NCBI RefSeq assembly: GCF_001969445.1
Contig: NZ_CP017297.1
Coordinates: 1,240,001 to 1,304,000, forward strand
From: Brachybacterium sp. P6-10-X1
GTDB lineage: Bacteria > Actinomycetota > Actinomycetes > Actinomycetales > Dermabacteraceae
Reading direction: 5' to 3'
DNA length: 64,000 nucleotides
Shown here: positions 1 through 64,000 of the stretch, piece after piece
Position numbering within the stretch: position 1 is the first letter of the stretch
How the letters are laid out: each line of letters opens with the position of its first letter
The notes under the pieces: model-generated
Told to the model about the DNA's origin: nothing
Seen by the model: the letters and a program-made list of their open reading frames with translations, nothing else
Databases searched by the model: none
Made by a program: the position numbers and the translations under genes

Positions 1-819
1 GTCGAATCCACCTGCGCGGGTGGCGGCGTCCTGGGCCGCAGGGCCCTGGACGTCGGCGTGCTCCATGATCAGCACGCCCCCGGGCCGCAGCAGGCGGGCG
101 GCCCAGTCGATCACGGCGCGCGGCACCTCGAGCCCGTCCTCGCCACCGCCGAACAGGGCGTGATGGGGGTCGTGCTCGAGCACCTCGGCGTCCCGGGGCA
201 CGGCCTCGGGCGGGATGTAGGGCGGGTTGGACAGGATCGCGTCGACCGGGGCCGTCGCGGCGAGCTCGGCCAGCTCGGGGCTGCCGGGATCGCCGGTGAG
301 GTCGGCGCGCAGGACGCGGCCTCGGCCGGGACCGGCCGCCTCGAGGTTCTCCGCGGCGAGTTCCGCGGCGCGAGGATCGATCTCGACGGCGAGCACCCGG
401 GCCGTGGGGATCTCGTCGAGGGCGGAGGCAGCGAGGGCGCCGCCGCCCGTGCACAGGTCCACGAGGTTCTCCAGCGGACCCGAGGCATGTGCCTGCATCA
501 GATCCACGGCCAGTTCGGTCTCCGGCCGAGGGATGAACACGCCCTCGCGCACCCGCAGCATCAGGCGGCGGAAGGGCGCACGGCCGAGGATGAGCTGGAG
601 GGGTTCGCGGCGCTCACGACGCGCAGTGAGCTGCTCGAGCTGCGCCGCGAAGCCCGCCGGGAGGTCATCGAGCAGGACCAGCGGGCGTTCGGTGCCGGCG
701 GCCTCGGCGATCAGCGCCCTGGCATCGACGCTGGGCGAGGCCACGCCGGCTCGGCCGAGACGCTGGGTCGTCTCGGCGAGGGCCTCCCGCAGGGCCACGC
801 GGGTCGCGGCGCCGCTCAC
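1..819 (-). CDS. prmC: Release factor glutamine methyltransferase PrmC (partial, runs off the left edge)
   Basis: Seen: an open minus-strand frame from a GTG at 819 to the window edge, about 273 codons, with no stop. It contains the NPPYIP motif of N5-glutamine methyltransferases (near 199-225) and an upstream SAM-binding glycine-rich stretch ([10 protein letters not shown], near 425-455). Known: PrmC methylates the GGQ glutamine of release factors and normally follows prfA. Its GTG overlaps the prfA stop by 4 bases (GTGA), which implies translational coupling. The C-terminus is outside the window. Confidence 0.93.
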
Positions 820-1949
820 GGGGTGTCCTCCGAGACGGCCTGCTGGGCCTCTGCCAGGCGGGCGGCCCGCTCGGCGTCCCGGGCGGAGGCGATGAGGCCC
901 TCGAGGTCCCCGGCCAGGACCTGGGAGAGGTTTCCGGCCTTGTAGCCGGTGCGGTGGTCCGCCACACGGGATTCGGGGAAGTTGTAGGTGCGGATGCGCT
1001 CGCTGCGGTCGACCGTGCGCACCTGCGAGCGGCGGGTCGCGGAGGAGGCCTGCTCCTGTTCGAGGCGCCGGGCGTCCAGCAGGCGCGTGCGCAGGATCCG
1101 CAGGGCCTGCTCCCGGTTCTGCAGCTGGCTCTTCTGGTCCTGACAGGAGACGACGACCCCGGTGGGAAGATGGGTGATGCGCACCGCGGAGTCGGTGGTG
1201 TTCACGCTCTGGCCGCCTGGGCCGCTGGAGCGGAACACGTCGATGCGCAGGTTCGCGGGGGCCATCGCCTCGGCCAGCAGCTCACCCTCGTCGGCCTCAT
1301 CGGCCTCGGGCAGCACGAGGACGCCGACGGCGGAGGTGTGGATGCGGCCCGCGGACTCGGTGACCGGCACCCGCTGGACGCGGTGCACCCCGGCCTCGTG
1401 CTTGAGATGGGCGTAGACGCCGTCGGCCGGGGCCGCGGAGGGGCTGCCGCTGATGGCGACGGTGACGTCCTTGAGGCCGCCCAGCTCGGTCTCGGCGGAG
1501 GTGAGCACCTCGACCCGCCATCCCCTGTGCTCCGCGTAGGAGCGGTACATGCGCAGCATCTCGTCGGCGAACAGGGCGGACTCCTCACCGCCGGCGCCGG
1601 CCTTGATCTCGAGGATCACATCACGGGCGTCGTCGGGATCGCGCGGGGCCAGGAGGTCCTCGAGATGGTGATGCTCGGCCTCCCAGCGCTCGGAGAGCAG
1701 CTCGGCCTCGGCGGCGAGCTCCGCGTCCCCCTCCCCCAGCTCGGCGAGCTCGCGGGCGGTCTCGAGATCGGCGCGGGTGGCCTCGACCCGCGCTGCGGCG
1801 GCGAGCACGGTGTCGAGCTCGGCGTACCGCCGACCGACGCGGCGGGCCCGCGCGGGGTCGTCATGGAGCGCGGGATCGGCCATCGAGTCCTGCAGACGGG
1901 CATGCTCGCGCCGCAGCGGTGCGAGACGATCCTCGCCGCGTGCTTCCAT
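816..1949 (-). CDS. prfA: Peptide chain release factor 1
   Basis: 377 residues, close to the family norm of about 360. The GGQ peptidyl-hydrolysis motif is present in the stretch [17 protein letters not shown], followed by the usual RF-1 domain. The protein terminates translation at UAA and UAG codons on the ribosome. I chose the ATG at 1949 because GGAGG lies 6 bases upstream and the protein then begins in the usual helical N-terminal domain; the frame stays open further upstream but without a better site. It sits between rpmE and prmC, the standard order. Confidence 0.96.
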
Positions 1950-2118
1950 CCCGGTCCTCCGCTCGACTCCGGCCCCGCACGAGACGACGCCGGTGCACGC
2001 CCTGGGGCGCGCACCGGCGTCGGAGCCTGGGTCGATCGGGCCAGGGCCTCGCGACCCGATCACCAGCTCTGGACGGTCAGGCTCAGGCCTTGTCCGTTCT
2101 TCCTGGTCTCCTACCGCT

Positions 2119-2142
2119 CGTGCTCCCTACCCCGGGAGCACG
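2119..2142 (-). terminator. Hairpin after rpmE
   Basis: A perfect 9-bp stem (2119-2127 with 2134-2142, loop of 6) lies just past the rpmE stop and before prfA. There is no U-tract, so it may attenuate rather than fully stop transcription into prfA. Confidence 0.5.
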
Positions 2143-2146
2143 TCGA

Positions 2147-2359
2147 TCAGGCCTTCTTCTTGCCGTAGCGGGCCTCGAAGCGGGCCACGCGACCGCCGGT
2201 GTCGAGGATCTTCTGCTTGCCGGTGTAGAACGGGTGGCACGCGGAGCAGACCTCGGCGCGGATGACGCCGTCGCCCTTCGTGCTGCGAGTGGTGAACGAG
2301 TTGCCACAGGTGCAGGACACCTGGGTCTCGACGTACTGGGGGTGGATCTCAGCCTTCAT
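2147..2359 (-). CDS. rpmE: 50S ribosomal protein L31, zinc-binding form
   Basis: 70 residues starting MKAEIHPQY, a textbook bL31 start. Cysteines in SCTCGN and SACHPFY are the zinc ligands, so this is the Zn-containing C+ form rather than the zinc-independent paralogue. The ATG at 2359 is preceded by AGGAGA-like Shine-Dalgarno sequence. In most actinomycetes rpmE directly follows rho; here rho lies about 8.6 kb away. Confidence 0.97.
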
Positions 2360-2488
2360 GTCTCTCCTTCTCGGGGTCGCTGGGTCGGCGCCCGGCGAGC
2401 GCCGTGAACCAGAACCGACGTCATAGTCTGCCACGTCCGGCCCCGCCCCGCGAGATCTCGGCGGACGTCGTGCGCACCGTCACCCCGC

Positions 2489-3472
2489 TCAGGTCGAGGC
2501 GCGCACCTCGAGCTCGTAGTGCACCACGCGATGCGCCGAGGGTCCGGTGAGGGGGACGGAGCCGTCCAGCATCCCGGCCACCATCTCCACGGTCTGCCGG
2601 GCGACCTCCTCGATGTCGATGCTGAGCGTGGTCAACTCCGGGGTGACCAGGGAGCCGATCTCCAGACCGTCGACACCGACCAGGCGCACCTGCTCGGGCA
2701 CGGCGACGTCCAGGGCGCGCAGCATCCGCAGCAGCCGCACGGCGAGCTCGTCGTTGAAGGCCACCAGCGCATCGGCGCCGGTGGCGAGAACGCTCTCGAG
2801 CGCGGCGCGGTGCCCCTCGTGCACATCCACCTGCTGGATGGGCACCTCGCCGTCGGCCGTGAGCGGGGCGAGCGCCGCGGTCAGGGCCCGGGCCCGCGAG
2901 CTGGGAACGGCACCGACCAGATCCACGACGGCGGGCCGGGTGACGCCGACGGCGCGCAGGTGGGCGGTGAGGTCCGCGATCGCCGTCGAGGTGGACAGCT
3001 CCACGATCCCGATCTTCTCGCCCGAGCTCGGGAGATCTCCCAGTTGGACCACCGGCATCCCGGCCCCGCCCCGGATGCCCCCGGTCAGTACGTCATATCC
3101 GACGAGCGCATCGACCCGGCGCGCGAGCTCCTCGGTGACCCGATCGGGACGCGGAGCATTGTCCGCCTCGGCGAGCACCACGTTCCAGCCGTAGGGCGCA
3201 CAGGCACGCACCACGGCCGCCCCGAGCTCCGCGAAGTACGAGTTGGACAGGTCCATGACGACCAGGCCGAGGGTGATCGGCCCCTGCTCGACGAGTCCGC
3301 GCCCGAAACGGGAGGGGCGGTAGTTCAGCTCCTCGACCGCGGCCAGCACGGCCTCTCGGGTGGAGGCGCTGATGCCCGACATGTCGTTCAGCGCGCGGGA
3401 GACCGTCTGCCGGGAGACTCCGGCGCGCTCGGCGACGTCGATGATCGTCGGCCGCCGCCCGGGCACGCTCAT
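2489..3472 (-). CDS. LacI-family transcriptional repressor
   Basis: 327 residues. The N-terminal helix-turn-helix (PTIIDVAERAGVSRQTVSRA, residues about 8-27) and hinge (YRPSRFGRGL) are intact, followed by a periplasmic-binding-like effector domain. It starts with an ATG that overlaps the stop of the upstream fused oxidoreductase by 4 bases (ATGA), so both genes belong to one transcript. The two CGTGAACGTTCACG palindromes at 5517-5532 and 5653-5666 are the obvious operators, making this the local repressor of the fused oxidoreductase and the ABC transporter. The inducer is presumably a sugar, not identifiable from sequence. Confidence 0.93.
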   Translation of the reverse strand: MSVPGRRPTIIDVAERAGVSRQTVSRALNDMSGISASTREAVLAAVEELNYRPSRFGRGLVEQGPITLGLVVMDLSNSYFAELGAAVVRACAPYGWNVVLAEADNAPRPDRVTEELARRVDALVGYDVLTGGIRGGAGMPVVQLGDLPSSGEKIGIVELSTSTAIADLTAHLRAVGVTRPAVVDLVGAVPSSRARALTAALAPLTADGEVPIQQVDVHEGHRAALESVLATGADALVAFNDELAVRLLRMLRALDVAVPEQVRLVGVDGLEIGSLVTPELTTLSIDIEEVARQTVEMVAGMLDGSVPLTGPSAHRVVHYELEVRAST

Positions 3473-5481
3473 CGCGTCTCGCTGCGCAGGTCGAGCCAGG
3501 CCAGATCGCTCTCGGTGAGGTCGACGCCCAGCCCCAGGGTGGACGAGCGCATCTCGGCGATGCTGCGGGGGCCGAACAGGGCGAAGGTCGGGAACTTCTG
3601 GGCCAGGACGAAGGCCAGGGCGATCGCCGTGGCGGGGACCCCGCGCTCCGCTCCCAGGGTGCGGGCGCGTTCGAGCCGCTCGAAGTTCTCCTCGCTGTAG
3701 TAGCAGCGCACGAGCTCCGCATCCGAGCGGTCTTCGGGGTGCGCACGGCCGGTGAAGAAGCCGCGGGCCTGCGAGGACCAGGGAAGCAGCGCGATGCCGC
3801 GTTCCTCGAGCCAGGCCTTGGACTCGGGATCGGTGGCGTGGACGCAGCCGGCCCAGGGCACGTCCAGCGCTTCGGCCAGGCCGAAGTGGTTGGACAGGAT
3901 GGTGAAGCCCGTGCGGCCGTTCGCGCGGGCGTAGGCGTTGGCCTCGTCCACGCGCTGGGGCGTCCAGTTCGAACCGCCGTAGGCGCGGATCCGACCGGCG
4001 CGCAGATGCTCGTCCATGACGTCGACGAACTCGCCGACCGGGATCTCGGGGTTGTCGCGGTGCATCATGTACAGGTCCGCGTAGTCGGTCCCCTGCCGCT
4101 CGAGGGACTCCTCGAGCTGACGGGTGATCGACTCGGGGTCGCAGTGGGGGGTGTGCGCGCCCTTGGTGATCACGACGACGTCCTCGCGCACTCCGCGATT
4201 GCGCACCCACTGCCCGAACAGCTTCTCGGTGTACCCGCCGCCGTAGATGTATGCGGTGTCGAAGGTGGTGCCGCCGATCTCGTAGAAGGCGTCGAACATG
4301 GCCGAGGCATGAGCCAGGTTCATCTGGTTGTCGCAGCCCATCACCAGGCGCGAGACCTTCTTGTCCAGGCCCGCGAGGGTCCCGTACGCCATGGCCGGGC
4401 CGGACTGCACGCTGCCGGCGGCGAGCGGGCGACCGGTGAGGGTGGGGATGCCGGCGTCATCGCGCTCGAAGGGGAACCTCAGGCCGATCTGCTCGCGCCA
4501 GAGGTCCAGGGCGCGGGCCTGCCCGAGCGAGTTCTCACCGGTCAGCTCTGGGACGACCCCGCTTCCGCGGGCGGCGCGAGCGAGGGCGTCGGCCTCCAGG
4601 GCGTAGGGCGAGGCGGCGGGGATCTCGATCCGCTGCGGCCGCTCGCCGACCACGTCGAGCTCGATGAGCTGCTCGTCGGACAGGCCCCAGGGGTCGGACA
4701 GACGGATCACGCCGCGCGATCCGGTGATCGTGGCGCTCTGGGGATCCGCCAGACGCACGCCGGTGCGCAGGGTCGCGGTGATGTTCCCGGGCAGGTCGAG
4801 CTCGGCGCTCGCCCATTCGTCGACGCCGGTCTCCCCGATCGTCCCGCTGCCGTGCAGGGAGGTCGGCTCCGCGAAGGCCTCACCCCGAGCTGCCCCGGCG
4901 ACGAAGCGTGCGAAGGACATCGGGTAGCAGCCGACGTCGAGGATCCCGCCCCCGGCGGTGGCGGGGTCGAACAGGCGCCCCTCGCGAGACCCGGTGTCGA
5001 AGGCGAAGGAGGCGTCGACATGGGTGACCTCGCCGATCGCTCCCTCGGCGACCAGGTCGAGCACGGTCACGGTCTGCGGGTGGAAGCGGTACATGTAGGC
5101 CTCGAGCAGCACGCTCCCGCTGCGGGCGGCGAGGTCCGTCAGCGCCATCGTGGTGCCGGCGTTCGGCGTCAGCGGCTTCTCGCACAGCACGTGCTTGCCG
5201 GCCTCGAGAGCGGCCGCGGCCAACCGCGCGTGGCCGGTGTGGACGGTGGAGACGTAGACCGCGTCGACCTCGTCCGAGGCGAGGACCTCCTTGTAGGAGC
5301 CCAGCAGCGCCGGCTGTGCGAGGGGGAACTGATCGGCGAAGGCCCGCGCCCGTTCGGCCGAGGAGCTGCCGACGGCGACGAGGACGCCGTGCTGGGAGTC
5401 CGGCAGCTGGGTGGCGAAGCGGCGCGCGATGGAGCCGGGGCCGAGGACTGCCCAGCGGAACGGGGAGGCGGTGGTGCTCAT
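3469..5481 (-). CDS. Gfo/Idh/MocA oxidoreductase fused to an aldo/keto reductase
   Basis: One uninterrupted 670-residue frame carries two complete enzymes. Residues 1-345 are a Gfo/Idh/MocA dehydrogenase: nucleotide-binding GPGSIA (14-19), the family EKP motif (101-103) and GGGILDVGCYP. Residues about 365-665 are an aldo/keto reductase with the full catalytic tetrad D408, Y413, K440 and H474 (motifs FDTA, YIYGGG, ITKG, MMHRD). Both are NAD(P)-dependent families acting on sugars or polyols. It is the first gene of an operon with the LacI regulator and faces the ABC transporter across shared operators, so a role in catabolism of the imported sugar is inferred. The substrate is unknown. Confidence 0.9.
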   Translation of the reverse strand: MSTTASPFRWAVLGPGSIARRFATQLPDSQHGVLVAVGSSSAERARAFADQFPLAQPALLGSYKEVLASDEVDAVYVSTVHTGHARLAAAALEAGKHVLCEKPLTPNAGTTMALTDLAARSGSVLLEAYMYRFHPQTVTVLDLVAEGAIGEVTHVDASFAFDTGSREGRLFDPATAGGGILDVGCYPMSFARFVAGAARGEAFAEPTSLHGSGTIGETGVDEWASAELDLPGNITATLRTGVRLADPQSATITGSRGVIRLSDPWGLSDEQLIELDVVGERPQRIEIPAASPYALEADALARAARGSGVVPELTGENSLGQARALDLWREQIGLRFPFERDDAGIPTLTGRPLAAGSVQSGPAMAYGTLAGLDKKVSRLVMGCDNQMNLAHASAMFDAFYEIGGTTFDTAYIYGGGYTEKLFGQWVRNRGVREDVVVITKGAHTPHCDPESITRQLEESLERQGTDYADLYMMHRDNPEIPVGEFVDVMDEHLRAGRIRAYGGSNWTPQRVDEANAYARANGRTGFTILSNHFGLAEALDVPWAGCVHATDPESKAWLEERGIALLPWSSQARGFFTGRAHPEDRSDAELVRCYYSEENFERLERARTLGAERGVPATAIALAFVLAQKFPTFALFGPRSIAEMRSSTLGLGVDLTESDLAWLDLRSETR

Positions 5482-5516
5482 GGAGACGACGTCCTTCGAG
5501 ATCGTGCGAGTCAGGG

Positions 5517-5532
5517 CCGTGAACGTTCACGG
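5517..5532. promoter_or_regulatory. LacI-type operator 1
   Basis: Perfect 16-bp palindrome CCGTGAACGTTCACGG placed immediately downstream of the predicted minus-strand -10, in the leader of the fused oxidoreductase gene. The central CG and palindromic arms are typical of LacI-family sites. Its 14-bp core is repeated exactly at 5653-5666. Confidence 0.88.
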
Positions 5533-5539
5533 GGGCACC

Positions 5540-5568
5540 ACGGTATCCCGATCGGCCGCACCCCACAA
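5540..5568 (-). promoter_or_regulatory. Predicted promoter of the oxidoreductase-lacI operon
   Basis: Minus-strand TTGTGG (5568-5563), 17-base spacer, TACCGT (5545-5540). The expected start point falls at the edge of operator 1, so repressor binding would block initiation. Match to consensus is moderate. Confidence 0.5.
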
Positions 5569-5613
5569 GCGCCTCGCCGAGCAATCCGGCTCGACGTCCA
5601 TGGAGGGTGGCCA

Positions 5614-5642
5614 TTGGCGTCACACGGTCCCGCTGTTATGAT
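5614..5642 (+). promoter_or_regulatory. Predicted promoter of the sugar ABC operon
   Basis: TTGGCG (5614-5619), 17-base spacer, TATGAT (5637-5642), close to the housekeeping sigma consensus. Operator 2 lies about 10 bases past the -10, that is over the transcription start. Confidence 0.7.
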
Positions 5643-5652
5643 CTGCGTCACC

Positions 5653-5666
5653 CGTGAACGTTCACG
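5653..5666. promoter_or_regulatory. LacI-type operator 2
   Basis: Perfect 14-bp palindrome CGTGAACGTTCACG, identical to the core of operator 1. Centre-to-centre distance is 135 bp, close to 13 helical turns, compatible with loop formation between the two sites. Confidence 0.88.
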
Positions 5667-5698
5667 AACGCTATCACCACTCGACGAGGAGGGTGCGA

Positions 5699-7021
5699 AT
5701 GAGCATCGAGGTTCTCCACCGATCGACACGACCTGCTCCACCGCGAGCACGTCCGTCACGCCGGTCCCTGATGGCCATCGCCGGAGCGCTGCCCCTGGCC
5801 CTCGCCGGATGCGGCGCCGACCCCACCATCTCCGAGGACCCGGAGGAGCTGGTCATGTGGTACTGGAATCGTTCGGCGGCGCCCCAGCTCCTCGAGCGGG
5901 CGAACCAGCAGATCCCCGGGACCGACAAGCACCTTCGAGCAGACGTCATCGGCACGAGCTTCGACACGAAGCTACGCACCTCCCTGGCAGGCAACGCCTA
6001 CATACCCGACATCACCTACATCAACTCCAACAACGCCCTCTACTTCACCAACGAGGACCTCTTCCTGGATCTCTCCGAGCTCGGCGCGGACAGCGTGAGA
6101 TCTGATTACTACCCGTGGAAATGGGATCTCGGTATGACGCCGAAGGGTCGATTCTGCTTCTTCCCGGTGGACATAGGGCCGACCGGCTTCTTCTACCGCC
6201 ACGACATCTTCGAACAGGCCGGGCTGCCGAGCTCCCCCGAGGACGTGGCCACCGCGACCAGCACCTGGGAGGACTGGATCGCGCTCGGCGCGGAGCTCAA
6301 GAGCTCCGCCGAATCCTTCCTGGTCAATGACGCCGACAACATCTACACCGCCGTGCTGGACTCCAGCCCCGAGCGCTACTTCGACGAGAACGACGTCCCG
6401 CTCTACCTCCGGCCCGACAGCACCGTGCGCCACGCCTGGAACCTCGCGGTCGCGGCGATCGAGCAGGGGATCACCGCGCGCATCCCTGCGGACCGGGAGA
6501 CCGACCGCAATGCCGCGTGGTCCAGCGGCCTCACCGCCGGGAACATCGGAGCGGCCTGGTGGACCCAGATCCTCGAGGAATCCGCGCCGGAGACCGCGGG
6601 CAGCTGGCGGATCGCCGCGCAGCCGGTGCGCGCCGGCAACAACGGCGGCTCCTTCATCGCCCTGCCGCACACCTGCAAGGACCCCGAGGCCGCGATGAGG
6701 TTCACCACCTGGATCTCCTCCGCGAAGAACCAGGCCGTCGCGTACGAGGACGTGCAGCTGTTCCCCTCCACACCCGGTTCCTTCGAGCTGCTCACCTACG
6801 AGGGGGACTTCTACGGGGGGCAGGACCCCCTGGAGTTCTTCTCCACAGCGGCCGAGACCGTGCCCACGTCCTTCATCAGCACCTTGGAGACCTATATCTC
6901 CGGCGCCTTCTCCCGCGAGCTCACCAACGTTGAGACCGGCGGCAAGGATCCCGAGCTCGCCTGGCGCGACGCTCTCACCCAGGCCGAGAAGGTCCTGGCC
7001 AAACGAGGAGCCGACCAATGA
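5699..7021 (+). CDS. Sugar ABC transporter substrate-binding lipoprotein
   Basis: 440 residues. The N-terminus has a basic region with a twin arginine (SRRSLM), a hydrophobic stretch and the lipobox LAGC with Cys38, so it is a membrane-anchored lipoprotein, perhaps Tat-exported. The rest resembles family-1 extracellular solute-binding proteins for oligosaccharides. The ATG at 5699 is preceded by AGGAGG at a spacing of 7; an earlier in-frame ATG at 5654 lies inside operator 2 and is rejected. It overlaps the first permease gene by 4 bases. Confidence 0.92.
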   Translation: MSIEVLHRSTRPAPPRARPSRRSLMAIAGALPLALAGCGADPTISEDPEELVMWYWNRSAAPQLLERANQQIPGTDKHLRADVIGTSFDTKLRTSLAGNAYIPDITYINSNNALYFTNEDLFLDLSELGADSVRSDYYPWKWDLGMTPKGRFCFFPVDIGPTGFFYRHDIFEQAGLPSSPEDVATATSTWEDWIALGAELKSSAESFLVNDADNIYTAVLDSSPERYFDENDVPLYLRPDSTVRHAWNLAVAAIEQGITARIPADRETDRNAAWSSGLTAGNIGAAWWTQILEESAPETAGSWRIAAQPVRAGNNGGSFIALPHTCKDPEAAMRFTTWISSAKNQAVAYEDVQLFPSTPGSFELLTYEGDFYGGQDPLEFFSTAAETVPTSFISTLETYISGAFSRELTNVETGGKDPELAWRDALTQAEKVLAKRGADQ

Positions 7022-7995
7022 GCACCAGCGCCCCGCCCCGCCCGGCCACGCGGGCTCCCTCGGCGCCGGAGGCGAGACGTCGCCGCCGACGGCGCGAGAC
7101 GTTCCCGCTGTACCTGGCCATCTCCCCGTTCTACGTGCTGTTCGCGATCTTCGGCCTGTTCCCCATCGTGTTCTCGATCGTGCTGTCGTTCACCGACTGG
7201 GACGGGATGGGGGAGATGTCCTTCGTGGGGCTGGCCCAGTACCAGTACCTGCTCACGGACAGCCGCTTCTGGAACGCGGTCGGGAACACCTTCATCATCT
7301 GGTTCCTCTCGACCGTCCCGATGCTCTTCTTGGCTCTGGTCATCGCGTTCCTGCTGCACCAGAACATCCGCTTCACCGGCTTCTATCGCGTGGCGTTCTT
7401 CCTGCCCAACGTCACCTCCATGGTCGCGATGGCGATCGTCTTCGGCTCCGTCTTCTCCGACACCTTCGGGCTGATCAACTCGGCGCTGACCGCGCTGGGG
7501 CTCGACACGGTCCCCTGGCTCTCGAGCAGCTGGGGCATCAAGGTCACCATCGCCGTGATGGTGATCTGGCGCTTCACCGGGTACAACGCGATCATCTACC
7601 TCGCCGGTCTGCAGTCGATCCCCACCGACCTGTACGACGCCGCGAAGGTGGACGGCGCCAACATCGTCCAGGTGTTCTTCCGGATCACGGTGCCGATGCT
7701 TCGGCCCATCATCCTGTTCACCGTCATCATGTCGACCATCGGCGGCCTGAGCCTGTTCACCGAACCACAGGTGCTGCTCGGCGACAGCGGCGGAGTCGGC
7801 GAAGCCGGGATGACGATCGTGCTCTACCAGTACAACCAGGCCTTCACCGAGTTCGACTTCGGGTACGGGTCGGCGATCGCCTGGGCGCTGTTCCTCATCG
7901 CGGCGGTCTTCGCGGTCATCAACTGGCGTCTGGTCTCCGGGCGCAGCGAGCGCACCCCGCGTCGACGCACCGCGGCCAAGGAGGCCCGCCGATGA
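7018..7995 (+). CDS. Sugar ABC transporter permease, MalF/UgpA type
   Basis: 325 residues with a basic cytoplasmic N-terminus and about six hydrophobic membrane spans. The EAA loop that docks the ATPase is visible as YDAAKVDGANIVQVFFRITV. Start ATG overlaps the stop of the binding protein (ATGA) and its own stop overlaps the next permease start, so all three are translationally coupled. Confidence 0.93.
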   Translation: MSTSAPPRPATRAPSAPEARRRRRRRETFPLYLAISPFYVLFAIFGLFPIVFSIVLSFTDWDGMGEMSFVGLAQYQYLLTDSRFWNAVGNTFIIWFLSTVPMLFLALVIAFLLHQNIRFTGFYRVAFFLPNVTSMVAMAIVFGSVFSDTFGLINSALTALGLDTVPWLSSSWGIKVTIAVMVIWRFTGYNAIIYLAGLQSIPTDLYDAAKVDGANIVQVFFRITVPMLRPIILFTVIMSTIGGLSLFTEPQVLLGDSGGVGEAGMTIVLYQYNQAFTEFDFGYGSAIAWALFLIAAVFAVINWRLVSGRSERTPRRRTAAKEARR

Positions 7996-8888
7996 GCACC
8001 CTCACCCCTGTCCCCCGCACCACCGCCGACGATCCCGCCGTCCGGGGCGACCGACGCCACGTCGCCCGCGGCCGGGTAGCACGGCTGGTCACCCATCTGT
8101 GCGTCATCGTGGGCGTGCTGCTGTCGGTCTTCCCGTTCTACTGGCTCGTCGTGATGTCGACCTCGACCACGGCGGAGATCTTCGGTTACCCGCCCAAGCT
8201 CACCATCGGTGACAACTTCGTCGAGAACGTCCGTCATGTGATCCAGAGCGTCGATCTGATGCAATCACTGCTGAACACGATCATCGTCTCCACCGCCTGC
8301 GCAGTGTTGGTGATGTTCTTCGACTCGCTGGCGGCCTTCGCGTTCGCAAAATTCGACTTCCCCGGTAAGAAGGGGCTGTTCATCCTGTTGATCGCCACGA
8401 TGCTGGTCCCCGGGAGCCTCTCCCTGGTGCCGAGCTTCATCCTGATGTCCGCCCTGGGCTGGGTCGGGACGCTGCAAGCGCTGATCGTCCCCGGCGCGGC
8501 CAATGCCTTCGGCATCTTCCTGCTGCGGCAGATGGCGGCGGGCTCGATCCCCGACGAGCTGATCGACTCCGCGCGGATCGACGGCGCCGGTTTCTTCACC
8601 ACCTACTGGCGGGTGGGCGTGCCCCTGCTGCGCGGTGGGCTCGCCTTCCTCGGCATCTTCACGTTTATCACCGCATGGAACGACTACATCTGGCCGCTGA
8701 TCGTCCTGGTCGATCCCGAGCGCCAGACCCTCCAGACCGCGCTGCAGAACCTCAACTCGATCTACCTGACCGACTACGGGATGGTGATGGCCGGAGCCCT
8801 GATCAGCGTGGTGCCGCTGATCGGCGTCTTCATCATCGGTGCTCGGCACTTCATCTCCAACATCGCCGCGGGGGCGATCAAGGGATGA
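7992..8888 (+). CDS. Sugar ABC transporter permease, MalG/UgpE type
   Basis: 298 residues, about six membrane spans, EAA-loop DELIDSARIDGAGFFTTYWR. Starts MSTLTPVP at the ATG overlapping the upstream stop. No ATP-binding protein gene follows, so the transporter probably relies on a shared MsmK/MsiK-type ATPase encoded elsewhere, as is common for actinomycete carbohydrate importers (family knowledge). Confidence 0.93.
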   Translation: MSTLTPVPRTTADDPAVRGDRRHVARGRVARLVTHLCVIVGVLLSVFPFYWLVVMSTSTTAEIFGYPPKLTIGDNFVENVRHVIQSVDLMQSLLNTIIVSTACAVLVMFFDSLAAFAFAKFDFPGKKGLFILLIATMLVPGSLSLVPSFILMSALGWVGTLQALIVPGAANAFGIFLLRQMAAGSIPDELIDSARIDGAGFFTTYWRVGVPLLRGGLAFLGIFTFITAWNDYIWPLIVLVDPERQTLQTALQNLNSIYLTDYGMVMAGALISVVPLIGVFIIGARHFISNIAAGAIKG

Positions 8889-8890
8889 GC

Positions 8891-8910
8891 GCTCGGCACC
8901 GGTGCCGAGC
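8891..8910. terminator. Bidirectional terminator between convergent genes
   Basis: A perfect 20-bp palindrome lies 3 bases past the permease stop and 20 bases before the end of the convergent araC-type gene. It has no U-tract. Confidence 0.65.
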
Positions 8911-8929
8911 TGGTCCGGCTCCTGATCAC

Positions 8930-9802
8930 CTACGGCTCGACGTCCCCGGCCGACGTGCCGAGATCGCTCGCTCCCGCTGTGCGGCGCTGCTGCTGGACGC
9001 GGAAGGTGCTCGGGGCGACACCGACGCGGCGCACGAACAGCCTCGTGAAGTAGGACGGGTCATCGAATCCGACGTCCGTGGCGATGCGGCTGATCGACAG
9101 ATCAGTTCGTGCGAGCAGATGCTGAGCGCGCGAGAGCCGGACGGACAGGACGAGTTCGTGCGGGGTGAGCCCGGTCGATCGCCGCACGTGGGTCCTCAGC
9201 TGGGCGAGCGTGAGTCCGGCACGGGCCGCTCGTTCAGGGACCGTGAGGTTCTCCGTCGCGCTGGCACTCACGGCGTCCATCACGGTCTGGTCCTCAGCGA
9301 CGGGGGCCGTCGCGCCGACGACGACACCGATGAGCCGGTGGACCAGACAGGCTGCCATGAGCTGTCCGCGTCGTCCCGCGGTGGAGGTCGCCTCGTGCAG
9401 CGCGTCGAAGATCGGGTCCACCTCGAGCGGTGAGTCCTGGGAGAGGTGCTGGACGCCACCTCGCGCCCGCGGCAGATGCGACCGATACGCCCGCGTGCCG
9501 ATGCCGTCGAACAGGACCCAGTGCTCGGTCCATCCGTCGCGACCAGGGCCGTATTCATGCCACTGACCGGCGGTCAGCCAGATCCAGGCGGGTGCCGAGA
9601 CCTCACGCGCTCCATACGCATCGACGTACCTCCCGGACCCCGAGGTGATCAGGACCAGCGCATGCTGCGACAGTCCTCGGCGTCTGACGGCGGGCAGCTG
9701 CCCCGACTGCTCTCCGGCACCCACGCAGCACAGCCCGGAGTCACGCAGGGCATGCGCCGGCGGCACATAATGCGCCCATTCCGGTGGTCTGGTCGCAGAC
9801 AT
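8930..9802 (-). CDS. AraC-family transcriptional regulator
   Basis: 290 residues. An N-terminal cupin-like ligand domain (VLITSGSGRYVDAYG, around residues 55-130) is followed by the AraC double helix-turn-helix, with the signature SRIATDVGFDDPSYFTRLF near the C-terminus. I chose ATG 9802 over the upstream end of the open frame because TATCGT lies 7 bases before it, a leaderless arrangement. It is divergent from the PhyH-type gene with 76 bases between start codons, so that gene is its likely target. Confidence 0.88.
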   Translation of the reverse strand: MSATRPPEWAHYVPPAHALRDSGLCCVGAGEQSGQLPAVRRRGLSQHALVLITSGSGRYVDAYGAREVSAPAWIWLTAGQWHEYGPGRDGWTEHWVLFDGIGTRAYRSHLPRARGGVQHLSQDSPLEVDPIFDALHEATSTAGRRGQLMAACLVHRLIGVVVGATAPVAEDQTVMDAVSASATENLTVPERAARAGLTLAQLRTHVRRSTGLTPHELVLSVRLSRAQHLLARTDLSISRIATDVGFDDPSYFTRLFVRRVGVAPSTFRVQQQRRTAGASDLGTSAGDVEP

Positions 9803-9809
9803 GCCATGC

Positions 9810-9815
9810 ACGATA
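9810..9815 (-). promoter_or_regulatory. -10 element of the araC-type gene (leaderless)
   Basis: Minus-strand TATCGT followed by 7 bases and the ATG at 9802; transcription would begin at or next to the start codon. Confidence 0.5.
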
Positions 9816-9878
9816 ATCCTAACGATCAGCTCCGGGAAGTCCGAGCGATCCGCCGACGACGGCCGAGAGACTGGGCCC

Positions 9879-10730
9879 ATGGTGACCTCGAACGGGTACG
9901 TTCTCGATGAGACCTCTCGACGGCTGGGCGGTCTCGAGCCCGTGCCGGATGCCCAGCGCCGCGACCGTGACGCCCTGTGGGAGCGCCTTCGACGGGACGG
10001 CTACCTCTTCCTCCCCCGGCAGCTCTCCCCGGACCACGTGCTCGCCTTCCGCCGTTATTACTTCGCCCAGATGTCCAGCACCGGTCTGGTCCGCCCCGGC
10101 TCCGATCCCGTCGAGGGCCTCCAGGGCGCGGGGGACGTCGACCGCGCGATGCTGCGACATCAGTTGTTCTCGCAGATCGTCCCCTCGGACGAATATCGGA
10201 GATTCTGCGCCCAGCCCGAGATCCGGGGGTTCTTCTCCTGGCTGCTCGGCGACGAGGTGCACCTCCACCGCCGGAAGATCATCCGACACACCCGCCCGGG
10301 GGAGTTCGGGATCGGCACCGCCACCCAGGCGCACTACGATCTCGTCTACCTCCGCGAAGGAACGGATCGCGTGCTGTCGATCTGGATCCCGCTCGGCGAC
10401 TGCCCGATCTCGCGAGGTGGACTGGCATACCTCGAAGGAAGCCACCACCAGGTGCTCGCCGATGAAGCACGAGACCGCCTCCCCCGCCCCGCACGCTCCA
10501 TCACCGCGGATCTCCCGGGCCTCGCCGACGACCACGATGCCCGATGGCTCATCACCGACTACCGCGCCGGCGACGTCGTCGTGCACTCGGCACACATCGT
10601 CCATGCCGCCTTGGACAACGTCGACCCGAACGGCGTCATGCGCCTGTCGACAGATATCCGTTACCAGCGCAGCACCGATCCCATCGACTGGCGCTGGCAG
10701 GACCATTGGACGGACTCGGACGGCCTCTGA
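9879..10730 (+). CDS. Phytanoyl-CoA dioxygenase (PhyH) family protein
   Basis: 283 residues from ATG 9879. The iron site of Fe(II)/2-oxoglutarate oxygenases is visible: HxD in AHYDLVY, the distal His in VVVHSAHIVHAALDN, and an Arg in MRLSTDIRYQR that would bind 2-oxoglutarate. Such enzymes hydroxylate varied small molecules; the substrate is not predictable. Start chosen because there is no Shine-Dalgarno, but GAGACT lies 6 bases before the ATG, as at other leaderless genes here. Divergent from the AraC-type regulator. Confidence 0.85.
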   Translation: MVTSNGYVLDETSRRLGGLEPVPDAQRRDRDALWERLRRDGYLFLPRQLSPDHVLAFRRYYFAQMSSTGLVRPGSDPVEGLQGAGDVDRAMLRHQLFSQIVPSDEYRRFCAQPEIRGFFSWLLGDEVHLHRRKIIRHTRPGEFGIGTATQAHYDLVYLREGTDRVLSIWIPLGDCPISRGGLAYLEGSHHQVLADEARDRLPRPARSITADLPGLADDHDARWLITDYRAGDVVVHSAHIVHAALDNVDPNGVMRLSTDIRYQRSTDPIDWRWQDHWTDSDGL

Positions 10731-10961
10731 GCTGATCTGACGTGGCGAGCCCCGGAGTCCACGGCGGCCCCGGAAGGACATGGTGATCGAGAGGTCGGAC
10801 CGGAGGTCCCGAGCACCTCGAGGCAGGACGTCGCCACCGACGCAGCGGGACCGGGTGAAGGACCGGATTCCCCGACCCCGCGTCGTGGTTCGACGTCGCG
10901 GACCCGCTGGGGCGCTCCCACCGCGGTGGGAGCGCCCCATGCCGGTTCCGGGACGCCCGCG
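10731..10961. other. Intergenic region between the PhyH gene and rho
   Basis: 230 bases between convergent genes. I see no credible coding sequence; the only clear structure is the long palindrome at 10909-10938. Confidence 0.7.
10909..10938. terminator. Terminator of rho (perfect 30-bp palindrome)
   Basis: Perfect inverted repeat of 15 + 15 bases (GGGGCGCTCCCACCG and its complement) located 23 bases past the rho stop. It is very stable but lacks a U-tract; it would also stop readthrough from the PhyH gene. Confidence 0.75.
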
Positions 10962-13124
10962 TCAGTCGCTGCTGCGACCGCCCACGCTCGGGGCGTTCTT
11001 CAGGACCGTCATCAGGAACTCGGAGTTCGACTGGCTCTTCTTGGTGCGCTCCAGCAGGAGCTCGAGCGCCTGCTGCTGCTCGAGCGAGCCGAGCACACGA
11101 CGGAGCTTCCACATGATCGCCAGCTCGTCCTTGCCCATGAGCTCCTCCTCGCGGCGGGTGCTCGAGGCGTTGACGTCCACGGCCGGGAAGATGCGCTTCT
11201 CCGCGAGGCTGCGCGCCAGCCGCAGCTCCATGTTGCCGGTGCCCTTGAACTCCTCGAAGATGACCTCGTCCATCTTCGAGCCGGTCTCGACCAGGGCGGA
11301 GGCGAGGATGGTCAGCGAGCCGCCGTGCTCGATGTTCCGGGCGGCGCCGAAGAACCGCTTGGGCGGGTACAGCGCCGAGGCGTCCACACCACCGGAGAGG
11401 ATGCGGCCGGAGGCCGGTGCGGCGAGGTTGTAGGCGCGCGAGAGGCGGGTCAGGGAGTCCAGCAGCACGACCACGTCGCGCCCCATCTCCACCAGGCGCT
11501 TGGCGCGCTCGATCGCGAGCTCGGCGACGATCGTGTGATCGGAGGCCGGGCGGTCGAAGGTCGAGGCGATGACCTCGCCCTTGACCGTGCGCTGCATGTC
11601 GGTGACCTCTTCGGGACGCTCATCGACCAGCACCACCATGAGGTGGACCTCGGGGTTGTTCGTGGTGATCGCATTGGCGATCTGCTGCATGATGATCGTC
11701 TTGCCGGCCTTCGGGGGCGAGACGATCAGTCCGCGCTGGCCCTTGCCGATCGGGGAGACGAGGTCGATCACCCGGGGGGCGACGGCGTTCGGAGCGGTCT
11801 CCAGGCGCAGGCGCTCGTCGGGGTACAGCGGGGTGAGCTTGCCGAAGTCGACGCGCGAGCGGGCCCGATCCACGGGCAGGCCGTTGACGGAGTCGACCTG
11901 CACCAGTGCGGCGTACTTGCCCTGGTTGCCTCCGCCACCCTTGCCGCGGCGGTTGCGACCGCCGCCGTGGTGCTGCGGCTGCTCGACGCGATGCTCCTCG
12001 CCCTCGCGGGGCGCCTTGACCTGACCGGTGATGGCGTCGCCCTTGCGTAGGCCGTGGCGCTTGACCTGGTTCATGGTCACGAAGACGTCGCTGGCGCCGG
12101 GCAGGTAACCGGTGGTGCGGACATACGCGCTGTTGTCACGGATGTCCAGGATGCCGGCGATCGCCATCAGCTCGTCGCCCTCGCGCAGCTCGGAATCGTC
12201 CTGCTGGTCGCTCCGATTGCCTTGGTTGCCACCCTGGTTGCCGCCCTGGTTGCCGCCCTGATTGCCCCCCTGGTCGTTCTGGCCGCCGCGTCCACGGCGC
12301 TTGCGGTCGCGGGACCGGTTGCGGTTGCGATTGCGGCCCCGACGGTCGTCGTCGCGGTCGCCCGAGCGGTCGTTGTCGTCGTCGTTCTCGCCCGAACGGT
12401 CGGGCAGTTCGATGTCCTCCAGGCGGCGGCGCTGGTTGCCACCCCGCTGGCTGCCGCCCCGCTGGTTGCCGCCCTGCTGATCGCCGCGGCGGTCGTTGCG
12501 GTCGTCGTCCTGGCGATCGGAATCGTCGCGGCGGGAATCCTCCTGGCGCGAGTCGTCCCGGCCGGAATCGTCCCGACGGGAGTCATCTCGTCGGAGATCG
12601 TCACGATTCGACTCTCCGCGGGCGTTCCGCGCGCGATTCTGGTCCTCACGGCGACCGCCGCTGCGGTCGGGCAGCTCGAGGCCGAGCTCCGGGGCGTTGT
12701 CCCCGCCCTGGTCACGGCTGCCTTGGTCACGGCTGCCCTGGTCACGGCGCGAGCGGGAGCGTCCCCCGGGGGAGCTCCCCTCGGCATCGGACCGCAGGGC
12801 GGAATCCGCGGTCGCCGACGTCGGCGCGGACTGCGCCGGGTCCTGCTGCGGAGCGGGGTCGACAGCCGGGGCGCTGCTCAAGGTCGGGGACGTGTTCTGC
12901 TGCGTCGAGCCGGAGGACGCCGGGGCGCTGCTCTGCCTCGGGGCTGTGTTCTTCTGCGCGGCGCCGGACGCGGCCGCCGACGGCGTCCCGCCCCCGCGGA
13001 TCGCCTCGATCAGCTCGCCCTTGCGCAGACGACGGGCGCCCTTGATGCCGAGCCCGGCCGCAATGGCCTGCAGCTCGGGGAGCTTCTTGGCCGCGAGATC
13101 CGCGCCGGAGGTGGTGTCGTTCAC
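10962..13124 (-). CDS. rho: Transcription termination factor Rho with long disordered insertion
   Basis: 720 residues against about 420 in E. coli. Residues about 12-55 are the Rho N-terminal domain (LPELQAIAAGLGIKGARRL). Residues about 60-310 are a low-complexity insertion rich in Arg, Asp, Gly, Asn and Gln. Then follow the RNA-binding cold-shock-like domain (from GDELMAIAGILDI) and the hexameric ATPase with Walker A SPPKAGKT and RNA-binding Q/R loops. GTG start at 13124 has GGAAGGA upstream. Long insertions are known in actinobacterial Rho and increase RNA binding. Standard downstream partner rpmE is displaced. Confidence 0.96.
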   Translation of the reverse strand: MNDTTSGADLAAKKLPELQAIAAGLGIKGARRLRKGELIEAIRGGGTPSAAASGAAQKNTAPRQSSAPASSGSTQQNTSPTLSSAPAVDPAPQQDPAQSAPTSATADSALRSDAEGSSPGGRSRSRRDQGSRDQGSRDQGGDNAPELGLELPDRSGGRREDQNRARNARGESNRDDLRRDDSRRDDSGRDDSRQEDSRRDDSDRQDDDRNDRRGDQQGGNQRGGSQRGGNQRRRLEDIELPDRSGENDDDNDRSGDRDDDRRGRNRNRNRSRDRKRRGRGGQNDQGGNQGGNQGGNQGGNQGNRSDQQDDSELREGDELMAIAGILDIRDNSAYVRTTGYLPGASDVFVTMNQVKRHGLRKGDAITGQVKAPREGEEHRVEQPQHHGGGRNRRGKGGGGNQGKYAALVQVDSVNGLPVDRARSRVDFGKLTPLYPDERLRLETAPNAVAPRVIDLVSPIGKGQRGLIVSPPKAGKTIIMQQIANAITTNNPEVHLMVVLVDERPEEVTDMQRTVKGEVIASTFDRPASDHTIVAELAIERAKRLVEMGRDVVVLLDSLTRLSRAYNLAAPASGRILSGGVDASALYPPKRFFGAARNIEHGGSLTILASALVETGSKMDEVIFEEFKGTGNMELRLARSLAEKRIFPAVDVNASSTRREEELMGKDELAIMWKLRRVLGSLEQQQALELLLERTKKSQSNSEFLMTVLKNAPSVGGRSSD
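12226..12273 (-). repeat. Four 12-bp tandem repeats inside rho
   Basis: Four near-identical 12-base units encode (QGGN)x4 in the disordered insertion of Rho. The repeat is coding and in frame; slippage here would change length by 4 residues without breaking the gene. Confidence 0.85.
12516..12605 (-). repeat. 15-bp degenerate repeats inside rho
   Basis: About six imperfect 15-base units encode the repeating pattern RRDDS/GRDDS/RQEDS in the Rho insertion, giving alternating charge blocks. Boundaries are approximate. Confidence 0.7.
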
Positions 13125-13440
13125 CCGGGTTCCTTCCTGTCGAACCGGTCCGAGCCGGTTCTGTTCTGGTCTGGGTGCCGCTGCCGGGCAAGGGGACAGG
13201 GTCCGGGTGCAGCAACGGCTCATCCGAGCAGAGGTGTCGTCACGGTGCAGGGCACCGGTGGTCGACCTGCTGGTGTGCTTCGGGGTGCGTCGGCGTCGCT
13301 GCACGGGCCTGCTCGGCACGGCGTGCGCGGAGCGCAGGGTCATGCGAGACGCTGATCAGGGAGATGCATCGGGACACGGAGCGCTGCACACACGAACTGC
13401 CGCAGTGCTCGCCATCGGACGATGCCGCCTGGACGCGCTC
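13125..13440 (-). other. Leader region of rho
   Basis: 316 bases between thrB and rho, both on the minus strand. No supported gene. The frame of rho remains open here but the codons do not look coding. The space could hold an independent rho promoter and an untranslated leader (Rho is often autoregulated); I see no specific element that I can defend. Confidence 0.6.
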
Positions 13441-14355
13441 TCAACCTACCACAGGGGCACTGCTGGTCTCTCGCAGCGGCACCTGCGCGATCCGCCACGT
13501 CGCGGGATCGGCGACCACGCGACGCACCAGGGGCGCGATCTCGGCTCGCCGACCGGCCAGCACGAGCACCGAGGGACCGGCCCCCGAGATCACCGCGGGG
13601 TGGCCCTCCTGGCGCAGCACCCGCAGCAGCTCCACGCTCTGCGGCATGCCCGCGGCACGCTGCTCCTGATGCAGGCGGTCCTCGGTCGCCTCCATCAACA
13701 GCTCGGGGTCCGAGGCCAGCGCATGCACGAGCAGCGCGGCACGGGACGCGTTGAACACGGCATCCGCGTGCGGGACCTCGTCGGGCAGCAGGTCTCGCGC
13801 GCGCTCCGTGGACAGGGTGGTCGCCGGCAGCAGCACCAGCGGGTCGAGCGACGCCGGGGCGTGGGAGAGCGGAACGGCATGCGCCTGGCCCGCGCTCATC
13901 CAGGACAGCGCGACGCCGCCCAGCAGCGCGGGGGCCGCATTGTCGGGATGGCCCTCGAACTCGCAGGCCAACTGCAGCACATCGGCGTCGTCGAGCGCCC
14001 CCGGTTCGGAGAGCAGCCCCCGGGCCAGCAGCAGGCCGGCGACGGTCGCGGCAGCGCTGGAGCCGAGCCCGCGGCCGTGCGGGATCCGGTTCACCGCGCG
14101 CAGGCGCACCCCGACCTGCGGCGCCCCGGCGTGGTCGAGGCCTCGGCGCAGGGCTCGCACCACCAGGTGCTCCTCCCCCGTCGGGACCGACGCGGCGCCT
14201 TCGCCCTCGGCGCGCACCTCGATGCCGCCGGTGGTGGCCTCGAGCTCCAGGTCGTCGCACAGTTCGAGGGCGAGTCCGAGCGTGTCGTAGCCGGGGCCGA
14301 GGTTCGCCGAGGTCGCCGGGACGCGCACGGAGACTCGCGTGTGCTGGATCCTCAC
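13441..14355 (-). CDS. thrB: Homoserine kinase
   Basis: 304 residues, GHMP kinase family. The N-terminal [18 protein letters not shown] motif and the ATP loop [12 protein letters not shown] are both diagnostic, with the third GHMP motif near the C-terminus ([11 protein letters not shown]). It phosphorylates homoserine for threonine synthesis. The GTG start at 14355 overlaps the thrC stop by 4 bases (GTGA). Last gene of the hom-thrC-thrB operon. Confidence 0.96.
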
Positions 14356-15410
14356 AGGCCGATGGCCTCTGCGGCCGCGGCGATGTCGACCGGGATCACC
14401 GTGGGGGTGAGATCGCGCTGGGACAGGGCGGTGTCGATGTCCTTGAGGCCGTTCCCGGTGACGGTGATCGCGATCGTGGCCCCGGCCGGGACCTCGCCGC
14501 GCTCGGACTGCTGGAGCAGCCCGGCCACCCCGGCGGCCGAGGCGGGCTCGACGAAGATCCCGACCTCGGCGGCCAGCAGCTGCTGTGCGTCGAGGATCTG
14601 CTGATCGGTGACCGCGTCGATGAGCCCGCCGGAGCCGTCGCGGGCCTCGACGGCGAGGCTCCAGGACGCCGGCGCGCCGATCCGGATCGCGGTCGCGACG
14701 GTCTCGGGGTCGCTGATCGGGTGACCGGCCACGAAGGGGGCCGCACCGGACGCCTGGAAGCCCCACATGGCCGGCAGGGAATCGGTGATGCCGGCCTCGT
14801 GGTACTCGCGATAGCCCATCCAGTAGGCGGAGATGTTCCCGGCGTTGCCCACGGGCAGGACGTGGATGTCCGGGGCCCTGCCCAGGGCATCGCTCACCTC
14901 GAAGGCGGCGGTCTTCTGCCCTTCCAGGCGGTAGGGGTTCAGGGAGTTGACCAGCTCGACGGGATGTTCCGCGTCGAGCTTGCGCGCGATCTCGAGGCAG
15001 TCGTCGAAGTTGCCTTCGACCTGGATCAGCTGGGCGCCGTGCACGACGGCCTGGGCCAGCTTCCCGGCGGCGATCTTGCCCTGCGGCAGCAGCACCGCGC
15101 AGGTGATCCCGGCGGCGGTCGCATAGGCGGCGGCCGAGGCGCTGGTGTTGCCGGTGGAGGCGCAGACCACCGCGGTGGCCCCGTCGCCGACAGCTCTCGA
15201 CATGGCCGAGACCATGCCGCGGTCCTTGAAGGAGCCGGTCGGGTTCTGGCCCTCGACCTTGACGTGCACGTCGGCTCCGACGCGCCGGGACAGGGCCGGG
15301 GCGGGGACCAACGGCGTCCCGCCCTCCCCCAGGCTGAGCAGCGTGTCGTTCTCGGCGAAGGGCAGGTGCTCGCGGTACTCGGCGAGGATGCCGCGCCACG
15401 GGTGTGCCAT
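14352..15410 (-). CDS. thrC: Threonine synthase
   Basis: 352 residues, a PLP fold-type II enzyme of the short actinobacterial/plant-like type. The PLP lysine is in [11 protein letters not shown], and the phosphate-binding loop GNAGN is present. It converts O-phosphohomoserine to threonine. Starts at ATG 15410, 5 bases after the hom stop, and is coupled to thrB by a 4-base overlap. Confidence 0.97.
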
Positions 15411-15415
15411 AGGGG

Positions 15416-16783
15416 TCAGTCTCCTTCGATGCGCAGGACGGAATCGATGCTCAGCACCGTGGAGGTCGCGGAGAACACGTCCAGCGACGCGGTCATCGCC
15501 GACTCCAGCGCGCGGTGGGTGCTGATGCCGATATGGGCGAGGGCCCGCTCCCCCTCCCCCTCGGGCTTCTCGAGCAGCTCCTGGTGGATGGTCGAGATGG
15601 AGATCCCGTTGCCGGACAGGGTGCCGGCGATCTCGGCGAGCACGCCGGGGCGATCCTGCACGGTCAGAGAGACGTAGAAGGCATTGCGCAGGTCCTCCAG
15701 CGGGATCTGCTCCAGCTCGGCATAGCGGGACTCTCGGGGCCCCACCCCGCCGCGCACTCGCTGACGGGCGGCGGAGACCACGTCGCCGAGGATCGCGGAG
15801 GCGGTCGGGGCGCCTCCGGCCCCCTGCCCGTAGAACATCAGCGAGCCGGCGGCGTCGGCCTCGATGAACACAGCGTTGTAGGCCTCGGAGACCGAGGACA
15901 GCGGATGCTCCTCGGGCAGCAGCGCCGGGTAGACGCGGGCGGAGATCCGCTCCCCCGTCTCCTCCTCGACGCGCTCGACGATCGAGAGCAGCTTGATGGT
16001 CCGCCCCATGCGGCCGGCGGCGGCGATGTCCTGCGCCGAGACCTCGGTGATGCCCTCGCAGTGCACGTCCGAGAGCCGTACCCGCGAATGGAAGGCGAGG
16101 GAGGCCAGGATCGACGCCTTGGCGGCGGCGTCGTGACCCTGCACGTCCGCGGTGGGGTCCGCCTCGGCGTAGCCGAGCTCCTGCGCGGAGGCGAGCGCCT
16201 CGTCGAAGCTCGCGCCGGTGCGCGTCATGGCGTCGAGGATGTAGTTGGTCGTGCCGTTGACGATCCCCAGCACCCGCTGGATGCGATCGCCGGCGAGCGA
16301 TTCGCGCACGGGCCGCACCAGGGGGATGGCGCCGGCGACCGCGGCCTCGAAGTACAGGTCCACGCCGTGGATGTCGGCGGCCTCGTACAGGGAGGCGCCG
16401 TCCTGCGCGAGCAGGGCCTTGTTGGCGGTGACGACGCTCGCGCCGTGCGCCATGGCCTCCAGCAGCAGGGTGCGGGCCGGCTCGATCCCGCCCATCACCT
16501 CGACGACGAGATCGGCGCTGCGCACCAGAGCGGAGGCGTCCTCGGTGAGCAGATCGGCCGGCACGTGCTCTCCGCGGTCCCGCGTCAGGTCGCGCACAGC
16601 GATACCCGTCACCGTCAGGCGCGCACCGATGCGGTGGGCGAGGTCCTCGCGCTGCTGGTCGATCAGGCGCAGCACCTCGGTGCCGACGGTGCCGGCGCCG
16701 AGGACGGCGACGCGCAGCGCCGGCGACTGCGCGGGCTCGGAGGAATCCGACGGCACGGGATGGCCGGGAGAGGTCTGTGACAT
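15416..16783 (-). CDS. hom: Homoserine dehydrogenase
   Basis: 455 residues. NAD(P) motif [12 protein letters not shown] at residues about 26-37, catalytic domain with EVMGGIEPA and NGTTNYIL, and a C-terminal ACT domain ([20 protein letters not shown]), the usual site of threonine feedback inhibition. ATG 16783 is preferred because GGAAGGA lies upstream; a GTG at 16804 would add 7 residues and swallow that site. Catalyses reduction of aspartate semialdehyde to homoserine. Confidence 0.96.
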
Positions 16784-16825
16784 GCGGCGGTGGTCCTTCC
16801 ACACGGTCCGACGGGGTGGCCGGGG

Positions 16826-16856
16826 CGGGCCCTCGCACTGTATCCGAGGGGGCCCG
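16826..16856. promoter_or_regulatory. Hairpin in the hom leader
   Basis: CGGGCCCTCG (16826-16835) can pair with the near-complement at 16845-16856. It lies about 45-75 bases upstream of the hom start. I see no leader peptide with runs of Thr or Ile codons, so classical attenuation is not supported; it may instead terminate lysA readthrough. Confidence 0.3.
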
Positions 16857-16929
16857 CGACCTGTGACCGTCCATGAACGATTGCGACATCAGCGCACAGG
16901 GCTGAGCAGGGCTGAGCGGGGCGCTGCGA

Positions 16930-16975
16930 GATGGGCAGCGGCGAGATGGGCAGCGGCGAGATGGGGCGGCGGCGA
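16930..16975. repeat. Three short tandem repeats between lysA and hom
   Basis: Unit GATGGGCAGCGGCGA occurs twice exactly (16930-16944, 16945-16959) and a third time with changes (16960-16975). The 250-base gap 16784-17033 holds this, the hom leader hairpin and no gene. Confidence 0.75.
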
Positions 16976-17033
16976 GGCGGGGTGGTGGCGGGACCTCGAC
17001 AGGGAATCTCGTGGGACCCCGGCCCTGGTCGCG

Positions 17034-18446
17034 TCAGCCCAGGTCCAGGCCCAACAGATCCTCCTCCGTCTCCCGACGGATCAGGGTGCGGATCTCCCCG
17101 TCGCGCACCGCGACCACGGGCGGCCGCGGCACGTGGTTGTAGTTGGACGCCAACGAGTAGCAGTAGGCCCCGGTGACGGGCACGGAGACCAGGTCCCCAC
17201 GCTGGACGTCGGAAGGCAGGTACTCGTCCTTGACCACGATGTCGCCGCTCTCGCAGTGCTTGCCGACCACGCGCACGACCTCGGGGGCGGCGTCGGAGAC
17301 CCGGCCGGTCAGCAGGCACGAGTAGTCCGCGTCGTACAGGGCGGTGCGCACGTTGTCGCTCATGCCGCCGTCGACGGAGACGTAGAGGCGGTGATGCGGC
17401 CCGCCCAGGCGTACGTCCTTGACGGTGCCGACGGAGTACAGGGTCTGGGTCGAGGGTCCGGCGATCGCGCGGCCGGGCTCGAAGGAGAGGTGCGGGACGT
17501 CGAGCTCGAGGTCGCGGCATTCCTTGGCCACGATGTCGGCGATACCCCGGGCGAGCTCGTCGGGGGACGAGGGGGTGTGCTGGGTGTTGTACATGACGCC
17601 GAAGCCGCCGCCGAGGTCGAGCTGGTCGATGGTGTGACCGAGCTCGGTCCTGATCTGGGCGACCAGGTCCAGCACGCGGCGGGCCGCGACCTCGAAGCCT
17701 CCCGTGTCGAAGATCTGCGAGCCGATGTGGGAGTGCAGGCCCACCAGGTCCAGCGATGGCGAGGCGAGCGTGCGGCGCACGGCCTCCAGGGCGCTGCCGC
17801 CGGTGAGGGAGAGCCCGAACTTCTGGTCCTCGTGCGCCGTGGCGATGAACTCGTGGGTGTGCGCCTCGACGCCGGTGGTCACCCGCAGCATGACCGCGGC
17901 CCGCAGATCCAGCTCGTCGGCGATCGTCGCGACCTGGTCGATCTCGTCGAGCGAGTCGATCACCACCCGGCCGACGCCTGCCTCGAGGGCGCGGCGGATC
18001 TCGGCGTCGGACTTGTTGTTGCCGTGCAGGGCGATCCGCTCGGGAGGGAACCCGGCCCGCAGCGCGACGGCCAGCTCTCCTCCGGTGCACACGTCCAGGC
18101 CCAGTCCGTCCTCGTCGACCCAGCGGGCGACCGCGCCGCACAGGAACGCCTTGCCCGCGTAGTACACGTCGGCCCCGGCGTAGGGACGGAGTGCCTCGGT
18201 GAAGGCATCGCGGAAGGAGCGGGCGCGGGCGCGGAAGTCCTCCTCGTCCAGCACGAAGGCGGGCGTGCCGACCTCCTCGGCGATCCGGTGGACGTCCACG
18301 CCGCCGACGGCGACCGCGCCGTCGGCGCCGCGGACCGTGGACTGCGACCACAGCCCGGGGATCAGCGCATTGACGTCGGCGGGGTACGGGAGCCAGGTCG
18401 GGGCGGCGTCGTTGCCGTGGAGGGCTCCGGCCTCATGGGCGCGCAT
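17034..18446 (-). CDS. lysA: Diaminopimelate decarboxylase
   Basis: 470 residues. PLP lysine in VYYAGKAF near residue 97, the HGNNKS motif, the glycine-rich phosphate loop LDLGGGFGV and EPGRAIAG, all typical of alanine-racemase-fold decarboxylases. Last step of lysine synthesis. ATG at 18446 gives MRAHEAGALHG; the frame is open upstream but loses similarity. In many actinomycetes argS precedes lysA; here the upstream neighbour is otsAB in divergent orientation. Confidence 0.95.
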   Translation of the reverse strand: MRAHEAGALHGNDAAPTWLPYPADVNALIPGLWSQSTVRGADGAVAVGGVDVHRIAEEVGTPAFVLDEEDFRARARSFRDAFTEALRPYAGADVYYAGKAFLCGAVARWVDEDGLGLDVCTGGELAVALRAGFPPERIALHGNNKSDAEIRRALEAGVGRVVIDSLDEIDQVATIADELDLRAAVMLRVTTGVEAHTHEFIATAHEDQKFGLSLTGGSALEAVRRTLASPSLDLVGLHSHIGSQIFDTGGFEVAARRVLDLVAQIRTELGHTIDQLDLGGGFGVMYNTQHTPSSPDELARGIADIVAKECRDLELDVPHLSFEPGRAIAGPSTQTLYSVGTVKDVRLGGPHHRLYVSVDGGMSDNVRTALYDADYSCLLTGRVSDAAPEVVRVVGKHCESGDIVVKDEYLPSDVQRGDLVSVPVTGAYCYSLASNYNHVPRPPVVAVRDGEIRTLIRRETEEDLLGLDLG

Positions 18447-18795
18447 GTCGTGCTCCTGGGGTGGGATGCGGTGGGAAGGGCTCGACGACGGGCCCGGGCG
18501 GGCGCGTCGACGCCCCCTGACTGTAGACGGCGCCACGGCAGGGTCACAGCGGCGTCCGGTCCGCGACCGCGGCGAGCTCCGGCCCGTGAGCGCCGATGGC
18601 GTCCCTCCCGAGCGGTCGGCCGCCGTCACCACAGGTCAGGGGCGCTGGTGGGAGGCTCCCGGGCCTGCTCGCACCCAGGTCGTGATCGATCGCACTTGGT
18701 AGTCTCGGAGCAGATCGGCACGGGAGCCGTACCGCGGGCCTGTCCGGCACGGGTGCCGCTCCCGTCCGCCGTCCGCCCGTCGTCAAGGAGTTCCC
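18447..18795. other. Divergent intergenic region lysA/otsAB
   Basis: 349 bases without a supported gene. It contains a plus-strand TAGTCT (18700-18705) preceded by TTGG, a plausible -10 for otsAB with a leader of about 90 bases. No clear lysA promoter was recognised. Confidence 0.6.
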
Positions 18796-21084
18796 GTGCC
18801 CTCTTCCGCCTCCCGTCCCGTCGACGATCCCACCCGCCCCGGCCACGACCTCGTGGTGGTGGCGAACCGGCTGCCGGTGGACTCCCGCACGCTCCCCGAC
18901 GGCGCGACCGAATGGGTCACCAGCCCCGGCGGGCTGGTGACCGCCATGGAGTCGGTGATGCACACCGTCGACTCCGGTGCCTGGGTCGGCTGGGCCGGCT
19001 CCCCCGGGCAGGAGCCCGATCCCTTCGACGCCGACGGGATGAGCCTGTACCCGGTCCGGCTCGATCAGGAGGACATCGAGCGCTACTACGAGGGCTTCTC
19101 CAACGCCACCCTGTGGCCTCTCTACCACGACGTCATCGTCGACCCGGAGTTCCACCGCGCCTGGTGGGACTCCTACGTGACGGCCAACCGCCGCTTCGCC
19201 CGCACCGCTGCGCCGGTCGCCAGCGAGGGCGGCACCATCTGGATCCACGACTACCAGCTGCAGCTGGTGCCGCGACTGATCCGCGAGCAGCGGGCCGACG
19301 TGCGCATCGGCTTCTTCAACCACATCCCCTTCCCCTCCGTGGAACTGTTCTCCCAGCTGCCCAAGCGCAATCAGATGCTGCGCGGGCTGCTGGGCGCCGA
19401 TCTCATCGGCTTCCAGCGCGAGAGCGACACCCAGAACTTCCTGGCCGCGGTGCGCAAGCTGCTGGGATACCACGTCGACGGGCAGACCATCTCGGTGCCG
19501 GGCCTCGGTGCGGCTCCGGTGCGAGAGGTCGTCGCCCAGACCTTCCCGATCTCCATCGACTCCAGCAAGGTCTCTGCGCTGACCGAGGACGAGGAGGTGC
19601 GCCAACGGGCCGAGCAGCTGCGCCAGGACCTCGGCCATCCTCGGAAGATCGTGCTCGGGGTCGACCGGTTGGACTACACCAAGGGGATCCGCCACCGGCT
19701 CAAGGCCTGGGGCGAGCTGCTCGGGGACGGCTCGGTCGATCCCCACGAGACGGTGATGATCCAGGTCGCCACGCCCTCGCGGGAGCGGGTCGAGGCCTAC
19801 CGGCAGCTGCGCGACGAGGTGGAGCTGACCGTCGGCCGCATCAACGGCGATCATGCCCCGATCGGCCGCCCGGCGGTCTCCTACCAGCATCGCTCCTTCG
19901 ACCGCCGGGACATGACCGCTTTGTTCATGGCGGCCGATGTGGTGCTGGTGACCGCGCTGCGCGACGGGATGAACCTGGTCGCCAAGGAGTACGTGGCCTC
20001 CCGCCCCGACCTGCACGGAGTCCTGGTGCTCAGCGAGTTCGCCGGGGCGGCCGACGAGCTGCGGGCCGCCGTGATGGTCAATCCCCACGACATCGACGAG
20101 CTCAAGGCCGCGATCCTGCGGGCGATGGCGATGCCGGCCGAGGAGCAGGAGGAGGCGATGCGCTCGCTGCGCCACCAGGTGATGGAGAACGACGTGCAGG
20201 CCTGGGCCCACAGCTTCCTGCAGCGCCTGGAGCACTCCGGGGCCTCGGTGCGCGAGCCGAAGCCGATGGTGAGGCTGACCGGCGAGGACGCCACGGATCC
20301 TGCGGCGCTCGATACCGCGCTGGACGCGTTCTCGGCGACCCCGCGGATCCTCGTCGCCTCGGACTTCGACGGGGTGCTCGCCCCGATCGTCGCCGACCGC
20401 GACGCGGTCCACCCCGATCCCGCCGCCCTGGCCGCGCTGCGCGACCTCTCGGAGATGCCCGGGGTGGCGACCGCCCTCATCTCCGGACGCGCCCTCGGAG
20501 ATCTGGACTCCCACGCCCGGATGCCCTCCTCGGTGGTGCTGGTGGGCTCGCACGGCGCGGAGGTGGGGGCGCTGCCGCCGTGGATGCAGGCCGAGGTGCT
20601 CGATTCGGCGGCGCTGTCGATGACCCCGGAGAAGGACGAGCTGCTCGCCTCGATCACCGAGAACCTGCGGCAGATCGCCCGGGCCCACCCCGGGGTCGAG
20701 GTCGAGACCAAGCCCTCGGCCGCGGTGCTGCACACCCGCAATGCCCGCGGGCGCGGCGGGCACAACGCGACCGAGTCGGCGCTCGAGTACGCGGTCACCC
20801 TGCCCGAGGTGACCGTGACCCCGGGCAAGGAGGTCGTGGAGTTCTCGGTCGTGCACACCTCCAAGGGCACAGCGATCGAGACCCTCGCCCGCGCCAGCGC
20901 GGCCGATGCCTGGCTCTACCTGGGAGATGACGTCACCGACGAGTCGGTCTTCGGCCGTCTCGGCGAGGCCGACGTGGGCGTGAAGGTCGGCGGCGGCGAC
21001 ACCGCGGCGAATCATCGCATCGCCGGCACCGAGAACGTGGCCGCCGTGCTGACGCGCCTGGCGGATCTGCGCCGGGAGGGCTGA
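18796..21084 (+). CDS. otsA-otsB: Bifunctional trehalose-6-phosphate synthase/phosphatase
   Basis: 762 residues in one frame. Residues about 18-485 are glycosyltransferase family 20 trehalose-6-phosphate synthase: SPGGLVTAM, HDYQLQLVPR, FFNHIPFPS, GVDRLDYTKGI, RDGMNLVAKEY. Residues about 515-760 are a HAD phosphatase: nucleophile motif DFDGVL near residue 523, SGR, and GDDVTDE. It makes trehalose from UDP-glucose and glucose-6-phosphate, for osmotic protection. GTG start at 18796 has AAGGAG 5 bases upstream. Separate OtsA and OtsB proteins are the common bacterial arrangement, so the fusion is notable. Confidence 0.95.
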   Translation: MPSSASRPVDDPTRPGHDLVVVANRLPVDSRTLPDGATEWVTSPGGLVTAMESVMHTVDSGAWVGWAGSPGQEPDPFDADGMSLYPVRLDQEDIERYYEGFSNATLWPLYHDVIVDPEFHRAWWDSYVTANRRFARTAAPVASEGGTIWIHDYQLQLVPRLIREQRADVRIGFFNHIPFPSVELFSQLPKRNQMLRGLLGADLIGFQRESDTQNFLAAVRKLLGYHVDGQTISVPGLGAAPVREVVAQTFPISIDSSKVSALTEDEEVRQRAEQLRQDLGHPRKIVLGVDRLDYTKGIRHRLKAWGELLGDGSVDPHETVMIQVATPSRERVEAYRQLRDEVELTVGRINGDHAPIGRPAVSYQHRSFDRRDMTALFMAADVVLVTALRDGMNLVAKEYVASRPDLHGVLVLSEFAGAADELRAAVMVNPHDIDELKAAILRAMAMPAEEQEEAMRSLRHQVMENDVQAWAHSFLQRLEHSGASVREPKPMVRLTGEDATDPAALDTALDAFSATPRILVASDFDGVLAPIVADRDAVHPDPAALAALRDLSEMPGVATALISGRALGDLDSHARMPSSVVLVGSHGAEVGALPPWMQAEVLDSAALSMTPEKDELLASITENLRQIARAHPGVEVETKPSAAVLHTRNARGRGGHNATESALEYAVTLPEVTVTPGKEVVEFSVVHTSKGTAIETLARASAADAWLYLGDDVTDESVFGRLGEADVGVKVGGGDTAANHRIAGTENVAAVLTRLADLRREG

Positions 21085-21160
21085 GTCGGGAGAGCTGAGT
21101 CGGGAGGCGTCCCCGCCGCCCGCAGGAGCAGTCTTCCGACCCACCCCGCCTGAACGGCAT

Positions 21161-21201
21161 AATCCCCGGTCAGTGGCAGTGATGGCCTCTGACCGGGGAT
21201 T
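21161..21201. terminator. Bidirectional terminator between otsAB and tRNA-Arg
   Basis: A perfect 13-bp stem (21161-21173 with 21189-21201) with a 15-base loop, followed on the plus strand by TGTTTG. It serves otsAB and, read from the other strand, the tRNA gene. Confidence 0.85.
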
Positions 21202-21208
21202 GTTTGCG

Positions 21209-21281
21209 TGCCCGCGACAGGATTCGAACCTACGACCTTCTGCTCCGGAGGCAGACGCTCTATCCACTGAGCTACGCGGGC
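21209..21281 (-). tRNA. tRNA-Arg, anticodon CCG
   Basis: 73 nucleotides that fold into a complete cloverleaf: acceptor GCCCGCG/CGCGGGC, D-arm TAGCTCAGTGG, anticodon stem TCTGC/GCAGA with loop CTCCGGA (anticodon CCG, reads CGG), T-arm GGTTCGAATCC. CCA is not encoded. Confidence 0.95.
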
Positions 21282-21359
21282 CGACCTCGGAAGTCTAGCA
21301 ACTCGATGCCCGTGCGGTGTGCACGGACGCCGCCGCACGGGCACGGTGTGAGCGGGGCC

Positions 21360-22418
21360 TCACTGCGGCAGGGGAAGCTGGGCACCGTGGAGCACCGCCG
21401 AGGGATCGGCCGCGATGCGCAGTCCGCTGGGCGAGGCGCCGGAGCGCACCAGCAGATCGCCGACGGCGGCGATCATCGCGCCGTTGTCCGTGCACAGGCG
21501 TGGCGGCGGGATCCGCAGCGTGATGCCGGCGGCGTCGCAGCGCTCCTGGGCGACCGCGCGCAGGCGAGCGTTGGCTGCGACCCCTCCGACGATCACCAGG
21601 GTGTCCAGGGAGCGTTCGCGCACGGCCCGCAGCGCCTTGGTCACCAGCACATCGACCACGGCCTGCTCGAAGGAGGCGGCGATGTCCGCCACCGGCACCG
21701 GCTCCCCGGCGCGCTCGAGCTTCTCGACGGTGCGGGCGACGGCCGTCTTCAGCCCGGAGAAGGAGAAGGTGAAGGGGGCATCCTTCGGGCGCAGCAGCGC
21801 CCGCGGGAAGGCGAATGCCTGCGGGTCGCCGTCCACGGCAGCCCGTGAGATCGCGGGCCCTCCGGGGTACCCGAGTCCGAGCAGGCGGGAGACCTTGTCG
21901 AAGGCTTCGCCCGCGGCGTCGTCGAGCGTGTCGCCGAGGTGTTCGATGGGGTCGCGCACCAGGTCGCCGATCGCGAGGATCGAGGTGTGCCCGCCGGAGA
22001 CGATCAGCACCACGGAGCGCTCGGGCAGCGGGCCGTGCTCGAGGGTGTCGGCGGCGGCGTGCCCGGCGAGGTGGTGGACGCCGTACAGCGGCACATCCAG
22101 TGCCCAGGCCACGGACTTCGCGGCGGCGAGGCCGACGTGGACGGCGGTGGCCAGCCCTGGGCCCGAGGTGGCGGCGACATGGGTGATGTCCCGGGTCTCG
22201 ATCCCGGCGTCGGCCAGGGCGATCCGCAGGGTGGGCACGGCGGCCTCGACGTGGGCCCGGGCGGCGATCTCGGGGACCACTCCCCCGAACTCTGCATGCT
22301 GGGAGGCGCTGGAAGCCAGCCCCTGGCCGAGCAGGGTCCCCTCGGAGACGATGCCGAAGCCGGTCTCGTCGCAGGAGGACTCGACCCCGAGGACGACCGG
22401 TGACCCGGAGCTGGTCAC
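21360..22418 (-). CDS. tsaD: tRNA threonylcarbamoyladenosine transferase TsaD
   Basis: 352 residues of the Kae1/TsaD ASKHA family. Diagnostic motifs: GVESSCDET at the N-terminus, the metal-binding HLAGH, and SGGHTS. With TsaB, TsaC and TsaE it makes the t6A modification at position 37 of ANN-decoding tRNAs. GTG start at 22418 overlaps the stop of the upstream M23 peptidase gene by 4 bases (GTGA). Confidence 0.96.
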
Positions 22419-23356
22419 CGCAGGATCGACATCGGGTTGGAGTAGTTGCCGCCCTCGTCCATCTTCGCGAAGTGGAGGTGGCAGCCGGTGGACCGGCCGG
22501 TGGAGCCGACGTATCCGATGGTGTCGCCCTGGGCGACGGTCGCGCCGACCGAGGTGTTGAAGCCCTGCAGGTGGTAGTAGCCGGTGATGACGCCGTTGCC
22601 GTGGTCGATCTTCACCCGGTTGCCGGAGGCGCTGGTGTTCTCGACGGCGACGACGGTGCCGCCCTTGGCGGCCTTGACCGGGGTGCCGCACGAGGCGCCG
22701 AAGTCGACGCCGTTGTGGCCCTTGAAGTACCCGAGGACGGGGTGAACGCGCCCGCCGAACCCGGAGGTGATCGGGGCGTTGACGGGCTTGATGTAGCCGC
22801 CGCTGCTGGCGGGCGTGGAGTCGCCGGAGGCGGACTGCGTGGAATCGGCGGGCTCGGGCTCGGGCACCTCGACCTCCATGGCGAGGTCCTCGGCCGCCTT
22901 CTCCTCCTCGGCCGCAGCCTTCTCGTCCTCGGCCGCATCCTTCTCACCGGAGGAAGAGGTCCGCTCCTCGGAGCGGGTGGCACCCTCGTCGGTCTCGCGG
23001 GTCTCGGCGGCCTGCGTGACGCTCGCGGAGGCTCCCGCCTCGGGCAGGGCGACGGGGGCGGCGGAGAGTTCGGCGCTCTGCGCGGCGGCATCGCTCTGCG
23101 GCGCCTGTGCGGCGGTGACGTCGCCGGGGGCGGCGGCCTCGTCGATCCCGGCCGCCGCGGCGGCCAGCGGTGCGGCGATGGTGGCGGTCGCGAGGGCTCC
23201 CAGCACACCGACCTTCACGGCGCTGGCGGGGAGGGCCCCGTGGCGATGCGAGCCCGGGTTGGCCCGGAGCGTGCGCACCGTGGCGCGTCCGTCGGCGCGA
23301 TGATTCGCCACGTGATCGACCTGCTTCCGCTTCGACTGCGTTTCCGTACTGTCCAT
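22415..23356 (-). CDS. M23-family cell-wall peptidase with signal sequence
   Basis: 313 residues. A basic N-terminal stretch and hydrophobic segment ([20 protein letters not shown], about residues 50-70) suggest export. A long Ala/Glu/Lys-rich linker precedes the C-terminal LytM/M23 domain, with zinc motifs HNGVD and HLH (STGCHLHF). It should cleave peptidoglycan stem or cross-bridge peptides. I chose ATG 23356; the open frame extends to 23410. Head gene of the pair with tsaD. Confidence 0.9.
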
Positions 23357-23710
23357 GAGCCGCGACGCCGGACAGGGGGGAAGGACGCGTCGCCGAACAA
23401 CCTGGAACAATCTACGGGCGGGCCCCGGCAGAGGACCAGCAGGTCACTCGGGCCATTGCCAAGTTTTTGCCAAGACGGCTCTAAGTGTGGTCCGTTCTTG
23501 ACGAGCGATTCCACGGCGAGCCCGCTGCGAGTGCGCCGGACCACGTGCGCGCAGGTCCGATGGGGTCGCGGTCACGTCTCGGGCACGCCCGCCGGGCACG
23601 TCGCCCGTGGGCTCTCGCGGGCGCTCGAGCCCGCCGCCCACCGGGGACGTCCAGCGATCTCCGCCGCGATGATCACCGGGGATGCAGGCGCTGCGGTCTA
23701 CAGTGGCGCC
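23357..23710. other. Divergent intergenic region M23 peptidase/response regulator
   Basis: 354 bases without a supported gene. An AT-rich pocket carries the octamer TTGCCAAG twice, at 23456-23463 and 23467-23474, exactly 11 bases (about one turn) apart, which suggests a regulator binding site. A predicted -10 for the response regulator is at 23699-23704. Confidence 0.55.
23699..23704 (+). promoter_or_regulatory. -10 element of the response regulator gene (leaderless)
   Basis: TACAGT followed by GGCGCC and the ATG at 23711. This spacing predicts a transcript starting at the A of the start codon; no Shine-Dalgarno is present. Confidence 0.55.
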
Positions 23711-24538
23711 ATGTCGACCCCGGACCAGGCAGCTTCAGCCCCGCCCGTGCGCGTGGTGGTGATCGAGGACGAGCCGACGATCACCCGCGCCATCGCCGAC
23801 CGGCTCACCGCAGAGGGCTGGGAGGTCACCACCGCCCTCGACGGACCTTCGGGCGTGCGCACCGTCGCCGAGGTGCGTCCGGACGTCGTCGTCCTCGACG
23901 TCATGCTGCCCGGCTTCGACGGGCTCGAGGTGTGCCGCCGGATCCAGGCCGACGAGCCGGTGCCCGTCCTCATGCTCACCGCGCGCGACGACGAGACGGA
24001 CATGCTGGTCGGCCTGGGCGTCGGCGCGGACGACTATATGACCAAGCCCTTCTCCATGCGCGAGCTCGCCGCCCGCCTCAAGGCGCTGCTGCGGCGTGTG
24101 CGCCGGGCCGGGCCACCCGCCGCCACCGAGACCGAGCAGAACGTCGCGATGGAGTTCGGGGACCTGGTGATCGACCGGGCCGGCCGACGCGTGATGCGGG
24201 CCGGGGTGCCCGCCCATCTGACGCCGACCGAGTTCGACCTGCTGCTGTGCCTGGCGAACGCTCCCGGCACCGTGCTGACCCGCGAGCAGCTGCTCGCGGA
24301 CGTCTGGGACTGGATCGACGCCACCGGCACCCGCACGGTCGACTCCCACGTCAAGGCGCTGCGCCGCAAGCTCGGGGCGGACCTCGTGCGCACCGTCCAC
24401 GGAGTCGGGTACGCCCTGGAGATCCCCGACGAGGACGCCTCGACGGGCGAGACCGGCCCGGACGACCAGGAGGGTCGGGACGCCCCGGTGGACATCTCGT
24501 CGATGCCCACGCCGAATCAGCCCACCACCGACTCGTGA
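23711..24538 (+). CDS. OmpR/PhoB-family response regulator
   Basis: 275 residues. Receiver domain with acidic pair EDE (19-21), phospho-acceptor D63 in VVVLDVMLPG and conserved TKPF. The C-terminal winged helix (LTPTEFDLLLCLANAPGTVLTREQLL ... VDSHVKALRRKLG) binds DNA. A disordered acidic tail follows. Its stop overlaps the kinase start by 4 bases (GTGA), so the two form an operon. The target genes are not evident; the TTGCCAAG pair upstream is a candidate autoregulatory site. Confidence 0.93.
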   Translation: MSTPDQAASAPPVRVVVIEDEPTITRAIADRLTAEGWEVTTALDGPSGVRTVAEVRPDVVVLDVMLPGFDGLEVCRRIQADEPVPVLMLTARDDETDMLVGLGVGADDYMTKPFSMRELAARLKALLRRVRRAGPPAATETEQNVAMEFGDLVIDRAGRRVMRAGVPAHLTPTEFDLLLCLANAPGTVLTREQLLADVWDWIDATGTRTVDSHVKALRRKLGADLVRTVHGVGYALEIPDEDASTGETGPDDQEGRDAPVDISSMPTPNQPTTDS

Positions 24539-25647
24539 GCTCACCGCCCCCGACCCCGGAGCTGCCGCCGGCCCCGCACACCGCCCGCCGTCGCGTCCCC
24601 GACCGCCTGGACGTGCGTCCCCTGGACAGCTTCCGCTCCTTCAAGGTCAAGCTCGGGATCCTGGTCGGCGTCGTGGTCTCGGTCGCCGCGCTCCTGACCC
24701 AGGTGAGCATCAGGGCAGGGGTGCAGCCGTGGCTGGCGATCCCGCTGGTGGTGGTGATCGCCCTGGTCTTCACCCAGCTGCTGGCGCGCGGGATGACCTC
24801 GCCGCTGCGGGAGATGACCGGAGCCGCCCAAGCCATGGCCCGCGGGGACTACACCCAGCGGATCCGGGCCACCAGCCGCGACGAGGTCGGCCAGCTGGCC
24901 GCCGCCTTCTCCACCATGGCCTCTGAGCTCGAGCAGACCGACGAGATGCGTCGGGATTTGGTCGCGAACGTCTCCCACGAGCTGCGCACCCCCGTCGCGG
25001 GACTGCGGGCGCAACTGGAGAACCTGGTCGACGGGGTGACGGATCCGGACCCGGCGGCGCTGGAGGTGGCTCTGGCGGAGACCGAGCGCCTCTCCCTGCT
25101 GGTGAACCATCTGCTGGATCTGTCCCGGCTGGACGCGGGCGTGGTCGAGCTCGACCTCGAGGTCATCGAGATGACCCCGTTCCTCCACGAGGTGGTCGAC
25201 GCGGCGACTCTCGCCGCCGGGGGGCGCGACGTGCGGTGGATCGTCGACGTCGATCCTGCCGACCTTGCGGTCACCGCCGACGCGGCGCGGATCCATCAGG
25301 TGATCCACAACCTGCTGGAGAACGCCGCCCGGCATTCGCCGGCCGGGGGGCGGATCCACGTCCGCGCCGCTCGCACCGCCCACGGCGACGGAGTATGGAT
25401 CGACGTGCACGACGAGGGGCCGGGCATCGCCCGTGAAGATCGCTCCCGCGTGTTCGAGCGCTTCCAGCGCGGGGGCTACGCGGACAGCTCCGGGGGAACC
25501 GGCCTGGGGCTGGCGATCGCCCGCTGGGCGGTGGGCCTGCACGGCGGGACCATCGAAGTGCTCGACGACCCGCGCTCCGAACTGGCGCGCGAGGGCCGCT
25601 CCTCACTGATCCGGGTCGTCCTGCCGGACGCCGCGACCTCGACGTGA
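24535..25647 (+). CDS. Sensor histidine kinase
   Basis: 370 residues. Two close membrane spans (about residues 38-80) with almost no extracellular loop, then HAMP (from TSPLREMTGAAQ), dimerisation domain with the phospho-His in NVSHELRTPVAGLRA, and the ATPase domain (NLLENAARHS, DEGPGI, GGTGLGLAIARW). The missing sensor loop suggests it senses within the membrane or cytoplasm. GTG start at 24535 is coupled to the response regulator. Confidence 0.93.
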   Translation: MSSPPPTPELPPAPHTARRRVPDRLDVRPLDSFRSFKVKLGILVGVVVSVAALLTQVSIRAGVQPWLAIPLVVVIALVFTQLLARGMTSPLREMTGAAQAMARGDYTQRIRATSRDEVGQLAAAFSTMASELEQTDEMRRDLVANVSHELRTPVAGLRAQLENLVDGVTDPDPAALEVALAETERLSLLVNHLLDLSRLDAGVVELDLEVIEMTPFLHEVVDAATLAAGGRDVRWIVDVDPADLAVTADAARIHQVIHNLLENAARHSPAGGRIHVRAARTAHGDGVWIDVHDEGPGIAREDRSRVFERFQRGGYADSSGGTGLGLAIARWAVGLHGGTIEVLDDPRSELAREGRSSLIRVVLPDAATST

Positions 25648-25718
25648 TGTCCCGCACCACCGTGCCGACAATCACTGTCGCAGTCGCCGTCCGCCGCGTT
25701 CTCGCCGGTCCGCTCCGT

Positions 25719-25724
25719 TAGGCT
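25719..25724 (+). promoter_or_regulatory. Predicted -10 for the 2-oxoglutarate dehydrogenase gene
   Basis: TAGGCT about 47 bases upstream of the GTG start, in the 123-base gap after the kinase gene. No convincing -35. Confidence 0.4.
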
Positions 25725-25770
25725 GAGGTCATCCGTACCACTCGACCGTGAGAAGGCTGGCGATCTCAGA

Positions 25771-28700
25771 GTGTCACAGCAGACACAGGGCTCCGGGACC
25801 TCGGAGTTCGGCCCCAACCAATGGCTCGTGGACGCTCTCCGCGAGCAGTGGCTTGAGGAACCCTCGAGCGTCGACCCCAGCTGGGCGGAGTACTTCTCCT
25901 CCCACGCCGAGGTGACGCCCGCGGCTCCCGCTGCCCAGGAGCCCGCGCAGGGCGCCTCCCCGACGTCGTCGGAGCAGTCGGAGGATCCCCCGCAGAAGGC
26001 CTCTGAGCAGCGCTCCCACGACCAGGGCGAGTCTGCGGCCCCGGCCTCCGGCGCCGCGGACCCCGCCCCGAAGGAGGCGGACCCCGCCCCGAAGAGCACC
26101 GCGGGTCCCTCCTCGAAGAACACCGCCCCCTCCGCGGCGTCCACTCCTCAGGCCGCCTCTCCCGCGGCATCCTCTCAGCGCACGAAGGAATCCGCTCCTG
26201 TGAACGACGAGTCCACGAAGGCCGAATCGACCAAGCCCTCCGTGTCGACCACCTCGGACCGACCGGCCAAGATCCCCACGATCACCTCGCAGATCCCGGC
26301 GGTCGAGCTCAGCGAGCCGGAGCCCGTCAAGCTCCGCGGTCCGGCGGCGGCCGTGGTGCGGAACATGGACGAGTCGCTGCACGTTCCCACCGCCACCTCG
26401 GTGCGCGATGTGCCCGTGAAGCTGCTGTTCGACAACCGCGTCGTCATCAACAACCACCTCAAGCGCAATCGCGCCGGCAAGGTCTCCTTCACCCACCTGA
26501 TCGGCTGGGCGATGATCGAGGCGATCGGTGAGGTCACCGATATGAACAACGGCTTCGACGTCGATGAGAAGGGCAAGCCGCTCCTGCTGAAGCGCGAGGA
26601 CATCAACTTCGGCCTCGCCATCGACATGCCGCGGCCCGACGGCTCGCGGGGCCTGGTGGTGCCCAGCATCAAGGGCGCCCAGCGCTTCGACTTCCTCGGT
26701 TTCTGGCGCGCCTACGAGGAGGTCGTCAAGAAGGCCCGCAACGGCAAGCTGACGATGGACGACTTCTCCGGCACCACCGTGTCGCTGACCAACCCCGGCG
26801 GCATCGGGACGGTCCACTCCATCCCGCGCCTGATGCAGGGACAGGGCACCATCGTCGGCGTCGGCGCCATGGACTACCCCGCACAGTTCCAGGGGGCCAG
26901 CCCCGCGACGCTCGCGGACCTGGCCGTCTCGAAGGTCATGACGCTGACCTCGACCTATGACCACCGGATCATCCAGGGTGCCGCCTCGGGCGAGTTCCTC
27001 AAGGCGATCGGTGACAAGCTCCTGGGCAAGGACGGCTTCTACGACCGCGTCTTCGCCGCACTGCGGCTGCCGTACCAGCCGATCCGCTGGGTGCCGGACA
27101 ACCCCTTCAAGGATTCCAAGTCCGAGCGCCTCGCCCGGGTGATGGACCTCATCCATTCCTACCGCGTGCGCGGGCACCTGATGGCGGACACCGATCCGCT
27201 GCAGTACCGAGTGCGCACCCATCCCGACCTCGACGTCGAGACCTACGGCCTGACGCTGTGGGACCTCGACCGCATCTTCCCCACCCGCGGTCTGGGCGGC
27301 AAGGACGAGATGACGCTGCGCGACATCCTCGGGGTGCTGCGCGACGCCTACTGCCGCACCATCGGTGTGGAGTACATGCACATCTCCGATCCCGAGGAGC
27401 GCGCCTGGCTCCAGGATCAGATGGAGACCCCGCGTCGGCCCTTCGACAAGGCCGAGCACACCCACATCATGGATCGGCTCAACGCCGCCGAGGCGTTCGA
27501 GACGTTCCTGCAGACCAAGTTCGTGGGCCAGAAGCGCTTCTCCCTCGAGGGCGGCGAGTCGGTCATCCCGATGCTCGACACGGTGCTCCACGGCGCCGCG
27601 CACGACGGGGTCGACGAGGTCTGCATCGCCATGTCCCACCGCGGCCGGCTGAACGTGCTCTCGAACCTGGCGGGCAAGAGCTACGCCCAGATCTTCCAGG
27701 AGTTCGAGGGCAACTACGGGTCCAACCTCGGCTCCGGCGACGTGAAGTACCACCTGGGCACCGAGGGGCAGTTCACCTCTCACGACGGGGAGTCCACCAG
27801 GGTCTACCTCGCCGCGAACCCCTCGCACCTGGAGGCGGTCAATCCCGTCCTCGAAGGCATCACCCGCGCCAAGCAGGACCGTCTCGAGCGCCCCGAGGAG
27901 TTCCCGGTGCTGCCGGTGCTCGTCCACGGCGACGCGGCGTTCGCGGGCCAGGGCGTGGTCACCGAGACGCTGAACCTCTCGGAGCTGCGCGGCTACCGCA
28001 CCGGCGGCACCGTCCACGTGGTCATCAACAACCAGATCGGCTTCACCACCCTGCCGGACTCCTCGCGCTCGTCGTTCTACTCGACCGACGTCGCCAAGTC
28101 GACGCAGCTGCCGATCTTCCACGTCAACGGGGACGACCCCGAGGCCTGCGTGCGGGTAGCCGAGATCGCCTTCCGCTACCGTCAGAAGTTCCACCGCGAC
28201 GTGGTGATCGACATGCAGTGCTACCGCCGCCGCGGCCACAACGAGGGCGACGATCCGTGGATGACGCAGCCGCAGATGTACCGGCTGATCGAGAACCTGC
28301 CCAGCACCCGCAAGCAGTACATGGAGACGCTCATCCAGCGCGGCGACCTCACCGAGGACGAGGCCGAGGCGCTGGTGCGCAACTTCCAGGAGCACCTGGA
28401 CGAGGCCTTCGCCGCCACCCGCACCGACGCCTCCGACGCGGACCCGGACGCGAGCGTGCAGGGTCTCGAGCTGCCGGCCTCGCAGCGCCCGCCGGCCGAT
28501 CGTCGTGCCGGGACGGACACCGCCGTCGGCGCCGGGGTGCTCGAGCGCATCGGCGAGGCGCACGGCGCGGTCCCGAGCTCCTTCACGGTCCACCCGAAGC
28601 TCGCCGGCGTCCTCAAGCGGCGCCAGCAGATGTCGACCGAGGGCAAGGTGGACTGGGCCTACGGCGAGCTGCTGGCCTTCGGGTCGCTGCTGATGGAAGG

Positions 28701-29664
28701 CCGCCGCGTGCGTCTTTCCGGCCAGGACACGCGGCGCGGCACCTTCGTGCAACGTCACAGCGTGCTGATCGACCACGAGAACGGCGACACCTGGACCCCG
28801 CTGTCGTACCTGTCCGAGGACCAGGCGCGATTCAACGTCTACGACTCCTCGCTCTCGGAGTTCGCGGCGCTGGGCTTCGAGTACGGCTACTCGGTGGAGA
28901 ACCCCGAGTCGCTGGTGCTGTGGGAGGCGCAGTTCGGCGACTTCGTCAACGGCGCGCAGACCATCATCGACGAGTTCATCTCCGCCTCCGAGCAGAAGTG
29001 GGGCCAGAACTCCTCCGTGGTGCTCCTGCTCCCCCATGGGTACGAGGGCCAGGGGCCGGACCACTCCTCCGCCCGCATCGAACGCTTCCTGCAGCTGTGC
29101 GCGGAAGAGAACATGCGGGTGGCGGCGCCGTCCACCCCGGCCAGCTACTTCCATCTGCTGCGCAAGCAGGCGCTGACCGAGCCGAAGAAGCCGCTGATCG
29201 TCTTCACCCCGAAGTCGATGCTGCGCAACAAGGCTGCGGTCAGCCCGGTCGAGGACTTCACCGAGGGCACCTTCGAGCCGGTCATCACGGATACCACCGT
29301 GGACCCCGCGAAGGTCACGAGCGTGGTGCTGGCCTCCGGCAAGGTCTATTGGGACCTGCTCGCCCGCCGCAAGGAGCTCGAGGCCGAGCACGTCGCCATC
29401 CTGCGTCTGGAGCAGCTGTACCCGCTGCCCACCGCCGAGCTCACGGCAGCGCTGGAGTCCTACCCGGACGCCACCCTCACCTGGGTCCAGGAGGAGCCGC
29501 AGAACCAGGGAGCCTGGGGCTTCATGGCCCTGAACTTCGCGGTCGAGGTCGGGCGCACGCTGAAGGTCGTGGCCCGTCCGGCGTCGGCCTCCCCGGCGAC
29601 CGGTTCGAACGCCACCCACAAGGCCGAGCAGGAGGACCTGCTCACCCGCGCCTTCGAGTCCTGA
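25771..29664 (+). CDS. kgd: Multifunctional 2-oxoglutarate dehydrogenase E1/E2 (Kgd/OdhA type)
   Basis: 1297 residues in the actinobacterial arrangement. A short N-terminal segment that recruits partners (NQWLVDALREQWLEEPSSV) is followed by a Pro/Ala/Ser-rich linker (about 50-150), an E2 succinyltransferase-like domain ending TYDHRIIQG (His near residue 398), then thiamine-diphosphate E1 (HRGRLNVLSNL, GDAAFAGQG, NNQIGFTT) and transketolase-like domain. It oxidatively decarboxylates 2-oxoglutarate in the TCA cycle; E3 and lipoyl partners are elsewhere. GTG start at 25771. No lipoyl domain is visible, as usual for this type. Confidence 0.96.
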   Translation: MSQQTQGSGTSEFGPNQWLVDALREQWLEEPSSVDPSWAEYFSSHAEVTPAAPAAQEPAQGASPTSSEQSEDPPQKASEQRSHDQGESAAPASGAADPAPKEADPAPKSTAGPSSKNTAPSAASTPQAASPAASSQRTKESAPVNDESTKAESTKPSVSTTSDRPAKIPTITSQIPAVELSEPEPVKLRGPAAAVVRNMDESLHVPTATSVRDVPVKLLFDNRVVINNHLKRNRAGKVSFTHLIGWAMIEAIGEVTDMNNGFDVDEKGKPLLLKREDINFGLAIDMPRPDGSRGLVVPSIKGAQRFDFLGFWRAYEEVVKKARNGKLTMDDFSGTTVSLTNPGGIGTVHSIPRLMQGQGTIVGVGAMDYPAQFQGASPATLADLAVSKVMTLTSTYDHRIIQGAASGEFLKAIGDKLLGKDGFYDRVFAALRLPYQPIRWVPDNPFKDSKSERLARVMDLIHSYRVRGHLMADTDPLQYRVRTHPDLDVETYGLTLWDLDRIFPTRGLGGKDEMTLRDILGVLRDAYCRTIGVEYMHISDPEERAWLQDQMETPRRPFDKAEHTHIMDRLNAAEAFETFLQTKFVGQKRFSLEGGESVIPMLDTVLHGAAHDGVDEVCIAMSHRGRLNVLSNLAGKSYAQIFQEFEGNYGSNLGSGDVKYHLGTEGQFTSHDGESTRVYLAANPSHLEAVNPVLEGITRAKQDRLERPEEFPVLPVLVHGDAAFAGQGVVTETLNLSELRGYRTGGTVHVVINNQIGFTTLPDSSRSSFYSTDVAKSTQLPIFHVNGDDPEACVRVAEIAFRYRQKFHRDVVIDMQCYRRRGHNEGDDPWMTQPQMYRLIENLPSTRKQYMETLIQRGDLTEDEAEALVRNFQEHLDEAFAATRTDASDADPDASVQGLELPASQRPPADRRAGTDTAVGAGVLERIGEAHGAVPSSFTVHPKLAGVLKRRQQMSTEGKVDWAYGELLAFGSLLMEGRRVRLSGQDTRRGTFVQRHSVLIDHENGDTWTPLSYLSEDQARFNVYDSSLSEFAALGFEYGYSVENPESLVLWEAQFGDFVNGAQTIIDEFISASEQKWGQNSSVVLLLPHGYEGQGPDHSSARIERFLQLCAEENMRVAAPSTPASYFHLLRKQALTEPKKPLIVFTPKSMLRNKAAVSPVEDFTEGTFEPVITDTTVDPAKVTSVVLASGKVYWDLLARRKELEAEHVAILRLEQLYPLPTAELTAALESYPDATLTWVQEEPQNQGAWGFMALNFAVEVGRTLKVVARPASASPATGSNATHKAEQEDLLTRAFES

Positions 29665-29746
29665 TCGGCCGAGGAGGGCCGCGGGTTCGCCCCGGCCCCC
29701 CCCCGCCGCTACAGTTGACGTCCCCGTCCCCGCCCAGGAGGTCCCG

Positions 29747-30391
29747 GTGCAGCCTGCGTCCACCACGTCCGCTTCGGATCCGGCACCCCGGATCCGGATC
29801 ATCGCGCTCGGCGACGAGCTCCTCGCCGGGATCGGTGATGCTCGGGCGCTGGGATGGCTCGGACGAGCCGTCGCCAGCGAGCAGGGGGCGGCCAGCCGGG
29901 TCGACCTCTTCCCCTCGGCCCTGCCCGGGGAGACGTCCGCCTCGCTCGCCGAGCGCTGGGACGCGGAGGTGGAGAGCCGTATGGATCGCACCGCCCAGGC
30001 CGACGGCAGCGTCGACCACCGGGTGGTGCTGGCCATGGGTCGGGCCGACGTCGCCGCCGGGAACTCCCTGGCCCGCTCCCGCCTCAACCTCGCCAAGGTG
30101 CTCGACGGTCTGGAGCGGCAGCGCATCCCGGCCTTCGTCGTCGGGCCCCCGCCGAGCCGGGACCCGGAGCTCACCCCGGCCGTCCGGGAGCTGTCCGGAG
30201 CGTTCGAGGACGTCTGCTCCCGTCGGCGGATCCCCTATGTCGACACCGTCGACGGGCTGATCGGCCACGAGCAGTGGGAGTCCGACCTGTCCCGCTCCCC
30301 CGGCGATCACCCGGGCCAGACCGGCTACGGCCTGATGGCCTGGCTGGTGCTGCACGGCGGCTTCGGCAGCTGGCTGGGCACCTCGTCCTGA
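29747..30391 (+). CDS. SGNH/GDSL-like protein lacking the catalytic serine
   Basis: 214 residues. It begins the family fold with IALGDELLAGIGD, where canonical hydrolases have GDS, so the nucleophile Ser is replaced by Glu. Block III reads GRAD rather than GxND. The C-terminal Asp-His pair is retained (PGDHPGQTGYG). The protein is therefore either not an ester hydrolase or uses another mechanism. GTG start at 29747 has AGGAGG upstream. Alone in its transcription unit, 82 bases after kgd. Compare the canonical SGNH protein at 38004-38657. Confidence 0.75.
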   Translation: MQPASTTSASDPAPRIRIIALGDELLAGIGDARALGWLGRAVASEQGAASRVDLFPSALPGETSASLAERWDAEVESRMDRTAQADGSVDHRVVLAMGRADVAAGNSLARSRLNLAKVLDGLERQRIPAFVVGPPPSRDPELTPAVRELSGAFEDVCSRRRIPYVDTVDGLIGHEQWESDLSRSPGDHPGQTGYGLMAWLVLHGGFGSWLGTSS

Positions 30392-30518
30392 GCCCGGCGC
30401 CGCCCCGTGGACGGCGTGACCTCCACCTCAGCAGGTCACGGGAGACCCGGGCGGCGGGATCGTGGACTCCGCCTGTGGCACAATCATCTGGTCATCCGGG
30501 CGAAGGAAGGAGATCGCG

Positions 30519-30593
30519 ATGAGCAAGCGAGGACGCAAGCGCAAGGCGCGTCGCAAGAACAACGCGAATCACGGCAAGCGCCCCAACAGCTGA
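30519..30593 (+). CDS. 50S ribosomal protein bL37 (24 residues)
   Basis: A 24-codon gene, ATG AGC AAG ... AGC TGA, encoding an extremely basic peptide that starts MSKRGRKRK and ends NHGKRPNS. Strong Shine-Dalgarno AAGGAAGGAG about 7 bases upstream. The ANHGKRPN ending matches the actinobacterial ribosomal protein bL37 as I recall it from mycobacterial ribosome structures. It is followed by a strong terminator and lies next to the sigR/anti-sigma pair. Too short for usual gene callers. Confidence 0.82.
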   Translation: MSKRGRKRKARRKNNANHGKRPNS

Positions 30594-30619
30594 CCGTGAC
30601 GTCGCCGGCGGCGACATGA

Positions 30620-30653
30620 CTGAGGGCCCCTCCCGCGCGGGAGGGGCCCTCAG
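30620..30653. terminator. Strong bidirectional terminator
   Basis: Perfect 34-bp palindrome (17 + 17, GC-rich) between the bL37 gene and the end of the convergent anti-sigma gene. No U-tract. Confidence 0.85.
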
Positions 30654-30698
30654 CCATGTCCGGACCCTGTGGCGGCGAGGTGCCGGCTCCCGGGGCCC

Positions 30699-31019
30699 TC
30701 AGGCGCCCGGGATCTCCCGCCGCGTGCTGCGGGAGGAGATGCGCACGCTGGTGGATCCGTCGGCGTCGGTGGTGCGGGTGACGGAGACGCTGCGGTACTG
30801 CACCGCGATGCGCTCGCGCAGGCCCGACGGGGCCTGGTCGGCGCAGCTGCGGCGCACCAGTTCCTTGATGCGGCGCACCCGCTCCCACTCCTCGGCGCAT
30901 TCCGGGCAGTCCGCGGTGTGTCGCTGCATCCGCTCCACGGTCTCCGGCGGCAGCTCGCCGTCGAGCGCCTCCTCGAGGCCGTAGCGCGGATCGCGCTCGG
31001 GGGTCTGTTCCTGGCTCAT
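30699..31019 (-). CDS. rsrA: Anti-sigma factor, RsrA/ZAS family
   Basis: 106 residues with the zinc anti-sigma motif H34-x3-C38-x2-C41 (HTADCPEC) and a further Cys59. It should bind and silence the adjacent SigR. In Streptomyces RsrA an N-terminal Cys (C11) forms the redox-triggered disulfide; no Cys is present before residue 38 here, so the trigger must differ. ATG 31019 overlaps the sigR stop by 4 bases (ATGA). Confidence 0.9.
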
Positions 31020-31720
31020 CGTTCCTCCTCCCGGTCCGTCGATCGGGTCTCATGCGGGGCGTCATCGGCGGCGTCGGAGCCCTCGGCGGCGGTGGCCGCG
31101 GGATCCGCGCGCAGGAAGCCGCTGCGGTAGGCGTAGTCGGAGAGCATCTCGCGCAGCTGGCGGCGCCCTCGGTGCAGGCGGGACATCACGGTGCCGATAG
31201 GGGTGTCCATGATCTCCGCGATCTCCTTGTAGGCGAAGCCCTCCACGTCCGCGAGGTACACCGCCATCCGGTAGTCCTCGCGCAGCTCGCCCAGCGCGTC
31301 CTTGACCGCGGAGTCCGGCAGATGGTCCAGCGCCTCGGTCTCCGCCGAGCGCAGGCCGCTGCTGGTGTGCGAGCCGACCTCCGCCAGCTGCCAGTCCTCG
31401 ACCGTGTCGGTCCAGGCCTCCTTGGGCCGACGCTGCTTCTTGCGGTACGTGGTGATGAAGGCATTGGTCATGATCCGGTACAGCCAGGCGCGCATGTTCG
31501 TGCCGGGCGTGAAGCGGCCCCGGGCCCGGAAGGCCTTCATGAAGGTCTCCTGGACCAGGTCCTCCGCATCATGCGGATTGCGGGTCATGCGGAGCGCGCC
31601 GCCGTAGAGGGAGTCCAGGTGGGACAGGGCCTCGGTCTCGAAGTCGAAGTCCTCGGCACCGGGGCTGCCCTGGTCCGGGAGGCCCGCATCGGGGCTCGGG
31701 GCGGAATCTGTCTGCGTCAT
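31016..31720 (-). CDS. sigR: ECF sigma factor SigR/SigH (thiol-oxidative stress)
   Basis: 234 residues. Sigma region 2 ([33 protein letters not shown]) and region 4 ([26 protein letters not shown]) are intact and closely resemble the SigR/SigH group controlling thiol homeostasis. ATG 31720 has GGAG 5 bases upstream. An in-frame ATG at 31780 would add 20 residues; Streptomyces makes an unstable longer SigR isoform from such an upstream start, so both may be used. Operon with rsrA. Confidence 0.93.
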
Positions 31721-31897
31721 CGCGCTCCAACCTACGCCAGGCACGCCGCCGACGGGGCGCGCGAGCGTCGCTGTGGTCATCCGTCCTCCGTCCGTGCTCT
31801 CCGAAACTCTCTGAACCGATCTGTCGGTCCGCCCCCGCCGACGGCACCGTCCGCGATCGTTCACGGCGGGCCGACCGGGACCGGATCCGTCCCGTGC

Positions 31898-31924
31898 AAC
31901 GTCCAGGGCGGTCTCGTTGTTCCC
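31898..31924 (-). promoter_or_regulatory. SigR-dependent promoter of the sigR operon
   Basis: Minus-strand GGGAAC (31924-31919), exactly 18 bases, then GTT (31900-31898). This matches the SigR/SigH consensus GGGAAY-N18-GTT and predicts positive autoregulation, as known for this family. It lies about 178 bases upstream of ATG 31720. Confidence 0.75.
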
Positions 31925-31931
31925 TGCGCGG

Positions 31932-31937
31932 TAGTCT
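31932..31937 (+). promoter_or_regulatory. Predicted -10 for the DoxX-like/aroA/rsgA genes
   Basis: TAGTCT on the plus strand, about 68 bases before the ATG at 32005 and only 8 bases from the -35 of the opposing SigR promoter, so the two promoters nearly back onto each other. Confidence 0.45.
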
Positions 31938-32004
31938 GGACGCCGGTGATCTGCTGCAGACGGCAGCACCGCAGATTCGCACCCGTTCAGAACGTGAGGA
32001 CACC

Positions 32005-32571
32005 ATGGCCCTGGTCCGACGCATCGCCCGTCCCCTGCTCGCCGCCCCCTTCGTCGTCGAAGGCGTGCGCACCGCTCTGCGCCCCGAGCGCGAGATCGAT
32101 GTCTACCCCCAGGCGTTCGAGGCGGCCGATTCCAACCTCGCGAAGTCCTCCGCGCCCGGGTTCCTCGACGCGCGCACCATCGTCCGCGCCTCGGGGGTCG
32201 TCGCCGCCGGCGTCGGCGTGCTCTACGCGGCGAACCGGTGCCCCCGGGCCGCGGCGGTCGCCCTGTTGGCGACCACGTCCGTCGGCTGGGCGGGCCGCAA
32301 GAAGGTCTGGGAGCTGCGCGGCGAGGAGCGCACCCAGGAGATCCTGGCCATCCTCACCGACGCCGGGCTGCTCGGCGGATTGCTGCTGGCCGTGGTCGAT
32401 CACGACGGCAAGCCCTCGCTCGGCTACCAGGTGAACCAGTTCGTCGAGCGCAGCCAGAAGAAGGCCGCCGCCAAGCAGCGCGAGCTGGAGAAGAAGGCCG
32501 ACAAGGTCGAGAAGAAGGCCAAGGGCGCCGTCGGCACCGCGCAGAAGCAGCTCGCCGCGAAGGCAGGTTGA
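32005..32571 (+). CDS. DoxX-family membrane protein
   Basis: 188 residues starting [20 protein letters not shown], the usual start of actinobacterial DoxX-like proteins. About four hydrophobic segments are followed by a lysine/glutamate-rich cytoplasmic tail (residues about 150-188) likely to be helical. Function in this family is poorly defined; some members take part in thiol or oxidative stress complexes, which would fit the neighbouring sigR. Ends 6 bases before aroA. Confidence 0.75.
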
Positions 32572-32577
32572 CGCCCG

Positions 32578-33906
32578 GTGGTCTCCGAGGTGCTGTGGAC
32601 CGCGCCGGTCGCCGACGGGCCCGTCGACGCCCTGGTGCGGATCCCGGGGTCGAAATCCCTGACCGCTCGGTGGATGCTCCTGGCCGCCGCCGCGGACGAG
32701 CCCTCCGAGCTCCGAGGAGCGCTGGTCTCCCGCGACACGCGGCTGATGCGGGACGCGCTCGAGCGCCTCGGCGCCACCTTGGAGGTGCGCGAGGACTCGT
32801 TGCACGTCACGCCCCTCCCCCCTCCGACGGAGCACCCGTCGGAGCCGGTCGAGATCCACACCGGCCTGGCCGGCACCGTGATGCGCTTCGTGCCGTTGCT
32901 CGCGGCCCTGCATCACGGTGACGTGCGCTTCACCGGCGACGAGGCCGCTCTCGTCCGCCCCATGGGACCGGTCATCGAGGTGCTGCGCAACCAGGGCGTG
33001 GAGGTCACCGAGCACGGGGAGGCGGGCCATCTCCCGCTGACCGTGCACGGGACGGGACACCTCCGGGGCGGCCGGGTCGAGGTCGACGCCTCCGCCTCCA
33101 GCCAGTTCGTCTCCAACGCGCTGCTGGTGGCCGCCCGCGGCGATACCGACCTCGAGCTCGTGCACACCGGCACGGTCCTGCCCTCGCTGCCGCACATCGA
33201 CATGACGTTGGCGACGCTGCGGCAGGTGGGCATCGACGGCGCGCATCATGTCGACGCCGACGGCCACCACAGCTGGACCGTGCCCCGCGGACCGATCTCC
33301 GCGGTGGCCATGGTCATCGAACCGGATCTGTCCAATGCGGGACCCTTCCTGGCCGCCGCGATGGCCACCGGCGGCACCATCGCCGTGGACGACTGGCCCG
33401 AGGAGACCACCCAGCCGGGGGACGCCTATCGGGAGCTGCTGAGCCGCATGGGCGGCGAGGTCTGGCGCGAGGAGGGCACGCTGTGCGTGCGCGGGACCGG
33501 CGAGCTGCACGGGATCGACGCCGACCTCTCGGCCGTCGGTGAGCTGACTCCCACGATCGCGGCGCTCGCGACGCTGGCCGATTCCCCCTCCCGCCTGCGC
33601 GGTGTGGGACATCTGCGCGGACACGAGACCGACCGGCTGAAGGCGCTCGCCACGGAGCTGACCAAGGTCGGGGCCCGCACCCTGGAGCACGAGGACGGCC
33701 TGGAGATCCATCCCGGCCCGCTGCTCGGCGGGGTGTTCGAGACCTACGAGGACCACCGCCTGGCCACGGCCGCGGCAGTGATCGGGCTGCGGGTGCCGGA
33801 TCTGCGCGTGGTCAACATCGCCACCACGCAGAAGACCTTGCCGGATTTCGTGGGGATGTGGCTGTCGATGCTGCACACCGAACCACCGGAGGGCGGCCAG
33901 GCGTGA
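32578..33906 (+). CDS. aroA: 3-phosphoshikimate 1-carboxyvinyltransferase (EPSP synthase)
   Basis: 442 residues. Substrate-binding motifs IPGSKSLTARWMLLAA near the N-terminus, GLAGTVMRF, and the later RGVGHLRGHETDRLKAL are all in place. Catalyses the sixth shikimate-pathway step toward aromatic amino acids. GTG start at 32578, 6 bases after the DoxX-like stop. Its stop overlaps the rsgA GTG by 4 bases. The aroA-rsgA-hisN order next to sigR is conserved in actinomycetes. Confidence 0.96.
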   Translation: MVSEVLWTAPVADGPVDALVRIPGSKSLTARWMLLAAAADEPSELRGALVSRDTRLMRDALERLGATLEVREDSLHVTPLPPPTEHPSEPVEIHTGLAGTVMRFVPLLAALHHGDVRFTGDEAALVRPMGPVIEVLRNQGVEVTEHGEAGHLPLTVHGTGHLRGGRVEVDASASSQFVSNALLVAARGDTDLELVHTGTVLPSLPHIDMTLATLRQVGIDGAHHVDADGHHSWTVPRGPISAVAMVIEPDLSNAGPFLAAAMATGGTIAVDDWPEETTQPGDAYRELLSRMGGEVWREEGTLCVRGTGELHGIDADLSAVGELTPTIAALATLADSPSRLRGVGHLRGHETDRLKALATELTKVGARTLEHEDGLEIHPGPLLGGVFETYEDHRLATAAAVIGLRVPDLRVVNIATTQKTLPDFVGMWLSMLHTEPPEGGQA

Positions 33907-34994
33907 GACGGTCCGCCCGCGACTACGACGAGTCCGACGTCCGCGTCCGGCCCAGCCGTCGCGGGTCCCGGCCGCGGACCAAGGACCGCCCCCGCCACGA
34001 GGACGCCATCACCGCGCGCGTGGTCTCGGTCGATCGCGGGCGCTGGCACACCGTGGTCGACGCCGGCACGGACGAGGAGCGCACGGTCATCGCGATGCGC
34101 GCCCGGGAGCTGGGGCGCTCCCCCGTCGTCCCCGGCGACCTGGTGGGGCTGGTGGGTGACACCTCCGGGCGCGACGGCTCGCTCGCACGCATCGTGCGGA
34201 TCCGCGAGCGCAGCTCGTTCCTGCGCCGCAGCGCCGATGACGACGACGCCACCGAACGTCCGCTCGTGGCCAACGTCGACCTGATGGTGATGGTCACGGC
34301 GGTCGCGGACCCGGAACCGCGCGGCGGCATGATCGACCGCTGCCTCGTGGCCGCCTACGTCGCCGGTGTCGACACCCTGTTGGTGCTGACCAAGGCCGAT
34401 CTCCGCTCCCCCGAGGAATTCCTGCGCACCTATGCCCCGCTGGGTCTCGAGCACGTCGTCACCGCCGTGGAGGGCGGCACTGCGGCGGAGCGCGGCGGGG
34501 GCGTGGCCGACAGCGGTGGCGCAGGCACGGGGATCCGAGGGCTCGAGGAGCTGCGGCGACGCCTGGCGGGACACGTCAGCGTCCTGGTGGGGCACTCCGG
34601 CGTGGGCAAGTCCACGCTGCTGAACGCCCTGGTGCCGGGTACGGACCGCGCCACCGGCGTGGTCAACGACGTCACCGGCCGCGGCCGGCACACCTCCTCC
34701 TCGGCCCTGGCGATGCAGTTGCCGCAGGACGACGGCTGGGTCATCGACACCCCCGGGGTGCGGTCCTTCGGCCTGGGCCACGTCGACCCCGAGGAGCTGC
34801 TGGAGGCCTTCACGGACCTCGCCGCCCTGGCCGAGTCCTGCCCGCGGGGCTGCACCCATCTGGAGACCGCCCCGGACTGCGCCCTGGACGACCTCGTGGA
34901 CGCTGGGGACGCCGGCAGCGCGGGCCCCGTGCGCCTGGCGTCCTACCGTCGCCTCGCCGTCACGCTGCGACGGAACGATCCCTGGGAGCTGTGA
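33903..34994 (+). CDS. rsgA: Ribosome small-subunit GTPase RsgA
   Basis: 363 residues, circularly permuted GTPase. OB-fold N-terminus, then G4 (TKAD), G1 P-loop GHSGVGKST and G3 DTPGVRSF in the permuted order, and a C-terminal zinc knuckle CPRGCTHLETAPDC. It assists late maturation of the 30S subunit. The GTG at 33903 within GTGA is the coupled start; the frame extends 15 codons upstream inside aroA but that start would be less likely. Confidence 0.95.
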   Translation: MRRSARDYDESDVRVRPSRRGSRPRTKDRPRHEDAITARVVSVDRGRWHTVVDAGTDEERTVIAMRARELGRSPVVPGDLVGLVGDTSGRDGSLARIVRIRERSSFLRRSADDDDATERPLVANVDLMVMVTAVADPEPRGGMIDRCLVAAYVAGVDTLLVLTKADLRSPEEFLRTYAPLGLEHVVTAVEGGTAAERGGGVADSGGAGTGIRGLEELRRRLAGHVSVLVGHSGVGKSTLLNALVPGTDRATGVVNDVTGRGRHTSSSALAMQLPQDDGWVIDTPGVRSFGLGHVDPEELLEAFTDLAALAESCPRGCTHLETAPDCALDDLVDAGDAGSAGPVRLASYRRLAVTLRRNDPWEL

Positions 34995-35036
34995 GCGGGG
35001 CCCGCGTCGCTGCCCGTCCACGTCGCCGGATCACTC

Positions 35037-35042
35037 TAGGGT
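35037..35042 (+). promoter_or_regulatory. -10 element of hisN (leaderless)
   Basis: TAGGGT followed by GGGCCC and the ATG at 35049; predicts transcription from the start codon. Confidence 0.55.
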
Positions 35043-35048
35043 GGGCCC

Positions 35049-35843
35049 ATGTCCAGTCGTTATGCCGATGATCTGCGCTTGGCCCATGTGCTCGCCGATG
35101 CCGTGGACCAGCTGACCATGTCCCGCTTCAAGGCGCAGGACCTCGAGGTCTCCACCAAACCCGATCTCACCGAGGTCACCGACGCCGACACGGCCGCCGA
35201 GCAGCTCGTGCGCTCGCAGCTGGCCCGGTCCCGCTCGCGGGACCAGGTGATCGGCGAGGAGTTCGGGTCCACCGGCGCCTCCCCCCGCCAGTGGGTGATC
35301 GACCCGATCGACGGCACCAGCAACTTCGTCCGCGGCGTGCCGGTGTGGGGCACTCTCATCGGTCTGATCGAGGACGGCCGTCCCGTCGTCGGCCTGGTCT
35401 CGGCCCCTTCGCTCTCGCGGCGCTGGTGGGGCGGCGAGGGCGTCGGCTCGTGGACGGGCTCCCGCATCAACAGCGCCTCCCGTCTCGCGGTCTCCCAGGT
35501 CCAGGAACTGGATCAGGCCTCCCTGTCCTACTCCTCCCTGCACGGCTGGGCGGATCACGACCGCCTCCCCCAGATGCTGAACCTCATGCAGCGCTTCTGG
35601 CGCACCCGGGCATACGGCGACTTCTGGTCCTACATGCTGGTGGCCGAGGGGGCCGTGGACGCGGCCTGCGAGCCCGAGCTGGCGCTGCACGACATGGTCG
35701 CGCTGGTCCCCATCGTCACCGAGGCCGGGGGCCGCTTCACTTCCCTGGGCGGCGAGGACGGACCCTTCGGCGGCAGCGCGGTGGCCACCAACGGGCATCT
35801 GCACGAGGAGATCCTCGAGGCGCTCGCCCCGCGGGAGTTCTGA
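35049..35843 (+). CDS. hisN: Histidinol-phosphatase, inositol-monophosphatase type
   Basis: 264 residues. The metal-binding signatures GEEFG, WVIDPIDGTSNF and the second-site EPELALHDMVAL identify the IMPase superfamily, and sequence plus context with aroA-rsgA identify the actinobacterial HisN. It removes phosphate from histidinol phosphate in histidine synthesis. A role on inositol phosphates cannot be excluded from sequence alone. Confidence 0.88.
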   Translation: MSSRYADDLRLAHVLADAVDQLTMSRFKAQDLEVSTKPDLTEVTDADTAAEQLVRSQLARSRSRDQVIGEEFGSTGASPRQWVIDPIDGTSNFVRGVPVWGTLIGLIEDGRPVVGLVSAPSLSRRWWGGEGVGSWTGSRINSASRLAVSQVQELDQASLSYSSLHGWADHDRLPQMLNLMQRFWRTRAYGDFWSYMLVAEGAVDAACEPELALHDMVALVPIVTEAGGRFTSLGGEDGPFGGSAVATNGHLHEEILEALAPREF

Positions 35844-35927
35844 ACGACGCCACCGAACGCGCGGGGCGGCGCACGCCGTCGGGGCCGGGCGCCGCGGACC
35901 CTGGATCAGGTCGTGCCTCCAGATCGG

Positions 35928-35933
35928 TAGACT
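35928..35933 (+). promoter_or_regulatory. Predicted -10 of the phosphofructokinase gene
   Basis: TAGACT, 43 bases before the ATG at 35977, in a 133-base gap. Confidence 0.5.
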
Positions 35934-35976
35934 CGAGGCATCGCAATCCCCGACCTGTGAAGGAAATCGCCTCCTC

Positions 35977-37197
35977 ATGACCGTCAAGCGCGTCGCCCTG
36001 CTCACTGCGGGCGGCTATGCCCCCTGCCTGTCCTCCGCCGTCGGCGGACTCATCGAGCGGTACACCGAGCTGGTGCCCGATGTCGAGATCATCGCGTACA
36101 AGCACGGCTACTGGGGCCTGCTCTCGGGCGAGAAGATCGTCGTCGACGACGAGGTGCGCGCCAAGGCCGGGGTGCTGCACGACTACGGCGGCTCCCCCAT
36201 CGGCAACTCGCGGGTGAAGCTGACCAACACGGCGGACCTGGTCCAGCGCGGCCTGATCGCCGAGGGCCAGAACGCCCTCCAGGTCGCCGCCGACAAGCTC
36301 ATCGCCGATGGTGTCGACGTCCTGCACACCATCGGCGGGGACGACACCAACACCACGGCGGCGGATCTGGCGGAGTACGTCCACGAGAACGACTACGACC
36401 TGCAGGTCGTCGGCCTGCCGAAGACGATCGACAACGACATCGTGCCGATCCGCCAGTCCCTCGGGGCGCAGAGCGCGGCGGAGCAGACCAGCATCTTCGC
36501 GCAGAACATCATCGCCGAGCACGGTTCGAACCCGCGCATGCTGATCATCCACGAGATCATGGGGCGCGCCTGCGGCTACCTCACCGCGCAGGCGGCCGAG
36601 TACTACCAGCAGTGGCACGCCCAGCAGGAATGGCTGCCCGGGATCGGCCACACCCCGGAGCGCTGGGACGTCCACGCCGTGTTCCTGCCGGAGCTGGCCC
36701 TGGACATCGACGCGGAGGCCGAGCGGCTGAAGACGGTCATGGACGAGGTGGGCTGCGTGAACATCTTCCTGTCCGAGGGCGCCGGCATCCCGGAGATCGT
36801 CGCCGAGATGCAGGCCCGCGGCGAGGAGCCGGAGAAGGACCCCTTCGGTCACGTCAAGATCGACACGATCAACCCCGGCAAGTGGTTCGCCGACCAGTTC
36901 TCCGCCAAGCTCGGCGCCGAGAAGTCCATGGTCCAGAAGTCCGGCTACTTCGCGCGCTCCGCGAAGGCCAATGCCCAGGACCTGCGCCTGATCAAGTCGA
37001 TGACCGACCTCGCCGTGCAGGTCGCCCTCGAGGGCGGCTCGGGCGTCATCGGGCACGACGAGGGCCATGCCGACGTGCTGCGCGCCATCGAGTTCGAGCG
37101 CATCGCCGGTCACAAGGCCTTCGACGTCTCCCAGCCCTGGTTCCACGAGGTCATGGACCGCACCGGCCAGAAGATCGTGCCCGCCGAGGCCCACTGA
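35977..37197 (+). CDS. pfp: Pyrophosphate-dependent 6-phosphofructokinase
   Basis: 406 residues. The nucleotide/PPi site reads GGDDTNTTA; the second Asp in place of the Gly of ATP enzymes, together with the Lys of LPKTIDNDI, marks the PPi-dependent class. The reversible enzyme phosphorylates fructose-6-phosphate and saves ATP. ATG 35977 follows GAAGGAAA. The final GQKIVPAEAH lies 34 bases before the calpain-like gene, so both could be cotranscribed. Confidence 0.93.
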   Translation: MTVKRVALLTAGGYAPCLSSAVGGLIERYTELVPDVEIIAYKHGYWGLLSGEKIVVDDEVRAKAGVLHDYGGSPIGNSRVKLTNTADLVQRGLIAEGQNALQVAADKLIADGVDVLHTIGGDDTNTTAADLAEYVHENDYDLQVVGLPKTIDNDIVPIRQSLGAQSAAEQTSIFAQNIIAEHGSNPRMLIIHEIMGRACGYLTAQAAEYYQQWHAQQEWLPGIGHTPERWDVHAVFLPELALDIDAEAERLKTVMDEVGCVNIFLSEGAGIPEIVAEMQARGEEPEKDPFGHVKIDTINPGKWFADQFSAKLGAEKSMVQKSGYFARSAKANAQDLRLIKSMTDLAVQVALEGGSGVIGHDEGHADVLRAIEFERIAGHKAFDVSQPWFHEVMDRTGQKIVPAEAH

Positions 37198-37231
37198 TCA
37201 ATCGCCGTCCGCCCCGCGACCCGCCCTGCCG

Positions 37232-37969
37232 ATGACCACCGCACGTCGGCCCCGGGTGCGGACCTGGCGCCGCTCGCTGCGCGTGCTGTCCTCCCCCGGG
37301 CCCGCCGCGGCCGGGTGGCGGCTGGACACCGGGCCCTTGGCGCCGCCGCGTCCGCTACGGCCTCGGCAGGGCCAGGTCGGGGACTGCTGGCTGGTCGCCC
37401 CGATGCTCGCCATCCATGAAACCGCTCCCCGGCATCTCCCGGGCCTCGTGACGGCCGAGGACGACGGCACCGTCACGGTGCGCCTGCCCGCCGTGGACGA
37501 GCCGATCCGGGTGGACCGGCAGATGCCCGTGTCCGGCTCCGGCTCCTCCGTGGGAGCTCGCCGGGACGGGGCGAATCCCGGATGGGTCGGGGTGCTCGAG
37601 AAGGCGATCGCCGCCCATGTCGCCGGCGGCTACGGCTTCCTGCAGCGCGGCGTCGCCCGCTTCGGCCTCGAGCTGCTGCTGGGACTGCGCGTGCGCACCC
37701 TGCTGCGGCTCCCCTCCGCCGCGCAGATCGTCACCTGGCGCCGGGAGGGCCGGGCGATCACGGCCTCCACGCACCCGCTCAGCAGTCGGCTGCCCACCGC
37801 GCACGGCCCGTTGCCCCGGTCCCATGTCTACGCGGTGGTCGGTGCAGACGCGGTCAGCGGGCATGTGCAGCTGCGCGATCCCACCCGGCCCGGACGGGTG
37901 CTGGTGGTCGACGCGCGCACGTTCCATCGCGGGTTCCTGTCCGTGGACGTGACTCCGCCCCTGCGCTGA
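37232..37969 (+). CDS. Calpain-like (C2-type) cysteine protease domain protein
   Basis: 245 residues. The N-terminal half carries RQGQVGDCWLVAPMLAIHE, a clear match to the calpain active-site region, with Cys52. NPGWVGVLEKAIAAHVAGGYG matches the calpain LLEKAY...GGY helix. The His region SHVYAVVGAD (His198) is present, but the catalytic Asn block reads QLRDP, so Asp216 replaces Asn. No signal peptide or membrane span is evident. It lies directly after pfp. Substrate and activity are unknown; bacterial calpain-like proteins are uncommon. Confidence 0.75.
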   Translation: MTTARRPRVRTWRRSLRVLSSPGPAAAGWRLDTGPLAPPRPLRPRQGQVGDCWLVAPMLAIHETAPRHLPGLVTAEDDGTVTVRLPAVDEPIRVDRQMPVSGSGSSVGARRDGANPGWVGVLEKAIAAHVAGGYGFLQRGVARFGLELLLGLRVRTLLRLPSAAQIVTWRREGRAITASTHPLSSRLPTAHGPLPRSHVYAVVGADAVSGHVQLRDPTRPGRVLVVDARTFHRGFLSVDVTPPLR

Positions 37970-38003
37970 CGCCGCGGTCGGTGCCGCAGGCTGCCGCGGT
38001 GCC

Positions 38004-38657
38004 TCAGCGACCGTTCCGGTCCACCCCGGCGAAGGTCGCCAGCCACTCGTCGGCGATCAGGCGGTGCCCGGCGATGGTCGGGTGCACGCCGTCCCCGGCG
38101 ATCGACGGCGGAGTGTGCCCCACGGTCCAGGACCGCTGGAGCACCTCCTCGAGATCGACCACCGGATGCTGGAACTCCCGGGCGAGGCCCCGGATGATGC
38201 GGACCTTCTCGTCGAGGTCCTCGTGGAGGCGGGCGATCTCCTCGCTGACGTCGACGGCGAACGGGAGCACCATGAGCACCGGGGCGGCCGGTCTGGTGGC
38301 GGAGAGCTGGTCGAGCAGGAAGCGGTACCCCTCCTCGAAGGCCTGCGGGCTCACCCGCTGGTCCTCGCCCTGCGTGAAGCGGTGCCAGGCGTCGTTGACC
38401 CCGACGTAGATCGTCACCACCTGCGGGTCGTGCTCGAGGCAGTCCGGCGTGAAGCGGGCGCCGAGATCCGCGACCTTGTTCCCGCTGACCCCCCGGTTGA
38501 CGACCCGGGCGGTGGGCTCGTGGGCGGCGAAGTGCTCCGCGAGCAGACGCACGTAGCCGTAGCCCAGACCGTCGGGGTCCTCGGTGCGCGAGCAGTCGGT
38601 GATGGAGTCGCCGATGAACAGCAGCGTGCGGGGCGCGGGGAGGGCGGGCGTCGTCAT
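38004..38657 (-). CDS. SGNH-family hydrolase
   Basis: 217 residues from ATG 38657. All canonical blocks are intact: FIGDSITDCSR (Ser nucleophile), NRGVSGNK, VGVNDAWHRF and DGVHPTIAGH. Likely a cytoplasmic esterase or deacetylase of the rhamnogalacturonan-acetylesterase-like type; no signal peptide. Convergent with the calpain-like gene, 34 bases apart. Confidence 0.88.
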   Translation of the reverse strand: MTTPALPAPRTLLFIGDSITDCSRTEDPDGLGYGYVRLLAEHFAAHEPTARVVNRGVSGNKVADLGARFTPDCLEHDPQVVTIYVGVNDAWHRFTQGEDQRVSPQAFEEGYRFLLDQLSATRPAAPVLMVLPFAVDVSEEIARLHEDLDEKVRIIRGLAREFQHPVVDLEEVLQRSWTVGHTPPSIAGDGVHPTIAGHRLIADEWLATFAGVDRNGR

Positions 38658-39043
38658 ACGGCAATCCTGCCAGAGCACGGAGGCACGGATGCGGCGACGT
38701 CGGCGCTCTCCGCGTCCTCATCGAGCCGAGGCACGCTCCCCGCTGTCCTCGCCGGCCCGCGCCGTCGCCACATCGGCCACATGTGCGGCCCGCGACGGCG
38801 CGCCCGTCCGAGGACATGTCGAGCCTGCCGTGGTCTGCGGCGTGGGCGACCAGGATCGAGAACTGAGCACGCATCCTCCCCTGCCGCGTCCGAGGAGCGG
38901 CGGCGAGCCATGTCGCCGCCTCCCGGTGCAGGAACGCGGTGGCGATGTCCTCCGCCGACGCGTTCTCGGCCCTCACGGGGCTGTCCCGATGTCGCCGCAG
39001 CCCTGGCACCTGCTGCTCACGCCGGTCATCTCCGACAGAGCAG
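38658..39043. other. Gap with a possible decayed gene on the minus strand
   Basis: 386 bases between the SGNH gene and the tRNA-fMet terminator. No gene can be assigned. On the minus strand, about 38820-38990, one frame reads sensibly (AEDIATAFLHREAATWLAAA, then MRAQFSILVAHAADHG) with mostly G or C at third positions, but it degrades on both sides and changes frame. This may be a remnant of a lost gene. Confidence 0.3.
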
Positions 39044-39085
39044 AAAAAGGGACCCCTGATCAGCATTCCTGCTGATCAGGGGTCC
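39044..39085 (-). terminator. Rho-independent terminator of tRNA-fMet
   Basis: A perfect 16-bp stem (39050-39065 with 39070-39085, loop of 4), followed on the minus strand by CTTTTTCTG. This is one of two classical stem-plus-U-tract terminators in the window. Confidence 0.92.
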
Positions 39086-39091
39086 TATCTC

Positions 39092-39166
<75 letters not shown>

Positions 39167-39298
39167 GCGACATGCACTACTTTACGGCTCCGCCCCGGCC
39201 TCGTCCAACCGAGGGGGCCCGAACGTGCGCCACGCCACGTTCACATGCCATTCACCTGGGGCGACGTGCCAAGAGCGCGCCTTGCGAGACCGGAACGG

Positions 39299-39348
39299 CA
39301 GCACGCCCGACCCTCCGCGGTCGGTGACCGGGACGATCGGGCGTGCTG
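39299..39348. terminator. Hairpin downstream of the UPF0182 gene
   Basis: A 12-bp stem (39299-39310 with 39337-39348) with a GC-rich 26-base loop, 25 bases past the stop at 39374. No U-tract. The rest of the 39167-39373 gap shows nothing else. Confidence 0.55.
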
Positions 39349-39373
39349 GAGGGGCCTCAGGGTGCCTCGGGGA

Positions 39374-42300
39374 TCAGCCCCCTCCTCCGTCGGACGGCGC
39401 CGGCGTGCCGGTCCCGCCGAGCTCCTGGTTGGCGGCGACCGCGCGGTTCAGGGCGTCGGCGATCCGGTCCTGCGCCTCGCCGTACGCGGCCCAGTCCCCG
39501 GCCGCCATGGCCTCCTCGGAATCGGCCACCGCGGCGTCCATGTCCGCGAGCGCAGCATCGAGCCGCTCCTGGGCGGAGCCGGACTCACCGGCAGGCGTCC
39601 CCTGATCGGCGGACTCGTCACCGCCGGAGGTGTCCTCCTCGCCCTCGGGAGAATCGACCGTGCCCTCGCCGGTCTCCGCGTCGACCGCACCGGAGGCGCC
39701 GTCGGGGTCGGAGACGGATGCGTCACCGGCGCTGGCTCCGGAGTCACCGCCGAAGACCAGGTCGAGGGCCTCGTCGAGCGTCGGCGCGAAGCCGATCTTG
39801 TCGCCGAAGGAGACCAGCACCATCTGCAGCAGCGGGTACTGCGTACCGCCGCCGGAGGCGGAGGACTGCAGGTACACCGGCTGGACGTAGAGCAGACCGC
39901 CGCCGACGGGCAGCGTGAGCAGGTTGCCGTTGATGACCTCGGAGTTGCCCGATTGCAGCAGGTTCAGCGCCTGGGAGACGTTCGGTTCCGAGTTGAAGGT
40001 CGCCTGCACCTGGCCCGGGCCGTTGACCGGGTTGGTCGGGGGCAGCACCAGGAGCTTCATGTCGCCGTAGCTGTCGGCCGGGTTGCCCGCGGTGTCCCCG
40101 GTCTCGGAGTCGACGGCCAGGTAGCCGGTGAGCACGTTCTGCCCCTGGGCCGGGATGTAGCTCGAGGAGAGGGTGAAGCGCGGGGTCTCCGTGCCCGGCA
40201 TCTGCATCGTGAGGTACATCGGCGGCTGCGCCGCCTGCTCACCGGTGGTGCCGTCGGGGTTCTCCGGTGCCGGCTGGGTAGGATCCGGCGGGATCTGCCA
40301 GAAGTCCTGGGCGCCGAAGAAGTCGTCCGCCTGCTTGACGTGGTATGTGCCGAGCAGCTCGCGCTGGACCTTGAAGTAGTCCGCGGGATAGCGCAGGTGG
40401 CTCATCAGTTCGCCACTGATCTCGTCCGCGGGCTGCAGAGCGTCCGGGAACACCTCCTCCCAGGCCTTCAGGATCGGATCCTCCGTGTCCCAGGAGTACA
40501 GCGTCACGGAACCGTCGAAAGCGTTGACGGTGGCCTTGACCCCGTTGCGCATGTAGTTCGCGGTGCGTTCGCGGTTCTGCGCGGAATCCGCGGGGTCGGT
40601 CTGCGAATCGTTGATCGTGCTGTCGAGGTCGACCGTCCGCGAGTACGGGTACTGATCGGTCGTGGTGTACCCGTCGACCACCCACACCAGTTCGTCGTCG
40701 ACGACCGCCGGATACATCTGGGAGTCCAGCGACAAGAACGGAGCGACCTCCTTCACCCGGTCCTGCGGGGCACGGTCGTAGAGGATCTGCGACTCCTCGT
40801 TGAGGTAGTCGGAGATCAGGATGTTCGGATCGCGGAACTTGATCGAGTACAGCAGCTGGTTGAGGAAGCCCCCGACCGCCGGCCCGCCGTCTCCTTGGAA
40901 GGTGTTGTTGACCTGCTCCCCCGCGTTCTCGCCGTCGGTGCCGGACTGGTAGTCGAACTCCTCGGGGTCGTGGCCCTCGGGAGCGCCGACGATCGAGTAG
41001 TCCGGGGAGTGGCGCCCGAAGTACACCCGCTCCTGGTACTCCCCGAAGGCCCCCTCGCCGGGGACGCCGGACTGCAGGAAGCTCGGCTCCCCGTCCGCGT
41101 TGCGGCGGTTGCCGTAGGCGGCGGCGGTGCCGTAGCCGTGGGTGTAGATGATGTGCTGGTCGACCCAGGAGCGGGAGGACAGGTCGAACTTGTCCGGGCG
41201 CAGCTCACGCACGCCGATGACGGTGTCCTGCAGCTCGCCCTCGATCTCGTAGCGATCGACGCTGAGCACGTCCTCGAAGCCCCAGTACCGACGGTTCGCC
41301 TCGCGCTGCTCGAAGGTGGGCGAGATGATGTTGGGGTCCATCAGCCGGATCTGCGCGGTGGTCGAGGCATCCTCGCGCAGCGCTCCGGGCTCGGCGTCGG
41401 TGGTCGCCGTGTAGGAGACCTCCTCGACATCATCGATGTTGAAGGCGGCGCGGGTGGCGTCGATATTGCGCTGGATGTACGGCTGCTCGAGCGTGCGCTC
41501 GTTGGGCTGGACCTGGAACTGCTGGATCGCCCACGGGTAGAGGTTGCCCACCGCCAGGGTCGACAGGATCATCAGACCGGCGCCGATGGCGGGGATGCGC
41601 CAGTCGGAGCGGAAGATCCACAGCACGAACAGGGCGGCCACGACGATCGCGGAGATCGCGAGGATCGTCTGGGCGGGGAGGATCGCGTGGACGTCCGTGT
41701 AGGAGGCGCCGTGGAAGCGGTCGTGCTGATTGACCAGCATGTCGTAGCGCTGGAACCAGTGGCCGGCGCCCAGCACCAGCACGTAGATCGCGGCCAGCAC
41801 TCCCAGGTGGCGGCGGGCCGAGCGGGTGACCTCGAGGCCGCTCTCCTGGCCCCAGGCGACTCCCCCGTAGATGAAGTGGCCGATGAGGGCGCCGACGATC
41901 GCCACCAACAGGACGAACTGGCCGAAGGAGACGAACAGATCGATCACCGGCAGGGTGAACACGTAGAACCCGACGTCGTTGCCGAAGACCGGATCGGTCT
42001 CCCCGAAGCTCTGCGGGTGCATGAACAGCTGGACGTCCTGCCAGCTGCGGGAGGCTGCCAGGCCGCCGAAGGCACCGATGATCAGCGGGGCAGCGATGGT
42101 CAGCCCTCGGCGCAGCGGGTCCACCGCCGAGCGGAACTGCTCGAGGGCCTCCTGCTCACGGGTGACCGGCGGGTAGATGGGGCGCTTGGTGTACGCGATG
42201 CGCAGGCTGAAGAACAGCGGGATCGCGAACAGGAGGAACCCGAGGACGAACAGGACCGCCTGCGTGACCCAGCGGACGACGAGCACGTCGGTGAACTCGA

Positions 42301-42484
42301 GCTGGTCCATCCACAGGTACTTCGTCCACACCTCGGAGGCCACGACCAACAGGATGACCAGTGCCGCGACGACGATCGCCGCGATGGCCAGCGGTGAGAG
42401 CCTCCTGGGCGTCGATGAGCTGGAATCAGGGGCCGGTCGCGGGCGCGGCCGGGGTGTGTCGCCGAGGGGGGCGGAGAAACTCAC
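39374..42484 (-). CDS. UPF0182-family large membrane protein
   Basis: 1036 residues. About seven N-terminal membrane spans (from LSPLAIAAIVVAALVILLVV to about residue 330) precede a large extracytoplasmic domain with the conserved YVQPVYLQSS and YFKVQRELLGTYHV regions, and an acidic, Ser/Gly-rich C-terminal tail. The function of this conserved actinobacterial family is unknown. GTG start at 42484 has GAGG 8 bases upstream; the open frame extends farther but into the divergent promoter region. Paired head-to-head with the PPA1309-type gene, a conserved neighbour. Confidence 0.9.
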   Translation of the reverse strand: MSFSAPLGDTPRPRPRPAPDSSSSTPRRLSPLAIAAIVVAALVILLVVASEVWTKYLWMDQLEFTDVLVVRWVTQAVLFVLGFLLFAIPLFFSLRIAYTKRPIYPPVTREQEALEQFRSAVDPLRRGLTIAAPLIIGAFGGLAASRSWQDVQLFMHPQSFGETDPVFGNDVGFYVFTLPVIDLFVSFGQFVLLVAIVGALIGHFIYGGVAWGQESGLEVTRSARRHLGVLAAIYVLVLGAGHWFQRYDMLVNQHDRFHGASYTDVHAILPAQTILAISAIVVAALFVLWIFRSDWRIPAIGAGLMILSTLAVGNLYPWAIQQFQVQPNERTLEQPYIQRNIDATRAAFNIDDVEEVSYTATTDAEPGALREDASTTAQIRLMDPNIISPTFEQREANRRYWGFEDVLSVDRYEIEGELQDTVIGVRELRPDKFDLSSRSWVDQHIIYTHGYGTAAAYGNRRNADGEPSFLQSGVPGEGAFGEYQERVYFGRHSPDYSIVGAPEGHDPEEFDYQSGTDGENAGEQVNNTFQGDGGPAVGGFLNQLLYSIKFRDPNILISDYLNEESQILYDRAPQDRVKEVAPFLSLDSQMYPAVVDDELVWVVDGYTTTDQYPYSRTVDLDSTINDSQTDPADSAQNRERTANYMRNGVKATVNAFDGSVTLYSWDTEDPILKAWEEVFPDALQPADEISGELMSHLRYPADYFKVQRELLGTYHVKQADDFFGAQDFWQIPPDPTQPAPENPDGTTGEQAAQPPMYLTMQMPGTETPRFTLSSSYIPAQGQNVLTGYLAVDSETGDTAGNPADSYGDMKLLVLPPTNPVNGPGQVQATFNSEPNVSQALNLLQSGNSEVINGNLLTLPVGGGLLYVQPVYLQSSASGGGTQYPLLQMVLVSFGDKIGFAPTLDEALDLVFGGDSGASAGDASVSDPDGASGAVDAETGEGTVDSPEGEEDTSGGDESADQGTPAGESGSAQERLDAALADMDAAVADSEEAMAAGDWAAYGEAQDRIADALNRAVAANQELGGTGTPAPSDGGGG

Positions 42485-42637
42485 GGATAACCTCGGGTGC
42501 CTCGATGTCGAAGACGCGGCGGTTCCTGCGGCCTCGCAGGGGTCTTTCCGGTCTCCGGGTACAGTGTGGTGCCGCAGTGCCCAGCACTGCGGCCCCTCCA
42601 TTCTGTCAGGTCAACCTGTAAGGGACCTCTCGATCCG

Positions 42638-43204
42638 ATGACGACTCCCGAAACGGACCCGCTCGACGCCCCGACCGCCGCGCTCGCCGCCGCCGTGCTC
42701 GAGGTGGCCCGGCACCTCGAGGGCGAGCAGCTCGGCGCTCCGCGATTGTTCGCCCTGGCCCGCAGCGCCGCGCTGATGGCCACCTCGCCGTCGCTGGCCG
42801 CCCTGCTCGGCGCCGACGCCTCCGGGGACCAGGAGCCGGATGCCCTGCACCTGACTCCGATCGATCTGGACGACGGGTCCGGGGTCGGCGGCTCGGCCGA
42901 TGGAGGCGATCCGCTGGCCGCGCTGCAGAGCGTGCAGTGGCCGGACCTGGCCACCGGCGGGGCGATCGCCTGTGATCTGGCCCCGTCCTCGTGGAGCGTG
43001 CGCGCCGAGGACGAGGGCGCAGCGCCGCCGGAGGCTCAGGGACTGCCGGAGGGTCGCCCCCTGCGTGTGGTCGTCGCCGCCCTCGCGGACGGCACCACCT
43101 GGTCGGCGGTGCACCGCGGTGCCGGGCACGGGTACGTCCTCGGCGCCGCGCTGCTGCCCGACATATCTGCGGCCCTCCTGCAGACGCTGCAGGCCGCGGA
43201 CTGA
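42638..43204 (+). CDS. PPA1309-family protein
   Basis: 188 residues from ATG 42638. No membrane span or signal. The N-terminal region (LEVARHLEGEQLGAPRLFALARSAALMA) matches what I recall of the actinobacterial PPA1309 family usually found beside UPF0182, here also divergent from it with 153 bases between. Function unknown. Its stop is only 4 bases from the end of the convergent ssb-like gene. Confidence 0.72.
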   Translation: MTTPETDPLDAPTAALAAAVLEVARHLEGEQLGAPRLFALARSAALMATSPSLAALLGADASGDQEPDALHLTPIDLDDGSGVGGSADGGDPLAALQSVQWPDLATGGAIACDLAPSSWSVRAEDEGAAPPEAQGLPEGRPLRVVVAALADGTTWSAVHRGAGHGYVLGAALLPDISAALLQTLQAAD

Positions 43205-43208
43205 CCCG

Positions 43209-43697
43209 TCAGAACGCCGGGGCGAACTCGTCGTCCTCGCTCTGCTCGTCCGTCAGCGGCGACGCTGTGACCTCCTCCTCGTTCCGGGAGAGAATCACCC
43301 CCGACTGCGGATCGTGCTCGGGGACGTCCTCGGCCTTCAGGGGGCGGGCGAAGGACGCGGCCCCGAAGGTGAGGTCATGGCCGAGCGCCTCCGCCTGCAG
43401 GGTCAGCGAGTGGCGCGAGGTGCCGTCGTCGGCGACCCACTCCGAGAGGCCGAGCCGTCCCGTGACCACCAGCGGGTTCCCCTTCTTCACCGAGGTCAGC
43501 AGGTTGCGGGCCAGGGCCTTCCGGGTGAAGACCGTGATGAACTCGGTCTTGCGGTCGGCGAATCCGCTGGTGGAGGAGTCGTAGTAGCGCGAGGTGACCG
43601 CGACTCGCACGCTCGCGGAGACGGTGCCGTCATCGTGCTGTCGCGGCGTGGGGTCCGCAGTGGCGTTGCCCATCAAGGTCGTGTGGATGTCCCGCAT
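43209..43697 (-). CDS. ssb: Single-stranded DNA-binding protein (second type)
   Basis: 162 residues with an OB-fold: MRDIHTTLMGNATADPT, then VRVAVTSRYYD and GNPLVVTGRLGLSEW. The C-terminal tail is acidic (SEDDEFAPAF) but diverges from the usual DDxxPF tip that recruits repair proteins. It is not beside rpsF/rpsR, so it is probably an accessory SSB paralogue used in recombination or competence-like processes. ATG 43697 follows AGGAAGGA. Confidence 0.85.
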   Translation of the reverse strand: MRDIHTTLMGNATADPTPRQHDDGTVSASVRVAVTSRYYDSSTSGFADRKTEFITVFTRKALARNLLTSVKKGNPLVVTGRLGLSEWVADDGTSRHSLTLQAEALGHDLTFGAASFARPLKAEDVPEHDPQSGVILSRNEEEVTASPLTDEQSEDDEFAPAF

Positions 43698-43856
43698 GGC
43701 GGTGTCCTTCCTGAGGTGCCGGGGCTTCCGGCCTCGGCGCCGTGCCGAGGATCCCCACCGTCCCCGGGCGTCGGTCCCGGGGCCAGGACGGGGCCGGGAT
43801 TGTGGACGAGCGGGCTGTGGGGAGGAAGGTCCATCGGTGACTCGGTCCGCCCCCTG

Positions 43857-43903
43857 ACCGCACCGAACAGAAGGTCCCTGGCCGCACCGAACAGCCGGTC
43901 CCT
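43857..43903. repeat. Imperfect tandem duplication between ssb and sod
   Basis: Two adjacent 23-24 base copies share CCGCACCGAACAG and GGTCCCTG. The 295-base gap 43698-43992 contains this and the hairpin at 43915-43945, but no gene. Confidence 0.6.
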
Positions 43904-43914
43904 GAACGCGACGA

Positions 43915-43945
43915 GCGGCCGGTCCCCGGGGCGGGGACCGGCCGC
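43915..43945. terminator. Terminator of the superoxide dismutase gene
   Basis: A perfect 13-bp stem (43915-43927 with 43933-43945, loop of 5), 48 bases past the sod stop. No U-tract. Confidence 0.7.
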
Positions 43946-43992
43946 TGCGACGGTCGAGGCCGGGACGAGCCGGCCACGACCTGGGGTGCGTT

Positions 43993-44622
43993 TCAGGCCT
44001 GAGGGGCCACCAGCGAGGCGCCGACGGTGCGGGCGTTCTCGAACCGCTTCTGGACATCGGCCCAGTTCACGATGTTCCAGATCGCCTTGACGTAATCCGC
44101 CTTCACGTTCTGGTAGTCCAGGTAGAACGCGTGCTCCCACATGTCCAGCTGGAACAACGGGATCGTCGCCACCGGCACACCGTTCTGCTGATCATAGAAC
44201 TGCTCGATCACCAGGTTCCCACCGACCGGCTCATAGGCCAGGATCGCCCAGCCCGACCCCTGGATCCCCAGCGCCGCCGCCGTGAAATGAGCACGGAACG
44301 CGTCGAAGGACCCGAAGAACTCATCGATCGCGGCCGCCAGCTCACCGGTGGGCTTGTCGCCACCCTCCGGCGAGAGGTTCTTCCAGAAGATCGAGTGATT
44401 CGTGTGCCCACCAAGGTTGAACGCCAGATCCTTCGAGAACTGATTGATCGCCCCGAAGTCCTCCGACTCCCGAGCCGCCGCCAGCTTCTCCAACGCCGTG
44501 TTCGCACCCTTGACATAGGTCGCATGGTGCTTGGAGTGATGCAGCTCCATGATCCTGCCCGAGATCGAGGGATCCAGCGCCCCGTAGTCGTAGTCGAGAT
44601 CCGGAAGCGTGTAGTCCGCCAT
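43993..44622 (-). CDS. sodA: Superoxide dismutase, Fe/Mn family
   Basis: 209 residues. Metal ligands are visible: His in MELHHSKHH, His in [11 protein letters not shown], and Asp/His in [14 protein letters not shown]. The GHTNHSIFW context and DMWEHA suggest the manganese type, but metal choice is not certain from sequence. No signal peptide, so cytoplasmic. ATG 44622 has AAAGGGA upstream. Codons are unusually regular (strong C-ending bias), fitting high expression. Confidence 0.96.
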
Positions 44623-44792
44623 GGCAGTCCCTTTCGATAGACGGTCGGTCGTGCTCGCGCGCTCCGTCGGCGGAGCGCAACGCCTCCATCCTTCCACCTT
44701 TCGCCGGTCCTGGCACGGGCGCATCCTCCCTGCCGTCGGCTCCGGCGCGGGCGCATCCTGGCCGATCCGCCCCGCGCATGCCCTGCTCGCGG

Positions 44793-44798
44793 GATGAT
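44793..44798 (+). promoter_or_regulatory. Possible -10 of the Lhr helicase gene (leaderless)
   Basis: GATGAT, one mismatch from TATGAT, followed by GGCCCG and the GTG at 44805; same spacing as the other leaderless starts in the window. Supports the GTG start. Confidence 0.35.
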
Positions 44799-44804
44799 GG
44801 CCCG

Positions 44805-47800
44805 GTGAGCACATCTTCCGCTGCTGCGCTGCCCACGAGCCTGCACCCGGCGACCCGGGACTGGTTCTCGAGCGCGCTGGGCTTCCCCACGCCGGTCCAG
44901 CTCGGGGCGTGGGAGGCGGTGTCCGAGGGCGAGGACGCCCTGGTGATCGCTCCGACGGGCTCGGGCAAGACCCTCGCGGCGTTCCTGCGGGCTCTGGATG
45001 ATCTGATGTTCTCCCCCGGCTCTCGGGACTCCGCGGGCTTCCCGGGCTCCCCCGCGGCCGCCGGTTCCTCCGCTCCCGACGCCCCGGAGGGAGCGCGCCC
45101 GGGGCAGCGGCCCGGCGAGCGCACGCGGGTCCTGTACATCTCCCCCATGAAGGCCCTCGGGGTCGACGTCGAACGGAACCTGCGTCGGCCTCTGGTGGGG
45201 ATTCCCGACCACGCCGCGGCGCGGGGCGATCAGGCGGCGCCGGTGCGGGTGGGCGTGCGCTCCGGGGACACCTCGCCCGCGGAGCGCCGGCGGCTGGTCT
45301 CCCACCCGCCGGACATCCTGATCACCACTCCCGAGTCCCTGTTCCTGATGCTGACGTCGGCCGCGCGGGAATCCTTGGTCGACGTCGAAACGGTGATCAT
45401 CGACGAGGTCCACGCCGTCGCGGGCAGCAAGCGGGGCGTGCACCTGGCCCTGTCGCTGGCCCGGCTGGACGCGCTGATCACCGGAGCGGGTACGAGCCCG
45501 CCGAGGCGCCGACCGCAGCGGCTGGGACTGTCGGCGACGGTGGAACCACCCGAGGAGGTCGCGCGGTTCCTCTCCCCCACCGGGGGCGCGGCCCGGGTGG
45601 TCGCCCCGGCCGGGACGAAGCAGTGGGATCTCGGGGTGACGGTGCCGGTGCCGGACATGGACGACGTCGTCCCCCCGTCCGACGCGATCGACGACGAGGA
45701 CGTCGAGGGCACGCTGTGGCCGCACGTCGAGCGGGCCGTGCTGGCCGAGGTCGAGGCACATCGCTCGACCCTCGTCTTCACGAACTCGCGCCGCCAGGCG
45801 GAGCGCCTGACCGACCGGCTGAACGCGCTGCACCGTCGGCGTGGACCGCGACGCGACGTCGTCCCGAGCCCAGAGAGCGAGAGCGACGTCGGCCCGAGAG
45901 CCGACGAGGCGGTCGAGGCAGCCCCGAGCGGCGAGGCGGTCGAGGGCGCCGCGGACGACGGCGGGCCCGCGGAGGTCGCCCGGGTGCATCACGGCTCGAT
46001 GTCCAAGGAAGCCAGGCGACAGACCGAGGACCTGCTCAAGGCCGGGGTGCTGCGCTGCGTGGTCGCGACGTCGACCCTCGAGCTGGGGATCGACATGGGC
46101 GCGGTCGACGCCGTCGTACAGGTCTCCTCCCCCTTCACCGTCGCCTCGCTGCTGCAGCGGGCGGGTCGGGCCGGGCACGGGGTCGGGGACGTCTCGCGAG
46201 GGCGGCTCCATCCGCTGCACCCGCTGGATGTCGTCCACAGCGCTCTGATGGTGCGCGAGGCGCGGGCGGGCCGTCTCGAACCGCTCGAGGTGCCGCGCAA
46301 CGCGCTGGACGTGCTGGCCCAGCACACGCTGTCGGCCGCGGCGCTCGACGACCTCGACGTCGCGGACTGGCTGGAGGTGGTGCGTTCGGCCGCCCCCTAT
46401 GCCGAGCTGCCGCGCAGCTCCTTCGACGCCGTGCTGGACATGCTCAGCGGCCGCTATCCCTCCACGGCGTTCTCCGAGCTGCGCCCGCGGCTGGTCCACG
46501 ACCGCTCCCGCGGGGTGCTCAGCGCGCGGCCCGGTGTGCAGCGCCTGGTGGTCACCAACGCCGGCACCATCCCGGACCGCGGTCTGTTCCCGGTGTTCCT
46601 GGCCGCCGGGGCGGAGCAGGCCCGGCGGGTCGGCGAGCTCGACGAGGAGATGGTCTACGAGTCCCGGCGCGGGGACGTGATCACGCTGGGCACCTCCAGC
46701 TGGCGGATCGAGGAGATCACCCACGAACGGGTGACGGTCTCCCCCGCGCCCGGATTCTCCGGGCGGATCCCCTTCTGGCACGGCGACGGGGCGATGCGCC
46801 CGGCGACGCTCGGCCGGGCCATCGGCGCCTACCTCGATCAGCTCGCCGGCCAGGACGCTTCCGAGCGCGAGCAGGATCTGGTCGAGCTCGGCCTGGACGA
46901 GGACGCCCGCGCGCAGGTGCACCTGCTGCTGGATCGGCAGCTGCAGTCCGCCGGGGTGGTGCCCGGCGGCTCCCGCCTGGTGCTCGAGCGCTTCGTCGAC
47001 GACCTCGGGGACTGGCGCATCGTGGTGCACTGCCCGTTGGGCCGGCGGGTGACGGCCCCGTGGGCGCTGGCGATCAGCGACCGGCTGCGGGAGGCGGGCA
47101 CCTCTCAGGTCCAGGTCGTCGCCTCCGACGACGGGATCGTGCTGCGCCTGCCGCAGGGCTCTGCGGCCCCGACGGCCCAGCTGGTGCTGTTCTCCTCCGA
47201 GGTCATCGAGCAGACCGTCCAGCATCTGGTGGGCTCCTCCGCCCTGTTCGCGGCGCGCTTCCGGGAATGCTCGGCCCGTGCCCTGCTGCTGCCGCGGCGC
47301 GTGCCCACCTCTCGGGCGCCGCTGTGGCAGCAGCGCCAACGGTCCGCGACCCTGCTCGACGCCGCCCGGGACCACGCGGACTTCCCCATGATGCTCGAAG
47401 CGGCCCGGGAGTGCCTGCTGGACGAGTACGACCTCCCGGCCCTGACCCGCCTGCTGTCCGAGCTGGAGAGCGGGCGCGTCGAGGTCGTCGAGGTCGACGT
47501 CGACCAGCCCAGCCCCATCGCCCGCGCGGTCATGTTCGGCTACGAGGGGCAGTTCATCTACGATGCCGACGCCCCGCTGGCCGAGCGGCGCACTGCGGCG
47601 CTGACCCTGGACCAGTCGGTGCTCGCCGAGCTGCTGGGCACCGTCTCGCTGCGCGAGCTGCTGATGCCCGCGGCGATCGCACAGGTGAGCGCGGATGCGC
47701 AGCTGCTGAGTCCCGAGCGGGCGATCCGCGACGGCGAGGATCTCGCCGACGCGCTGCGTCGCCTGGGGCCGTTGACTCCCGCCCAGGTGCTGGCCCGCTT

Positions 47801-49715
47801 CGACCCGGCCGACGGGACGACGGATCCCCACGCCGCGCGGACGGCCATCGCCCAGCTCACGACCGCCGGCCGCGTGCTGCCGCTGCGCTGGCACGTGGAG
47901 GACCATCTCGCGCTGGTCGAGGAGGTGGGGATGTGGCGCGACGCCGCCGGCGAGCAGGTGCTGCCCCGCGGGGCCGAGGCATCGCTGGACCCGGCGGTCC
48001 TGGGGCAGGTACCGGATGCCGCAGAGCAGGTGGTGGCCCGCTGGGCCCGCGGCCGCGGCCCCTTCACCGTCGAGGAGCTGATCGAGGACCTGCCGCTGCC
48101 GCCGGCGACGGCGCACGCCGCCCTCGCGGGGCTCTCGGCCCGCCGGGTGCTGGCCAAGGGTGCCTTCCTGCCGGGGCGGGAGAGCGAGGAATGGGTCGAT
48201 GCCGGGATCCTGCGGCGCATCCGCCGCGTCTCGCTGGCCGCCGCCCGGCAGGACATCGCGCCGGTGACGCCGGAGGCGTTCACCGCCTTCACCCTGGACT
48301 GGCACGGGATCGGCGGGACGGTCGGCGGGCAAGGGCCGGTCGACGAACGCGGACCGGCCGGCGGGCAAGGGCCGGTCGACGAACGCGGACCGGCCGACGG
48401 GCACGGTGCAGCCGAGCATCGCGACGGCGCGAGCGCCGAGGACGCGGGCGAGGCGCTGGCCGATGTCATCGACCAGCTCACCGGGATCGAGGCGCCGCTG
48501 GATGTGTGGCGTGATGATCTGCTGCCGGTGCGCCTGGGCCCGTCGGCGCCGCGTCTGCTGGAGGACGCGCTCGGCCGCGGCGAGGTCCTGGTGACGGCCC
48601 GCGGCAGCGGGTCCACGGAGCCGCTGGTCCGCCTGCACCTGGCCGACGCCGTGGCTCTCGGCCTCGACCGGGAGGAGGTCGACGGTGCCCGAGCGGTCTT
48701 CGCCGAGGATTCTCTGGCCCGCCACGTGCTCGAGGCGCTCGAGGATGCGGTGGGCCCGGTGCGGTTGCAGGACCTGGCCTCCGCCGTGCGACGACGCCGC
48801 GGAGAGGAATCGCTCTCCCTCGCTCAGGTCGCCGACGCCCTCCAGCAGCTGGCCCTGGCCGGCCTCGCGTCGCCGGATTCTCTTGCCGCCCTGCCGGGGC
48901 GCTCCCCTGCTGCGCGTCCCGCCTCCACCCCTCGTCGGCGTGGTGGATCGGCGTCGCGGCGCGGCCGCCGCGGTGCGGCACGCCTGTCGGCCTCCCTTCT
49001 GCGCGCGGAGACCGAGGACTCCGCGCTCGCGTCGCTGACCGGTCCGGCGGCGCTGGGCAGGTGGAGCGCGGTACGGGTGCCCGCGGTGGACCCGTCGGCC
49101 CGTCGTGCAGCACGCGTCGCCCTGCTCGTGGACCGTCACGGGCTGCTCACCCGCGGCGCCGTCGCGAGCGAGGGCGTCCCCGGGGGCTGGTCCTCGGTGT
49201 TCCGGGAGCTCGCCGACCTCGAGGACTCCGGCGCGGTGCGACGCGGCTACTTCGTCGAGGGCCTCGGGGCCGCTCAGTTCGCCCAGACCGCTGCCGTCGA
49301 CCGCGTCCGGGCCGCGCCCTCGCAGGAGAGGACCGTCGTGCTCTCGGCGATCGATCCCGCCTCGCCCTTCGGCTCGGTCCTGTCATGGCCGGACCCGGGC
49401 AGCGGCAGCAGACCGCAGCGCCGAGCAGGGGCCCACGTCGTCGTGGCCGATGGCCGGGCCGCCGCCTACCTCGATGCCGGCGGGAAGTCGCTGCTGTGGT
49501 GGTCGCCGGCGGAGGCCGAGGACGAGGTCGCCTTCGCCCTGGCCGCGACCGCCTCCGCAGGACGGCTCGGCCGGATCTCCCTCGAGCGGGTCGACGGCCT
49601 CGCCCTGACGACCGCCGAGGCGAAGCAGCCCTCGTCGATGCGACGGGCCGTCCAGGCGCTGCAGCGGGCAGGGTTCACCCGTTCTCCGCGGAGCCTGCGC
49701 TTCCACGGGCGCTGA
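44805..49715 (+). CDS. lhr: Lhr-family large ATP-dependent helicase
   Basis: 1636 residues. N-terminal superfamily-2 core: Walker A APTGSGKT, box IIDEVHAV, then the C-terminal RecA domain with [11 protein letters not shown] and [10 protein letters not shown] winged helix, the Lhr core domain and a long C-terminal region follow, matching full-length bacterial Lhr. These 3'-5' DNA/RNA-DNA helicases are linked to DNA repair. Two charged low-complexity linkers are inserted (about residues 348-385 and 1170-1215); the second contains a tandem duplication. GTG 44805 chosen; ATG 44778 would add 9 residues. Confidence 0.92.
48323..48394 (+). repeat. 36-bp tandem duplication inside lhr
   Basis: Two adjacent 36-base copies (48323-48358 and 48359-48394) encode twice the 12-residue unit [12 protein letters not shown]. 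The copies are almost identical at the DNA level, so the duplication is recent and in frame. Confidence 0.9.
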
Positions 49716-49751
49716 GGTCCCGGTGGCGGTGCGGGCGACCGCAGATCCTCG

Positions 49752-49757
49752 GTAGAC
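49752..49757 (+). promoter_or_regulatory. -10 of tRNA-Arg(TCT)
   Basis: TAGACT, 13 bases upstream of the mature 5' end of the tRNA. Confidence 0.55.
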
Positions 49758-49770
49758 TCGTCGGCCGTCA

Positions 49771-49843
<73 letters not shown>

Positions 49844-50085
49844 CCCGAACAGCGTGTCCACTGCCGCAGCACGTTCGTGACCCCTCAGGGACGGGCGCGG
49901 ACGCGCGCATGAAGAAGTCCCTGCTGGGACAATCACCGTTCGGGCTATCGCGGAGCACGAGCAACCCCGACAACCCGGAGAACATGCCGCCACGGACTAG
50001 ACGACGCTGGCGACCGGCCGGGCTCGGGCATCGGGCCACCCTCACCCCCGATGCTCGTCCGCGGTGGTCGGCCGCGACGGGCCGG

Positions 50086-50634
50086 TCAGTGCTTGCCCTC
50101 GGCGAGCTCCTCGACCACCTTCGCGCAGAAGGCATCGAGGTCGGCGGGGCTCCGGCTGGTGACCAGGCCGTTGTCGACGACGACCTCGCTGTCCTCCCAC
50201 TGGGCACCGGCATTCTTCAGATCGTTCGCGAGCGAGTGGTAGCTGGTGAGCTTCCGCCCCTCGGCGACACCGGCGTCGATGAGGACCCACGGTCCATGGC
50301 AGATCACGCCGACCGGCTTCTGCTGGTCGAAGAAGCTGCGGACGAAGCGCAGAACGTCCTCGTCGACGCGCAGAGCATCCGCGTTCAGCGTGCCACCGGG
50401 CACGATGAGACCGTCGTAGTCGACCTGGTCCGCCTCGGCGATCGGGACATCGACGGTGAAGTCGTCGCCGTACTCCCAGTCGCCGTGCATCGCCGTGAAG
50501 CTGCTGTCCGACGGAGAGACGAGCACCGTCTGAGCGCCGGCATCCTGTACTGCCTGCCATGGCGCCGTCAGTTCGACCTGCTCGACTCCGCGGGTCGCGA
50601 CGAACGCGACCTTCTTACCCGAGAGCTGTGCCAT
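50086..50634 (-). CDS. DJ-1/PfpI-family protein (protease/deglycase-like)
   Basis: 182 residues. The nucleophilic-elbow Cys is in VICHGPWVLI, next to its His, and the conserved Glu is near the N-terminus (RGVEQVELTAPWQA). These are typical of the PfpI/YhbO subgroup, associated with stress resistance and reported deglycase or protease activity. ATG 50634 has GAGAGGAG upstream. Stand-alone gene. Confidence 0.92.
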   Translation of the reverse strand: MAQLSGKKVAFVATRGVEQVELTAPWQAVQDAGAQTVLVSPSDSSFTAMHGDWEYGDDFTVDVPIAEADQVDYDGLIVPGGTLNADALRVDEDVLRFVRSFFDQQKPVGVICHGPWVLIDAGVAEGRKLTSYHSLANDLKNAGAQWEDSEVVVDNGLVTSRSPADLDAFCAKVVEELAEGKH

Positions 50635-50947
50635 GTCTGTGCTCCTCTCCGGCGGCCCCGAGGCCACCTTCACACGTAGGAGTCCCGACCGTAGTAGCAG
50701 ATGATCGCCACCGCTAGCCTCGGGATGCCAGGAGGGTGTGGCCCCCACCGGCGGACTGCCGACCGATCGATCGGCTGCTCGCCGTGGACCGCCGATAGTC
50801 TGTCCCGGTCGCCTCGCAGTGTCCTCGAATCCCAGGGCGAGGCGACCCCTGGGAAGGGACGCCCTCATCCTTCTACGGCGGGATGATGGCACCTGCCACC
50901 GGCAGCCCGTCCGGCCATGGGTCAACGCCGACACGACCGGACACGAC
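50635..50947. other. Gap upstream of the PfpI gene
   Basis: 313 bases between a divergent gene start and a terminator. I see no coding region or clear motif beyond the promoter space expected for the PfpI-like gene. Confidence 0.5.
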
Positions 50948-50979
50948 AAGCGCCCCCGCTCCGAGTGGCGGGGGCGCTT
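50948..50979. terminator. Terminator of the 71-residue orphan gene
   Basis: A perfect 12-bp stem (AAGCGCCCCCGC at 50948-50959 with its complement at 50968-50979; loop of 8), 13 bases past the stop at 50993. Confidence 0.75.
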
Positions 50980-50992
50980 CCTCGCGTACGGG

Positions 50993-51208
50993 TCAGCTGT
51001 GGGCGGCTATGCGGTGGACTCGCGCATCCCCGACATCTATCGCTTCCCCGACCTCCATGCGGTCGAGGCACCAGCGCAGGTGCCAATGCGGCTCGCGGTC
51101 AGCATTCGCATACCCGTGATCGAGCAGATGATCGGCAACCGGACCGGTCAGAGGGAACTCGACCTCCCCGTCGGGGGTCTCCACGATGAACTCCGCGGTG
51201 GCAAGCAT
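50993..51208 (-). CDS. Hypothetical 71-residue protein
   Basis: A small acidic protein, MLATAEFIVETPDGEVEFPL at its N-terminus, then a His/Asp/Trp-rich middle (DREPHWHLRWCLDRM). I do not recognise the family. It is probably real: TATGAT lies 7 bases before the ATG (leaderless) and a strong hairpin follows the stop. An ATG 4 codons upstream (51220) would overlap that -10 element. No membrane span or signal. Isolated, so context gives no hint of function. Confidence 0.6.
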   Translation of the reverse strand: MLATAEFIVETPDGEVEFPLTGPVADHLLDHGYANADREPHWHLRWCLDRMEVGEAIDVGDARVHRIAAHS

Positions 51209-51215
51209 GCACGCG

Positions 51216-51221
51216 ATCATA
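51216..51221 (-). promoter_or_regulatory. -10 element of the 71-residue gene (leaderless)
   Basis: Minus-strand TATGAT followed by 7 bases and ATG 51208. Best match to the consensus hexamer among the leaderless starts here. Confidence 0.55.
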
Positions 51222-51417
51222 GGCGAATCAGTGCGTGGCCGAACGTTCGTGGGCATGGACTGCACCGACGCTATGTGGTCGTGCGGACCAGATGCGGCGG
51301 GACGCGAGGTCGTCGACACTGCGCGGGGACAGATCGCACCGGCGACAGCGCAATGGGTCAGGCCGATCACGTCATACTGGAGCCGCTGCCGTCCCCGACC
51401 CGTCAGGATCCGCCCGC

Positions 51418-51690
51418 ATGCTGAAGTTCCTCACGATCGGCGCGATCGCGCTGCTGCTGGTGCTCCGGCTGCTGCGCACCCGCGTCGGGGCCCGCCTGCT
51501 GGGCGCATCCGTGCGCGTGATGACCTTCGTCTATCTCGCGGTGCTGGTGATCACGGGGATCGTTGCGGGACTGCTGGAGCAGTGGGTGCTGCTGGGGGTC
51601 GTAGTCCTGCTGATGGTGCTCAGCGGTCTCGAGGAGCTGCGCCGCCGCGCTCGACGGCCCGCGGACGTCGCCCCGCGGTCCCGCCGCTGA
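51418..51690 (+). CDS. Small membrane protein (90 residues)
   Basis: Two to three hydrophobic segments (FLTIGAIALLLVLRLL, VMTFVYLAVLVITGIVAGLL, WVLLGVVVLLMVLSGL) followed by an Arg-rich cytoplasmic tail. No recognised family. ATG 51418 has AGGA about 9 bases upstream. Its last 71 bases overlap, tail to tail, the 3' end of the PH-domain gene on the other strand. Confidence 0.6.
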   Translation: MLKFLTIGAIALLLVLRLLRTRVGARLLGASVRVMTFVYLAVLVITGIVAGLLEQWVLLGVVVLLMVLSGLEELRRRARRPADVAPRSRR

Positions 51691-53197
51691 CCTCGATCGT
51701 CCCGCGCCGTGGAGAGATCTCGGCAGGCGAGCCGGGCTCCCTGACCTGCAGGTGCTCCCAGACTGTCCCCGCGCTCGTCATCATCGCCCGGGCCTGCTCC
51801 GCGTCGACGTCCGGGAGGCGGAAGGCGCCGCTGCCGCCCGCCGACGTCGCCACGACGGTGCCCAGGCCCGCTCGCCGCTGGAAGGGCGAGCGGGTGAGAA
51901 TCCAGCCCAGCACGTCATCCCGCCCCAGCACATCGGTGCGGCGGAAGAGGGATCCCTTGCGCAGCGCGACGTGGCGGTCGGTCACCCGGTGCCCCAGCCC
52001 ACGGGAGTTGTCGCGGGCGAGCACAGCCGTGACGAGGGCGAGGACGACAGCGGTGAGGGCCGGGATCCACCACAGCGACGGCAAGACCAGAGCAGGGATC
52101 ACGGCGAGGACGACCCCGGCCGCGGTGAGCATCCCGGCGCGCAGGAACCGCTTGCGTCGCGCCGCGGGCGGGTGGGGACGCAGAGCGTCGGGCACCGGGG
52201 CACCGAGGATCGTCCCGGCCACCTCTGCACCGACCGCTCGGGGCGCGGCGGGCACCAGCGCCGGCGACTGCGCGTTCTTCTGGTCCCCCTCCGGGGCCTT
52301 CACGCCGACGGCGATCACATCGAGCCGGGCACCGCCCGCTCGGCGCAGCCCCAGCGGCTCGTGCAGCGTCACTCCCCGCAGCCGGTCGCCGTCGAACACG
52401 GTGGACCGGCTGACCAGCAGGCCGCGCCGCAGATCGAGGGACCCGTCCTCATGCCGTCCGAGCCGATACCCCCACCAACCCTCGACATAGACCGCGAGAG
52501 TGCCGACGGCCCCGATCACGACGGCGCCCACGATCAGCACCAGAAGCAGGACGAGCAGGGGGACCGCTCCCGCCGACGTCCCGAGCCAGGCGATCAGCAC
52601 GGGCACCGCCTGGAACCAGTCGAAGACCTGGAGGACGACACCGTAGGCGGCCAGGCCGATCGCCCCGGTGGCCAGGGAGCTGATCCGGACCGCGCCCCGG
52701 GCGGATGCGGTGGACACCGAGATCGTGGCCAGTCCGAAGGAGCGCTGGAGCGGTCCCCGATCCAGGTCGACGGTCTGGATGCGGGACAGCGGCGCCGCGC
52801 GCCACTCCTCCCACAGCAGCCCGGTGCGACTGTAGAGCGCGTCGTCGGTCGCCTCCCAGCGGTGGATCCGCCACCGCACCCGGGGCACCACCAGCGCCAG
52901 TGGGATGGCGAGCACGAGCAGCACCAGCGCCGCGCTCAGCAGCCACCAGCGGGCGGGTCCGATGAGCAGGCCGAGCAGGGCGAGGGTGAGGACAGGAACC
53001 ACGGCCCACAGCACGGTCTGGGTCGCCCACCAGGCGCGGCACCGAGGATCGACCCGATCTCGGGGCGGTCGCAGGCCGAAGCCCGCGGTTCCCGGTGCCG
53101 ACGCAGCAGGCTCGGTGGTGCCGGGCCGGAGGAGGTCGGCGCGGGACGTCGTCTCCGTCGGCGGTCTCGGCGAACCGGAGGCGGGAGGCGAGGTCAT
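51620..53197 (-). CDS. PH-domain membrane protein, YdbT type
   Basis: 525 residues from ATG 53197. Several paired membrane spans alternate with bacterial PH (bPH2) modules: RRWEATDDALYSRTGLLWEEWRAAPLSRIQ-like region near residues 95-160, the second near 265-310 (LGRHEDGSLDLRRGLLVSRS) and the third near 430-490 (RVTDRHVALRKGSLFRRTDV). YdbT proteins usually pair with a small YdbS partner; none is adjacent. Function unclear, possibly envelope stress or bacteriocin resistance. The final 71 bases overlap the opposite small membrane gene. Confidence 0.82.
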   Translation of the reverse strand: MTSPPASGSPRPPTETTSRADLLRPGTTEPAASAPGTAGFGLRPPRDRVDPRCRAWWATQTVLWAVVPVLTLALLGLLIGPARWWLLSAALVLLVLAIPLALVVPRVRWRIHRWEATDDALYSRTGLLWEEWRAAPLSRIQTVDLDRGPLQRSFGLATISVSTASARGAVRISSLATGAIGLAAYGVVLQVFDWFQAVPVLIAWLGTSAGAVPLLVLLLVLIVGAVVIGAVGTLAVYVEGWWGYRLGRHEDGSLDLRRGLLVSRSTVFDGDRLRGVTLHEPLGLRRAGGARLDVIAVGVKAPEGDQKNAQSPALVPAAPRAVGAEVAGTILGAPVPDALRPHPPAARRKRFLRAGMLTAAGVVLAVIPALVLPSLWWIPALTAVVLALVTAVLARDNSRGLGHRVTDRHVALRKGSLFRRTDVLGRDDVLGWILTRSPFQRRAGLGTVVATSAGGSGAFRLPDVDAEQARAMMTSAGTVWEHLQVREPGSPAEISPRRGTIEVSGGTAGRRPRAVERGGAAPRDR

Positions 53198-53297
53198 GGC
53201 GGCTCTCGATCGATGAGCGGTCCCACGGGTCGGTCCACCACGGTACCGGCCCCGCTCTCCTATGACGAGAGCCGAGGCGCCTGATCCCGGCCGGTCC

Positions 53298-53825
53298 TCA
53301 GAGCTCGCGGCCGTGCCGCGAGGACCCCTCGTTCCACTGGGCCACCCATTCCGGCAGCTGACGGTGATCGGGCACCGGACCGGCCAGGTCCAGCACCTCC
53401 TCCATCGGCACCGAGCCACCGGACCTGCGCAGGAAGCGGGCCCGTACGACGGCGTCGGCCACCACCTCGCCGTCGCGGCGGAAGACCTGCTCCATGTAGA
53501 CCTAGCGATCGTCGTGCCCGAGGACGCGGGACGCCAGGTCGAAGCGCTCCCACAGCTGAAAGGACCTGCGATAGGTGATGCTCTGCCCGGCCACCACCGG
53601 GTACCAGCCCTGCTCGGTGATGCGTCGCCAGAACCTCGACCGCAGCATCAGGTCCATGCGGCCCAGATCCATGAGGGTGAGGTAGCGGCCGTTGTTCATG
53701 TGCCGCATCACGTCGAGGTCCGAGGGATTGACCCGGAACCTCACGCGCGAGGTGTCCCACAGGCTCGGGCGGCTGCGGAAGCGCACGCGGATCATGAAGA
53801 CCAGCAGGCGGAAGTACAGGTTCAC
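53298..53825 (-). pseudogene. Thioesterase-family gene interrupted by an in-frame TAG
   Basis: GTG 53825 (GGAGGAA upstream) opens a hotdog-fold thioesterase: SDLDVMRHMNNGRYLTLMDLGRMDL with the conserved HMNNG, then SITYRRSFQLWERFDLASRVLGHDDR. A TAG at 53502-53504 stops it. The same frame then continues VYMEQVFRRDGEVVADAVVR to a TGA at 53298, which is exactly the missing C-terminal half. One base change (TAG to TGG, Trp) restores about 175 residues. Either a nonsense mutation or a sequencing error. Confidence 0.85.
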
Positions 53826-53989
53826 GGCGGTTCCTCCCCGGGCGTCGGTGACTGCCTGGTAATCACTGCCGGAGCTGGAGGGACGCCCGAGTGAGGCGTC
53901 CGCGCACCTCCCGTCGGCCACGAGGAGACCATCGGGCCCGCGGGCTCCCGCCGCGGACCGCGCCGACGACGTCCTGGGAGCTGTCGCGA

Positions 53990-53995
53990 TACTGT
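53990..53995 (+). promoter_or_regulatory. -10 element of the orn-AGE gene (leaderless)
   Basis: TACTGT followed by GGCCCG and the GTG at 54002; predicts a leaderless transcript and supports this start. Confidence 0.55.
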
Positions 53996-54001
53996 GGCCC
54001 G

Positions 54002-55903
54002 GTGACTTCCAGCTCCTCCCGCGCCCTCAACGACCGCATCATCTGGGTCGACTGCGAGATGACCGGCCTCGACAAGCAGCGCGATGCGCTCGTCGAGATC
54101 GCCGTGCTCGTGACCGACGCCGATCTGAACATCCTCGGGGACGGCGTCGACGTCGTCATCAAGCCACCGGCCGATTCGCTGGAGGGAATGGATCCCTTCG
54201 TGGTGAACATGCACACCGTCTCCGGCCTCCTCGAGGAGCTCGACGACGGGGTGACCCTCGAGCAGGCGCAGGAGCTGTGTCTTCAGTACGTGCGCGAGTT
54301 CTGCCCCGAGCCGGGCAAGGCACCGCTGGCCGGCAACAGCGTCGGCACCGACCGGGTGTTCCTGGACCGGGACGTGCCCGAGCTCGCGTCCTGGCTGTCC
54401 TACCGCACCATCGACGTCTCCAGCTTCAAGGAGCTCGCCAAGCGCTGGTTCCCGCGGGTGTACTACAACATTCCCGCCAAGCACGGCGGGCACCGGGCCC
54501 TGGCCGACATCCGCGAGTCCATCCAGGAGTTGAAGTACTACCGGGAGGTGCTGCTGGTCGACGAGCCCGGGCCCACCACCGCCCAGGCGCAGGCGGCCTC
54601 GCGCACCTTCGAGCTCTCCGCCGAGCCGACGCCCGGCGCAGATGTGCCCGCCCCGGGCCCCTACGTCCCCTGGCTGGATCGCGCCTCCCATCGCAGCTGG
54701 CTCGAGGGCGAGGGCGATGAGCTGCTCGTGTTCGGCTCCGAGTCCGTGCGCGAGGACGGCGGCTTCGCCTGGCTCGACGAGAACGGCGCACCGGACCTCT
54801 CGCGCCCCTCCGAGCTGTGGATCACCTGCCGGATGACGCACAGCTTCGCGCTCGGCCATCTGCTGGGCCGGCCCGACTTCGGGCGCTTCGCCGATCACGG
54901 CATCGCCTCGCTGCGCGGGGTGTTCCACGACGGCGAGCACGGCGGCTGGTTCGCCTCGGTCGCGGCGGGCAGGCCGGTCGACGACTCGAAGCAGGCCTAT
55001 GCGCACGCCTTCGTGGTCCTCGCCGCGTCCTCGGCCGTCGCCGCCGGCAGGCCCGGTGCCGCCGAGCTGCTCGACGAGGCGCTGACGGTGCTGGATCAGA
55101 AGTTCTTCGACGAGGACGCCGCGATGAGCGTGGACACCTTCGACCGTGCCTTCGGCGCGTGCGAGGAGTACCGCGGGATCAACGCGAACATGCACACGGT
55201 CGAGGCCCTGCTGGCCGCGGCCGACGTGACCGGGCAGCGGCGCTGGCTGGATCGCGCGGTGGGCATCATGACCCGGGCGATCGACGAGTTCGCCCGCGGC
55301 AACGACTGGGCGCTGCCCGAGCACTACGACACCTCCTGGACCCCGCTGCTGGACTACAACCGCGACGAGCCGAACCACCCGTTCCGCCCCTACGGCGCGA
55401 CGATCGGGCACTGGATCGAGTGGGCCCGCCTGGTCCTGCACGGCCGGGCCGCGCTGATCACCGCCGAGGGTGAAGCCCCGGAGTGGATGCTCGAGGCGGC
55501 CACGGCGCTGATGGAGAAGGCCGCCGCGAGCTTCGGGGCCGACGGAGAACCCGGTTTCGTCTACACCGTGGACTGGGACGGCACCCCCGTGGCGCGCGAG
55601 CGCATGCACTGGGTGGCCGCCGAGGCCGTCGGCGCGGCCGCGGTGATGCACCAGGTGACCGGCGAGCGGATCTGGGCCGAGCGCTACGAGCAGTGGTGGG
55701 AGTACATCTCCACCTACCTGCTGGATCCCGGGACGGGCTCCTGGTTCCACGAGCTCGACGCGGACAACGAGCCGCAGGGCGTGACCTGGCCCGGGAAGCC
55801 GGACATCTACCACGCCTTCCAGGCGACGCTCATCCCCCGCCTGCCGGTGGCGCCGACGCTGGCCGCGGCACTGCGCGACGGGCTGCTCGACCGGGATCTC
55901 TGA
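54002..55903 (+). CDS. orn: Oligoribonuclease fused to an AGE/YihS-type sugar isomerase
   Basis: 633 residues in one frame. Residues 1-190 are a full oligoribonuclease with the DEDDh exonuclease residues D17, E19, D117, H164 and D169 (VDCEMTG, DRVFLDRD, HRALADIRES). It degrades 2-5 nt RNAs and pGpG. A Pro/Ala-rich linker (about 190-221) leads to a complete N-acylglucosamine 2-epimerase/YihS fold (from YVPWLDRASHRSWLEGEG; GVFHDGEHGGWF, INANMHTVEALL, PGKPDIYHAFQATL), a family of aldose-ketose isomerases and epimerases. No stop or internal Shine-Dalgarno separates them. GTG 54002 is preferred over the frame start at 53891. Confidence 0.9.
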   Translation: MTSSSSRALNDRIIWVDCEMTGLDKQRDALVEIAVLVTDADLNILGDGVDVVIKPPADSLEGMDPFVVNMHTVSGLLEELDDGVTLEQAQELCLQYVREFCPEPGKAPLAGNSVGTDRVFLDRDVPELASWLSYRTIDVSSFKELAKRWFPRVYYNIPAKHGGHRALADIRESIQELKYYREVLLVDEPGPTTAQAQAASRTFELSAEPTPGADVPAPGPYVPWLDRASHRSWLEGEGDELLVFGSESVREDGGFAWLDENGAPDLSRPSELWITCRMTHSFALGHLLGRPDFGRFADHGIASLRGVFHDGEHGGWFASVAAGRPVDDSKQAYAHAFVVLAASSAVAAGRPGAAELLDEALTVLDQKFFDEDAAMSVDTFDRAFGACEEYRGINANMHTVEALLAAADVTGQRRWLDRAVGIMTRAIDEFARGNDWALPEHYDTSWTPLLDYNRDEPNHPFRPYGATIGHWIEWARLVLHGRAALITAEGEAPEWMLEAATALMEKAAASFGADGEPGFVYTVDWDGTPVARERMHWVAAEAVGAAAVMHQVTGERIWAERYEQWWEYISTYLLDPGTGSWFHELDADNEPQGVTWPGKPDIYHAFQATLIPRLPVAPTLAAALRDGLLDRDL

Positions 55904-56042
55904 GCCGATCGACCTGCCTCGGGTCGCGGCGACCCAGGACGGATCGCGGCATACCGAGTGCGACCGTGGGGACCCCTCCTGCGACGTGAGAGGTGCCCGC
56001 GGTCGCGCTCGAGGAGTCAGCGGGGCGCCCGAGGACCGGAGG

Positions 56043-56390
56043 TCAGCTGCCGAGGCGGTCCACCGCGGCCTCGAGCCGCTCGACCTTGCCCTCGATCTCC
56101 CCCTCGTGCCCGGGACGGATGTCCGCCTTGAGCACGAGGGAGACCCGGGAGCCGTAGCGTGCCGCCTCGGCGGTCGCGCGCCCCACGACGTCCATGACCT
56201 CGTCCCACTCCCCCTCGACCTCGGTGAACATCGCCGAGGTGCGGGTGGGCAGGCCGGAGTCGCGCACGATGCGCACGGCGGCGGCGACCGCGTCGTGGAC
56301 GCTCGCGCCATCGGCCCCGTCATCGAGGGTGCGCACGAGCGCGGGATCCGAGGGTCGGCCGGTGGGCTGAAGGGAGAATGCGGCGATCAT
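56043..56390 (-). CDS. MTH1187-type thiamine-binding protein (UPF0045)
   Basis: 115 residues starting MIAAFSLQPTG, with TSAMFTEVEGEWDEVMDVV and a C-terminal helix; this is the ferredoxin-like fold MTH1187/YkoF family that binds thiamine-type ligands as a multimer. Function is not well defined. AGGAGG lies 12 bases upstream of the ATG, a long spacing. Confidence 0.82.
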   Translation of the reverse strand: MIAAFSLQPTGRPSDPALVRTLDDGADGASVHDAVAAAVRIVRDSGLPTRTSAMFTEVEGEWDEVMDVVGRATAEAARYGSRVSLVLKADIRPGHEGEIEGKVERLEAAVDRLGS

Positions 56391-56477
56391 GAGACCAGTA
56401 TCCTCCTTCGGAGCAGATGCAACACGTCTCACACTCTCCCCGGGTGCTCCCCGGGCGAGAACTCCCCGCGGAGCCGG

Positions 56478-56483
56478 TATGCT
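56478..56483 (+). promoter_or_regulatory. -10 of tRNA-His
   Basis: TATGCT, 32 bases upstream of the tRNA. Confidence 0.5.
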
Positions 56484-56515
56484 TGTCTCTCGTTGCGGGT
56501 CGTGATCCGCGCATG

Positions 56516-56588
56516 GTGGTCGTAGCTCAGTTGGTAGAGCTCCTGGTTGTGGTCCAGGCGGTCGCGGGTTCAAATCCCGTCGATCACC
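56516..56588 (+). tRNA. tRNA-His, anticodon GTG
   Basis: 73 nucleotides from acceptor GTGGTCG/CGATCAC to discriminator C73. Anticodon stem CCTGG/CCAGG with loop TTGTGGT. The extra 5' G typical of tRNA-His (G-1) is encoded at 56515 and would pair with C73; CCA is encoded at 56589-56591. Followed by a remnant of an integrated element, so it probably served as an attachment site. Confidence 0.95.
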
Positions 56589-56593
56589 CCAAG

Positions 56594-56620
56594 AAACGCC
56601 CTGGTGACAGGGCGTTTTTT
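56594..56620 (+). terminator. Rho-independent terminator of tRNA-His
   Basis: AAACGCCCTG, GTGA loop and complementary arm, ending in a run of six T (56615-56620). Classical terminator. Confidence 0.93.
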
Positions 56621-56680
56621 GTTCCCCTGTCGGTGGTGCGGACCACGTTCCGGACTACAACCCGACACGAGGCCTCCCCC

Positions 56681-57190
56681 ATGACCTCGATCAGCCGCCG
56701 CCAGAGAGCCGAGGGACCCACTGCGTGGCGCGTGCAGTACCGCGACCCCGGCAACCCCACCCCCACCACCGCGACGTTCGACGACGACGAGACCGCCGCC
56801 AGGTTCGGGACCCTCGTCGACCGACTCGGCGAAGGGCGTGCGACTCCCGAAGCTCCCCCAGCGGATCCGCTGATCATCACCCGCGACCAGGACGAGGCGA
56901 TCCACAAGGCGATGCCGGCCGAGTATCAGCCGCTGGTGACGGCACTGCAGTGGCGGAACATCACGGACGGAGACCCGCCGAGGGTGACGATCCGGCGGGC
57001 ATGGACGAGGGGGAAGAAGGGTGCATGGGCGGTGGAGGGGCTGCCGAAGACGGATGCGTCGCATCGCAGCTTCACGGTGCCGCAGAAGCTGATCGACGAA
57101 CTCGGCGACCGGCGTGGCTCCGCCGAGCTCGCGTACCCGAACCGGGCCGGCACCGCGATCACCCACTCGTCGGTCGCTCTGCCGACCGTT
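56681..57190 (+). pseudogene. Remnant of a tyrosine-type integrase
   Basis: From ATG 56681 the frame reads like an actinophage or ICE integrase: TSISRRQRAEGPTAWRVQYR, FDDDETAARFGTLVDRLG (arm-binding domain), ITRDQDEAIHKAMPAEYQPL, then TALQWRNITDGDPPRVTIRRAW and GLPKTDASHRSFTVPQKL. Between PLV and TALQW about a dozen residues that normally carry the catalytic Arg (TGLRWGE type) are missing, and the C-terminal HxxR and Tyr boxes are absent. The frame stays open to 57460 but without similarity. It sits directly after tRNA-His. Confidence 0.75.
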
Positions 57191-57208
57191 GAAGTGTGCG
57201 CCCTGGGC

Positions 57209-57367
57209 CTAGTACTCCCCGTCGATGTCGTTGAGGTCTGCACCACCGTCGAACGGGTCCGGTTCGAGATACGCGTCGGGATCGTTGTAGTCGATCTCAT
57301 CGCTGCTGTGTTTCGCGCTGGGCGGCTGCTTTTCTGCAGGCTCGTCGCACTCTTTACCGGTGGTCAT
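57209..57367 (-). CDS. Small acidic ORF of 52 residues in the tRNA-His element
   Basis: ATG 57367 to TAG 57209, starting MTTGKECDEPAEKQPPSAKH and ending DLNDIDGEY. About one third of residues are Asp or Glu. Local base composition is richer in A and T than the surroundings. Acidic small proteins of this kind are common in plasmids and phages, some as anti-restriction or regulatory factors, but I cannot assign one. No good Shine-Dalgarno is seen. It lies between the two element remnants, on the opposite strand. Confidence 0.45.
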   Translation of the reverse strand: MTTGKECDEPAEKQPPSAKHSSDEIDYNDPDAYLEPDPFDGGADLNDIDGEY

Positions 57368-57549
57368 ATTTTCAACATATGCGTCGGATCAGACAGTCGA
57401 GACCACGTATGGCAGCTCGTGACCCATTCGCCACGCGACCGTCACCGGTCCGTGACGTGACCTGTCGGTAACCCCACCTCACCTGCACGCCCTCGACACC
57501 ACTGTCGGGGGTTCTTCTCATGCCCCCGGACAGACAAGGAGCACCCACC

Positions 57550-57866
57550 ATGTCCCTGCTGACACTCTCCCGGGTGCGCTCCCGGGCTCGTGAATCTTCG
57601 ACCTCCTGGTCGAACGCCGGCCAGCACGAGCAGCTGCAGCGCGACGCGGCGGAATCCCTGTCGAACGTCCTCGCCCTCGCGGTCGCGAAGTCCGGCGCGA
57701 ACTTCCGGCTCTACGACGCGCTGCGCACTCTCGAAGAGCAGGAGTCGATCTTCTTCGACCGGTACCGGCGCACCGGCTGGGGCTCGAAGCGGAACAGCTC
57801 GGACCGCTTCTACCAGGGTTCTGTGTGGCGGAAGGTGAAGGGCGCGAACGCCGCCTCGCGGCGAGC
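57550..57866 (+). pseudogene. Truncated M15-type endolysin/D,D-carboxypeptidase remnant
   Basis: ATG 57550 with AAGGAG upstream begins an apparently phage-derived protein: FRLYDALRTLEEQESIFFDRYRRTGWGS through FYQGSVWRKVKGANAAS. In M15 peptidases of actinophages the next residues are PGTSNHG with the zinc His; here the similarity stops exactly before them. The open frame then runs without a stop into the NTF2-like gene. Family assignment is from pattern memory and moderate. Confidence 0.55.
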
Positions 57867-57894
57867 GGGCATTGCCCTCCGGGGGGCGATGCCC
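57867..57894. other. Hairpin at the remnant/chromosome junction
   Basis: Arms GGGCATTGCCC (57867-57877) and GGGCGATGCCC (57884-57894) pair over 11 positions with one G-U. It lies where similarity to the endolysin ends and the NTF2-like gene begins, so it may mark the deletion or insertion joint. Confidence 0.4.
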
Positions 57895-57906
57895 CACCGT
57901 GGTGCC

Positions 57907-58290
57907 ATGATCATCGATGAGCTGCTCGCCCTCGAGCACCGCGGCTGGAACTCGCTCTGCGACGGCACCGGGGACGACGTCTACGGTCGCCTCCTCACCG
58001 CGGACGGCGTCATGGTCCTCGCCCACGGGATGGTGTTCGACCGTGCCACCGTCATCGCGTCCCTGGCCGAGGCACCGCCTTGGCGACGGTACGAGATCCG
58101 TGATGCGCGCCTGATCGAGATCGACACGGCCACGGCGATCCTCGTCTACACCGGGATCGCCTTCCGGGACGAGGACGAGCAGCCCTTCCGGGCCCTCATG
58201 GCCAGCACGTACACGCGCCGTGACGGTCAGTGGCGGCTCGCCCTCTATCAGCAGACCCCGATCCCCTCCCCGTCCCGGGAGGACGCATGA
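57907..58290 (+). CDS. NTF2/SnoaL-like domain protein (DUF4440 type)
   Basis: 127 residues from ATG 57907 (MIIDELLALEHRGWNSLCDG). The pattern of an N-terminal helix, FDRATVIASLAEAPPWRRYEI, and strands ending FRALMASTYTRRDGQWRLALYQQTP is typical of the DUF4440/NTF2-like cone fold, a family of uncharacterised enzymes or binding proteins. The frame is continuous with the upstream endolysin remnant, so a chimeric protein from 57550 is possible. Stop overlaps the next gene by 4 bases (ATGA). Confidence 0.78.
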   Translation: MIIDELLALEHRGWNSLCDGTGDDVYGRLLTADGVMVLAHGMVFDRATVIASLAEAPPWRRYEIRDARLIEIDTATAILVYTGIAFRDEDEQPFRALMASTYTRRDGQWRLALYQQTPIPSPSREDA

Positions 58291-58634
58291 GCGACGAGGC
58301 CGCCGTGCGGCGCCTGGCGACAGCTCTCCCCCGCGTCGCCGAGAAGACCTCCTACGGCACGCCCGCGTTCTACGCGGCCGGGAAGATCTTCGCCCGGATG
58401 CACGAGCAGCCCGGTGTGCTGATCTGCTGGCGGGCGGACCTCACCGAGCGCGAGGCGCTGCTGGCCGCGGATCCGCAGCGCTTCTTCACCACGGACCACT
58501 ACCGCGGGCACGCCAGCGTGCTGGTGCGCCTGGAGAGGGTCGACGAGACCGAGCTGGCCGAGCTGCTGGCCGAGGCCTGGGAGGCGCGGACCGGACAGCG
58601 CGCGCCGATGCCGAGGACCGACCCGGACGATTGA
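58287..58634 (+). CDS. MmcQ/YjbR-family protein
   Basis: 115 residues. EKTSYGTPAFYAAGKIFARMHE and the C-terminal LLAEAWEARTG fit the MmcQ/YjbR cystatin-like DNA-binding fold. Cellular role unknown. ATG 58287, with GGGAGG upstream, overlaps the NTF2-like stop, so the two are coupled. Nothing recognisable lies in the 163 bases before the next gene. Confidence 0.82.
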   Translation: MSDEAAVRRLATALPRVAEKTSYGTPAFYAAGKIFARMHEQPGVLICWRADLTEREALLAADPQRFFTTDHYRGHASVLVRLERVDETELAELLAEAWEARTGQRAPMPRTDPDD

Positions 58635-58797
58635 TCCCCGGCGGGCACGAGCGCCTCATCCCCGCGCCGACGGAGCCCGGGCTCCTGCACCGCGCCGCGT
58701 CGCGTGGATCCGGGGAGGTCTCCGCCTGCACCACCCATGGTCAAACGCCCCGCACGGGGATACCGTGAGGAGGCCCAGGTGAGTTCGGGAGGACGCC

Positions 58798-61317
58798 ATG
58801 GCACAGTTGCCGGATCGTGCAGACATCGTCGTCATCGGAGCCGGGGTGGTCGGCAATGCCGCCGTCAGCCACCTGGCCGATCTGGGATGGCGCAGCATCG
58901 TCCAGATCGACAAGGGACCGCTGCCGGACCCGGGAGGATCCACGGGCCACGCCTCGAACTTCGTCTTCCCCGTCGACCACTCCAAGGAGGTCACCGACCT
59001 CACGGTGGACTCCCTGCGCCAGTACGAGGAGCTCGGGGTGCTCTCGCTGTGCGGAGGCATCGAGGTCGCCCGCAGCCCGGAGCGGATGCAGGAGCTGACA
59101 CGACGGATGACGTCGGCCCGGTCCTGGGGCGTCGAGGCGCACCTGATCTCCCCCGCCGAGATCCAGCAGCTGGTGCCGTACTGCGATGCGAGCCTGCTGA
59201 TCGGTGGCTTCCACACCCCGACCGGTGCGATCGTCGACCCGATCCGGGCCGGTGAGCTGCTGCGCGAGCGCGCCGAGGCCGCCGGCGCGCTGACCACCTG
59301 CGCGGAGACCGAGGTGCTCGATCTGTTGGTCGAGGACGGGCGGATCCGCCGCGTGGTCACCGATGCCGGCGAGATCGAGGCGGAGACCGTGATCATCGCC
59401 TGCGGGGTGTGGAGCCCGCGCGTCGCCGCCCTGGCCGGAGCGGCCATCCCCCTGACCCCGGCGGTCCACCAGATGATCGACGTCGGGCCGATCCCGCAGC
59501 TGGAGCGGACCGATCAGTGGATCAGCTTCCCGCTGCTGCGCGACATGGACAGCCTGATGTACGAGCGCCAGCGCGGGCCCGACCTCGAGATCGGGTCCTA
59601 TGCGCACCGACCCCTGCTGCACCACCCCGACGAGATCCCGCCCGTCGGCGACCATCCCGGGCAGGCGACGCCGACCAGCTTCCCCTTCACCGAGGACGAC
59701 TTCACACTGCAGCTGCAGCAGGCCCAGCAGATGTTCCCCGACCTGCTCACCGATCCCGAGCCGCCCCGCACGGCGGCGCTGAACGGCCTGCTCTCGCTGA
59801 CCCCCGACGGCGGGGCCGTGGTCGGCGAGATGCCGGAAGTGGCCGGGCTGTGGTCGGCCGCCGCGGTCTGGATCAAGGAGGCAGCCGGGGTCGGGCGGAT
59901 GCTCGCAGAGCTGATCACCGACGGGACCAGCGAGATCGATCCGCACGGTTCCGACATCGCCCGCTTCGCCCCGGCCCTGCGCACGTCGTCCCACGTGCTC
60001 TCCCGCGCCGCCGAGGGCTTCCCGAAGATCTACGGGATCACCCATCCGCGCGAGCAGTGGCTCTCGGACCGCCCCCTGCGCACCAGTCCCTTCCATCCCC
60101 GCACCGAGGCGCTGGGCGCGCGGTACTTCGAGGCCGCCGGGTGGGAGCGCCCGCAGTGGTACGAGGCCAATGCCGACCTGCTCGCGGAGTACGGCGACCG
60201 GATCGACCAGCGCACGGCCGAGTGGGACCGGCGCTGGTGGTCCCCGATCATCGAGGCCGAGCACCTGGCGATGCGGGACCGGGTCGCGATGGTCGATCTG
60301 GGCGCCTTCGCGATCTTCGACGTCCACGGCCCCGCAGCGGTGGACTATCTCGAGCAGCTGGCCGTGGCCCGGATCGACGTGCGCGTCGGCCGGGTGGTCT
60401 ACACGCCGCTGCTGACCCCGGCGGGCACCTTCCGCTCGGACCTGACGATCGTTCGCCGCGGCGAGGAGGACTTCCGGATCATCACCGGCGGCGCCGAGGG
60501 CTCGCGGGACCTGGCCTGGTTCCGCGCCCATCTCCCGCAGGACGGCTCGGTGCAGCTGACCGACGCCACCTCGGCCGTGACCACCCTGGGCCTGTGGGGA
60601 CCGCGGGCGCGTGATCTGCTGGAACGGATCACCGAACACGATCTGACCTCCGAAGCCTTCGGCTTCGGGACCGCCCAGGACGTGCAGCTGGGCTCGGTGC
60701 CCGCCTCCCTGCTGCGGATCTCCTACGTCGGCGAGCTCGGCTGGGAGATCCACCTGCCCACCGAGCATGGCCTGCGCGTCTGGGACATGCTCTGGGGAAA
60801 CGGCCAGGACCTGGGCCTCATCGCCGCGGGCATCGGTGTCTACGGCACCACCGGACGGCTCGAGAAGGGCTACCGCCTGATGGGCGCCGAGCTGAACGCC
60901 GAGTACGACCCCGTGGAGGCCGATCTCGCACTGCCGAAGGTCAAGACGCACGACTTCGTCGGCAAACAGGCCTACCTCGCCGCGCGGGCCGCGGACCCGG
61001 CGGCCCATCTGTGCACGCTGGCGGTCGATCCGGTCGTCGAGGACACCGAGCCGCGCTGCATGACCGGCGGCGAACCGGTCCTGACCCCCGAGGGCGATCC
61101 GATCCTCGATGCGAAGGGCCGACGCTCCTACGTCGCCTCGACCGGGCCGGCCCCGTCGCTCGGACGCTACCTGCTGATGGCATACCTGCCCCCGCAGCAC
61201 GCCGCCGAAGGTACGGCGCTGCAGGTCGAGTACCTGGGGCGGCGCCATCCGGTCACCGTGCTGACCGTCGGGCGCACTCCCGCCTTCGACCCGCAGGACC
61301 TGCGGATGAAGGGGTGA
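58798..61317 (+). CDS. FAD-dependent dimethylglycine/sarcosine dehydrogenase-like protein with GcvT domain
   Basis: 839 residues. An N-terminal DAO oxidoreductase domain has the FAD motif IVVIGAGVVGNAAV (residues about 10-23) and GSTGHASN, where His51 could be the covalent flavin ligand as in related dehydrogenases. A linker domain precedes a C-terminal GcvT-type aminomethyltransferase region (from HLAMRDRVAMVDLG; GELGWEIHLPTEH, LEKGYRLMGAEL). Such enzymes oxidise N-methyl groups of dimethylglycine, sarcosine or related amines and hand the carbon to tetrahydrofolate. ATG 58798 follows GGAGG. The substrate is inferred by family only. Confidence 0.9.
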   Translation: MAQLPDRADIVVIGAGVVGNAAVSHLADLGWRSIVQIDKGPLPDPGGSTGHASNFVFPVDHSKEVTDLTVDSLRQYEELGVLSLCGGIEVARSPERMQELTRRMTSARSWGVEAHLISPAEIQQLVPYCDASLLIGGFHTPTGAIVDPIRAGELLRERAEAAGALTTCAETEVLDLLVEDGRIRRVVTDAGEIEAETVIIACGVWSPRVAALAGAAIPLTPAVHQMIDVGPIPQLERTDQWISFPLLRDMDSLMYERQRGPDLEIGSYAHRPLLHHPDEIPPVGDHPGQATPTSFPFTEDDFTLQLQQAQQMFPDLLTDPEPPRTAALNGLLSLTPDGGAVVGEMPEVAGLWSAAAVWIKEAAGVGRMLAELITDGTSEIDPHGSDIARFAPALRTSSHVLSRAAEGFPKIYGITHPREQWLSDRPLRTSPFHPRTEALGARYFEAAGWERPQWYEANADLLAEYGDRIDQRTAEWDRRWWSPIIEAEHLAMRDRVAMVDLGAFAIFDVHGPAAVDYLEQLAVARIDVRVGRVVYTPLLTPAGTFRSDLTIVRRGEEDFRIITGGAEGSRDLAWFRAHLPQDGSVQLTDATSAVTTLGLWGPRARDLLERITEHDLTSEAFGFGTAQDVQLGSVPASLLRISYVGELGWEIHLPTEHGLRVWDMLWGNGQDLGLIAAGIGVYGTTGRLEKGYRLMGAELNAEYDPVEADLALPKVKTHDFVGKQAYLAARAADPAAHLCTLAVDPVVEDTEPRCMTGGEPVLTPEGDPILDAKGRRSYVASTGPAPSLGRYLLMAYLPPQHAAEGTALQVEYLGRRHPVTVLTVGRTPAFDPQDLRMKG

Positions 61318-61368
61318 GGCCCCGGCCGACGGTCCTGCCGTCGACCTCCGCGCCGGCGGACCACCGGC

Positions 61369-62142
61369 TCAGCCGGTGACGTCGGCGCGGTATCCGAGCC
61401 GCTGCGAGATCGTCTCGCTCGCCCGGATCAGCACCTCCGCCACCCCCGGCAGATCGTCGGGAGCCAGGCGGTAGGCGGGACCGGCGACGGAGAGCGCCGC
61501 GATGACGCCTCCCTCCGGGCCCCGGATCGGGGAGGCCACAGCGTTCAGCCCCTCCTCGAACTCCTCGACCACGGCGGCCCATCCCCGCTCGCGCGCCTCG
61601 TCGAACTGCCGGCGCAGCGCGTCGGCATCGATCACGGTGGCTTCGGTGAACCGTTCCCGCGGCGCCTCCAGCACGGCATCGCGGTCGGTGGCGCTCAGGT
61701 GCGCCATGAGCATCTTGCCGCTCGAGGTGGCATGCAGGACGGTGCGGTTCCCGACCCAGTTGTGCAGGGCGACGGTCCGGGTGCCCTGCGCCTGGTGGAC
61801 GTTGACCGCGGCGCCGTCGCGCAGGACCGCGACGTTGACGGTCTCGCCGAGCTCCTCGGCGAGCGCATCGCACACGGGGGCGGCCTGGGCGGTCAGGTCC
61901 AGGCCCGAGCGGGTGGCCGCCGCCAGGCGCAGCACGCCCATCCCGAGCCGGACCTTGCCGGTGGCGCCGTCGCGATCGATGAGGTCATGACCCTCCAGCG
62001 CCCCGATCAGGCGGGAGGCGGTGGAGCCGTGGACCTCCAGCTCCCGCGCGACCTCGCCCACGCCTGCCGTGCCGTCGCGGGCGAGGATCTCCAGCACCCG
62101 TGCGGCCCTGTCCACCGACTGCACCGAACCATTCGTGACCAT
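61369..62142 (-). CDS. IclR-family transcriptional regulator
   Basis: 257 residues. Winged helix QSVDRAARVLEILARDG ... VHGSTASRLIGALE at the N-terminus and an IclR effector domain (SSGKMLMAHLS, GLNAVASPIRGPEGGVIAAL). Lies between and divergent from the DmdA-like gene, convergent with the flavoprotein gene, so it likely controls the one-carbon cluster. GGAGG abuts the ATG at 62142 with no spacing, so either the start is a few codons downstream or the message is translated without it. Confidence 0.9.
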   Translation of the reverse strand: MVTNGSVQSVDRAARVLEILARDGTAGVGEVARELEVHGSTASRLIGALEGHDLIDRDGATGKVRLGMGVLRLAAATRSGLDLTAQAAPVCDALAEELGETVNVAVLRDGAAVNVHQAQGTRTVALHNWVGNRTVLHATSSGKMLMAHLSATDRDAVLEAPRERFTEATVIDADALRRQFDEARERGWAAVVEEFEEGLNAVASPIRGPEGGVIAALSVAGPAYRLAPDDLPGVAEVLIRASETISQRLGYRADVTG

Positions 62143-62173
62143 CCTCCGATCATACCCGCATAACCACGTGCTT

Positions 62174-62186
62174 TGCGCATAGCGCA
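62174..62186. promoter_or_regulatory. Candidate IclR operator
   Basis: TGCGC-ATA-GCGCA, a perfect inverted repeat in the 107-base divergent region, 31 bases from the iclR-type start. A related half-site (TTGCGTCAT, 62192-62200) follows two turns later. Confidence 0.5.
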
Positions 62187-62249
62187 GGCCATTGCGTCAT
62201 GCGCGCACAGATGGGAGAGTGGAGTACGGACACGACGTTGGAGGCCACG

Positions 62250-63506
62250 ATGACCGTGAACCAGAATCCCCACGTACTGCTCTACCCGCGCATCCGCAAG
62301 TCGCCGTTCTTCTACGCCTCCCGGCGTCACGGCGTGCAGATGTACAGCGTGTACAACCACACGTATCACCCCCGGAACTACGGCGATCCGATCGCCGAGT
62401 ACTGGGCGCTGCTGGAGGGTGTCACCCTCTGGGACGTCGGCGTCGAACGGCAGATCCAGATCTCCGGACCGGACGCCTTCGACTTCACCAACCTGCTGGT
62501 CACCCGCGATCTGAGCAAGTGCAAGGTCGGCCAGTGCAAGTACGTGTTCCTCACCGACCAACACGGCGGGATCCTCAACGACCCGGTCCTGCTGCGCCTG
62601 GAGGAGAACCGCTTCTGGCTCTCCCTGGCCGACAGCGACATCCTGCTGTGGGCCCGCGGAGTCGCCACCTACGCCGGGATGGACGTCGACATCTCCGAGG
62701 TCGACGTCGGCCCGGTGCAGGTCCAGGGCCCCAAGTCCTACGCCGTCATGCGCGACCTGCTGGGCGAGTCGGTGGCGGACATCCGCTACTACTACCTGCA
62801 CGACTTCACGATCGACGGAATCGACGTGACCGTCTCGCGCACCGGGTACACCGGCGAGATCGGCTACGAGATCTACGTGCACCATGCCTCCCGCGACGCC
62901 GCACGGCTGTGGGAGCTGGTCTGGCTGGCCGGACAGCCCCATGGCCTGAAGGTCATCGGGCCGTGCCACATCCGACGCATCGAGGGCGGCATGCTCGCCC
63001 ACGGCGCCGACATCACCGTCGACACCAACCCGTTCGAGGTCGGGATGGGCTACGACTGGATGGTGGACCTCAACCAGGAGGCGGACTTCGTCGGCAAGGA
63101 GGCGCTGCGCCGGATCAAGGAGGAGGGGCCGCGCCGTAAGCTGGTCGGGCTCGAGATCGGCGGGGCGCAGCTGGGCTGCTACAACGACGGCTCCATGATC
63201 GACGCCTTCCCCGTCCATCACGACGGGACCGTGGTCGGCCAGGTCACCTCCGCCTGCTGGTCCCCCCGCCTGGAGAAGAACATCGGCTTGGCCCTGGTGC
63301 CGACCGAGCTCTCCGACGTGGGGACGGCGTTCACGGTCGACACCGGTGAGCTCGCGGGCACCCTGTTGCCGTACGGCGAGGAGCTGGTCGACGCGGTGGT
63401 GGTCCCCAAGCCCTTCATCGATCCGACGAAGGAGCAGCCCAAGGGAGACGTGACCGCACTGGCGGCCGCCGACACCTCGGCCGCACCGGCCCCTGCGGGA
63501 GGGTGA
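62250..63506 (+). CDS. DmdA/GcvT-family folate-dependent demethylase
   Basis: 418 residues from ATG 62250 (GGAGG, spacing 5). Motifs MYSVYNHTYHP, LWDVGVERQIQISGPDAFDF, VGQCKYVFLTDQHGGILNDP and WLSLADSDILLW match the pattern of DMSP demethylase and related GcvT-fold demethylases, which move a methyl group from S-, N- or O-methyl substrates to tetrahydrofolate. GYTGEIGYEIYV and the C-terminal barrel are intact. The real substrate is unknown. It ends one base before a MetF-like gene, which would oxidise the resulting 5-methyl-THF. Confidence 0.82.
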   Translation: MTVNQNPHVLLYPRIRKSPFFYASRRHGVQMYSVYNHTYHPRNYGDPIAEYWALLEGVTLWDVGVERQIQISGPDAFDFTNLLVTRDLSKCKVGQCKYVFLTDQHGGILNDPVLLRLEENRFWLSLADSDILLWARGVATYAGMDVDISEVDVGPVQVQGPKSYAVMRDLLGESVADIRYYYLHDFTIDGIDVTVSRTGYTGEIGYEIYVHHASRDAARLWELVWLAGQPHGLKVIGPCHIRRIEGGMLAHGADITVDTNPFEVGMGYDWMVDLNQEADFVGKEALRRIKEEGPRRKLVGLEIGGAQLGCYNDGSMIDAFPVHHDGTVVGQVTSACWSPRLEKNIGLALVPTELSDVGTAFTVDTGELAGTLLPYGEELVDAVVVPKPFIDPTKEQPKGDVTALAAADTSAAPAPAGG

Positions 63507-63507
63507 G

Positions 63508-64000
63508 GTGACCGCCGACGCCGACCAGGTCGACTCGGCGGAAGAGAGCGAGGCGCAGTTCGAGGTCCTCCCGCTGCGGGGGATCTCGGACCGCGTCGGC
63601 GCCCACCTCCCGCCGGGGACGCGCGTGACCGTGACCGCGTCCCCGGCGCACGGCCTGGAGGCGACGCTGGCGGTGGCGTGCGAGCTCGCGGGCCGGGGCT
63701 TCACCGCGGTCCCGCACCTCCCGGCGCGACAGATCCGGGACCCGCAGGAGGTGCGCACGATCCTGGCACGGCTCGACGCCGCCGGGATGGACGAGGTGTT
63801 CGTCATCGCCGGTGACGCGCCCCGTGCTGCCGGCGACTTCGACGGCTCGCTGAGCCTGGTCGAGCTCCTCGCCGCCGAGGCGCCCCGACTCGCGATCGGG
63901 GTGGGCGCGCACCCGGAGGGCCACCCCTTCGTCGACGAGCAGGAGGCGATGCGGCTGCTGCGCGCGAAGGCGGAGCACGCCTCCCATCTCGTGACCCAGA
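63508..64000 (+). CDS. Methylenetetrahydrofolate reductase-like protein (partial, runs off the right edge)
   Basis: 164 residues are visible, from GTG 63508 to the edge. VTVTASPAHGLEATLAVACELAGRGF, VPHLPARQI and DEVFVIAGDAPRAAGDFDGSLSL match the MetF beta-barrel. With the preceding demethylase it would convert 5-methyl-THF to methylene-THF. The C-terminus is outside the window. Confidence 0.82.
   Translation, partial: MTADADQVDSAEESEAQFEVLPLRGISDRVGAHLPPGTRVTVTASPAHGLEATLAVACELAGRGFTAVPHLPARQIRDPQEVRTILARLDAAGMDEVFVIAGDAPRAAGDFDGSLSLVELLAAEAPRLAIGVGAHPEGHPFVDEQEAMRLLRAKAEHASHLVTQ

Follow-up and report, generated by a model that had tools for sequence, protein, structure and literature searches.

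An oligoribonuclease and a YihS-type sugar isomerase joined in one reading frame in Brachybacterium

Introduction

Within the window, the whole stretch of 64,000 nucleotides of Brachybacterium DNA analysed here, one open frame appears to encode both an oligoribonuclease (Orn) and a sugar isomerase of the AGE superfamily. This raises the question of whether the two are truly one protein, how they came to be joined, and whether either activity bears on the other. A preliminary description had offered two readings: a functional fusion that couples RNA or c-di-GMP turnover to carbohydrate metabolism, or two neighbouring genes merged by the loss of a stop codon. The comparisons reported below make it likely, in our judgement, that the product is a bifunctional single chain in which Orn carries a tethered YihS-type isomerase, derived from joined neighbour genes, with independent sites and 1:1 co-synthesis.

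One reading frame encodes two complete enzymes

The gene is one GTG-started frame without an internal stop, so the coordinates and the single polypeptide of the preliminary description are correct. Its parts are as follows.

54002 to 55903, + strand: fused gene for Orn and the YihS-type isomerase, 633 aa and a TGA stop (open reading frame, Pfam, NCBIfam, family comparison)
54035 to 54562, + strand: oligoribonuclease core, aa 12-187, with D17, E19, D117, H164 and D169 (Pfam and NCBIfam, alignment to 7wik and 9f7m)
54563 to 54619, + strand: actinobacterial Orn C-terminal tail, aa 188-206, with a modelled helix at 193-202 (alignment to aa 200, model, excerpt of PMC9676404)
54620 to 54667, + strand: fusion-specific linker, aa 207-222, Ala/Pro-rich and predicted to be disordered (pLDDT, column variability, length variation)
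54668 to 55891, + strand: YihS-type AGE-superfamily isomerase, aa 223-630, with R277, H398, H470, E473 and H604 (Pfam, structure match, alignment)

Pfam matched RNase_T at aa 14-176 (E 2.4e-23) and GlcNAc_2-epim at aa 253-608 (E 4.2e-112), the latter over the entire profile (1-347 of 347). Along the chain, Orn is followed by the tail helix, the short linker and a complete YihS-type isomerase. A single AlphaFold2 monomer model, built from 38 sequences, had a mean pLDDT of 89.3 and contained segments below 50 only at aa 1-9 and 206-220. Both enzymes had been described as complete, and this is borne out: all five catalytic residues of Orn are present, as are the full epimerase profile and the five isomerase residues listed above.

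The fusion is fixed in the genus

We searched 47 genomes of the family, 38 of them Brachybacterium and nine from other genera. The same C-terminal extension of Orn, which the preliminary description had proposed looking for in related genomes, was found as a fused orn-isomerase gene in 37 of the 38 Brachybacterium genomes, and in all 37 readable cases the junction was open and in frame. The remaining genome, G006 (88% complete, 750 contigs), gave no match in the family search. A split orn and isomerase was observed in none of the 37 genomes read. Four of the 37 copies were incomplete: those of G001, G003 and G005 are truncated where their contigs stop, while that of G022 carries a frameshift and TGA near aa 530, within the isomerase and outside the linker, in a genome rated 85% complete.

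The G022 copy, one in 37 and from that 85%-complete genome, is what an assembly error or a decaying pseudogene would have in its favour. The same fusion nevertheless recurs in many assemblies at 75-97% identity over its full length, with intact catalytic residues and low pN/pS in both domains. Such an explanation is refuted for the genus as a whole, and we give it next to no credence here. A lost stop specific to one strain, or a read error, is ruled out by the 37 fused Brachybacterium genomes. Because the fusion is fixed in the genus with both catalytic sites intact, it is neither a lost-stop accident confined to one strain nor a read error, in keeping with the original preference for a real fusion.

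The oligoribonuclease half and its C-terminal tail

The Orn half scored 241.9 bits against the NCBIfam oligoribonuclease model (cut-off 106), which places it in that curated family. The DEDDh set was kept in all 38 fused copies (G057, a fused genome from another genus described below, included), in all eight unfused copies of the family and in all 13 outgroup copies. By alignment these residues equal D9, E11, D110, H157 and D162 of M. smegmatis Orn, which are its active-site residues according to the excerpted text of PMC9676404. Pooled pN/pS was 0.26 in the Orn core and 0.33 in the isomerase domain across 33 of the 37 genus genomes (the incomplete G001, G003, G005 and G022, and also G057, were left out); the value pools non-independent pairs with isomerase dS <0.8 and is descriptive, with no test attached. 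These ratios indicate that both the Orn core and the isomerase are under purifying selection.

The solved Orns nearest in sequence are those of M. smegmatis (7wik) and Blastococcus (9f7m), which cover about aa 9-204 and are also the best Orn matches of the model by E-value in Foldseek, at 52-56% identity. They share with the fused protein the DEDDh residues, the core length and a PGP-(S/T)-x C-terminal tail, and differ in that the chain here runs past the tail into a linker and a second enzyme. The tail helix corresponds, by alignment and by the partial account in PMC9676404, to the dimer-clasping alpha10 of M. smegmatis Orn. That helix (181-198) lies against the partner subunit in a handshake-like arrangement, adding about 1000 square angstroms of buried surface, and an orn deletion in M. 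smegmatis was complemented by Orn lacking 186-209, but not by Orn lacking 181-209 (same excerpt of PMC9676404). The unfused Orns of the family carry the same C-terminal tail in the alignment, and over aa 188-206 the pooled pN/pS in the 33 genus genomes was 0.45. Foldseek superposed the model on 7wik and 9f7m with rmsd 6.3-7.6 A, versus 1.7-2.6 A on human REXO2 and Coxiella Orn; the tail placement of the actinobacterial crystals is thus not reproduced by the monomer model.

A genome search found one Orn match in the window's own genome. Because this is the only match, with no DHH-type substitute in the genome, the isomerase is welded to what is probably an important housekeeping enzyme. As a separate observation, a second, distant Orn-like exonuclease of 38-39% identity occurs in two family genomes, G023 (C2:1707289-1707873, L136) and G058 (C13:382789-383301, L135).

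The preliminary description had offered, within one of its readings, a coupling of c-di-GMP turnover to carbohydrate metabolism, and this idea fails in the genus: GGDEF domains were found in none of the 38 Brachybacterium genomes and in one of the 47 family genomes (G058, unfused), and so the mark of a c-di-GMP signalling component, a GGDEF domain in the same genome, is missing. The domain search likewise found neither DAC (c-di-AMP cyclase) nor DHH (NrnA-type) domains in any of the 47 family genomes; GGDEF, DAC and DHH made up this second-messenger screen. Coupling to c-di-GMP or c-di-AMP is ruled out for a genus lacking GGDEF, DAC and DHH matches. Given these joint absences, the Orn half is best read as clearing RNA dimers, and not as acting in pGpG or pApA signalling. 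G058, the deepest-branching member of the family (orn region L183), itself has eight GGDEF matches.

The isomerase half and its YihS-type active site

YihS of E. coli and Salmonella are the nearest solved structures to aa 223-630 by sequence. The ten best Foldseek matches are all YihS chains, with rmsd 1.1-1.4 A in eight and 4.0-4.1 A in two chains of 7ag4, and the model shows the (alpha/alpha)6 barrel of the YihS-type AGE superfamily. Against the YihS structures 2rgk, 2afa, 2zbl and 7ag4, the structural match had 43-45% identity and a TM-score to target of 0.94-0.97, and the same R/H/H/E/H set is present in the E. coli and Salmonella enzymes. H398, H470 and H604 align with YihS H176, H248 and H383, H248 being marked by the Ala of the 7ag4 mutant. 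For YihS we take the residue numbers to be 55, 176, 251 and 383, which agree with counting along the alignment. Every one of the 38 fused copies (G057 included) has R277 and H398; H470 and E473 occur in all 36 copies readable there, and H604 in all 35 readable at that position.

YihS is a free-standing enzyme of a sulfoglycolysis operon, and in that pathway its subfamily isomerises sulfoquinovose, with which the PDB titles agree. The isomerase here differs in being fused to Orn, with no sulfoglycolysis gene among the six scanned neighbouring frames. Three active-site histidines mark the YihS subfamily and two the AGE epimerases, and the YihS subfamily interconverts mannose, fructose and related sugars (both from the excerpt of PMC7762179); on that published distinction, the three-histidine centre seen in the alignment places the isomerase in the YihS subfamily. 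The NCBIfam D-mannose isomerase model NF051846 scored 481.2 bits over aa 225-625, under its cut-off of 600, which leaves the protein outside that family and the sugar substrate uncertain. D-mannose isomerase belongs to the same superfamily, but the score lies under the equivalog cut-off and identity to the Marinomonas enzyme (5x32) is 26-28%. The most likely substrates are mannose- or fructose-like sugars.

The Pfam scan of the six neighbouring frames of the fused gene, which turned up no sulfoglycolysis genes, gave a thioesterase, a PH-domain protein, DUF4440, a DAO/GCV_T protein and a DJ-1 protein; one frame was unmatched. The DAO/GCV_T frame (58798-61317, + strand) encodes an 839-aa FAD oxidoreductase with a glycine-cleavage T-protein domain (DAO, FAO_M and GCV_T), which we take to be of the dimethylglycine/sarcosine dehydrogenase type by its domain make-up. 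A 599-aa frame at 51620-53419 (- strand) has two bacterial PH (bPH_2) matches.

The linker keeps its frame

The preliminary description had drawn a linker from residue 185 to 225. This region does join the two enzymes, but it comprises the conserved tail helix (about 188-206) and a short linker proper (about 207-222). In the AlphaFold2 monomer, aa 206-220 have pLDDT below 50. Across 33 complete genus sequences, none of the 61 linker columns is invariant, 49 of the 61 are gapped and the mean pairwise identity is 0.31; the pooled pN/pS of the linker, from 33 genus genomes, is 0.87. From Orn residue 184 to isomerase residue 223 we counted 13 different distances in the 37 genus genomes, the shortest 108 nt and the longest 216 nt, each divisible by three. 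If length were unconstrained, the chance that at least 12 changes, taken as independent, would all stay in frame is about two in a million. Because the lengths are all in frame and stop-free while the sequence drifts almost freely, it is the frame of the linker that is kept rather than its letters.

An exposed, Ala/Pro-rich segment of this kind could also be cut, and the product would then work as two enzymes. The predicted disorder and fast evolution of the linker suit such cleavage, and frame-keeping does not discriminate, since it would be expected under cleavage too. A conserved site is however absent from the linker, with no invariant column among its 61, and we consider cleavage very improbable.

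Origin of the fusion from adjacent genes

Given that the fusion is shared throughout Brachybacterium, the arrangement in its relatives bears on how it arose. In eight of the nine family genomes from other genera, orn and the isomerase gene are separate and directly adjacent; the ninth, G057, from another genus, carries them fused. The suggestion of two merged neighbours therefore survives, stripped of the single-strain lost stop, which is excluded. Relatives with two genes, together with a stop or frameshift at the junction, had been named in advance as evidence against a fusion: the former is found in those eight genomes, the latter in none of the 37 readable genus genomes. 'Functional fusion' and 'merged neighbours' do not exclude each other for this gene.

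All eight unfused relatives have AGGAG or GGAGG upstream of the isomerase start. Relative to the orn stop, this start overlaps by 4 nt in two genomes (G054, G058), comes 1 nt later in one (G056) and 4 nt later in two (G059, G060), and lies 39-44 nt past it in G052, G053 and G055. Among the 38 fused genomes, AGGAG or GGAGG ahead of a start codon no more than 15 codons upstream of the isomerase domain occurs in three, at three different places. The adjacent pair in Dermabacter and the other family genera is like the fused gene in its genes, their order and a leaderless-type -10 box (seven of the eight examined), and unlike it in having two reading frames, the isomerase with its own Shine-Dalgarno sequence and start.

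The neighbour scan added one landmark.

56516 to 56591, + strand: tRNA-His(GTG), downstream of the fused gene

A tRNA-His lies near orn in 11 of the 13 orn loci outside the family, whereas within the family the isomerase separates orn from tRNA-His, both in the window and in one genome each of five other genera (L180-L184), the strand of the tRNA differing in two of these five stretches. Outside the family, orn was found beside an isomerase neither in seven loci with about 1.5 kb on each side nor in 52 with up to 5 kb. Likewise, no one place outside the family covered both domains among the matches listed (159 genomes of the order, 146 of them outside the family); the scan of genome contigs covered the best 80 of 299 matches. 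In a plasmid search, one of 333 records had one place covering at least 80% of the query. The plasmid candidate for a fusion, H25 from Shinella (query 104-616 in one piece, 33.9% identity, an annotated AGE gene among the 60 rows listed), is no fusion because the Orn N-terminus is missing.

Whether the fusion arose once or twice was addressed with trees. On the careful AGE tree (26 family and 5 outgroup rows of 43), a minimum of two changes of state is needed to account for the fused rows, and a single change suffices in none of 200 bootstrap trees; holding the fused rows together was rejected, weakly, with p-AU 0.041. A four-gene species tree grouped G057 with the unfused Dermabacter, and set Brachybacterium apart as a clade of its own (98% SH-aLRT, quick method; gyrA was used without G057, whose gyrA match is partial). 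The rpoB tree alone nested G057 and Dermabacter among Brachybacterium. Both histories, two fusions or a single fusion later re-split in Dermabacter, take two changes on the four-gene tree. G054, of the Dermabacter group, and G058, the deepest relative, have the same isomerase start position (within a codon) and the same 4-nt overlap, and because a re-split would have had to recreate both, two fusions are favoured. From these comparisons, the fusion probably arose twice, in Brachybacterium and in the G057 lineage.

The unfused isomerases of the Dermabacter group (L119, L120, L122) form a long branch of about 0.9-1.0 with catalytic residues kept; orn there is not long.

Expression of the fused gene

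Upstream of the start codon we noted one further feature.

53990 to 53995, + strand: TACTGT, a -10-like TANNNT box ending 6 nt before the GTG start (family conservation of TANNNT)

A TANNNT box 6-8 nt before the GTG occurs in 45 of 45 family loci (38 fused and 7 unfused), versus 4 of the 2360 GTGs in the window. The scan took in 45 of 46 loci, leaving out G058 (its Orn motif falls outside the search pattern), and the nearest GTG was chosen by hand for G019, G053, G054 and G056; the 45 loci are related and non-independent, yet their surroundings visibly differ. Leaderless genes of high-GC Actinobacteria are marked by such a box some 12 bp ahead of the start codon (PMC3160421, in excerpt). Since the box is typical of that class, the fused message probably starts at its own start codon, as a leaderless transcript. 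The isomerase, once started from a Shine-Dalgarno site of its own, has probably come under the leaderless orn start.

A second, shorter isomerase might still be made from an internal start. Several candidate positions could serve. In 17 of the 38 fused genomes a GTG occupies isomerase position -1 and may be what is left of the old start. In three of the 38, AGGAG or GGAGG precedes a GTG that lies 9-13 codons ahead of the domain. Twelve, among them the window's genome, have a GTG or ATG 20 codons into the domain, with GAGG upstream of it. In 21, which do not include the window's genome, GAGGT or GGAGG precedes a start codon located in the Orn tail, 36-50 codons before the domain. Each of these, however, is found in about half of the genomes at most, and no internal isomerase start with a ribosome-binding-like motif was found at one conserved place in the 38 fused genomes. 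The Orn-tail motif coincides with the codons of a conserved REV of Orn, a start at +20 would cost the domain its first 20 residues, and the GTGs at -1, like the window's GTG at -8, are without such a motif. We therefore regard a separate short product as improbable.

Relationship between the two activities

Two independent active sites on one chain are the most economical mechanism, and independence of the Orn and isomerase activities, our default assumption, is the most likely state; cross-talk between them is possible. A regulatory fusion would go further, in that nucleotides or nanoRNA bound or released by Orn would tune the isomerase, or sugar would tune Orn, tying RNA recycling to carbon status. 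The best hint of this is the probable second fusion in G057, combined with the finding that none of the 37 genus genomes read has the two genes split, but adjacency alone predisposes genes to repeated fusion. Orn and isomerase also stay together in 46 of 47 family genomes (those with a match), and 66 of the 146 genomes of the order outside the family had a single match of E 1e-40 or better among the matches listed, presumably Orn without a YihS-type isomerase. The tether begins at the end of the tail helix, which clasps the other subunit in M. smegmatis (excerpt of PMC9676404), and nucleotides, chiefly ATP, act as allosteric activators of AGE epimerases proper (excerpt of PMC6333288). The linker, however, lacks order in the model and varies in both sequence and length, which is not what a rigid allosteric joint would show. 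We know of no nucleotide site in YihS-type members. Overall, we judge a regulatory fusion to be unlikely. The stronger proposal is a selected and repeatedly evolved coupling device, in which a sugar-responsive YihS-type domain adjusts nanoRNA clearance or the isomerase is adjusted by Orn products; it seems to us slightly less likely again. If true, it would connect carbon status directly, through one protein, to the final step of RNA recycling in bacteria where GGDEF and DAC domains were not found.

Discussion

Returning to the bifunctional single chain with independent sites, we propose the following course of events. In the family ancestor, an isomerase gene would have come between orn and tRNA-His, with its own Shine-Dalgarno sequence and a start overlapping or near the orn stop. 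The orn stop or frame would then have been lost and the genes joined, once in Brachybacterium and probably again in the G057 lineage. The start that the isomerase once had would have decayed after this joining, leaving isomerase synthesis dependent on the leaderless orn start. In the resulting protein, an Orn dimer would degrade 2-mer RNAs to mononucleotides, each subunit holding a YihS-type aldose-ketose isomerase by a flexible linker; the two active sites would most likely be independent, and the fusion would fix 1:1 co-synthesis. Catalysis, dimer geometry, leaderless transcription, the substrate and the independence of both activities are what we infer here.

In the titles and abstract openings of the open-licence literature, we found no published account of an Orn-isomerase fusion. 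Both enzymes are known, and as far as these searches reach, the Orn and YihS-type architecture is a new combination within that literature; both domains may well be named already in automatic annotations of these proteins. The architecture, its distribution, the conservation of residues, the frame constraint and the adjacency in relatives are results at the level of sequence.

For the family, these loci set the stages side by side: non-adjacent genes outside it, an adjacent or overlapping pair within it, and fusions of probably two origins. They offer a natural experiment on fused enzymes that have no metabolic relation, asking whether such fusions serve a function or arise neutrally as operon by-products. 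They also carry a warning that the Orn of Brachybacterium is not to be taken for a c-di-GMP enzyme.
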